Source of the DNA: an uncultured bacterium | GTDB lineage: Bacteria; Patescibacteriota; Minisyncoccia; Phycocordibacterales; PALSA-1337 | Assembly (NCBI GenBank): GCA_903825415.1 | Contig: CAIKAN010000088.1 | Coordinates: forward strand, 1-37,791 | Length of the DNA: 37,791 bases | Reading direction: 5' to 3' | In this document: one piece after another, positions 1 to 37,791 of the stretch | How positions within the stretch are numbered: the first letter of the stretch is position 1 | Layout of the letters: every line of letters begins with the position of its first letter | Position numbers and translations under genes: made by a program | Notes under the pieces: model-generated | Seen by the model: the letters and a program-made list of their open reading frames with translations, nothing else | Databases searched by the model: none | Told to the model about the DNA's origin: nothing

Positions 1-724
1 GCTCTATATAAGCACGGATGATAGATGCCGTAGCCTCAGGGCGAAGAGTCAGTAATTCTTCATCGCGGTCGGCAAAGGTTTTCATATCCCACCAGGTATA
101 TGCGCCTATTTTATCAGGATTTAAATGTCTGAAGCTGTCAATGTAACCAGCTTTCACGACTTGGTCTAGCCAGGCGCGTTCGATGGGGAGGAAACCAGTA
201 TTCTTTTCGTTCTCCTTAGGGCGAGCTAGATCTATTTCCTGATGAGCGGTATTTACGTCACCACAAAAAATGATCTCATACCCCTTTTCTCTTAAAGCGT
301 TGATATGTTTCAAGAAAAGGTCGTAATATTTCAATTTATATTCAAGTCTGTCAGGACCACCTCCGCCGTTAGGGAAGTAGTTGTTGAAAAAGGCTAGTTT
401 AGGTATGTCCTTTATGAGGCCATCAAAATAGAGGCCTAGAAATCGCCCTTCTTGGTCGTATTCTGGAACTCCTAGCCCATATTCGATTTTTGAAGGCTTT
501 ATCTTTGAATATACTGCCACGCCGCTATAGCCTTTGCGGCCTTTTGAGTGATCGAAATAGGAGTGATAGCCTGGGGGATTTCGTACGCCTTCCTCTAATT
601 GATCGGGATGAGCTTTTGTTTCTTGAAGACAGTAGATATCTGGAGATTCATTCAGGAACCAATCAAAGCCGCCTTTTTTTACATTGGCGCGTAGGCCGTT
701 CACATTCCAGGAAATGATGCGCAT
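1..724 (-). CDS. xthA: Exodeoxyribonuclease III (AP endonuclease family), 3' end truncated by the window edge
   Basis: Reverse-strand translation from ATG at 724: MRIISWNVNGLRANVKKGGFDWFLNESPDIYCLQETKAHPDQLEEG...; hallmark NVNGLRA and LQETK motifs. Absent from the ORF track, presumably because it runs off the edge. Confidence 0.93.
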   Translation of the reverse strand, partial: MRIISWNVNGLRANVKKGGFDWFLNESPDIYCLQETKAHPDQLEEGVRNPPGYHSYFDHSKGRKGYSGVAVYSKIKPSKIEYGLGVPEYDQEGRFLGLYFDGLIKDIPKLAFFNNYFPNGGGGPDRLEYKLKYYDLFLKHINALREKGYEIIFCGDVNTAHQEIDLARPKENEKNTGFLPIERAWLDQVVKAGYIDSFRHLNPDKIGAYTWWDMKTFADRDEELLTLRPEATASIIRAYIE

Positions 725-739
725 AGGGTAATAATAACA

Positions 740-1519
740 TTAATTCAGCTGCTCATTCAGACGCCTCGCTTCTTCCCATGCGAGCTCGTATATCTTCTTC
801 ATGACATCAGCGATCTCCTCGCTCTCTATTATGATCCCTAGCTTCTCTCGCCAGGAAGCGATCATGACCTTATTATCGTAGATGTTGATTTCAGGAGTAA
901 AACTGAATCTATCGTGAGGAACCAGAAGGCTCACTCGCTTTTCGTCGCTATCCAAAGCAGAACGTTCGTGTGCCAAAGGCGTCTCAGGAAAGATTGCACG
1001 TATATGGATATTCTTGGCAGCCCTTCTCTTGAAATACTCTGGAAAATAATTGGGGATGCCATCATTCACATCTTCAACAGATGCATATGCCCGAATCGTC
1101 TCAGAACTAGTGAGAGTATCTTCATAGACATGTTTCAACCCTTCTGTCCCTTCGTAGAATTTGATTTTGGGACGGTTTTGTACGGCATAGACACGCAGCA
1201 GCTGAGGGACAAAATTCTCAGCTCGTTTGACACGATCTGAAGCCTCTTCGGCCTTTTTCTTGTAATGAGCGATCAAGCTTTCTGGCGGTTCTGCAGCATA
1301 TTCAGTTTTTGGTTCCTTGCCAGACAGAGTGACGATCCCCTTGTTTATAAGAGAATCCAAAATCTCATATCCGGTCGTTCGATTTATCCCAGCTTTTCTT
1401 GAAATCTGCGACACTGTGCCCTTGCCTAGTTCTAATAAGGCAAGATATACCGTTGATTCTTTCTCGCTAAAATCCAAGGCTCGAAGCGTTGATTGTAGTT
1501 CACCGTTTTCTTTCATCAT
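740..1519 (-). CDS. TrmB-family / sugar-specific transcriptional regulator
   Basis: 259 aa; N-terminal wHTH (LRALDFSEKESTVYLALLELGKGTVSQISRKAGINRTTGYEILDSLINKGIV) typical of TrmB. Confidence 0.85.
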   Translation of the reverse strand: MMKENGELQSTLRALDFSEKESTVYLALLELGKGTVSQISRKAGINRTTGYEILDSLINKGIVTLSGKEPKTEYAAEPPESLIAHYKKKAEEASDRVKRAENFVPQLLRVYAVQNRPKIKFYEGTEGLKHVYEDTLTSSETIRAYASVEDVNDGIPNYFPEYFKRRAAKNIHIRAIFPETPLAHERSALDSDEKRVSLLVPHDRFSFTPEINIYDNKVMIASWREKLGIIIESEEIADVMKKIYELAWEEARRLNEQLN

Positions 1520-1579
1520 GGTTAGTATAATACTTCAATAATTCTGTGTCAACAAGTACCGACAGTATTATGTTGATAT

Positions 1580-1594
1580 TCAATAATATATTGA
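1580..1594. promoter_or_regulatory. Candidate operator: inverted repeat TCAATA-ATA-TATTGA in the divergent intergenic region
   Basis: Inverted repeat between the TrmB-like gene and the radical SAM gene. Confidence 0.35.
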
Positions 1595-1633
1595 TAAATA
1601 TGGAAGAAACAGCATAATAGCTGACGGAGTAGA

Positions 1634-1662
1634 TTGACACTACACTGTAATAATGTTATTCT
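1634..1662 (+). promoter_or_regulatory. Candidate sigma70-like promoter TTGACA-N17-TATTCT
   Basis: TTGACA at 1634-1639, 17-nt spacer, TATTCT at 1657-1662, upstream of the radical SAM gene. Confidence 0.4.
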
Positions 1663-1863
1663 CGGAGCAGAAAAGACAGATTCTTTGACAGATGATCCGA
1701 ATAATCATAGACCTTACATCTTCTCGATAGATGGAAGGTGGGCAAAAACCATATGGGCCCACCGTTCATCTCTCGAGTGAGACATATGCTATGTCATTCC
1801 GCTCGCGCGGAATTAGAAAATCACAAGAACGCTGATTTTCTTCATAAAATAGATGGAATTATC

Positions 1864-3111
1864 ATGAAAAATCAATTTCCCAATGTCCCTACTTCCTTGC
1901 CTTCGAAGAGCGAGATCCCTTCCGGATTCAGTCTGATGGTTCACAAATTCAGTTACCCAAGCGATAGGCTCAACGAAAGGGTTGTGATAAGGGGTGAGCC
2001 CGTAAAGAAGCTTTTGACTCTCGATCTGAACATCCCTGAATCGGAATTTGCTAAAAAGGTGAACATCGCGCCTCCGGGAGACGCAAAGAGCGCGTTTGTG
2101 CGTAGCTACCCGTGCCCTCATCGGTGTCCAGGCTGCTTCAATAATGCGGAACTTCACAATCCCGTATTAACCCTCGAGGAAATCTGGAAGATCGTTGATC
2201 AAGCCCAAGAGCTCGGTCTAGAATCGGTGAAGTTTCTGGGGCCTGGAGAATTATTGGCCAATCCAGAGGTCTTTACTATCCTCGACGAATTTGAGCGTCG
2301 TGGTATCGTGATCGGTATATTTTCTAAGGGAGCCATTCTTGGAAACGACGACCTATCTCGCCATTACCACGGGATCGATTCGGACGAATTCGTTCGAAGA
2401 CTTGCTTTGTATTCAAATACGACTTTTTTGATCGGTGGCCGATCGTTCGACTCCCGATTCGAAAACAGGTTCGTTCCTCGAAATGGACGACAAATCAAGA
2501 AAGGCTTCGATTATCATCTGTCTCGCAATCTTGCGATAGAGAGGCTATGTCGCGCTGGGATGAATGCCGATCTTTTTAGGCAAAGGCTAGCGCTGCTCTG
2601 TAATCCGGTGACCGCTGAAAACCTGAATTGTATCGAGGAGATATACAGGTGGGGAACAGAAAGGAACATCCCAGTGTATCTTCCACCTACCATGGTCAGC
2701 GGCAAAGGTCACAGCTTGGTGAAAGGCGCATCCGCCGGAAAATTCGAGGATGATTACATCGACCTTGCAGTTAGGGTGTACTCTTGGGCAATTGAGCGGG
2801 GAGTTATGACCCTCGAACGATTCGAACAAGAAGGACCGCATCCTTATATCGGAGTCGCGCCATGCAATCAGCTCACGCACGGCCTCTACATTCATTACGA
2901 TGGGGCCGTGTGGCGGTGTCCTGGGAATGATACGCCAGATTTCATTGTTAATGAGAATGTCCGTAATGCGCCCTTGATTGACATCTGGAAGGGAAGCAAG
3001 AATTATCCTATCAATGAATTCAATAACGGTTGCGTTAAGGACGGAATCTCCCTGCCCCTGAGGTTCTATGAGGAGGTCAGGAAGAGGGTCACTCATCGAC
3101 TGGTCCCGTAG
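1864..3111 (+). CDS. Radical SAM protein with C-terminal cysteines (SPASM/twitch-like)
   Basis: CPHRCPGC = CxxxCxxC; C-terminal cysteines in APCNQLTHGLYIHYDGAVWRCPGND and NNGCVKDG. The track ORF begins at 1738, but the ATG at 1864 (MKNQFPNVPTS) is also a plausible start. Confidence 0.8.
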   Translation: MKNQFPNVPTSLPSKSEIPSGFSLMVHKFSYPSDRLNERVVIRGEPVKKLLTLDLNIPESEFAKKVNIAPPGDAKSAFVRSYPCPHRCPGCFNNAELHNPVLTLEEIWKIVDQAQELGLESVKFLGPGELLANPEVFTILDEFERRGIVIGIFSKGAILGNDDLSRHYHGIDSDEFVRRLALYSNTTFLIGGRSFDSRFENRFVPRNGRQIKKGFDYHLSRNLAIERLCRAGMNADLFRQRLALLCNPVTAENLNCIEEIYRWGTERNIPVYLPPTMVSGKGHSLVKGASAGKFEDDYIDLAVRVYSWAIERGVMTLERFEQEGPHPYIGVAPCNQLTHGLYIHYDGAVWRCPGNDTPDFIVNENVRNAPLIDIWKGSKNYPINEFNNGCVKDGISLPLRFYEEVRKRVTHRLVP

Positions 3112-3134
3112 CTTCGCAATGATTTTCAAAACAC

Positions 3135-3166
3135 AACTCTGCGCGTTTGCTTGCGCAGAGTTTTTT
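3135..3166 (+). terminator. Rho-independent terminator
   Basis: CTCTGCGC-N8-GCGCAGAG followed by TTTTTT, just after the radical SAM stop. Confidence 0.85.
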
Positions 3167-3195
3167 CTTGATCAATCACCGTGAACTGGTAAGTA

Positions 3196-4128
3196 TCATT
3201 TACTCTTATTATGAAACTGTTTATGAACCCTTTTCAATTCAGAGTCTGTAATGTGAGTATAGATTTGTGTAGTCCCGATATTGGCATGGCCCAGAAGCAT
3301 TTGCACTGAACGGAGGTCTGCTCCGTTGCTTAAAAGGTCGGTAGCGAAGCAGTGCCTGATGACGTGCGGCGTTACTTTCTTGGATATGCCGGCTTTGATG
3401 GCATAATGTTTGATTATTCTTTCAATGGAGCGGGAAGTGAGACCTGTGTCTTCATTTATCTTCCTATCATCGCCGGCGACCTTGGCGAAAAGGGAATCAC
3501 CCATATCGACTCGCTTATCGAGATATCTTTTGACGGCTCGTTTGGCCTCTTCGGAAATGAATACCACTCGGACTTTATCTCCTTTTCCCCTCACAGATAA
3601 TTCATCGCCGTGAAGATCTATATCGCGGGGTAGGGAACAGAGCTCGGAGACGCGCAGGCCGGTGGAGAAGAGGAGTTCAAGTATGGCTTTATCGCGCAAA
3701 GCTTTTAATTCATCGCCCTTAGGAGCTTCGAGCAGCCTCTTCAATTCATCGGTAGAGATGAGGTTCAGATGCCTTTCGCCGACTTTCGCCAATTCAATAT
3801 GCTCCGGCGACAATGCTTTAACATTCCTTTTGGCCAGATACTTCAAGAAGGCGCGCAAAGAAATCAGGTAGTAATTCTGAGTCTTCTTCTTAAGAGTTCC
3901 ACCTACCTCGCTTTCCCCACGATTTCTACCTGAAGCCTGGCGATTGAGCCAGAGACGAAATTCTCGGATAACATCGTCAGTTATATCTTCGGCATTCTTG
4001 AGCTTGGAATGGTCTATGAAGCGCGTGAGGTAATGATCATAGTTTTCAACTGTCTTCAGAGCACGGCCCTTTTCTATCTCTATATATTCCAGAAATTGCT
4101 GTTTGAGCTCCTTAATATTGTGCGACAT
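3196..4128 (-). CDS. xerD: Tyrosine recombinase XerC/XerD-like
   Basis: 310 aa; GLRVSELCSL, HVIRHCFATDLL, LGHANIGTTQIYTHI catalytic motifs. XerC versus XerD not resolved. Confidence 0.9.
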   Translation of the reverse strand: MSHNIKELKQQFLEYIEIEKGRALKTVENYDHYLTRFIDHSKLKNAEDITDDVIREFRLWLNRQASGRNRGESEVGGTLKKKTQNYYLISLRAFLKYLAKRNVKALSPEHIELAKVGERHLNLISTDELKRLLEAPKGDELKALRDKAILELLFSTGLRVSELCSLPRDIDLHGDELSVRGKGDKVRVVFISEEAKRAVKRYLDKRVDMGDSLFAKVAGDDRKINEDTGLTSRSIERIIKHYAIKAGISKKVTPHVIRHCFATDLLSNGADLRSVQMLLGHANIGTTQIYTHITDSELKRVHKQFHNKSK

Positions 4129-4182
4129 GACGATATTGTAGCATTAATGCGGGGAGCATTAATATGGTTGATTAATTTACCT

Positions 4183-4293
4183 AATTTCTAATTGACCTAA
4201 TTAACCTAAGAAAATCCCAATGTCTAATTGGAACATTAGACATTGGGATTTGGGATTTTCTTAGTAATTAGGTAATTAGGTCAATTAGAAATT
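4183..4293. repeat. Long AT-rich intergenic inverted repeat (copy A)
   Basis: AATTTCTAATTGACCTAATTA..CCTAAGAAAATCCCAATGTCTAAT / ATTAGACATTGGGATT..TTCTTAG..AATTAGGTCAATTAGAAATT. Confidence 0.85.
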
Positions 4294-4683
4294 CTACAAG
4301 TTCTGCTCCTCCACTCCATTCGTGGCATTATTCAAGTCATTTTGCAGAGATTGGATGTCATCTGACTTTCCTGTGATCGGAGTGACGGCTGGCGTCGTGG
4401 TCGCATATGAACTATCGATCGTCGTGTTCGTGTTGTGAGATGCGGCGCTGTTCATCGGTATCGTCGCAATCGGTTCAGGCTCTGAATATGACTGGGAGAT
4501 GACGGCGTAAAGAACAGCAGCGACTACCAAGATGAGGATGATAAGCACGATGATCATGAGCTTGGCTTTGTGGTGCGGCTTCTGTGTAAAATCGAGAGGG
4601 TCGTTTCCGTTGAATTTCTGGCCAGTCAGATGCTGCTCTGGCAATTCAGAGAATGATGGTTGTTGATTGTTTATTGGGGCCAT
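4294..4683 (-). CDS. Hypothetical single-pass membrane protein
   Basis: 129 aa; hydrophobic segment LMIIVLIILILVVAAVLYAVI, then Ser/Thr-rich tail. Confidence 0.7.
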   Translation of the reverse strand: MAPINNQQPSFSELPEQHLTGQKFNGNDPLDFTQKPHHKAKLMIIVLIILILVVAAVLYAVISQSYSEPEPIATIPMNSAASHNTNTTIDSSYATTTPAVTPITGKSDDIQSLQNDLNNATNGVEEQNL

Positions 4684-4707
4684 GAATTTGATTTATGCTT
4701 TTAATCG

Positions 4708-5829
4708 TTAGTTGGTGGGAGGTGGGGGAGGAGTATTACTGTTATGATTTTGACCGGCAGCGCGGATGATCTCTGCTATGACATCAGACAGAGCTTTTTG
4801 TGAGCTTTTGACAGCTGTATGCACATCATCGACAAGCTTTCTTGCACCATCGAGATTGGCCTTCGGTTGGTCATTTGATTGAGTCTGGTCGCTGTTTTGA
4901 GGGACTTGAATGGTCGATGTCGCTGGAGCATAGGCTTTTAAGGTATCAATAGCTGAAGCCAGTTGAGACAACTGTGCATCAGCTGTGGCTAGAAGCTGCT
5001 TGGCTTTGCTCATATCTATTCCGCTCGCAGATTCTTTGTCTATGCGCGTGCCGATGCGTTTCCGTAGATTGGTGAGATTATTTATTGCCACCTCGAATTG
5101 TTTTGCCACATTCTCCTTTCTTTGGCGTATGGTATCGATTGCTCTCATCTCTATCCTGATCTGATTTTCACGATTGAAAATAGGTGTAGTAGAAGCATCT
5201 CTTGGAATAGGCCGTCCATCCTGACCCATCATAGGCGAAGTGCTTCCCATTCTTGGCGGGAATGGCCTGCCATCTTTGCCGAACATCGGAGGAGTCGTAG
5301 ATCCAAAACGATGATCATCGCCTGGTCGTGGAAGCTTTTGTCCGTTTGGAGAGGTCGATGAATATGCACGGTTATCATCATTCAACCTTGGAGGCATCTC
5401 TTTGATAGGCGGGGTTGTAGAAGACATCCGGCCACTATTGCCTGATTTACCGGCTCGATCAGCGGCCCTTTTTCGAAGCTCTTGGATCTGTTCAGCACTG
5501 AGCTTGGGTGGAAAAGGCGGAAGAGGGGGCGGCTGTCTATTCACTGCCGTGGAATTCGGCGTAGGATTGGGCTCACCCAGAGCTTCTCTCTCGCTTTGAG
5601 CGTAATTGTCTTGCGATTGCTGCAAATCTGCGCGCACTCTATCTCTGATCGATCCCGCATTGACGCCTGGAGCGCTGTCGACTGTGGCGCCGATGCTGGA
5701 AGCCGCTCCTGTATCCAGCAATGTTTGTGCATTGGCAGGCTTGCTATTCAAGGCAATGGCCACTATGAATGAAATGAGGAGAAGGCTTGAGATTTCGACG
5801 GCCTTCATGGTAAAAGATCTGTTTGGCAT
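4708..5829 (-). CDS. Hypothetical secreted Pro/Ser/Thr-rich protein with coiled-coil-like C-terminus
   Basis: 373 aa; N-terminal signal-like segment, proline-rich middle with repeated STTPP / DGRP-like motifs. Confidence 0.65.
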   Translation of the reverse strand: MPNRSFTMKAVEISSLLLISFIVAIALNSKPANAQTLLDTGAASSIGATVDSAPGVNAGSIRDRVRADLQQSQDNYAQSEREALGEPNPTPNSTAVNRQPPPLPPFPPKLSAEQIQELRKRAADRAGKSGNSGRMSSTTPPIKEMPPRLNDDNRAYSSTSPNGQKLPRPGDDHRFGSTTPPMFGKDGRPFPPRMGSTSPMMGQDGRPIPRDASTTPIFNRENQIRIEMRAIDTIRQRKENVAKQFEVAINNLTNLRKRIGTRIDKESASGIDMSKAKQLLATADAQLSQLASAIDTLKAYAPATSTIQVPQNSDQTQSNDQPKANLDGARKLVDDVHTAVKSSQKALSDVIAEIIRAAGQNHNSNTPPPPPTN

Positions 5830-5932
5830 GGATAATGAATTATAAGTTATTGTTAATTGGGATTATTGTAACATTTTTTCTTTGAATTGGAGGGTGGGGA
5901 GTAACTTTATCTTGTTTGGCCTTCGATAGATT

Positions 5933-5979
5933 CAATGATTCCATATACTATGTATTTCATATACTGCATGGAATCATTG
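5933..5979. repeat. Hairpin with perfect 12-bp stem
   Basis: CAATGATTCCAT (5933-5944) / ATGGAATCATTG (5968-5979). Confidence 0.75.
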
Positions 5980-6013
5980 CAAATCGTACTGTGTATAACT
6001 TTCGAAAAGCGGT

Positions 6014-6024
6014 AGGTCGGACCT
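6014..6024. repeat. Copy of the short palindrome core AGGTCCGACCT (here as AGGTCGGACCT)
   Basis: Exact reverse complement of the core found four times at 33.8-34.4 kb. Confidence 0.75.
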
Positions 6025-6057
6025 CCAGATTGTAAAATATTTTCTTTGAATTTCAGC

Positions 6058-6095
6058 CAAGAAAAGACCCGCCAGATGTTTTTCGACATGGCGGG
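6058..6095 (-). terminator. Rho-independent terminator for the upstream minus-strand gene
   Basis: On minus strand: CCCGCCA..TGGCGGG (6089-6095 / 6068-6074) followed by TCTTTTCTT. Confidence 0.65.
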
Positions 6096-6128
6096 AAGCA
6101 GAAGGTCTGCTTAGTCCGAAAGTTTCTT

Positions 6129-6905
6129 TCAGCGGAACAATTCCGCGTGAGGTTGGTTGTCGCTGTGCCAACGCCGAAGCGAAGCGTCATCTAGATCGAA
6201 GAACAACTTCTTCAGTGTGTTAGCCTCAACATGTCCATCGGCGAAGGCAACTTGCAATCTTCCACCATGCCTCTGTGAAGCTTGGGAAATAGTTTTTGCC
6301 CAATACCCTCCTGAAAGATTTCGTGAAAGATTATCCTGTCCTTCAAACATCATGTAAATATTCGCGGGACTTAAGTGACTTTGGCGCGATAATGAATCGC
6401 CCAGCATAATCATGTCGCTGGGATTCAGTACCTCCGATTCTAGGACAGGCGCAGACCACGCCGGACCCGTATATCTATCCGACAGTCCGTAGAGCGACCT
6501 TCCAAAGAAAGGGTCCCCAATTTGGTTGAAGGTTCCTTCGCTGTAGGCGTACGAACCTACAGAAGATGAGCCGTACTCAACGGTAAACCCCTTATATGTA
6601 GGACAGCGAAAAACACCGTTGCTCCAAACATTTGGGAAGTGTGGGAAGATTTGCTTATACCATCTCGAGCCGAGTGGCTCGGAGGGATTGGGCAGTTGCC
6701 GGTACAGAGGGTAGGCACCCTCGTTATCTTGCGTATAGCCAAGAAGCGCGATCCCAATCTGCCGGAGATTATTCTTGCAGTAGGTTGCTTGCGCTTTCGA
6801 TTTTGCGCTGGAAAGTGCAGGTAAGAGAAGGCTGGCCAGAATGGCGATGATGGCGATGACCACCAGAAGCTCAATGAGCGTGAATCCGTTACTTTGTTTT
6901 TTCAC
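6129..6905 (-). CDS. Prepilin-type N-terminal cleavage protein with H-X9-DG motif (pseudopilin-like)
   Basis: [30 protein letters not shown] prepilin signal; C-terminal [16 protein letters not shown]. Confidence 0.88.
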
Positions 6906-7106
6906 ATGTTTCCTTTGGTTTGTTTTTTGTTAGATTACTAAATGCTAAATTAATGAAAATAACTGAATATTTGCATAAATTTAGCATCTAGCAACCGATT
7001 TTTTAAAGAACAATATGCTATCCACAATAGCATCTATAGGTTATCCTGTCAATGTTTGCAAAAGGTATATCTTCATGAAATGCCGCTACTAAGCCCCCTC
7101 CAACAG

Positions 7107-7140
7107 AAAAGGAGATACCTCAGCATCTCCTTTTCCTCAA
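7107..7140 (-). terminator. Possible terminator/hairpin downstream of hppA
   Basis: AAAAGGAGAT-N8-ATCTCCTTTT inverted repeat. Confidence 0.5.
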
Positions 7141-7197
7141 ATATTCCTATATTTCAGTCTTTCCTAAACCCTAGTCCCTAAACCCTAAACCCTCTCC

Positions 7198-9180
7198 TTA
7201 AATGATAAACGCCACAATCAGAAGTGCCACGATATTCAAGATCTTTATCATAGGATTGATAGCAGGACCGGCGGTATCCTTGTAAGGATCACCAACAGTG
7301 TCGCCGGTGACAGCGGCTTTGTGGGCATCGGAGCCTTTGCCGCCATGATTGCCTTGCTCGATATGCTTCTTGGCATTATCCCAAGCGCCTCCGCCTGAAG
7401 TCATAGAGATGGCCACGAAGAGACCGGTGACTATCGAACCTACGAGGAGACCACCGAGAGCCACTGGGCCCAAGATGAAGCCGACCAAGATAGGAACGAT
7501 GACGGGAATGAGGGCAGGGAGGACCATTTGCTTGATAGCAGCGGAAGTGACGATATCTACGCAGCGAGCATAATCAGGCTTGGCTGTGCCTTGCATGATG
7601 CCTTTGATCTCGCGGAATTGACGGCGGACTTCATCGACGACTTTTCCAGCGGCCTTGCCCACAGCTTCCATGCAGAGAGCGGCAAAGTAGTAAGGGAGCA
7701 AGCCTCCGATGAAGAGACCGACTATGACTTTGGGATCGCTCAGATTGAATGAGAGGCCATGCGTGGCTTCCGTGTATGAAGCGAAGAGAACGAGAGCAGC
7801 GAGGCCGGCTGAACCGATAGCATAACCCTTGGTGACAGCCTTGGTTGTATTACCGACAGCATCCAAAGGATCAGTGACATCGCGAACGCTTTCAGGAAGC
7901 TCCGCCATTTCAGCGATGCCTCCGGCATTGTCGGTGATAGGACCATAAGCATCGATAGCGACGATGATACCGGCCATGGAGAGCATGCTCATGGTAGCGA
8001 CGGCTATACCGTAGAGTCCGCTATAGTGATAGGCGATGAGGATGCCGAGGACGATGGTGATGAGAGGCCATGCGGTAGACTTCATGGAAATGGCCAAGCC
8101 TTGAATGATATTGGTGCCATGACCTGAAATTGAAGCATTGGCGATTGATTTCACCGGATAATATTTGGTGGAAGTGTAATATTCCGTGATGATGACCAAG
8201 GCGGCGGTGACAACTAGACCGACCAAGGTGCAGATGAAGAGAGATCCGACGGAATATGTGCCATTGTCTCCCATGATCCATTTGGTGATGGGATAGAAAG
8301 CGATAGCAGCGAGGACTCCAGCAACGGCCAAGCCTTTGTACATGGCGCCCATGATATTCTCGGACTTACCGAGACTGACGAAGAATGAACCGATGATAGA
8401 AGCGATGATGGCGATGCCTCCCAGAGCGAGAGGGTAGATGAGAGCGCCATTGAAGCCCTTGAATATGGTCGCGCCCAAGAGCATGGCCGCGATGGTCGTA
8501 ACGGCGTATGTTTCAAATAAGTCCGCAGCCATTCCTGCGCAATCGCCTACATTATCTCCTACATTATCAGCGATGACTCCAGGATTTCTCGGATCATCCT
8601 CAGGAATTCCAGCTTCCACTTTACCAACCAAGTCGGTGCCGACATCGGCGGCTTTGGTGAATATGCCTCCACCCAGGCGGGCGAAGATTGAAATCAAGCT
8701 GGCACCGAATGCCAAACCGATCAATGAGTTCACATCTTTGGTGATCGCGTAGAATCCAGTGACACCAAGAAGGGCTAGTCCGACTACGAAAAGTCCTGTG
8801 ACTGATCCACCTTTGAAAGCCAAATCCAAAGCTGGTTTCAATCCTCCTCTAGCGGCTTCGGTAGTGCGGACATTGGTCCTTACCGAGACATTCATGCCGA
8901 TATAGCCTGTAACTGCTGACAAAACAGCGCCGAGCAGGAAGCCTATAGCGATCTTGAAGCTAAGGAATATCCATAGGACTATGAAAAGTACCACCGCGAT
9001 CATGGTGATCGTGCGATATTGCCTATTCAGATAGGCTTTGGCGCCTTGTTGGATGGCGAGAGCGATCTCTTTCATCTTGTCGTTTCCTGTAGGCTTCTTC
9101 ATGATCCAGGAGATCAGGAATGAAGCGTAAACGAGAGCGACGAGGGAGCTGATAAGGGCGAAAGTGATGTAAGAATTCAT
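7198..9180 (-). CDS. hppA: Membrane-bound H+-translocating pyrophosphatase
   Basis: [67 protein letters not shown] motifs. Start placed at ATG 9180 ([12 protein letters not shown]); track ORF extends to 9225. Confidence 0.96.
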
Positions 9181-9354
9181 GGGATTAGTTAAAAGTACGC
9201 AAGAGCGCAAGGCGCAAGTGCACAAGTACTAGTGTTTTATTAATAATGACAATGCTGGCATTCTATTGGAAAAGGTGAGAATGCGCAAGGGTTTTGAGCT
9301 GGTTATCAGTTATTAGGTTTCTATAAGACTGGCTTGTGTAGTACAATTTCGAGC

Positions 9355-10557
9355 ATGATCTCACCATTCGAAAATGTGCCAGTTGAACCATCACGGGAAT
9401 CCATTGATAGTTCAAAATCTGAAGCGGTCGAACTTCTCGCAGAATTTGCCGATAAATACGACTATGAACATTTTTCATTTGAATCGCTCTACCTATATCT
9501 CAAAAGTTTTAGAACGGAAATATTGAGCGGTGGAAATACTATAAACTTAGACATCGATAGCTTTTCAAATCAAGAATTGGAAGACATATATCAGTCTATC
9601 GATGCGAAGCTGGAACAGAGAAGGCGTGAATTAATAGACAATGTTGATATGGAGACCGATGAAGGCAGATTACTTTCTTCGGAGAGTAGATTATGGGAAA
9701 TGGGCTATGATGGAAAAGTGAAACCGAAAGTACAGACTGCTGTGCTGTTAGGTGGAGTACATGGCGATGAGAGGACTTTGCCTGAACAATTGGATAAGTT
9801 GGTTCGTCACAACGAAAAGACTCGAGATTTCCATATTGACCATTCAAGGGTGTATATAAATTCAAAAGTGAATGTGCCGGCTTTGGAGAATAATACGCGA
9901 GCCTTTTCAGTAGATAAGGGTCAGCTATCTGAAGACGCTGATTTGAATCGTTCTGAAATATCTGATTCATACACTGCTGGAATCAAGAATGAATTACTGG
10001 AAGAAATTTTGAGGCTTGATAAGCCATTTGTTTTAGATATGCATAATGACAGAGAAACTATTGATCCGCACGCAGTGATAATTGGTGGCGAGATTGTTGG
10101 TGCCGTCGATGAAAGACTTCTATTCAAAATCAGATTAGCTATGGAATTGGGAATAGGGCGAATAATCATTGCCGATCCAGAAATCGCGAAAGGGACAATG
10201 ATCTCCGAGGTAGGATCCCGGGATGTCGATGCCGATGGAATGGTAATAGAAGTTAATACTGATGATAAGAAATTCGAATCGGCGAAGATAGCTTTGAAGT
10301 TTCTTTCTGGAGCCGGTGTTGTGAACGATGGACGACCAAGCACTCAGGTCATGATGCAGAAGGAGCTGGAGAGCGCGTTTGCTTTGCCGAAATCAGAGGG
10401 TGAGGTTGAAATAGTTCAATATTCGCTTAATAGGGATATTGATAGAGATCTTAGCCCAGCTAATCCCGTTATGGGAGTTGAATACATGGTGCTTAATGGA
10501 TTTCCAGTTGTGATTCGAAAATTGAAATTGGACGGACAGATATTGCGAGAGGTATGA
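9355..10557 (+). CDS. Putative M14/AspA-AstE-like zinc hydrolase-fold protein
   Basis: GGVHGDE (G-x-x-H-G-D-E), DLNR and DMHND motifs. Track ORF begins at 9334; ATG at 9355 (MISPFENVP) plausible. Confidence 0.55.
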   Translation: MISPFENVPVEPSRESIDSSKSEAVELLAEFADKYDYEHFSFESLYLYLKSFRTEILSGGNTINLDIDSFSNQELEDIYQSIDAKLEQRRRELIDNVDMETDEGRLLSSESRLWEMGYDGKVKPKVQTAVLLGGVHGDERTLPEQLDKLVRHNEKTRDFHIDHSRVYINSKVNVPALENNTRAFSVDKGQLSEDADLNRSEISDSYTAGIKNELLEEILRLDKPFVLDMHNDRETIDPHAVIIGGEIVGAVDERLLFKIRLAMELGIGRIIIADPEIAKGTMISEVGSRDVDADGMVIEVNTDDKKFESAKIALKFLSGAGVVNDGRPSTQVMMQKELESAFALPKSEGEVEIVQYSLNRDIDRDLSPANPVMGVEYMVLNGFPVVIRKLKLDGQILREV

Positions 10558-10598
10558 TATTCTTGTTTCTAAGATTATAAGCTTAATTGTTTAATACA

Positions 10599-11003
10599 AT
10601 GTCTAGTGAATCAATGTTTCAAGGATCACAACCATTAGAAGAGAGAGATTACGATCTGGCACGCAAGCGTGCTGGTATGACCAAGAAAGAGTGGGAGGAT
10701 TATCGTCTTGAAAGGACTCGGGAACTTAATATTCCAGAAACTTCGGGTTGGCCAGATATTATCCGAGCTGGTTGGGATGCTTATAGGAAGGAAAAAGCCA
10801 TCGAATTTGGCTTGCCAGAGGATGCGAGTCAGGAAGAAGTTGAAAAAGCGCAAGCAGAGGCATGGAGAAAGAAAAGGATAATTGAGTTCAAGCTTCCGGA
10901 GAATACTCCCTTGGAAGAAGTGGTAGCAATAGAACGAAAGGAATTTATGAATATGTTAGAGAAAGGCGAATTGCAAGTTTATAATCATTTGAGAAGAAAT
11001 TAA
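10599..11003 (+). CDS. Hypothetical charged protein with internal short repeats
   Basis: Two related segments: KAIEFGLPEDASQEEVEKAQAEAWRKK and RIIEFKLPENTPLEEVVAIERKE. Start at ATG 10599 (MSSESMFQ). Confidence 0.65.
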   Translation: MSSESMFQGSQPLEERDYDLARKRAGMTKKEWEDYRLERTRELNIPETSGWPDIIRAGWDAYRKEKAIEFGLPEDASQEEVEKAQAEAWRKKRIIEFKLPENTPLEEVVAIERKEFMNMLEKGELQVYNHLRRN

Positions 11004-11010
11004 TCAGGTT

Positions 11011-11301
11011 TTACAACAACACGACCTTCTTCCCAAAAGCCCCAGCGATCTGATAGAGGGTAGTCAGAGAGATATTATGTTTACCGCTTTCGAGGCGGGC
11101 GATGACGCTTTGGGGCATGCCGACCTTCTGAGCGAAGGATTTCTGAGTGAGCTTCTTGGAACGGCGGAGCTCGCGGATCTGGCGGATCATTTGGAGACGG
11201 GCAACGCCGAACTCGAATTTTTCTCGGTTCACTTTCGACTTGAGCAGATCGCCGAAAACTTCGTCAAAGGTATTGAATTTTAATGTTTGTTCTTTCTTCA
11301 T
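11011..11301 (-). CDS. higA: XRE-family HTH antitoxin (HigA-like)
   Basis: IRELRRSKKLTQKSFAQKVGMPQSVIARLESGKHNISLTTLYQIAGAFGKKVVL; immediately downstream of a RelE/HigB-like gene. Confidence 0.85.
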   Translation of the reverse strand: MKKEQTLKFNTFDEVFGDLLKSKVNREKFEFGVARLQMIRQIRELRRSKKLTQKSFAQKVGMPQSVIARLESGKHNISLTTLYQIAGAFGKKVVLL

Positions 11302-11302
11302 G

Positions 11303-11623
11303 TTATTTGTTTTGTCTTAACTGTTCCATTAGTAGTGAATAAATGCGTTCTGAAGCCTCAAGCTCTCTTCTGGGTGTTTTCATGCTCTTTTTTGTAAATC
11401 CTCTGAGAATATACAAAGTGCTTCCTTCAAGGCAGAAAATTATTCGGTTTTTTCTAGAAATCAGCTCTTTTATGGGCCCTCTAAGTGTTTTGATATAGGC
11501 TGATTCAAAGTCGCCTTGTCTCATCGACTCGATTTCCATGGCTATTTTCAACTGATCTCCTTCTGGAAGAGAATGAATGAAATTCGTTGCTTGATTTAGG
11601 AATTGTAGGCCGAGTTTGATCAT
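11303..11623 (-). CDS. higB: RelE/HigB-like toxin (Gp49-like family)
   Basis: 106 aa; IKELISRKNRIIFCLEGSTLYILRGFTKKSMKTPRRELEASERI; toxin-first order. Confidence 0.82.
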   Translation of the reverse strand: MIKLGLQFLNQATNFIHSLPEGDQLKIAMEIESMRQGDFESAYIKTLRGPIKELISRKNRIIFCLEGSTLYILRGFTKKSMKTPRRELEASERIYSLLMEQLRQNK

Positions 11624-11671
11624 TCCTGTATGTTACCCCTGTAAAGGAATTTCAACCAGCTCTTGAGCAAG

Positions 11672-11689
11672 TATAGCAAAATTGCTATA
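11672..11689. promoter_or_regulatory. Candidate HigA operator: TATAGCAA-AA-TTGCTATA
   Basis: 18-nt inverted repeat 49 bp upstream of the higB start. Confidence 0.5.
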
Positions 11690-11744
11690 TCGAAGTCAAT
11701 AATGTTTCGGAACATAACGAACCGTCGGATAGTAAACCGCTAAC

Positions 11745-11794
11745 GCAATAACCGTAAAAACACAGCCATTTTGGTCGTATTTTCACGGTTATGC
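11745..11794 (-). terminator. Long hairpin downstream of nusA, possible terminator
   Basis: GCAATAACCGTAAAAACACAGCC / GGTCGTATTTTCACGGTTATGC imperfect inverted repeat. Confidence 0.5.
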
Positions 11795-11813
11795 TGACAA
11801 AAGAGTGAAAGAT

Positions 11814-12965
11814 TTACGCCACCTCTACCTCCGCTGCCGCCACTTCCGCTCCACCCGTAGACTTGATATCTATCTTCCATCCCGTAAGCTTGGCGGCAAG
11901 ACGGACATTCTGACCACCCTTGCCGATTGCAAGACTTTGCTCATCTTCGGTGACTGTGACGATAGCGCGGTGAGCGGTCTCATCCAATTCAAGGCTAACG
12001 ACCTCGGCAGGAGAGAGAGCCTCTTCAATGAAGAGGGCAGGATCCTCATTCCATTCGACGATGTCGATCTTCTCGCCTGACAATTCGCTGGTGACAGTCG
12101 AGACGCGCACTCCGCGCTGGCCGACCATGGAACCGATGGGGTCGATATGGCTATCATGGGAAATCACGGCGACTTTCGATCGTGAACCGGCCTCGCGAGC
12201 AATAGCTTTGATTTCTACAACACCTTGGACGATTTCAGGCGCTTCTGTTTCAAAAAGCTTTGCCAAGAATTTGGGATGAGAGCGAGAAAGCTTTAGGACT
12301 ATGCCTTTTGGAGTCTCCTCAACGGCATAAAGGAAAGCACGGATACGGTCTCCAGTCTTCCAATGCTCGCTGGGAATCTGCTCCTCGTAAGGGATGATGC
12401 CGAGAGCACGGCCCATATTGACATAGACTACGCCTCTTTCGACGCGCTCTACTATTCCAGCGACAATGTCGCCTTCCTTCTGACCGAATTCAGCCATGAC
12501 CGAGACTTTCTCTGCTTCGCGGATCTTCTGGATGATGACCTGTTTGGCTGTTTGAGCGGCGATGCGTCCGAAATCAGCCTTGGCTTCGAGAGGGAAGACC
12601 AGCTCTTCTCCGACCTCTACATCGCGTTTGATCTTCCTAGCATCCTCTATGAGCATATGCTGCTCTGGATTGAAACGGATCTTGATATCTTCGACGGCGG
12701 TATTCTTGAGATCCTCATGATCCATTTCCTCATCGCCTTCCATGATGACCTGATCCTTGCTGACTACGACCTTGACCTGCCAGAATTCCACGCCGCCTGA
12801 AGCAGAGTCGAATGAAGCCCTGATGATTTGGCCTTTCTTGCCATACTCTTTCTTGTAAGCCGTGGCTAGAGCCATAGCGATAGCCTCCAGCGATTTCTCC
12901 TTTGGAATGCCGCGCTCTTCTTCTAACTGGTCTACTACGGAATTGATTACTTTGAGATCGAACAT
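11814..12965 (-). CDS. nusA: Transcription termination/antitermination factor NusA
   Basis: N-terminal domain, S1 (GDIVAGIVERVERGVVYVNMGRALGIIPYEEQIP) and KH domains (DPIGSMVGQRGVRVSTV; SLAIGKGGQNVRLAAKLTGWKIDI). Confidence 0.96.
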   Translation of the reverse strand: MFDLKVINSVVDQLEEERGIPKEKSLEAIAMALATAYKKEYGKKGQIIRASFDSASGGVEFWQVKVVVSKDQVIMEGDEEMDHEDLKNTAVEDIKIRFNPEQHMLIEDARKIKRDVEVGEELVFPLEAKADFGRIAAQTAKQVIIQKIREAEKVSVMAEFGQKEGDIVAGIVERVERGVVYVNMGRALGIIPYEEQIPSEHWKTGDRIRAFLYAVEETPKGIVLKLSRSHPKFLAKLFETEAPEIVQGVVEIKAIAREAGSRSKVAVISHDSHIDPIGSMVGQRGVRVSTVTSELSGEKIDIVEWNEDPALFIEEALSPAEVVSLELDETAHRAIVTVTEDEQSLAIGKGGQNVRLAAKLTGWKIDIKSTGGAEVAAAEVEVA

Positions 12966-13291
12966 ATATTTAGTTGTTATTAAGTTTTTCTAATGCGTTC
13001 TGTTAAACGAACAAGTCCGCGAACGAGCGGACGACTGATGGAGGTACTATAACATGGAATGAAAATAGATACAAGGAATTCTATGTGTAAAGATACGTCA
13101 ATAAACCTATATTTATAGCCATGATTCTGATTATACATTGACAATCAAGGTAATAGTATGCTAGTCTATTGATAGTTATTTGAAAAGAGCCGTCGTTCAT
13201 ATATTGAGGATTCACTGCAGAAATTAGCCCTTTATGCTCTTGGAAGAGTGAAAGAGAGGGTTGAAACTGTAGTGAAACACTGATCAATATT

Positions 13292-13507
13292 ATGAAATAC
13301 GCGAGGTTATGTATAACGACATCGGCAATTATTGCTTTTGTCTTGACCATGTTGGTCATGCCTTCATCCTTTGTTGGACCGTGGAAACGGATTACGGTCC
13401 TGCTTGGAATCCCGTTGTTCGTTCAATGCTTTGGGATGGGCATTGTTTACGCGATCAATGCTTGTCGGATGGACAACAAGGATGAAGATGCGTGGCGTTC
13501 GGTGTGA
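13292..13507 (+). CDS. Hypothetical small membrane protein
   Basis: 71 aa with two hydrophobic segments; followed by a terminator. Confidence 0.5.
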   Translation: MKYARLCITTSAIIAFVLTMLVMPSSFVGPWKRITVLLGIPLFVQCFGMGIVYAINACRMDNKDEDAWRSV

Positions 13508-13527
13508 TGTGATCCATCGAACATTTT

Positions 13528-13560
13528 GGCGGTTGGCGAAAGCTGGCCGCCTTTTTTGTA
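13528..13560 (+). terminator. Rho-independent terminator
   Basis: GGCGG..CCGCC followed by TTTTTT. Confidence 0.75.
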
Positions 13561-13575
13561 TGAATATAAGTTATG

Positions 13576-13594
13576 GGGGATGTGTCACATCCCC
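13576..13594. repeat. Perfect 19-nt palindrome GGGGATGTG-T-CACATCCCC
   Basis: Upstream of the dinD-like gene. Confidence 0.6.
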
Positions 13595-13720
13595 TTCACA
13601 TCCACTTTTGAATTAAAAAATGAATATTTTTTTTCACTAGATTGAATTTTCTATGAAAAGAGTACAATTCACAACAGAGAAGCCTGCCTCTCTGTTTAAA
13701 AGCCTAACAATTCAAGAAAT

Positions 13721-14392
13721 ATGAAAAATACTCCAAATGAAAATAGAGAATTGCAAACGATCGGTCCGAGCAAAGATTTCGAGTCTATCAAAAAGATCGA
13801 TGAGAATGGCGTGGAATATTGGACGGCGAGGGAGCTGATGCAAGTTCTGGGTTATTCGCTTTGGCAGAATTTCGAATCAGTTATAAAGAAAGCCCAGCAG
13901 AGTTGTGTAAATAGCAGACAGTTTCCTCAAGACCATTTTATTGATATCAATAAATTGACGCAAGTAGGCCACGGAATCGTTAGAAAATTTGACGATTACA
14001 AATTGGATAGGTTTGCTTGTTATCTGATTGCACAGAATGGTGATTCGAGTAAACCTGCTATTGCATTGGCGCAAACCTACTTTGCAATTCAAACCCGCAA
14101 ACAAGAGATACTCGATAATTTATCAGAAACAGAAAAGAGGATTATGAAACGACAAGAAGTATCAGATAAGAATAAGCTTCTTTTTAGCACAGCCAAATTG
14201 GCGGGCGTTTCAAACTTCGGACTTTTCAATGATGCTGGATATAAGGGCTTGTACACAATGTCTTTGAAGGATGTTGAAAATAAGAAGGGAATTACGAAAG
14301 GAGAATTGTTAGATCGTGCAGGGGGTGAAGAATTGGCGCAATACACAGTAATCCAATGCGGCTCTCTCTCTTATTTGATACAATGTGCGTAG
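13721..14392 (+). CDS. dinD: DinD-like protein, apparently C-terminally truncated
   Basis: IDENGVEYWTARELMQVLGYSLWQNFESVIKKA..., YFAIQTRKQE, LFNDAGYKGLYTMSLKDV; ends shortly after the RAGGEELA segment. Confidence 0.8.
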   Translation: MKNTPNENRELQTIGPSKDFESIKKIDENGVEYWTARELMQVLGYSLWQNFESVIKKAQQSCVNSRQFPQDHFIDINKLTQVGHGIVRKFDDYKLDRFACYLIAQNGDSSKPAIALAQTYFAIQTRKQEILDNLSETEKRIMKRQEVSDKNKLLFSTAKLAGVSNFGLFNDAGYKGLYTMSLKDVENKKGITKGELLDRAGGEELAQYTVIQCGSLSYLIQCA

Positions 14393-14450
14393 CAAACGAA
14401 AGGCATGCGTGACTTTTGCCTTTTTACTTTCCACTTTAAACTTTTTAATC

Positions 14451-16199
14451 ATGTCTGTTGAAGATAATCAGCTATATAAGTTCATTCTAGACTCCGGACT
14501 TGTGACCAGAGCGGATCTCGACGCCGCCAAGAAAGAGACCGAGAGCAGCAAAAAGCGCTTAGGCGATATCTTGGTGGCACAAGGCAAGATCACCGCTGAC
14601 AATCTGCGACGCATGTATGCCTATGTCCTCGGCATACCATTCGTCGATCTCAAGGGCAAGAAGGTCCCTTTCGAGGTTCTTTCCTTGATCCCAGAACCGA
14701 TCGCGCGCACCCACAATATCATCGCTTTCAAGAAAACCGATACGACTCTTGAAGTCGCCATGCTAGATGTCAATGATCTGTCTGCCATCGATTTCATAAA
14801 AAAGAAAGTCCAGCTGAAGATTTTGGCGCGATTGACTGATGTTGATTCCGTCAGAGAAGCGCTGGTGCAATATCAGAAAAGCTTGAAAGCTGAGTTCGGC
14901 GATATCATCCAGAAAGAGACCGAATCTATAAGGATGATCTCGGAGGAAAAAGGCGAAGCCGTTTCGGAAGAAGATCTCAAGAAGATCGCCGAGGGTTTGC
15001 CTGTCGTCCGTATCGTTGATACCTTGGTCAAGCATGCGATCCTTCAGAATGCATCCGATATCCATATAGAACCCATGGAAGAGCAGGTTCTCGTTCGCTA
15101 CCGCATTGACGGTCTCCTTCATGATGCCATGGTCTTACCACGACAGGCTGGAGCATCGATCACGGCGCGCATCAAGGTCTTGTCCAATCTAAAGCTCGAT
15201 GAAAAACGCTTGCCCCAAGACGGTCGCTTCAAAGTAGATGTCAATAATGAAAAAGTCTCATTCCGCGTATCCATCTTGCCGACGTATTATGGCGAAAAGA
15301 CCGTCATGCGTCTTTTGCGCGAGAATATAACGGGCTTTACTTTGGAGTACTTGAATTTCCATGGAGAAGGGCTTGAGCGCATCCATAAGGCTTTGAAACA
15401 ATCTACAGGTATGATCCTCACTACTGGTCCAACAGGATCCGGAAAGACGACTACTCTGTATACCATGTTGGACCTATTGAATCAGCCGGATGTGAATATC
15501 TCGACGATCGAAGACCCTATCGAATACCAGATGGCACGCATCAATCAGACACAAGTCAGGCCGGAGATCGGGTTCTCTTTCGCCCAAGGCATACGCACTT
15601 TGGTGCGTCAAGACCCAGATATAATCATGGTCGGTGAGATCCGCGACAATGAGACGGCGGCTTTGGCTGTGAATGCTTCGCTCACAGGCCACTTGGTGCT
15701 TTCTACTTTGCACACAAATTCGGCCGCAGGAGCCATACCTCGCCTTTTGGATATGAAAGTCGAGTCTTTCTTGTTGGTATCGACTCTGGATATCGTAATT
15801 GGTCAGCGCTTGGTGCGCCGTTTGACCGATAATAAAGAGCGATATTTCCTTTCGAAAGACGAATTCGCCCAACTGAAAAAGATCGTCGATCTGGACCACG
15901 TTCTAGACGCTTTGAAAGCAGACAAGGTCGTTAAGCCTAACGATACTTGGGATAAGATTCCGTTCTATAAGCCTGTGGCTTCCGGAGATGATGACGGATT
16001 CAAGTCTCGAGTCGGCATACATGAAGTGTTGCTCATGACCCAAAGCATCAAGGAGCTGATCATGAAGACTTCGACTACTTCGGCTATCGAAGATCAGGCC
16101 AAAAAAGAAGGCATGCTTACGATGCTTGAGGATGGCATATACAAGTGTGCTGCTGGAATGACGACGATAGAGGAGGTATTGAGGGTTATTACAGAGTAA
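14451..16199 (+). CDS. pilB: Type IV pilus assembly ATPase PilB/GspE
   Basis: Walker A GPTGSGKTTTLYT, IEDPIEYQM, RQDPDIIMVGEIRD, GHLVLSTLHTN. Start at ATG 14451 (MSVEDNQLYKF). Confidence 0.96.
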   Translation: MSVEDNQLYKFILDSGLVTRADLDAAKKETESSKKRLGDILVAQGKITADNLRRMYAYVLGIPFVDLKGKKVPFEVLSLIPEPIARTHNIIAFKKTDTTLEVAMLDVNDLSAIDFIKKKVQLKILARLTDVDSVREALVQYQKSLKAEFGDIIQKETESIRMISEEKGEAVSEEDLKKIAEGLPVVRIVDTLVKHAILQNASDIHIEPMEEQVLVRYRIDGLLHDAMVLPRQAGASITARIKVLSNLKLDEKRLPQDGRFKVDVNNEKVSFRVSILPTYYGEKTVMRLLRENITGFTLEYLNFHGEGLERIHKALKQSTGMILTTGPTGSGKTTTLYTMLDLLNQPDVNISTIEDPIEYQMARINQTQVRPEIGFSFAQGIRTLVRQDPDIIMVGEIRDNETAALAVNASLTGHLVLSTLHTNSAAGAIPRLLDMKVESFLLVSTLDIVIGQRLVRRLTDNKERYFLSKDEFAQLKKIVDLDHVLDALKADKVVKPNDTWDKIPFYKPVASGDDDGFKSRVGIHEVLLMTQSIKELIMKTSTTSAIEDQAKKEGMLTMLEDGIYKCAAGMTTIEEVLRVITE

Positions 16200-16202
16200 T
16201 TT

Positions 16203-16317
16203 CAAAATCCAAAATCCAAATGTCAAATCAAATCAAAAATCCAAATATCAAATCCAAGCTTAGTCATTTGATCTTTGGGCTTGATTTGAAATTTGGATTT
16301 TGAAATTTGGATTTTTA
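16203..16317. repeat. Long AT-rich intergenic inverted repeat (copy B)
   Basis: AAAATCCAAAATCCAAATGTCAAATCAAATC.. / ..GATTTGAAATTTGGATTTTGAAATTTGGATTTT between pilB and pilC. Confidence 0.8.
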
Positions 16318-16322
16318 TTATC

Positions 16323-17546
16323 ATGTCCCATTTCATCTATAAAGCCAGGAAGCCAGACGGAGAGATATACTCGAGCGAGCGCGAGGCGGCCGATCGCTTT
16401 GAGCTATATCGCTTGATAAGAGAAGGCGGCGATGAGATCGTTTCTGCCAAAGAGAGGAATGCCGCTAGCGGTATCGTTCATTGGTTGCAATCGATAACGG
16501 TATCATTCAATCCGGTCAAGGCTGTCGAGAAGATAAATTTTGTCAGGAATCTGGGTTCGATGCTAGAGGCTGGCTTGGCTCTTTCGCGCGCTCTTTCCGT
16601 CATCGAGCGTCAGACGAGGAATAAATACTTCAAGAAGATCCTATTGGCCGTGATCGCTGATATCAATAAAGGGAACACTTTCTCTGATTCTTTGAAAAAA
16701 TACCCGAAAGTCTTCTCAGAGCTTATGACGTCGATGGTGCATGCTGGCGAGCAGAGCGGCACCCTAGCTGAATCTCTCAAGATCGTCGGCGTTCAAATGG
16801 AGAATGCTAACAATCTCGAGCGTCGAGTGAGAGGGGCGCTCATCTATCCTATAGTGATCTTTGTGCTCATGATCGCGATCGGCATCCTCATGTTCATCTT
16901 TGTCGTGCCGACCCTCATGAAGACATTTACCGAGCTCAAGGTTCCTCTGCCGTTTACCACTAGGATGGTTCTGGGCGCCAGCGATTTCATTCAGACCGAT
17001 GGAATATGGGTAGCTATAGGAGCTATCATTATAGCTGGGGGAATATATTATTGGACTCGCCAAGCTTCCGGAAAAAAGCTCACGCATGCTTTGATATTGA
17101 AATTACCGTTCATCGGTTCTCTATCACAAGAGGTCAATGCCGCGCGTACGGCGCGTACGATGTCTTCTTTGCTAGGTGCTGGTGTGGATGTCGTCGAAGC
17201 GGTCAATATAACGTCCGAGGTCGTGCAAAATATATACTTCAAGGCCGTGTTAAAGCAGGCGGCTGAGGCGATAAAGAAGGGTGAGCTCATGTCCAAAGTT
17301 TTCAATGCTCATACCAAGCTATATCCGATATTCCTTGCAGAGATGATGAGCGTAGGCGAAGAAACGGGGAAGATCAAGGATATGCTCTCGAGCGTGGCTC
17401 ATTATTATGAAGACGATGTGGATATAAGGACCAAGGATATGTCGACGGTCATCGAACCTTTGCTCATGGTGGTCATCGGCGGGGCGGTCGGATTCTTCGC
17501 TATCTCGATCATTTCTCCGATTTATTCGCTTGTAAACGCTGTCTAA
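16323..17546 (+). CDS. pilC: Type IV pilus inner-membrane platform protein PilC/GspF
   Basis: FVRNLGSMLEAGLALSRALSVIERQ, VMSVGEETGK-like C-terminal half, DMSTVIEPLLMVVIGGAVGFFAISIISPIYSL. Start at ATG 16323. Confidence 0.95.
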   Translation: MSHFIYKARKPDGEIYSSEREAADRFELYRLIREGGDEIVSAKERNAASGIVHWLQSITVSFNPVKAVEKINFVRNLGSMLEAGLALSRALSVIERQTRNKYFKKILLAVIADINKGNTFSDSLKKYPKVFSELMTSMVHAGEQSGTLAESLKIVGVQMENANNLERRVRGALIYPIVIFVLMIAIGILMFIFVVPTLMKTFTELKVPLPFTTRMVLGASDFIQTDGIWVAIGAIIIAGGIYYWTRQASGKKLTHALILKLPFIGSLSQEVNAARTARTMSSLLGAGVDVVEAVNITSEVVQNIYFKAVLKQAAEAIKKGELMSKVFNAHTKLYPIFLAEMMSVGEETGKIKDMLSSVAHYYEDDVDIRTKDMSTVIEPLLMVVIGGAVGFFAISIISPIYSLVNAV

Positions 17547-19328
17547 ATGAAAAGAGGCTTCACTCTCATAGAGGTAGTAGTAGGCGCGGCTATCTTTTTG
17601 ATAGTGGCTTTGGCCGCATATAGCGCGTACTCCAGCGTATTCCAGCTAGCCAATAGCAATCAATCTAGGATATTGGCCGTAGGTTTAGCAGATGAGCAAT
17701 TCGAGATCCTACGGAATATGCCTTATAGCAATATAGGAGAGGTCAATGGTATTCCTGCTGGAACCATTCCACAGACTCAGACTTTGACTCGCGGAGGCAT
17801 CTCTTTCACAGTGACCACCGTGATCCGCAATGTCGATCTGCCTTTTGATGGGATCATGGGCAGCACTACGAATAATGATCTGAAGCCTGCTGATAATAAG
17901 CTGGCACAGATCACCGTCTCCTGTGATTCATGCAAAGGATTCCAGCCTATCTCTGTGACAGGGTATATCGCTCCAAAGAACGTCGAAGCTAACTCGACCA
18001 ATGGTTCGTTGAAAGTCCAAGTCTTTAATGCGAACGGGGACCCCGTTCAAGGAGCCTCTGTGCATGTTGTTGATACGGCGACCTCGACTCCGATCATAGT
18101 CGATGACACGACGGCTAATGATGGCATATTGCAGGTCATCGACGTTCCGCCGGGAGTCACTGCATATTCGGTCTCGGCGATGAAATCAGGTTATTCTACA
18201 GATCAGACTTATTCGCCGAGCGGCGGCAATCCGAGTCCTCTGAAGCCTTATGTTACAGTCGCCGCGCAGCAGCTTTCACAGGTCAGCCTTTCCATCGACA
18301 AATTGAGCTCGTTGAACTTCAATAGCGTCAGTCCGACATGTCAGAGCGTGGGGAATTTCCACTTCAATATGGTGGGTGGAAAACAGATAGGAGTAAGTGT
18401 CCCTAAATACAGCCAGAGCTTAGTAACTAATTCCATTGGGGCTCTCGGCCTTAATTCTATGGAATGGGATTCCTATTCTGTAACTACCAATGATTCTTCG
18501 TATTATCTGGCAGGCGTCAATCCTCTGAATCCCATATCTCTCAGCCCAAATAGCACTCAAGGCGTCCAGCTTATAGTCGTTCCCAAGTCTGCGAACGCCA
18601 TTCTCGTGACTGTAAAAGACAGTTCGACTCATCTGCCTATATCCAATGCCACTGTCAGGCTTTCTGGAGGACCATCTAGCTATGATAAGACCTTGATAAC
18701 AGGACAGGGATATCTTAACCAGGTCGACTGGTCTCTGGGCAGCGGACAGGATTCGTTTGTAAACCCTAGCAGGTACTGGAATGATGATGGAAATGTCGAT
18801 ACAGCGACTTCTAGCGGTAATATCCTTTTGAAGAAAGTGTCTGGTTCATATAAGCCGAGTGGCTGGCTAGAATCATCGACTTTTGATACGGGTACATCGA
18901 GCAATTTTTATAGCCTATCATGGTTGCCAGGCAGCCAGCCTATTCCCGCAGGCGCAAGCAGTACATTGTTCCAATTCGCAACCAGTCCTTCTTCTACGCC
19001 ATCGACCTGGAATTATCTCGGACCAGATGGTACCTCAGGAAGCTATTACAATTCTCCAAATTCAACGATCAGTACTGCAAATAATGGCAATGAATATGCG
19101 CGTTACAAGCTGTTCCTGTCTACGTTGTCGACATCGGTAACGCCGTCCGTCTCTAATGTCTCGTTCACGTTCACTTCCGGCTGTACCCCTCCGGGACAAG
19201 TCATCTTTTCCGGTCTTTCCGCAGGCTCGTATCAGTTGAATATTTCAAAGAGCGGCTATACATCTTATTCTGGAACTATTCCAGTCAACAGCGGTTGGGG
19301 CGAGCAACAGATACAGTTGGGGCCATAA
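17547..19328 (+). CDS. Prepilin-type protein with carboxypeptidase-regulatory-like domains
   Basis: MKRGFTLIEVVVGAAIFLIVALAAYSAYSSVF prepilin signal; SLKVQVFNANGDPVQGASVHVVDTATSTP segment. Confidence 0.85.
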   Translation: MKRGFTLIEVVVGAAIFLIVALAAYSAYSSVFQLANSNQSRILAVGLADEQFEILRNMPYSNIGEVNGIPAGTIPQTQTLTRGGISFTVTTVIRNVDLPFDGIMGSTTNNDLKPADNKLAQITVSCDSCKGFQPISVTGYIAPKNVEANSTNGSLKVQVFNANGDPVQGASVHVVDTATSTPIIVDDTTANDGILQVIDVPPGVTAYSVSAMKSGYSTDQTYSPSGGNPSPLKPYVTVAAQQLSQVSLSIDKLSSLNFNSVSPTCQSVGNFHFNMVGGKQIGVSVPKYSQSLVTNSIGALGLNSMEWDSYSVTTNDSSYYLAGVNPLNPISLSPNSTQGVQLIVVPKSANAILVTVKDSSTHLPISNATVRLSGGPSSYDKTLITGQGYLNQVDWSLGSGQDSFVNPSRYWNDDGNVDTATSSGNILLKKVSGSYKPSGWLESSTFDTGTSSNFYSLSWLPGSQPIPAGASSTLFQFATSPSSTPSTWNYLGPDGTSGSYYNSPNSTISTANNGNEYARYKLFLSTLSTSVTPSVSNVSFTFTSGCTPPGQVIFSGLSAGSYQLNISKSGYTSYSGTIPVNSGWGEQQIQLGP

Positions 19329-19353
19329 TAGCTATCCACAGTTATGAAAAGCG

Positions 19354-19384
19354 ATGCATCGATGCATGCTAGACTATAGTCTAG
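19354..19384. repeat. Two abutting perfect palindromes
   Basis: ATGCATCGATGCAT (19354-19367) and CTAGACTATAGTCTAG (19369-19384). Confidence 0.75.
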
Positions 19385-19429
19385 TGCTATTACTGTAGTG
19401 TCTAATTTTATTATTAATAATATATTATC

Positions 19430-21478
19430 ATGAAAAGAACCGAGTCTTATTTGATTTTGACATCCTTAACCATTCTAGTGATGGTCGGAGTGCTATTTGG
19501 CGCAAAATCATCGTATGCCATAACCTCATCAGAGGCACAATCGATCGTTAATTCCATGAATTTGACCAGCTCGCAGGCGACTGCGTTGGTGACATTCTTG
19601 AACCTGACTGATGGGCAGTCATCGGTCTTAAATACGGCTGTCACGGGTAATGTCAATCCTCCAATAATCATTCCTCCAGCAGTTGTTACAACGGGAGTCG
19701 TTTCTGCTGAGGTCTTTAATCTTAATGTCGATTATAGCCACTTTGCTTCAGAAGAGACCCAGAATCATTACACCTCGGTATATTCTTCTTCAGGGACAAA
19801 GCCTGTAGCGATCACAGTCTTTAAATTCAACGACAGCGCCACTATGACAGTTTCTCAGATCATTGCCAAGATCACTTCCTTGGGGTATCGTCCGGCTACA
19901 CTAGATGAGACATATGCTCTCGGTCAAGCAGGCAAGTGGAGCGTCGTCGGCTTGGGAACGCTACTGGGAAGCTATAATGTCTATCCTTATACAGTCAGCA
20001 ATGGTAAGAACGGTCTTTATAGCAGCGCAGGCCCATTTTCGATGCAAGCATATAGGTTCGCGGCGGTGAATACTTCAGGAACGCCGATAGTTGTATCTGC
20101 TACGGCCGTGACTACTACAACCGTCGGTTCTGCAGCGCTTCCCAAGCTCCTCAATGTTTCTGTGGATAGGAAATCATACGCTGTGGGAGATCAGGCGTAT
20201 ATATCATGGATAAAGACATTTGAATCCTCTTCTGATAGTTATATCAGGATATCCTTGTTCAGCAATAATAATGGATGGTCGGTGCCAGTGACCTCGGCAT
20301 CAAATTTGTCGTTAAACCAGACTTTGTTTAGCGCAAGGATCCCACAAAATGTCCCCATTATCGGGGGTGAATACTTGTTTGTTGTCGAGGTCTGTAATTC
20401 GAGCGGCGTTTGTAGTCAATATGATAGCAGTCACTTTACTATAGTAGCGGCAGCAACGAGCACGATACCAGCCGTGACTTCTTCATCTGTCTATACTCTG
20501 AATGTAAATTACGACAAATTCGATTCTGAAGAAGCTCAGAATCATTATGTTTCCGTCTATTCCGATTCCGGGACGAAATCAGCCGCTATCACTGTCTTCA
20601 AATTTAACGATAGCGCTACTATGACTGCTGATCAGATCAAAACTAAACTGGCCTCTCTCGGCTATCGTCCCGCGACTCTGGATGAGACATATGCTCTCGG
20701 TCAAGCAGGCAAGTGGAGCATAGTCGGCTTGGGAACGCTGCTTGGAAGCTATAATGTCTATCCTTATACCATGGTTGGTGTAGCCAATAATCTCTACAGC
20801 AGTGCCGGTCCGTTCGATACTCAGACATTTAGCTTTGCTGGAGTGAGCTTGGGTGCATCTGTTTCAAATCCAAATGTAACAATTGGTACATGTTCGACTG
20901 GACAGTCTTGGAATGGTTCTGCCTGTGCGTGGACGGTAGCGGTTGATAACTCTCAGCATTCCACTCTAGATGCAGCGAATGGCGACTTGGTGGGACAAAA
21001 TATAGTTCCGCCCGCTCAGACTCAGACTGTTTTAGCACAAAATACAGTAGCTACCTCGACGGTTGCTGTAATCTCTGTCCCTCCAGCCTCTACTGCCACC
21101 TCGGATACCTATACCTTGAATATAGATTATAGCCACTTTGCTTCTGAGGAGTCCCAATATCATTACACATCGGTTTATTCAAGCACGGGGACAAAATCTA
21201 CTGCGATCACAGTCTTCAAATTCACCGATAGCTCGACTATGACAGCCGATCAGGTCAAGACGAAATTAGCTTCTTTGGGCTACCGTCCAGCTACCTTAGA
21301 TGAGACATATGCTCTTGGTCAGGCTGGCAAGTGGAATGTCATCGGACTGGGAACATCCATGGGAAGCTTTAATGTATATCCGCTTACTCTCAATGGTGCT
21401 TCGACGGGCTTATATAATATAGGTGCCACAGCCGCGTATTCGACGCAGTTATACAAGTTCGCTGCAGTCAAGCTCTAG
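19430..21478 (+). CDS. Secreted repeat-domain protein encoded in the pilus operon
   Basis: Signal-like N-terminus; three copies of a ~120-aa unit containing GYRPATLDETYALGQAGKW. Confidence 0.8.
   Translation: MKRTESYLILTSLTILVMVGVLFGAKSSYAITSSEAQSIVNSMNLTSSQATALVTFLNLTDGQSSVLNTAVTGNVNPPIIIPPAVVTTGVVSAEVFNLNVDYSHFASEETQNHYTSVYSSSGTKPVAITVFKFNDSATMTVSQIIAKITSLGYRPATLDETYALGQAGKWSVVGLGTLLGSYNVYPYTVSNGKNGLYSSAGPFSMQAYRFAAVNTSGTPIVVSATAVTTTTVGSAALPKLLNVSVDRKSYAVGDQAYISWIKTFESSSDSYIRISLFSNNNGWSVPVTSASNLSLNQTLFSARIPQNVPIIGGEYLFVVEVCNSSGVCSQYDSSHFTIVAAATSTIPAVTSSSVYTLNVNYDKFDSEEAQNHYVSVYSDSGTKSAAITVFKFNDSATMTADQIKTKLASLGYRPATLDETYALGQAGKWSIVGLGTLLGSYNVYPYTMVGVANNLYSSAGPFDTQTFSFAGVSLGASVSNPNVTIGTCSTGQSWNGSACAWTVAVDNSQHSTLDAANGDLVGQNIVPPAQTQTVLAQNTVATSTVAVISVPPASTATSDTYTLNIDYSHFASEESQYHYTSVYSSTGTKSTAITVFKFTDSSTMTADQVKTKLASLGYRPATLDETYALGQAGKWNVIGLGTSMGSFNVYPLTLNGASTGLYNIGATAAYSTQLYKFAAVKL
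19712..20068 (+). repeat. Protein domain repeat unit 1
   Basis: VFNLNVDYSHFASEETQNHYTSVYSSSGTK...GYRPATLDETYALGQAGKWSVVGLGTLLGSYNVYPYT... Confidence 0.8.
20489..20845 (+). repeat. Protein domain repeat unit 2
   Basis: VYTLNVNYDKFDSEEAQNHYVSVYSDSGTK...GYRPATLDETYALGQAGKWSIVGLGTLLGSYNVYPYT... Confidence 0.8.
21108..21475 (+). repeat. Protein domain repeat unit 3
   Basis: TYTLNIDYSHFASEESQYHYTSVYSSTGTK...GYRPATLDETYALGQAGKWNVIGLGTSMGSFNVYPLT... Confidence 0.8.
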
Positions 21479-21530
21479 GTTATTTTGTGGATATGACCAA
21501 AAGCCTAGGAATGCGGTACAATTGATTCGT

Positions 21531-22145
21531 ATGGCTCTTAATCGATGTTCAAAAGGCATGACTCTAGTCGAGATGCTTGTTGCTATCGCGATTTTCACGG
21601 TGATCATGATCGCAGTGTCGGCTTTTGAAGTGAATGTATTCTCCTACAGGAAGATCGCTTCGGATTCCTATACGACGGTCCAAGACGCGCAGACGATATT
21701 GAAGACCATGACCAAGGAGATCCGCATCATGTCTCCTGGGGGCGATGGCTCGTATGCTCTTCAGTCGGCCGCAACGAATACCCTGATGTTCTTTGCCGAT
21801 GTGAATGGCGATGGCAATAAAGAGCTTGTTAGATATTCTTATATTGGAACGAGCATATATCGAGCCGTGACTTCTCCATCTGGATCGCCTCCCGTGTATT
21901 TGAACAGCAACACATCCACTTCGACAGTGATCGTGAACGTGAGGAATAGCACGTCGACTCCTATATTTGAATACTATGATGGCAACTATGACGGCAATGA
22001 AAGCCCTCTGGCGCAACCTGTATCTATGACATCGGTCCGTCTGATAAAATTGAATGTCACTTTGGATGTCGATATAAAACAGTCGCCGATGCCGCGAACA
22101 TATTCGACACAGGTGACCTTGCGTAATCTCAAGGATAATATATGA
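21531..22145 (+). CDS. Prepilin-type protein (PilW/PilV-like)
   Basis: MALNRCSKGMTLVEMLVAIAIFTVIMIAVSAFEVNVF; start at ATG 21531 rather than track start 21423. Confidence 0.8.
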   Translation: MALNRCSKGMTLVEMLVAIAIFTVIMIAVSAFEVNVFSYRKIASDSYTTVQDAQTILKTMTKEIRIMSPGGDGSYALQSAATNTLMFFADVNGDGNKELVRYSYIGTSIYRAVTSPSGSPPVYLNSNTSTSTVIVNVRNSTSTPIFEYYDGNYDGNESPLAQPVSMTSVRLIKLNVTLDVDIKQSPMPRTYSTQVTLRNLKDNI

Positions 22146-23602
22146 AGAGGAATAAAGGCGATATCATAATCTCCGTTCTGATATTTTCCGCTATAGCTTT
22201 GACTATAACGATCGGCTTGGTCAACTGGGGAGTGACTTTGCTGCGCAGTATCAGGACGGTCGCCCAAAGAGAGCAAGCCTTGCAGATTGCTGAGGCAGGC
22301 GTGGACTATTATAGATGGCATTTGGCGCATGCCCCAAATGACTTCAGGGACGGTACAAATCAAAGCGGGCCATATGTGCATCAATTTTTGGATAAAGATG
22401 GCAATATTCTCGGTTCATATGAATTGACTATCACCGCTCCGCCTATCGGGTCTACTATGGCGACGATAGTTTCCAAGGGGACTATCGCTTCTACTTCCAT
22501 ATCAAGGAGCATAAAAGCCGTGATGGCTATACCTTCTTTGGCAAAATATGCCACAGTTGCAAATGATAATATGCGCTTCGGAGACGGGACAGTCGTCTTT
22601 GGTCCTTTACATTCCAATAAAGGAATACATTTTGACGGCATCGCGCATAATCTCGTCTCTAGCGCCATGGCTACTTATACGGACCCGGATTATGGAGCGA
22701 CGCGTTGGGCTGTTTATACAGAGTCTGGAGCAGGTGACCCCAATCCTCCTACGACCTTACCGAGTCGTCCAGATGTATTCATGGCCGGTCGTCAGTTATC
22801 AGTGCCATCAGTAGATTTTGCGGGTTTGACCGTGAATATATCGCAATTGAAAACCCTGGCTACTACTAGCGGCATGTATCTCAGCCCTTCTCAATATGGG
22901 GGCCATTCAGCCTTGGGGTATCATATCGTTCTCAAGACAAATGATACCTTCGATCTGTACGTGGTCCGCTCTCTGCAGACCCCGAATTATAATTGTTTGG
23001 CAGATAGCACCTCACAAAGCCAAGTTCAATGGGGGTTGTGGAGCATCAGTACGCCTCTTTCAAATAGCAGCAATCAAGCCTTTGTCGCTAATTATGCCAT
23101 TCCTGCCAATGGCATCATATTCGTTGAAGACAATGTCTGGGTGGATGGCCAGATCGATACAGCTCGCGTGACGATCGTGGCAGGGAAGCTGCCTGATCCA
23201 GGCGCAGCTCTTGATCCCAATATCATCGTGAATAGCAATCTGCTGTATACGCATTTGGATGGAACTGACTCGATAGGCTTGATCGCACAAGGCAATATCA
23301 ATGTCGGATATGATAGTTTGGATACTTTGACTATAGATGCTGCTTTGGTGGCACAAAACGGCCGCGCTGGCAGGTATTATTACAATAATGACTGTGGGTC
23401 TAGCTATATGCGCTCTACTCTCAATCTATATGGCATGATCGCCACGAATATACGCTACGGTTTCGCCTATACCGATAATACAGGCTACGATACGCGCAAT
23501 ATCACTTATGACCCCAATCTTCTCTATGGTCCACCGCCTTCTTTCCCGCTCACATCGTCTTTCTATAGCACGCAATCGTGGCAGGAGGTGCCGTCACAAT
23601 AG
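22142..23602 (+). CDS. Pilus-associated PilX-like protein
   Basis: 486 aa; N-terminal hydrophobic segment IISVLIFSAIALTITIGLVNWGVTLLRS, then large secreted region; overlaps the upstream gene by 4 nt. Confidence 0.65.
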   Translation: MKRNKGDIIISVLIFSAIALTITIGLVNWGVTLLRSIRTVAQREQALQIAEAGVDYYRWHLAHAPNDFRDGTNQSGPYVHQFLDKDGNILGSYELTITAPPIGSTMATIVSKGTIASTSISRSIKAVMAIPSLAKYATVANDNMRFGDGTVVFGPLHSNKGIHFDGIAHNLVSSAMATYTDPDYGATRWAVYTESGAGDPNPPTTLPSRPDVFMAGRQLSVPSVDFAGLTVNISQLKTLATTSGMYLSPSQYGGHSALGYHIVLKTNDTFDLYVVRSLQTPNYNCLADSTSQSQVQWGLWSISTPLSNSSNQAFVANYAIPANGIIFVEDNVWVDGQIDTARVTIVAGKLPDPGAALDPNIIVNSNLLYTHLDGTDSIGLIAQGNINVGYDSLDTLTIDAALVAQNGRAGRYYYNNDCGSSYMRSTLNLYGMIATNIRYGFAYTDNTGYDTRNITYDPNLLYGPPPSFPLTSSFYSTQSWQEVPSQ

Positions 23603-23742
23603 GGAGTCATATTCTATACTGAGGTTAAACTTCAGCATTGAGCCATATTTTGGCAGGCGTTGCACTTCACGATTTAATTCGCCAGTCATACTATTGACAT
23701 ATACCAATGATAGTGCTACTCTATAGGTAGATTTCCTTGAAT

Positions 23743-23793
23743 TTTAACTGCATCTTTGAGAGCCTTTCTTGGGCTTTGAAAGATGCGGTTAAA
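23743..23793 (+). promoter_or_regulatory. Long leader hairpin just upstream of a small ORF
   Basis: TTTAACTGCATCTTTGAGAGCC / GGCTTTGAAAGATGCGGTTAAA; ~22-bp arms with few mismatches, no T-run after it. Confidence 0.55.
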
Positions 23794-23804
23794 TCAATAT
23801 CAAT

Positions 23805-23990
23805 ATGGAAAACGAATCATTGAATGCGGAATCAAGTCCGGGTGTGGTGGCGCCGATGTGCATTTTTGCAGTCATAATGGCGTTGTTGGCGGTCGTATCC
23901 TGGTCATCGTTCAAGACCTGCAAAGTAGTCTCTGACGAGGCTAGACAACAGGAGGTGCAGCAACAGGTAACCAACTCGCAGCCGCAGTGA
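23805..23990 (+). CDS. Hypothetical small single-pass membrane protein
   Basis: 61 aa; hydrophobic VVAPMCIFAVIMALLAVVSW then Gln-rich tail; flanked by hairpin and terminator. Confidence 0.6.
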   Translation: MENESLNAESSPGVVAPMCIFAVIMALLAVVSWSSFKTCKVVSDEARQQEVQQQVTNSQPQ

Positions 23991-24009
23991 TTCCATCCCT
24001 CTTGCAACA

Positions 24010-24042
24010 GGGCTCGTGCTGATCAAAGGCGCGAGCCTCGTT
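24010..24042 (+). terminator. Rho-independent terminator
   Basis: GGCTCGTGC..GCGCGAGCC then TCGTTTTTT. Confidence 0.75.
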
Positions 24043-24118
24043 TTTTATCCGGATCAGTCAATAAATGATCGAGCGATGGGATACCATCGCATATTTGTTT
24101 TTATGTTAGAATATGCCC

Positions 24119-24883
24119 ATGTCAAAAATACTCGTCGTGGGCAATTGGAAGATGAATCCAGCGACTATCTCTGAAGCCAAGATTTTGGCCAAGAAGATAA
24201 AAGCTGTCGCTCCGAGATTACAAAATACCGATGCAGTCATGGCTCCTCCTTTGGCTTTTGCATCAGCATGCGCTCCGCAAAAGCCGGTAAAGAATCTTTA
24301 TTTGGGCGCTCAGTTTGTGTCAGTCGAATCTGGTGTCGGTCCTTTCACGGGAGAGGTGAGCGTCGATATGCTAAAAAGTTTGAATATTCAATATATCATT
24401 CTGGGACATTCAGAACAGAGGGCGAGGGGAGAGACTAGCGCTATGGTCTCAAAGAAGATGAAGAATGCTTTGGAGGCAGGAATAACTCCCGTCCTTTGTG
24501 TAGGCGAAATGAATCGTGATCAAGATGGCTCATATTTGGAGCCATTGAAGGCACAGATCAAGGAGAGCTTGGAGGGCATACCCAAGAAGTATGCCAAGGA
24601 GATAGTCATCGCTTATGAGCCCGTCTGGGCAATCGGCGCCAAAGAAGCGATGATGCCGGATCAAATATATGAGACCTCATTGTTCGTGAAGAAAGTCTTT
24701 GCTGATATCTTCACGCCTGATGCGGGAGTGAAAGCGACCATTCTTTATGGAGGTTCGGTTAATTTCCGCAATGCGGCCGATATCATTTCTATCGGGAAGG
24801 TGGATGGCTTTCTTGTTGGCCGTGAAAGCGTCAATGCCGCAGGGTTCGTAGAGCTTTTAAAAACTGTTGATTCAGTAGTTTAA
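24119..24883 (+). CDS. tpiA: Triosephosphate isomerase
   Basis: VVGNWKMNP, GHSEQRARGET, AYEPVWAIG, LYGGSVN, GFLVGRESV. Alternative start 24113. Confidence 0.97.
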   Translation: MSKILVVGNWKMNPATISEAKILAKKIKAVAPRLQNTDAVMAPPLAFASACAPQKPVKNLYLGAQFVSVESGVGPFTGEVSVDMLKSLNIQYIILGHSEQRARGETSAMVSKKMKNALEAGITPVLCVGEMNRDQDGSYLEPLKAQIKESLEGIPKKYAKEIVIAYEPVWAIGAKEAMMPDQIYETSLFVKKVFADIFTPDAGVKATILYGGSVNFRNAADIISIGKVDGFLVGRESVNAAGFVELLKTVDSVV

Positions 24884-24885
24884 AT

Positions 24886-26019
24886 ATGAAAACAATAAAA
24901 GATATCCAATATCTTGAGGGTGTGAAAGTCTTAGTGCGAGCTGATTTTAATGTTCCTATTAAGAATGGCGCAGTTATGGATGATTATCGCATCCGCATGA
25001 CGATACCGACTATTGAATTCTTAACAAAGAAGGGAGCCAAAGTTATTTTGATCAGTCACTTGGAAGTTAAAGAAGGAGAGAAAGCTACGCTTGCTCCTGT
25101 TTCAGATCGCCTCACCAAACTTGGAGTTTCCAACACCTTCATTGAAAATATAAGGAACGCACAGGCGGCTATCGAGAATGAATTACAGAATGGCGGTGTG
25201 GCTGTTATCGAAAATCTGCGGGTTTCTGATGGCGAAAAGAAGAACGATCCGAAGTTTGCAAAGGAATTGGCCTCATTAGCTGATGTTTATGTGAATGATG
25301 CCTTCTCTGTCTGCCATCGCAAGCATGCTTCTATCGTGGGCGTTCCAAAATTCCTGCCAAGCTATGCCGGCTTTCAGCTTGAAAAGGAGATATCCAATCT
25401 TTCAAAAGCTTTCAATGCTCCTCATCCTTTTGTTTTCGTCCTTGGTGGCGCTAAATTCGATACGAAGCTTCCTCTGCTCCAGAAATTCATAGACAAAGCA
25501 GATAGCGTTTTTGTTGGCGGTGCTTTGGCTCATGATCTATTCAAATTCAAGGGCTATGAAGTGGGTACTTCTCTGGTGAGCGAGGTCTCAGTGGACTTGA
25601 GCGCAATTGCCACAAGCCCCAAATTGATCTTGCCTATCGACGTCACAACGAAAGATCATCAAGTGAAGATGTCCGATGCTCTTTTGCCGACCGATTGCGC
25701 CTACGATGCTGGGCCAAAGACTATCGAGGCTTTGAAGCAGAAGATCGCCAGCGCGAAATTCATTCTCTGGAATGGTCCTGTGGGCATGTATGAGGATGGT
25801 TTCACAGAAGGGACGGAAGGGATTGCGAAGATGATCGCTGAGCAGACTTCAAAAGGGGCGGAGACGATCGTTGGCGGGGGAGATACTCTGGCGGCTATCG
25901 CCAAGCTTGGTATCGAAGATAAATATTCGTTTGTTTCAACAGGAGGAGGAGCGATGCTGGATTATCTGGCACAAGGAACCTTGCCGGGGATCGAAGCGCT
26001 CGATGATTCGAAAGAGTAG
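24886..26019 (+). CDS. pgk: Phosphoglycerate kinase
   Basis: VLVRADFNVPIKNG, HRKHASIVGVPKFLPSYAGFQLEKE, LGGAKFDTKLPLL, LWNGPVGMYE, GGGDTLAAI, STGGGAMLDYLAQGTLPGIEAL. Confidence 0.97.
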   Translation: MKTIKDIQYLEGVKVLVRADFNVPIKNGAVMDDYRIRMTIPTIEFLTKKGAKVILISHLEVKEGEKATLAPVSDRLTKLGVSNTFIENIRNAQAAIENELQNGGVAVIENLRVSDGEKKNDPKFAKELASLADVYVNDAFSVCHRKHASIVGVPKFLPSYAGFQLEKEISNLSKAFNAPHPFVFVLGGAKFDTKLPLLQKFIDKADSVFVGGALAHDLFKFKGYEVGTSLVSEVSVDLSAIATSPKLILPIDVTTKDHQVKMSDALLPTDCAYDAGPKTIEALKQKIASAKFILWNGPVGMYEDGFTEGTEGIAKMIAEQTSKGAETIVGGGDTLAAIAKLGIEDKYSFVSTGGGAMLDYLAQGTLPGIEALDDSKE

Positions 26020-26045
26020 TTTTGTTTTCCTGGCGTGTCTTCACT

Positions 26046-26184
26046 GAATTTTCAATTTACAAATTCCAATTTTCAATCAATTATCAATGAATTAATTTTC
26101 AATTGATAGGGTTTGTCATGGAAAATTTGATAATTTTGAAATTGTAAATTGATCGTAAATTGGAATTTGTAAATTGAAAATTCG
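26046..26184. repeat. Long AT-rich intergenic inverted repeat (copy C)
   Basis: GAATTTTCAATTTACAAATTCCAATTT.. / ..AAATTGGAATTTGTAAATTGAAAATTC between convergent genes. Confidence 0.88.
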
Positions 26185-26201
26185 AGAAGCTATCATCTCG
26201 C

Positions 26202-26564
26202 CTACTCCATCGCCGCTATTATCTTCTTCTTATTCCCCTCGAAATCCCCCCTGTCTCCCTTTGCGGCTTTATCCGGATAAATCCATATATGAGCATGCGG
26301 CACATCTTCGCCCACAATCTTGCTTAGAATCATTTCTTGTCCGAAGGCTTTTCTTTGGGCTCTAGCGATCTTCTTTGCCACTTCGAAATATGCTCCGCAA
26401 TTAGGGACATCCCAGACCCAACGATAATGATTCTTGGGGATTATGAGGGTATGTCCGACAGAGAGTGGTTGATTGGATAGAAAGGCCAAGAAGTTGTCGT
26501 CTTCATAGACCACGAAAGAGGGAATCTCTGATTTTATGATCTTGCAAAATATGCAGTTCGGCAT
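26202..26564 (-). CDS. HIT family hydrolase
   Basis: MPNCIFCKIIKSEIPSFVVYEDDNFLAFL and HAHIWIYP; start at ATG 26564 (track 26600). Confidence 0.9.
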   Translation of the reverse strand: MPNCIFCKIIKSEIPSFVVYEDDNFLAFLSNQPLSVGHTLIIPKNHYRWVWDVPNCGAYFEVAKKIARAQRKAFGQEMILSKIVGEDVPHAHIWIYPDKAAKGDRGDFEGNKKKIIAAME

Positions 26565-26723
26565 GGAGGAATTATAGCGCGGGATGGAGGGTGAGGACAC
26601 TTGACAGAGCGCTATTTAAGTTATAAGTTACATACAGACAAAGGCAGTCTAATAAGTATTTGACTGTATACATTGGTACAACAATGGCCGTAGTGAGCCA
26701 TAACCTGAAAGGAAAATCACGAT

Positions 26724-26858
26724 ATGATAAAGAGAATTAGTCAGACGGTGAGCGAGGAAGCACGAAAATTGATGGGGGACAAAAGAAATGTGCTGGGTTC
26801 CGGAGCGCTGTTTCAGTTGATTGCTGACCTCCAGAAGTTTGCGCTGGGCGATAACTAA
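26724..26858 (+). CDS. Hypothetical 44-aa ORF, possibly the 5' part of a gene interrupted by an in-frame TAA
   Basis: MIKRISQTVSEEARKLMGDKRNVLGSGALFQLIADLQKFALGDN*; GGAAAA purine-rich stretch upstream. Downstream frame stays open to 27113. Confidence 0.45.
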   Translation: MIKRISQTVSEEARKLMGDKRNVLGSGALFQLIADLQKFALGDN

Positions 26859-27133
26859 GCTGTAGTCAAATATGTCGATAACACAACGTTGCGGGGATTC
26901 TTCATTGAGGAGGCTGATAGAAGATCAGCGTCAAGCCTTCTTCATGCTCTGCAACACGGTCGCCGAATGGCCGTCTCGATTAGCCGTGCTTGGGAAGAAA
27001 TACTGGTGGCGGATATGTGTTTCTACAACCAGTGTGGAGGGGTAATGTTTGGTTGGCAGATCATGTCCGATCTACCAGGTGGCCGGCTACGATGTGTCGA
27101 TTCAAGGTTTTAGTTTCCCATCCAGACGAATTT

Positions 27134-27183
27134 ACCCGCCACTTACACGGAACCTTCCGTTGAAAGATGGCGGGTTCTTTTAT
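27134..27183 (+). terminator. Rho-independent terminator
   Basis: ACCCGCC (27134-27140) / GGCGGGT (27169-27175) with inner CGGAA/TTCCG stem and TTCTTTTATTT tail. Confidence 0.75.
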
Positions 27184-27248
27184 TTGAAAAAATGATGGAT
27201 TAAAGCGATACTTATTTGTTATGCTATAGTAAATATTCAAACAAACCC

Positions 27249-27620
27249 ATGATCACATACGAAGATTTCAAGAAAGTAGAGATCCGAGCGGGCAAGATAT
27301 TATCGGCCGAAAAGATACCTGATACTGATAAGCTGCTCAAACTTTCTGTCGATTTCAATGAGACGAAGCAAGTTACTGATGAGGCTGGCGTTATTTCAAC
27401 TCTTCCAGCGCCAAGGCAGATAATATCCGGTATTTCTCTGTATTTTCCCGATCCAGCCGTTTTGGTAGGGAAGATCTGCTTATTCGTGACAAATCTCGAG
27501 CCTAGAACCATCCGAGGCTTTGAAAGCAATGGCATGCTTTTCGCTATTTCGACGAAAGAAGGAAGCTTTTCACTATTGGAGCCGAATGCGACCATACCAG
27601 CGGGGACGATGGCGGCGTAG
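27249..27620 (+). CDS. tRNA-binding-domain protein (CsaA / MetRS beta-like)
   Basis: MITYEDFKKVEIRAGKILSAEKIPDTDKLLKLSVDF..., RQIISGISLYF, NLEPRTIRGFESNGMLFA. Start at ATG 27249. Confidence 0.88.
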   Translation: MITYEDFKKVEIRAGKILSAEKIPDTDKLLKLSVDFNETKQVTDEAGVISTLPAPRQIISGISLYFPDPAVLVGKICLFVTNLEPRTIRGFESNGMLFAISTKEGSFSLLEPNATIPAGTMAA

Positions 27621-27685
27621 TTCAGGGTGGTATATCATTAACACGTGAATAGGTACTTTCTTACTAGAAGATTAATTTAACACTT

Positions 27686-28012
27686 ATGGACAAGGAATTT
27701 AATGGTTTCTTTAGCGGCAGTAAATTGGGAATACTTTTCCGAAATGGGAGATCTACAGGAATGGTTCTTTTTCCAGAAAAGCTTATCGTCGATTCAGATA
27801 AATTGACTACTATATCGAGAACATTCAGTGGCGGAGAACAGGAGGTTATTTTGAGATCGCAGATAATTTCAATAGGGAATTCTTGGCTAGGCAGCGTGGT
27901 GATTGTGCATAGTAATCCAAATTTGCCATCACCACTTTATTTTCAGCCTGGTATCATGAAATACTCAACTCTTTTTGAATTGCTTAGGAATAAGGATTTC
28001 CCAGTCATCTAA
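27686..28012 (+). CDS. Hypothetical protein
   Basis: 108-aa ORF with no recognised family. Confidence 0.55.
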   Translation: MDKEFNGFFSGSKLGILFRNGRSTGMVLFPEKLIVDSDKLTTISRTFSGGEQEVILRSQIISIGNSWLGSVVIVHSNPNLPSPLYFQPGIMKYSTLFELLRNKDFPVI

Positions 28013-28045
28013 ACTTATCTTAATTCAGAGGTCTGTATCTGTGCG

Positions 28046-28687
28046 CTATACCTCCATAATCGCTTTCTCTTTGGTGAAACGGACTTTCTTGTAATCCGCG
28101 GAGACATCTTCAGCTGAACGATATCCCACCGCAACCATCGCCAAAGAGGCGAAACTGAGCTTTTCCAAGCCGAGGATCTCATCGACCTTTTTGGGGTCGA
28201 AGCCTTCCATGGGACAAGCATCGATATTCTTGAGAGCTGCTGTTTCCAGGATTATGCCCAAGGCGATGAAGACCTGTCTCGATGACCAAGAGATCAAGTT
28301 CTCTGTACTGCGCCCACTTACGCTATTTTTAAGCATGTCAGAAAAACCCTTCAAGCTATTGGGACTCACGCCTCGTGTCTTTGCTATATCGAAGATGTAT
28401 TCATCGATATAGGCGCTATTTATCTTTTTGTTGACAGCAAGGACCATCAAGCCTGAGGCCTCTGTTACCTGGCTCTGATCATATGCCGCTTCGCGGATGC
28501 TTTGCCTGACTTTTGGGTCTTTTACGACTATGAATTTCCATGGCTGAAGGCCGAATGAAGATGGCGATAATCTAGCGGCTTCTAATATCTCTGAAAAATC
28601 CTCTTTTGATAACTTCTTGGTGGCATCGAACTTCTTGGTGGCGTATCTCCATTCCATGGAACTCACAATGGGACTGGTATTAGGCAT
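28046..28687 (-). CDS. Nitroreductase-family NAD(P)H oxidoreductase
   Basis: RYATKKFDATKKLSKEDFSEILEAARLSPSSFGLQPWKFIVVKD. Confidence 0.9.
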   Translation of the reverse strand: MPNTSPIVSSMEWRYATKKFDATKKLSKEDFSEILEAARLSPSSFGLQPWKFIVVKDPKVRQSIREAAYDQSQVTEASGLMVLAVNKKINSAYIDEYIFDIAKTRGVSPNSLKGFSDMLKNSVSGRSTENLISWSSRQVFIALGIILETAALKNIDACPMEGFDPKKVDEILGLEKLSFASLAMVAVGYRSAEDVSADYKKVRFTKEKAIMEV

Positions 28688-28753
28688 GTTTCTTAAAGTA
28701 AATAATAATGTTTGCTATTTTAATACGACAGATTTCTAAGTAGAGTTGCATAA

Positions 28754-28928
28754 ATGCGGTCGCGGTCGCTCACATTGCGCCCTCCTTCTCGCTCAAGACT
28801 CGCGCCTAGGAATTTGTAAGCTTTTTTGGCGTGGTCATGGCAGGAGACGCCAAAAAAGTTAACAATTCCTGGCTGCTCGAACAGGTTGAGCGAGAAGGAG
28901 GGCGCAATGTGAGCGACCGCGACCGCAT
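28754..28928. repeat. Giant hairpin 1: perfect 43-bp outer arms plus inner ~24-bp arms
   Basis: 28754-28796 is the exact reverse complement of 28886-28928; inner AGGAATTTGTAAGCTTTTTTGGCGT / ACGCCAAAAAAGTTAACAATTCCT. Confidence 0.97.
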
Positions 28929-28943
28929 GTTATACTCCTTTCC

Positions 28944-30752
28944 ATGAATTATAAGATCCGCAAACAGCTCACCCCCGACCAAAGACTTAATTATGCCGGC
29001 ATTTCCGATACCGTAGCCCATCTTTTGTTTCATAGAGGTGTTTCAAATGAGAAAGACTCCAAGAGATTCATTTCGCCCGAATACGAAAGCGATAATCTGA
29101 ACCCTTCCTTATTAAAAGATGCCGATAAAGCTGCGGTGAGGTTCATTCAAGCCGTAACAAACAATGAAAAGATAGCCATCTATTCAGACTATGACGCCGA
29201 TGGCATCCCTGGCGCTGCCATGTTCCATGATTTCCTGAAGCGGATCGGCTATTCAAATTTCATCGTCTATATACCTCATCGCCACAATGAAGGCTTTGGT
29301 TTGAATAAAGAAGCTGTTGATGAGTTAGCGAGTGGTGGCGTGAAGCTATTGATAACGATCGATTGCGGTATCGCTGATTTTGATGCGGTTAAGCATGCGA
29401 ATGGGAAGGGAATGACCGTCATCATCACTGATCATCATGAACCACCGGGTCAATTACCGGAGGCTTTTGCTATCATCGATCATAAACAAGCCGATTGTCC
29501 GTATCCTGACAAGAATATTTGCGGCACAGGCGTGGCTTATAAGTTCATTCAAGCCATTCTCGCCAAGAATAGGTTCGGACTCAAGGAGGGGATGGAAAAA
29601 TGGCTACTAGATCTGGTCGGTATTGCCACTTTATCTGATATGGTGCCGCTCACTGGCGAGAATAGAGTCTTCAGCTATTATGGCTTGAATGTTCTACGGA
29701 AAAGCCCGCGTAAAGGCATTCGACGGCTTCTGGCCAAGTTGAATATCTCACAAAGCCATCTCAATGAAGACGACATCGCCTTCATGATCACACCTAGGAT
29801 CAATGCCGCTTCTAGAATGGGTGTGCCCATGGACGCTTTCAACTTATTGATCGCCGATAATGATGAGGATGCCGATAAGAGCGCTGAGCATCTCGATAAG
29901 ATAAATACTGAAAGAAAAGGCGTTGTTGCTTCTCTGGTCAAGGAAGTGAAGAAGGTTCTTCACAAAAGGCATGGTCAGGATTCAAAATCCTTTCCTGGCG
30001 TTCTGGTCCTGGGAAATCCTGAATGGCGCCCGTCTCTTCTCGGTTTAGTGGCCAATACCTGCGCCGAAGAATTCGACCGTCCCGTATTCCTCTGGGGAAG
30101 AGATGGCGATAATGCCATCAAAGGCTCATGCCGCTCGGAAGGCAGGACCAATATCGTCCAGTTGATGCGTGCTGCTCCAGTTCAGACCTTCACCCAATTC
30201 GGTGGGCACAAGCATTCAGGAGGCTTCGCCGTTCATAACGATCAGATCCATTTTCTTGAGCAAAACCTTAACGATGCTCAAAAGAGAAGCAACGATTCGA
30301 GTGGTTCAGGTGGCATCGATTCGAACTTAATCGACCCTCTCCTTTGTGGTACCGGTGATGAATTGAAAGATAAGAGCTCTTCAGATGACCAAATAGATTT
30401 GGAGCTTTCTTTGGATGATGTCAGCTATGCATTATTCGACGATATAAATAAACTCGCACCCTTTGGTACAGGTAATCCCAAGCCGGTTTTTCTTTTTAAG
30501 GATATCGTTGTGACAGAAATCCGCAATTTCGGTAAAGCAAAAGATCATGTTGAGCTTGTATTCAAGAAGAACAATGGAGGCAAAGTCTCGGCAATCTCCT
30601 TCTTTGGCGGCGAAAGCGAATGGGCCAAATCTTTGAAGAATGGTGATATGATAGATTTGATAGCGCATTTGGAGAAGTCTATGTTCCGGGGCAGGGCAGA
30701 ATTGAGGTTGAGGGTGGTGGAGGTTATAAAAAGTAATAATAAGAATACATAA
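28944..30752 (+). CDS. recJ: Single-stranded-DNA-specific exonuclease RecJ
   Basis: SDYDADGIPGAAM, ITIDCGIADFDAV, ITDHHEPPGQLPEAFAIIDHKQ, GTGVAYKF, GGHKHSGGFA motifs. Confidence 0.95.
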   Translation: MNYKIRKQLTPDQRLNYAGISDTVAHLLFHRGVSNEKDSKRFISPEYESDNLNPSLLKDADKAAVRFIQAVTNNEKIAIYSDYDADGIPGAAMFHDFLKRIGYSNFIVYIPHRHNEGFGLNKEAVDELASGGVKLLITIDCGIADFDAVKHANGKGMTVIITDHHEPPGQLPEAFAIIDHKQADCPYPDKNICGTGVAYKFIQAILAKNRFGLKEGMEKWLLDLVGIATLSDMVPLTGENRVFSYYGLNVLRKSPRKGIRRLLAKLNISQSHLNEDDIAFMITPRINAASRMGVPMDAFNLLIADNDEDADKSAEHLDKINTERKGVVASLVKEVKKVLHKRHGQDSKSFPGVLVLGNPEWRPSLLGLVANTCAEEFDRPVFLWGRDGDNAIKGSCRSEGRTNIVQLMRAAPVQTFTQFGGHKHSGGFAVHNDQIHFLEQNLNDAQKRSNDSSGSGGIDSNLIDPLLCGTGDELKDKSSSDDQIDLELSLDDVSYALFDDINKLAPFGTGNPKPVFLFKDIVVTEIRNFGKAKDHVELVFKKNNGGKVSAISFFGGESEWAKSLKNGDMIDLIAHLEKSMFRGRAELRLRVVEVIKSNNKNT

Positions 30753-30755
30753 ATC

Positions 30756-31499
30756 ATGACAACAATATTCACAGACGGCTCTTCTCGAGGGAATCCCGGC
30801 CCTGGCGGCTGGGGCGCTGTGATAATTCAAGACCTTTTGCATAATAAAGACGGCAATGTGAAGCCTGGAGGCAAGATCCAAGTCATCGAGCTTGGTGGAC
30901 GAGAAGACCATACGACCAATAATAGGATGGAATTGAGCGCGGCCTGTGAGGCCCTTGGAAAGGTTAAGGGAGACGACCTTATAACCATCCATACCGATTC
31001 TTCTTATGTAGTGAACGGTATAACCAAATGGGTCCATGGCTGGAAAAGGAATGGCTGGAAGACTAAAACTAAAGATGATGTCCTCAACAAAGATCTTTGG
31101 ATGGAGCTTGAAAAGAATGCTAGAGGCAAGCAGATAGAATGGAAGCGTGTCGACGGTCACGCCGGAATCTTAGGCAATGATAGGTGTGACCATATCGCTA
31201 CCGATATGGCCGATGATATGCCCATAAGGCTGTATAAGGGGCCATTGTCTGATTATGATTTGCCAAAGATCCTTGAGATATCTCATGATGAAGAAATGCT
31301 CTCTGCCAAGAAAAGCTCTTCCTCTAGGTCGCGCGCCCAAGCCCATTCATATGTCAGCTCAGTCGGCGGCATCATCAAGGTCCATTACTCTTGGGCTGAA
31401 TGCGAGAAAAGGGTGAAAGGCGTCAAAGGCGCGAGGTATAAGAAATCTTTGGATGACGATGATGAGAAGAGGGTCATTCAGGAATTCGAGACCATTTAA
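30756..31499 (+). CDS. rnhA: Ribonuclease HI with viroplasmin-like C-terminal extension
   Basis: IFTDGSSRGNPGPGGWGAVI, TNNRMELSAACEAL, HTDSSYVVNGITKWVHGWKRNGWKT, VDGHAGILGNDRCDHIA; C-term VHYSWAECEKRVKGVKGARYKKS. Confidence 0.92.
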   Translation: MTTIFTDGSSRGNPGPGGWGAVIIQDLLHNKDGNVKPGGKIQVIELGGREDHTTNNRMELSAACEALGKVKGDDLITIHTDSSYVVNGITKWVHGWKRNGWKTKTKDDVLNKDLWMELEKNARGKQIEWKRVDGHAGILGNDRCDHIATDMADDMPIRLYKGPLSDYDLPKILEISHDEEMLSAKKSSSSRSRAQAHSYVSSVGGIIKVHYSWAECEKRVKGVKGARYKKSLDDDDEKRVIQEFETI

Positions 31500-31512
31500 T
31501 TAGATATAAGTT

Positions 31513-31716
31513 CGCAAGGCGCAAGCGGGCACAGCGAAGTGAGGTATTTTCCAAGTTCGAGGACGAGTCAATTCCTGGCACGACCGGCATTTTCCAAAGA
31601 CAAAGGCCGTGCATGTCCGAGAGGCCTTTGTCTTTGTGAAAATGCGGAGTGCGAGGAAATGACCCCGCAGAGCGCGGAAGATACCTCACTTCGCTGTGTC
31701 CGCTTGCGTACTTGCG
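31513..31716. repeat. Giant imperfect hairpin 2 (~200 nt)
   Basis: Outer arms CGCAAGGCGCAAGCGGGCACAGCGAAGTGAGGTATTTTCC / GGAAGATACCTCACTTCGCTGTGTCCGCTTGCGTACTTGCG; apical AAAGACAAAGGCC / GGCCTTTGTCTTT. Confidence 0.9.
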
Positions 31717-31727
31717 TGCTTTCTAAA

Positions 31728-31765
31728 TTTTATCCTTTTTTTATCAGAAATTCAGCGTTTTTTCA
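31728..31765 (+). promoter_or_regulatory. Duplicated ~38-nt leader/promoter element, copy 1 (upstream of comEC N-part)
   Basis: TTTATCCTTTTTTTATCAGAAATTCAGCGTTTTTTCAT; near-identical at 33885-33922. Confidence 0.85.
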
Positions 31766-31790
31766 TTTCGAAAGCATATGATTCTTTTCT

Positions 31791-33203
31791 GTGAAGAGAA
31801 GGATATATATTTTCTGGTCTATTCTAATAGCCGTAGCTCTGATACGGTTAGTCTTTTCCTTGAATGTAAAGCCGCCGGATATCGGCTCATGTCTTAAAAG
31901 CAATGTGAATGGTACGGGCATCGTCTCTGAAGAACCGACGCGGACGAATACTGGTCAAATATTAGTCGTACAAGTGGAGAGGATGTCTGTTGGCGAATCA
32001 AAAGGCTTAACTGGTTGTCCAAATGATATTCAAATAAGAATGAAGACCAAGCTTTATCCGGTATATTCATACGGGACAATGGTCGATTTCTCTGGAAAGA
32101 TCAACCAACCATTCAATTTCAAGAGCGGCAGTGGCCGATCATTCGACTTCAAGGGTTATCTGGCAAAAGACGATATCTACTATGAGATCAAAAGCGCCGT
32201 CGTTTCAGTTCACGATATTGAATCAATGGCCAGTTTTTCAATTTCCAATATCAGCGATAGCGTCACTTCTTTTTTGTATAAGTTAAAGCTCGGTTTTGTG
32301 GCTAATTTAAATAGAACATTAGGTGAGCCTCATTCCGCTTTGGCGGCTGGCTTGGTAGTAGGGGAGAAGAGTGCTTTGGGCAAAGACTTATTGGATGATT
32401 TTCGGACGGTTGGCCTTATTCATATCGTTGTGTTGTCTGGATTTAACATAACGATCGTTGCAGACGCATTACGCCGCATGCTTTCATTTCTTCCAAGAGT
32501 ATGGGGGATAATCATAGGCGGAATAGGGATCGCCTTATTTGGCATCTTAGTTGGTGGAGGCGCTACAGTCATTCGCTCCTGTTTCATGGCTGGAGTGGCT
32601 CTTTCAGCCGACCTAATTCGTCGAGATTATAATGTCGTTCGAGCCTTAGCTTTCGCAGCTCTGCTCATGCTTATTCAAAGCCCCATGATCCTCTTGCACG
32701 ATCCTTCATTCCAGCTTTCATTTCTAGCGACTCTCGGTCTCATCTTATTGGCCAGTCCTATAGAGAAGCGCTTAACTCGTATTCCTGAAAAATTCGGCCT
32801 GCGCGGCATAGTCGCTTCCACATTCGCCACGCAGATCTTCGTCTCGCCATACATCCTTTACATGATGGGGAAGCTCTCCATCATCGGGGTCGTTGTTAAT
32901 ATCTTGGTCCTACCCCTGATTCCAGCAACAATGCTCGCCGTATTCGTAACTGGCGCATTAGGATTCGTTTCATTCAGCTTATCGCAGATCGCCGGCTGGG
33001 CGACACATCTATTATTAGCCTACGAACTATTCATGGTCGAACATTTCGCCAGAATCCCATTCGCGGCCGTGAATGTTCCACAGTTCTCGTTCTGGTTCGT
33101 GGTGGCGTTCTACGTAATATTTTTCGTAGTGTTCTATGGATGGCGATCGTTTAGGAAATCGCCCTTTCATAATTCTCCTCCACCACCTCCCAGTTCAAAT
33201 TAG
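31791..33203 (+). CDS. comEC: ComEC/Rec2-type competence channel protein (membrane domain)
   Basis: GEKSALGKDLLDDFRTVGLIHIVVLSGFNITIVADALRR, RDYNVVRALAFAALLML, DPSFQLSFLATLGLIL. GTG start. Confidence 0.9.
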   Translation: MKRRIYIFWSILIAVALIRLVFSLNVKPPDIGSCLKSNVNGTGIVSEEPTRTNTGQILVVQVERMSVGESKGLTGCPNDIQIRMKTKLYPVYSYGTMVDFSGKINQPFNFKSGSGRSFDFKGYLAKDDIYYEIKSAVVSVHDIESMASFSISNISDSVTSFLYKLKLGFVANLNRTLGEPHSALAAGLVVGEKSALGKDLLDDFRTVGLIHIVVLSGFNITIVADALRRMLSFLPRVWGIIIGGIGIALFGILVGGGATVIRSCFMAGVALSADLIRRDYNVVRALAFAALLMLIQSPMILLHDPSFQLSFLATLGLILLASPIEKRLTRIPEKFGLRGIVASTFATQIFVSPYILYMMGKLSIIGVVVNILVLPLIPATMLAVFVTGALGFVSFSLSQIAGWATHLLLAYELFMVEHFARIPFAAVNVPQFSFWFVVAFYVIFFVVFYGWRSFRKSPFHNSPPPPPSSN

Positions 33204-33747
33204 CAAAAAAATCTTCTACATAAGCTTTCTTTCCAGAAGGCTGATAGTCTGCCACATAGGAATGCTCCCACATATCCAAAGCCAATATCTTCGCACATTC
33301 TGTTAATTGACCGAGATGCTGTTCATCTACCCAGGACATGAAGAGCCTTTTATCCTGCGGATCATAGTAGAGCATGGCCCAGCCTATTCCGCGCGTCATG
33401 GCCAAAGCTTTAAAGCTGACCAGCCATTCGTCGAAGGAACCAAATTCGCCTACAATAGCCTTCTTTAGAGGGCTTGAATCGATCAGAGACTTCGAACCTC
33501 CTTCAAGAGAAGAGAAATATGCTTCATGGTTTCTCATTCCATTGAATTCAAAGCTGAAGCGTCTGGCTAATTCGCCAAGCAGATAAGCATTCTTTTCCGA
33601 GTCCTTCATCAATTCCTGGCTCTTTTCGATTACCAGATTGGTGTTTTTCACATAACCTGCGTACAGCTTCAAATGCTCCTCGATATTCTTTGTTGAGATA
33701 CCCTTAAGCGCCGGTATATTAAAAGTCTTTGCAGTGAATGTTTTCAT
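33151..33747 (-). CDS. sodB: Fe/Mn superoxide dismutase
   Basis: FNGMRNHEAYFSSLE, GIGWAMLYYDP, LALDMWEHSYVADYQPSGKKAYVEDFFANLNW. Confidence 0.93.
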   Translation of the reverse strand: MKTFTAKTFNIPALKGISTKNIEEHLKLYAGYVKNTNLVIEKSQELMKDSEKNAYLLGELARRFSFEFNGMRNHEAYFSSLEGGSKSLIDSSPLKKAIVGEFGSFDEWLVSFKALAMTRGIGWAMLYYDPQDKRLFMSWVDEQHLGQLTECAKILALDMWEHSYVADYQPSGKKAYVEDFFANLNWEVVEENYERAIS

Positions 33748-33817
33748 GGTTATTAGGGATTATTTATTAAGTCCTAATGATTATACGACATTTCAAGGAA
33801 TTAAGGCGCAGAAGAAA

Positions 33818-33842
33818 TTGGCGAAGGTCCGACCTTCGCCAA
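33818..33842. repeat. AGGTCCGACCT palindrome copy (12-bp arms)
   Basis: TTGGCGAAGGTC-C-GACCTTCGCCAA. Confidence 0.9.
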
Positions 33843-33860
33843 GGTTAGCCGCCGTTTTGA

Positions 33861-33877
33861 CGAAGGTCCGACCTTCG
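33861..33877. repeat. AGGTCCGACCT palindrome copy
   Basis: CGAAGGTC-C-GACCTTCG. Confidence 0.9.
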
Positions 33878-33884
33878 GAATGAA

Positions 33885-33922
33885 TTTATCCCTTTTTTAT
33901 CAGAAATTCAGCGTTTTTTCAT
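33885..33922 (+). promoter_or_regulatory. Duplicated ~38-nt leader/promoter element, copy 2 (upstream of the MBL-like gene)
   Basis: TTTATCCCTTTTTTATCAGAAATTCAGCGTTTTTTCAT. Confidence 0.85.
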
Positions 33923-33940
33923 AACGGTTTGATAGAGTCT

Positions 33941-33965
33941 TTTCTGGAGGTCCGACCTCCAGAAA
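33941..33965. repeat. AGGTCCGACCT palindrome copy (12-bp arms) abutting the start codon
   Basis: TTTCTGGAGGTC-C-GACCTCCAGAAA, 3 nt before ATG 33969. Confidence 0.92.
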
Positions 33966-33968
33966 TAA

Positions 33969-34973
33969 ATGCATAAGTTATTCAAGTCAAAAACGTTTAA
34001 GGTGACCACGGCTGTTTTAATTGTGCTTCTTTGTGCCGTTGCATATATTTGGATCCAAGAAAGTCGGCCGAAAATCTTAGAGATGTGGGTGATTCAGTTG
34101 AAAGGCAGCCAAGCCATCTTCATTCGCACACCGAATGATAAACGGGTATTGATCGATGGTGGGCCTAATTCAGATATAGTCAGGGTCATAACGAAGATCC
34201 TGCCATTTTATTCAAGGAGAATAGATACCATCATATCGACAGATACAGATGATAAGAATGTATCCGGACTCGTGGATATCTTGGAAAGATATAAGGTTGA
34301 AAATCTGATTGTGCCAGCGATATCCCTTCAATCGCTAAACTTGGCCAGCACCACAGGCGGCGCCTATGATTCATTGCTTGATACGGCACAGAGAAAGGCG
34401 ATTAAGATAGATTACCAAGGGTCAACCTTGCCGGGAGGTCCGACCTCCAGGAAAGATTCAGCCTCATCAACAGCTTTTGGAAACGACGGAATCGCCGACT
34501 CGATTATTATCGATGATGGCAGTGTCGACAATAAGAGGCCTGTATCGATTAGTTTCCTCTTCCCGGTCCCTCAGGGATCTTTTCAGTATTCGAAGGCTAG
34601 CTCGCCGCAGCTCATTATGAGAATAGCTTATGGAAATAAACCTTTTCTTTTGATAGGAAATGCTTCGACTAAGATCCAAAAAGACATCGCTTCAAGAAAA
34701 ATAGGGAATACATCAGTTCTCATCGTCTCGTTCAATCCTACATCTGATAGTATTTCCAAGGAATTGGCCGATGATACGCACTCTCATTATTTGATCTATT
34801 CAAAGAGCCTAACGGCAGTTTCAAGACCGTCTAAGTCGGAGAGTGTATCATCAAAAGACAAAAAAATAGATCCTTTCTACTGGATCATGGATAGCGACCG
34901 ATATAATGTGAGGGAAAAGGGAGTGGTGAAGATCGTCTCTGATGGAGAAAAGCTACAGTTTTTCGGTCAGTAG
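33969..34973 (+). CDS. ComEC C-terminal metallo-beta-lactamase-like domain protein, metal site apparently degenerate
   Basis: N-terminal TM, then LEMWVIQLKGSQAIFIRTPNDKRVLIDGGPNSDIVRVITKILPFYSRRIDTIISTDTDDKNVSGLVDIL. Confidence 0.75.
   Translation: MHKLFKSKTFKVTTAVLIVLLCAVAYIWIQESRPKILEMWVIQLKGSQAIFIRTPNDKRVLIDGGPNSDIVRVITKILPFYSRRIDTIISTDTDDKNVSGLVDILERYKVENLIVPAISLQSLNLASTTGGAYDSLLDTAQRKAIKIDYQGSTLPGGPTSRKDSASSTAFGNDGIADSIIIDDGSVDNKRPVSISFLFPVPQGSFQYSKASSPQLIMRIAYGNKPFLLIGNASTKIQKDIASRKIGNTSVLIVSFNPTSDSISKELADDTHSHYLIYSKSLTAVSRPSKSESVSSKDKKIDPFYWIMDSDRYNVREKGVVKIVSDGEKLQFFGQ
34434..34448. repeat. AGGTCCGACCT palindrome copy inside the coding sequence
   Basis: GGAGGTC-C-GACCTCC within the MBL-like gene, reading in frame as part of LPGGPTSRK. 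Confidence 0.9.
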
Positions 34974-35095
34974 GACACAAACGCTTGGATACAGTTCGAG
35001 GCGCGAGTGAGGCTTGCGACCAAACTGTATTGTAAATACAGTGCGGGAGCAAACGAACGAAGCAACGAAGAAATGCGCCAAGCGTTTGTGTCCTA
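34971..35095. repeat. Giant imperfect hairpin 3 between convergent genes
   Basis: TAGGACACAAACGCTTGG / CCAAGCGTTTGTGTCCTA perfect 18-bp outer arms with partial internal complementarity. Confidence 0.9.
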
Positions 35096-35096
35096 C

Positions 35097-35339
35097 CTAA
35101 ATAAGCCCTGCATCCTTGAGAGCAAGGAAAGCGCCTTTCTTGGAGATGGTGCGGAGGCCTTTGGTAGAGACGTTCAAGGTGATGCTCTTTTTGAGCTCTG
35201 GGACAAAGATGGTCTTTTTCTGGAGATTCGGATAGCGTCTGATGGCGCCGCAAGGATTGAATTGCGTAGCACGAGTGCGGTTGGAATATCTTCCGCCGTT
35301 CAGTGATCCTTTCTTTGTGATGTCGCAGACTTTGGCCAT
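35097..35339 (-). CDS. rpmB: 50S ribosomal protein L28
   Basis: MAKVCDITKKGSLNGGRYSNRTRATQFNPCGAIRRYPNLQKKTIFVPELKKSITLNVSTKGLRTISKKG; start at ATG 35339. Confidence 0.88.
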   Translation of the reverse strand: MAKVCDITKKGSLNGGRYSNRTRATQFNPCGAIRRYPNLQKKTIFVPELKKSITLNVSTKGLRTISKKGAFLALKDAGLI

Positions 35340-35408
35340 GGGTTTAAGTAAAGGGTATGCTATCATAGGTTATAAGAAATTACAAATTTTCGAGATTATA
35401 TCCACATG

Positions 35409-35521
35409 GATTTTCAATTTTCAAATTCCAATTTTCAATCAATTTACAATTTCAAAATTTTCAATTGGAAATTGATTCATTGATAATTGATTGAAAATTG
35501 GAATTTGAAAATTGAAAATTC
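35409..35521. repeat. Long AT-rich intergenic inverted repeat (copy D)
   Basis: ATTTTCAATTTTCAAATTCCAATTTTCAATCAATT / AATTGATTGAAAATTGGAATTTGAAAATTGAAAAT. Confidence 0.9.
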
Positions 35522-35551
35522 ACGTAAATACAACCTATCAATACCGCAGCT

Positions 35552-36178
35552 ATGTTGACAATCATATCATTCATTATCCTGATCATCTCCGTCATTCTCC
35601 ATGAATTGTCCCATGGCTATATGGCTGATTTCCTGGGTGATCCCACCGCTAGACACCAAGGCCGTTTGACTCTCAATCCGCTCAAACATATAGAGCTATG
35701 GGGCTCGATCATCGTGCCTATCTTTACTTCGATGGCAGGCTTCACATTCGGCTGGGCCAAGCCGGTTCCTTTCAATCCGTACAATCTCAAGAATAGGCGC
35801 CAAGGCGAATTCCTCATCGCTGCAGCCGGCCCTCTCTCGAATATCGGTATCGCTCTCATCTTCGGTATCCTCATCCGGGTCATCATCGCCAATGTCGGCA
35901 TCGAGAATCTCTCTGCCGGCCTAGTTTCTGCGATCGTGGTCTTCAAGATCATAATCATCATCAATATCATGCTAGCGATCTTCAATCTCATCCCTTTCCC
36001 GCCTCTCGATGGCTCGAAGCTTCTCCTTTCTTTGATGCCCAATCAGTATGGCAAGACCAGGATGTTCTTGGAAAGATATGCTCTGGTATTCTTATTGATA
36101 GTGGTGCTGTTCATCTGGCAGATAATAGAGCCTATCATTCCGTGGTTGTTCAAACTGGTGGCGGGGATAGATTATTAG
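35552..36178 (+). CDS. Site-2 protease-like M50 family metallopeptidase
   Basis: ILHELSHGYMADFLGDPTARHQGRLTLNPLKHIELWGSI and NLIPFPPLDGSKLL. Confidence 0.93.
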   Translation: MLTIISFIILIISVILHELSHGYMADFLGDPTARHQGRLTLNPLKHIELWGSIIVPIFTSMAGFTFGWAKPVPFNPYNLKNRRQGEFLIAAAGPLSNIGIALIFGILIRVIIANVGIENLSAGLVSAIVVFKIIIIINIMLAIFNLIPFPPLDGSKLLLSLMPNQYGKTRMFLERYALVFLLIVVLFIWQIIEPIIPWLFKLVAGIDY

Positions 36179-36181
36179 CAA

Positions 36182-36212
36182 TAAAAAACCGGAAGGGTGG
36201 GGACCCTTCCGG
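36182..36212 (-). terminator. Rho-independent terminator for the purCE gene
   Basis: On minus strand CCGGAAGGG-TCCCCA-CCCTTCCGG followed by TTTTTTATT. Confidence 0.85.
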
Positions 36213-36233
36213 AATATGGAAGCGAAGGCGAGC

Positions 36234-37622
36234 TTAATTGCAGGCCAGACGTTCTTCCTGTGCGTACTGCAGAGCGGCATAGATGCCGGGATTGCGCATA
36301 CCCAAGATCTGAAGCGCTGCCAAGACCGCATTGGCCGGAGACAGCACAGTCATTGCGGGCACGCCGCTCGGAAGGCGTAGCGAGGACCAGATATCGTCTG
36401 GGAACCCCTTGAAGTCTGCTGGCACGTTGATGACAGGGACCGAAGTGTTGGCTGACAAGGTCGGTCCCGCGCCATTGCTCATCCCGATAAAGTCGATGAT
36501 GACCGCGTCCGGATGTTTCTGAACGGTTTCGCTGAGGATCTGTAGGCCTCGAACGGATTGTTTATGCATGGAACAAGTCACTTCGATCGCGGTGACTAGC
36601 GATCCGCCAACGAGCTCGTCCACACTCTTCGTCAGAGGGGATATGTCGTCCTTTTCCGACCCGCGCCATAAGATCAGGCTCTGAGAAGGGATCGAGAACT
36701 GTCCCGTCAAATCGGCAACAAGACGGAAGTTGGCAGTCACGGTGTTCATAGCCCCATCATTGCGGAAGAGCTGTTTGCAGATATAATTGCCTGCCGCATC
36801 GCGAAGCCTCCAGGAATCATTGTCGAGCACGTCGGCCAACCTCAGTCGACCATCGGGGTCGATGCCGAACTCGACTTTGAAGTCGCCCATTGTCTTCCTG
36901 AGGAGCTGCCAAGCTTTTTCGAGGATCAAGAAAGTCCTGCGGGCGATCTTTTCCATCTCCGGCATCATAGCTTCAATGCCAGAATCGCCGAAGAACTCCT
37001 CTTTTGACACAGTCATGAACGGCTTTTGGCCGATCAGGAAATTGACGGTGCCGTCTGAGTCACGGAGTTTCCGCTGTGCCTTGGTGAAGTGGGGTAGGTA
37101 GAATTCCACATTAGTTTCTGTGACGACGATGAGGGGGTCATCCATGGGAATGTCCTTACCTCTCCATTTCCGATCCTTGGTCTTGGCGAAGAATTCGACA
37201 CGGAGCCTCGGAAATCGTTCCCGCTTCACGATGTGAGGAAAACGTTCCAGGAATGAGCCGTCTGCTTCGCGGCGCACGACCACCTCCAAGTCGACCATCT
37301 TACACTTCGGTGCGATGAATCCGTGCATTGTCCAGTCTGGAACATCAGCAGGCTGATTCACGATCTGGCTCTCGAAAGCGACCGGTATGCCGCAGGCTCT
37401 CAGTAAGTTGAAGCTGTTGCAGGTTGTTCTATTGGCCAGCTCAGCCTTGCCTGTGATGATCTCCTGCTTATCACCATCACCTGCGGTGAGGTCATCCTTG
37501 GAGATGATATACACCTGGTTGGGGGCATCGACCACGTTGAAGATCTTTTTTGTCTTTCCCTCACAGGCTGGTGGTGCGGCGACTGATCTCCCTAGTATTG
37601 ATGTTGGGGTTGTTTCGTTCAT
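36234..37622 (-). CDS. purCE: Fused SAICAR synthetase (PurC) - AIR carboxylase (PurE) bifunctional protein, PAICS-like
   Basis: N-part: [38 protein letters not shown]; C-part: [54 protein letters not shown]. ATG at 37622 (track GTG at 37628). Confidence 0.88.
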   Translation of the reverse strand: [462 protein letters not shown]

Positions 37623-37644
37623 AGACACTGCCTTTCAATGTGCG

Positions 37645-37660
37645 CACGGCGATGGCCGTG
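37645..37660. repeat. Small hairpin CACGGC-GATG-GCCGTG upstream of purCE
   Basis: 6-bp perfect stem 23 nt upstream of the start codon. Confidence 0.5.
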
Positions 37661-37791
37661 TTTGCTATGGGAGTTATTCCCTTAGTCTGATTGAATACTA
37701 CTTGTTTTGAGCCATAAAAGGCAAGCAATATTTGTTCATATATTCTGGCCATGAATTATTGCAATATGGTAATAGCCATGTTAATGTATCC

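Follow-up and report, generated by a model that had tools for sequence, protein, structure and literature searches.

Short hairpin palindromes in a Patescibacteria genome, very probably REPs spread by a resident RAYT, beside a promoter-like array of competence genes

The locus raises the question of what spreads and keeps several copies of one short palindrome around an MBL-like gene located downstream of comEC, including one copy in frame within the gene itself. The original prediction, made from the letters of the window (the whole analysed stretch of 37,791 nucleotides), described four copies with a common core and proposed a hairpin under selection, a small mobile unit of the REP type or a DNA-uptake sequence. 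The coordinates and the sequences of these four copies are exact, and an additional fifth copy is present at 6014–6024. The features considered here are listed below.

6014–6024, minus strand: palindrome copy 5, with a degenerate right arm and without an overlapping gene of at least 120 aa
31729–31782, plus strand: second promoter-like array, 62 nt ahead of the comEC start (31791–33203)
33818–33842, no strand assigned: palindrome copy 1, TTGGCGAAGGTCCGACCTTCGCCAA, of the arm family GGCGA
33861–33877, no strand assigned: palindrome copy 2, CGAAGGTCCGACCTTCG, stopping 7 nt short of the promoter-like array
33885–33938, plus strand: promoter-like array of five hexamers in exact 11-bp phase (TTTATC, TTTATC, TTCAGC, TTCATA, TTGATA)
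33941–33965, no strand assigned: palindrome copy 3, TTTCTGGAGGTCCGACCTCCAGAAA, placed after the −10-like element and ahead of the start codon of MBL
33969–34973, plus strand: MBL-like gene, ComEC C-terminal-like, with a weak TIGR00361 match (E 7e-4)
34413–34451, plus strand: in-frame insert of 39 bp, YQGSTLPGGPTSR, holding palindrome copy 4 and a decayed second palindrome, CAAGGGTCAACCTTG
34434–34448: palindrome copy 4, GGAGGTCCGACCTCC, within the 39-bp MBL insert

The window contains 5 occurrences of the motif AGGTCSGACCT with at most one mismatch; shuffles give an expectation of 0.25, and 0 of 100 shuffles reached 5. Copy 1 forms an 11-bp stem, and its RNA fold has an energy of −17.4 kcal/mol (z −4.8). 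Copy 3 indeed ends 3 nt ahead of the MBL start codon (ATG at 33969), as had been noticed. The accompanying idea that its hairpin hides a GGAGG is weak, because this GGAGG (33946–33950) lies 18 nt from the ATG, beyond the normal Shine-Dalgarno spacing, and such sequestration was rejected.

The genome-wide count confirms a dispersed family: the core AGGTCCGACCT is present at 65 sites in the host genome (G000, a draft of 1.05 Mb in 99 contigs), and the reversed control pattern at 0. The core variant AGGTCTGACCT adds 15 more sites. The arms form discrete families (TTGCAG..CTGCAA, TTCTGG..CCAGAA, TTCGGG..CCCGAA, GGCGA..TCGCC and TTCCGA..TCGGAA), and hybrids between them occur as well. At offsets 1–4 outside the 11-mer, the arms pair in 59, 54, 42 and 44 of 62 copies, against 37, 30, 23 and 28 expected, and this covariation, which fades at offsets 5–6, was matched by 0 of 1000 permutations. 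The compensatory arm changes around a fixed core, proposed earlier from the four copies, are thus real at four outer positions, and it is the hairpin, not a fixed sequence, that is retained outside the core. No conserved foot tetranucleotide (5′ GTAG/GTGG or CGTC) was found across the 62 copies, which places the family outside the GTAG and CGTC superfamilies. The Rfam search of the palindromes gave chance matches only and no family. A 19-mer scan of GTDB contigs matched one relative, Ca. Taylorbacteria; a Gracilibacter match from the same scan was at chance level and was rejected.

Very probably, the palindromes are REPs: hairpins that are short, mobile and non-autonomous and depend for their spread on a RAYT (TnpA_REP, Y1/HUH) encoded in the same genome. 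The host genome holds a single Y1_Tnp gene (C94:6585–7127), which matches PF01797 with 25.2 bits (cut-off 23) and has REPs at −150, −113 and −28 relative to its ATG. Its score of 37.6 bits against NCBIfam NF047646 (REP_Tyr_transpos) lies below the cut-off of 80, which makes it a distant RAYT, and no relative was found in a PDB sequence search. The catalytic HxH (H72, H74), Y132 and N136 are invariant across 16 aligned RAYTs. Most of the RAYTs inspected in relatives have palindromes 5′ of the ATG, the stop codon is often accompanied by an inverted dimer, and in G054 and G003 the RAYT gene carries its own REP in frame.

The cores associated with RAYTs vary between species (AGGTCCGACCT, AGGTTCCACCT, AGGTCTGACCT, AGGTTCAACCT, AGGTTTAACCT and others), and core and RAYT turn over jointly. 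Four cores were counted in 60 genomes, with the copies at the RAYT locus removed. The counts were made by hand from coordinate lists, and 14 of them were rechecked by script, among them G033, which was later dropped from the core-RAYT scoring, as the nearest palindromes there bear a fifth core. In 15 of 15 scorable genomes, the RAYT-adjacent core outnumbers the other tested cores in the rest of the genome; G003 encodes two RAYTs, and their cores rank first and second in its counts. A tested core reaches 5 or more copies in 17 of the 25 RAYT-positive and 7 of the 35 RAYT-negative genomes (p 0.0004). The genomes G008, G021, G029 and G047 have REP cores with RAYT undetected, and their copies are read as orphan populations after RAYT loss, in which the subsequent REP decay would be measurable. 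The RAYT tree is mostly unresolved and the cores cluster on it weakly (8 changes against a shuffled mean of 9.9, with 10 of 200 shuffles as low); core switching or transfer between RAYTs is possible.

In the proposed mechanism, the REP hairpin would fold on single-stranded DNA, and the RAYT would recognise it, in hairpin form, by its fixed centre AGGTCCGACCT, the outer arms needing only to pair. The RAYT would then cut the hairpin and join it into new single-stranded targets, acting in trans. Recognition of a hairpin on single-stranded DNA has been reported for TnpA_REP of E. coli (PMC8266576, PMC6006769), and we infer actual cutting and movement of the REPs by the RAYT of the host genome. Copies would survive where they are harmless, which is between genes, beside gene ends or promoters and in frame within surface loops and linkers, where stop-free palindromes would be tolerated.

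The positions of the copies were surveyed in 29 stretches and the window, with ORFs called by a simple script and copies within an ORF of at least 120 aa considered intragenic. Across these 360 kb, mostly picked for holding copies and so biased to copy-bearing contigs, 36 of 65 copies are located inside such ORFs and 29 outside. Because coding sequence makes up 80%, intergenic copies are still in excess despite the intragenic number (29 versus about 13 expected, p 5e-6). Among the intragenic copies, every reading frame is represented, and 25 are in sense orientation against 11 in antisense; the CCG-core families, as read off their sequence, are stop-free in every frame. An acetyl-CoA-synthetase (ADP)-like (ACS-like) gene holds ten in-frame copies; other host genes encode ProRS, pyruvate:ferredoxin oxidoreductase, DnaG (two copies), a NifS-like protein (three), NifU, MurA and RNase HII. 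The copy in LeuRS is located at the N-terminus and so possibly belongs to a 5′ leader. In the ACS-like protein, the peptides encoded by REPs mostly coincide with gaps in the alignment to PDB 8wzu; the alignments of NifU and MurA are less clear. Such copies have landed harmlessly in frame within essential genes of an ultra-small Patescibacterium.

The MBL gene presents an insertion of the same kind. The copy seen in frame within it is confirmed, and the expectation that its orthologues might lack the insertion holds as well, since the insert at 34413–34451 is missing from 11 of 11 aligned orthologues. Separately, a long inverted repeat, GGACACAAACGCTTGG...CCAAGCGTTTGTGTCC, is visible by eye in the window at 34974–35095, immediately 3′ of the MBL stop codon.

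The promoter-like array at 33885–33938, with a −10-like TANNNT at 33933–33938, is separate from the REPs but flanked by them. By BLAST, its 50-bp box (33885–33934) recurs at more than a dozen places, and a pattern search found 19 arrays in the host genome (L152–L170) and 0 controls, with the TANNNT at the array end invariant (19/19). The start codon often follows about 60 nt from the box start, which would make the transcripts near-leaderless. The genes located after the arrays include comEC, MBL, ComM/YifB, PilB with PilC, a type IV prepilin, rpsF-ssb-rpsR, PemK/MazF-like toxins and the RAYT. The array score reaches at least 20 for 7 of 274 own genes and at most 6.2 for the remainder; these within-genome values are circular because the score was trained on the own boxes, and the scores in relatives are not. 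Among same-genus relatives, the array precedes MBL in 8 of 11 (p 0.01 or lower), most comEC genes, at 60–63 nt, and 11 of the 12 RAYTs scored, compared with 0 of 8 RAYTs of other families. Further instances precede rpsF in G003, as well as comEC and MBL in G021. The RAYT therefore shares its promoter type with the DNA-uptake genes in the host genus, and the array is a candidate competence-regulon promoter. Over 148 bp, the window cluster aligns at 75% identity with the region upstream of the RAYT, which had suggested a larger mobile element; this reading was rejected, since the array recurs at many genes without REPs and thus appears as a promoter-like box with REPs alongside.

Several arrays precede less familiar sequences. 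Five of them (L152, L153, L160, L167 and L169) have no ORF directly downstream, and the sequence there is richer in G+C. The pattern TGACGACTGTTTA..CCTG.GGGGGTA is common to L153 and L169 and may represent a small RNA under the same regulon. Arrays L154, L156 and L168 precede genes for small proteins (about 130 aa) that belong to no Pfam family, and the proteins of L156 and L168 are alike by eye (VKRIRNLKE.., VKRYPHDK..).

With the same promoter-like array as comEC and the other uptake genes, the RAYT is probably expressed together with competence, when single-stranded DNA would be abundant. Natural competence through ComEC is documented in Saccharibacteria, another Patescibacteria lineage (PMC10633639). 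A wider and tentative scenario, which we hold to be possible but rather less than even in probability, is that the RAYT of this Taylorbacteria genus belongs to a competence regulon with an undescribed 11-bp-phased promoter and near-leaderless mRNAs, and that REPs spread during transformation and prefer active competence promoters.

Other readings of the same association have to be weighed. The clustering at arrays may come from regulation of competence genes by REP-bound RAYT instead of insertion preference or tolerance. REP-like palindromes stand at most 12 nt upstream of 6 of the 19 own arrays and at the equivalent position of 5 of 272 other genes (Fisher p 1e-5), and comEC, MBL and one RAYT of G003 show the same REP-beside-array arrangement with a different core, which speaks for such control. 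However, 13 of the 19 arrays and many arrays in relatives are without a REP, which is hence not required, and open promoters or intergenic tolerance account for the clustering equally well, so that this regulation is unlikely. Selection of each copy at its own site as a functional RNA or regulatory element (a terminator, an mRNA-stabilising 5′ hairpin or an RNA-protein operator) would fit the sense bias inside ORFs, the concentration of copies at gene ends and near array promoters, and one terminator-like copy on the minus strand. Such an origin is nevertheless distinctly unlikely, as copies occur in enzymes on both strands and in every frame, belong to no Rfam family and are patchy across the genus, with a core that tracks the RAYT.

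A DNA-uptake or self-recognition sequence, marking own DNA for the competence machinery, was the speculative option drawn from the competence neighbourhood. This neighbourhood does matter, in that the copies surround an array common to competence genes and the RAYT, and copies flank competence genes and a competence-type promoter; the uptake role, however, finds no support. The density of the palindrome is about 65 per Mb, too low beside known uptake sequences, which have densities near 1 per kb. Most same-genus genomes hold 0–1 copies, several cores exist within one genus, each tracking a RAYT, and the arms of the hairpin are under a constraint that would be unnecessary for an uptake motif. 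A role in uptake is accordingly very improbable. The option of a REP-like, small mobile palindrome is the one borne out by the cognate RAYT, the dispersed and patchy copies, the arm covariation and the MBL orthologues without the insert.

Spread of the palindromes as REPs by a RAYT can be compared with known systems. The structural hallmarks of REP/RAYT are found here, namely an HxH/Tyr gene, a RAYT whose neighbouring REPs match those dispersed in the genome, and short high-copy hairpin palindromes; the transposase gene is single-copy in its own genome, in contrast to the multi-copy mobile gene with LE/RE ends that defines IS200/IS605. Like REP/RAYT, REPINs and BIMEs (PMC2817692, PMC3116915, PMC6006769), the system combines one Y1/HUH gene without IS ends, matched flanking palindromes that are also dispersed, dimers and a species-specific core. 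It differs from classical REP/RAYT in the missing GTAG foot, in odd-centred and nearly symmetric palindromes with variable arms, in the location of about half of the copies within genes, in the Patescibacterium host and in the RAYT promoter type common to competence genes. In-frame intragenic REPs are already known, and the GTAG/CGTC ones, like the Rickettsia palindromic elements, lie in functional, often housekeeping genes (PMC3733652); here the tag is absent, a cognate RAYT is found and a gene holds up to 10 copies. REPs in frame within RAYT genes, as in G054 and G003, are known from TnpA_Y1 subclass 2.4, and subclass 2.6 resembles the RAYTs described here in being flanked by atypical structures (PMC6006769), but both differ by the GT[AG]G tetranucleotide, which is missing here. 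The uptake sequences of Neisseria and Haemophilus are likewise short repeats near competence genes, in coding and non-coding DNA, whereas the present family is of low density, patchy, hairpin-constrained and tied to a transposase.

In the literature searched, no description was found of RAYT or REP elements in the host group or of a RAYT tied to competence control. The system indicates that REP/RAYT elements are active in streamlined Patescibacteria genomes, where they would rewrite protein-coding genes in frame, and the matched RAYT-core pairs from many species make recognition specificity testable. The common promoter array is a concrete, testable candidate for the competence regulon of uncultured Patescibacteria, and would connect natural transformation with a single-strand transposase that has been domesticated.

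Two other genes of the window deserve a remark. A prepilin-like gene at 6129–6905 (minus strand) presumably resembles Verrucomicrobia/Planctomycetes proteins, which we take to be odd for the lineage and possibly due to transfer or misassembly. At 36234–37628 (minus strand), one ORF encodes SAICAR synthetase and AIR carboxylase domains together, as a PurC-PurE fusion.
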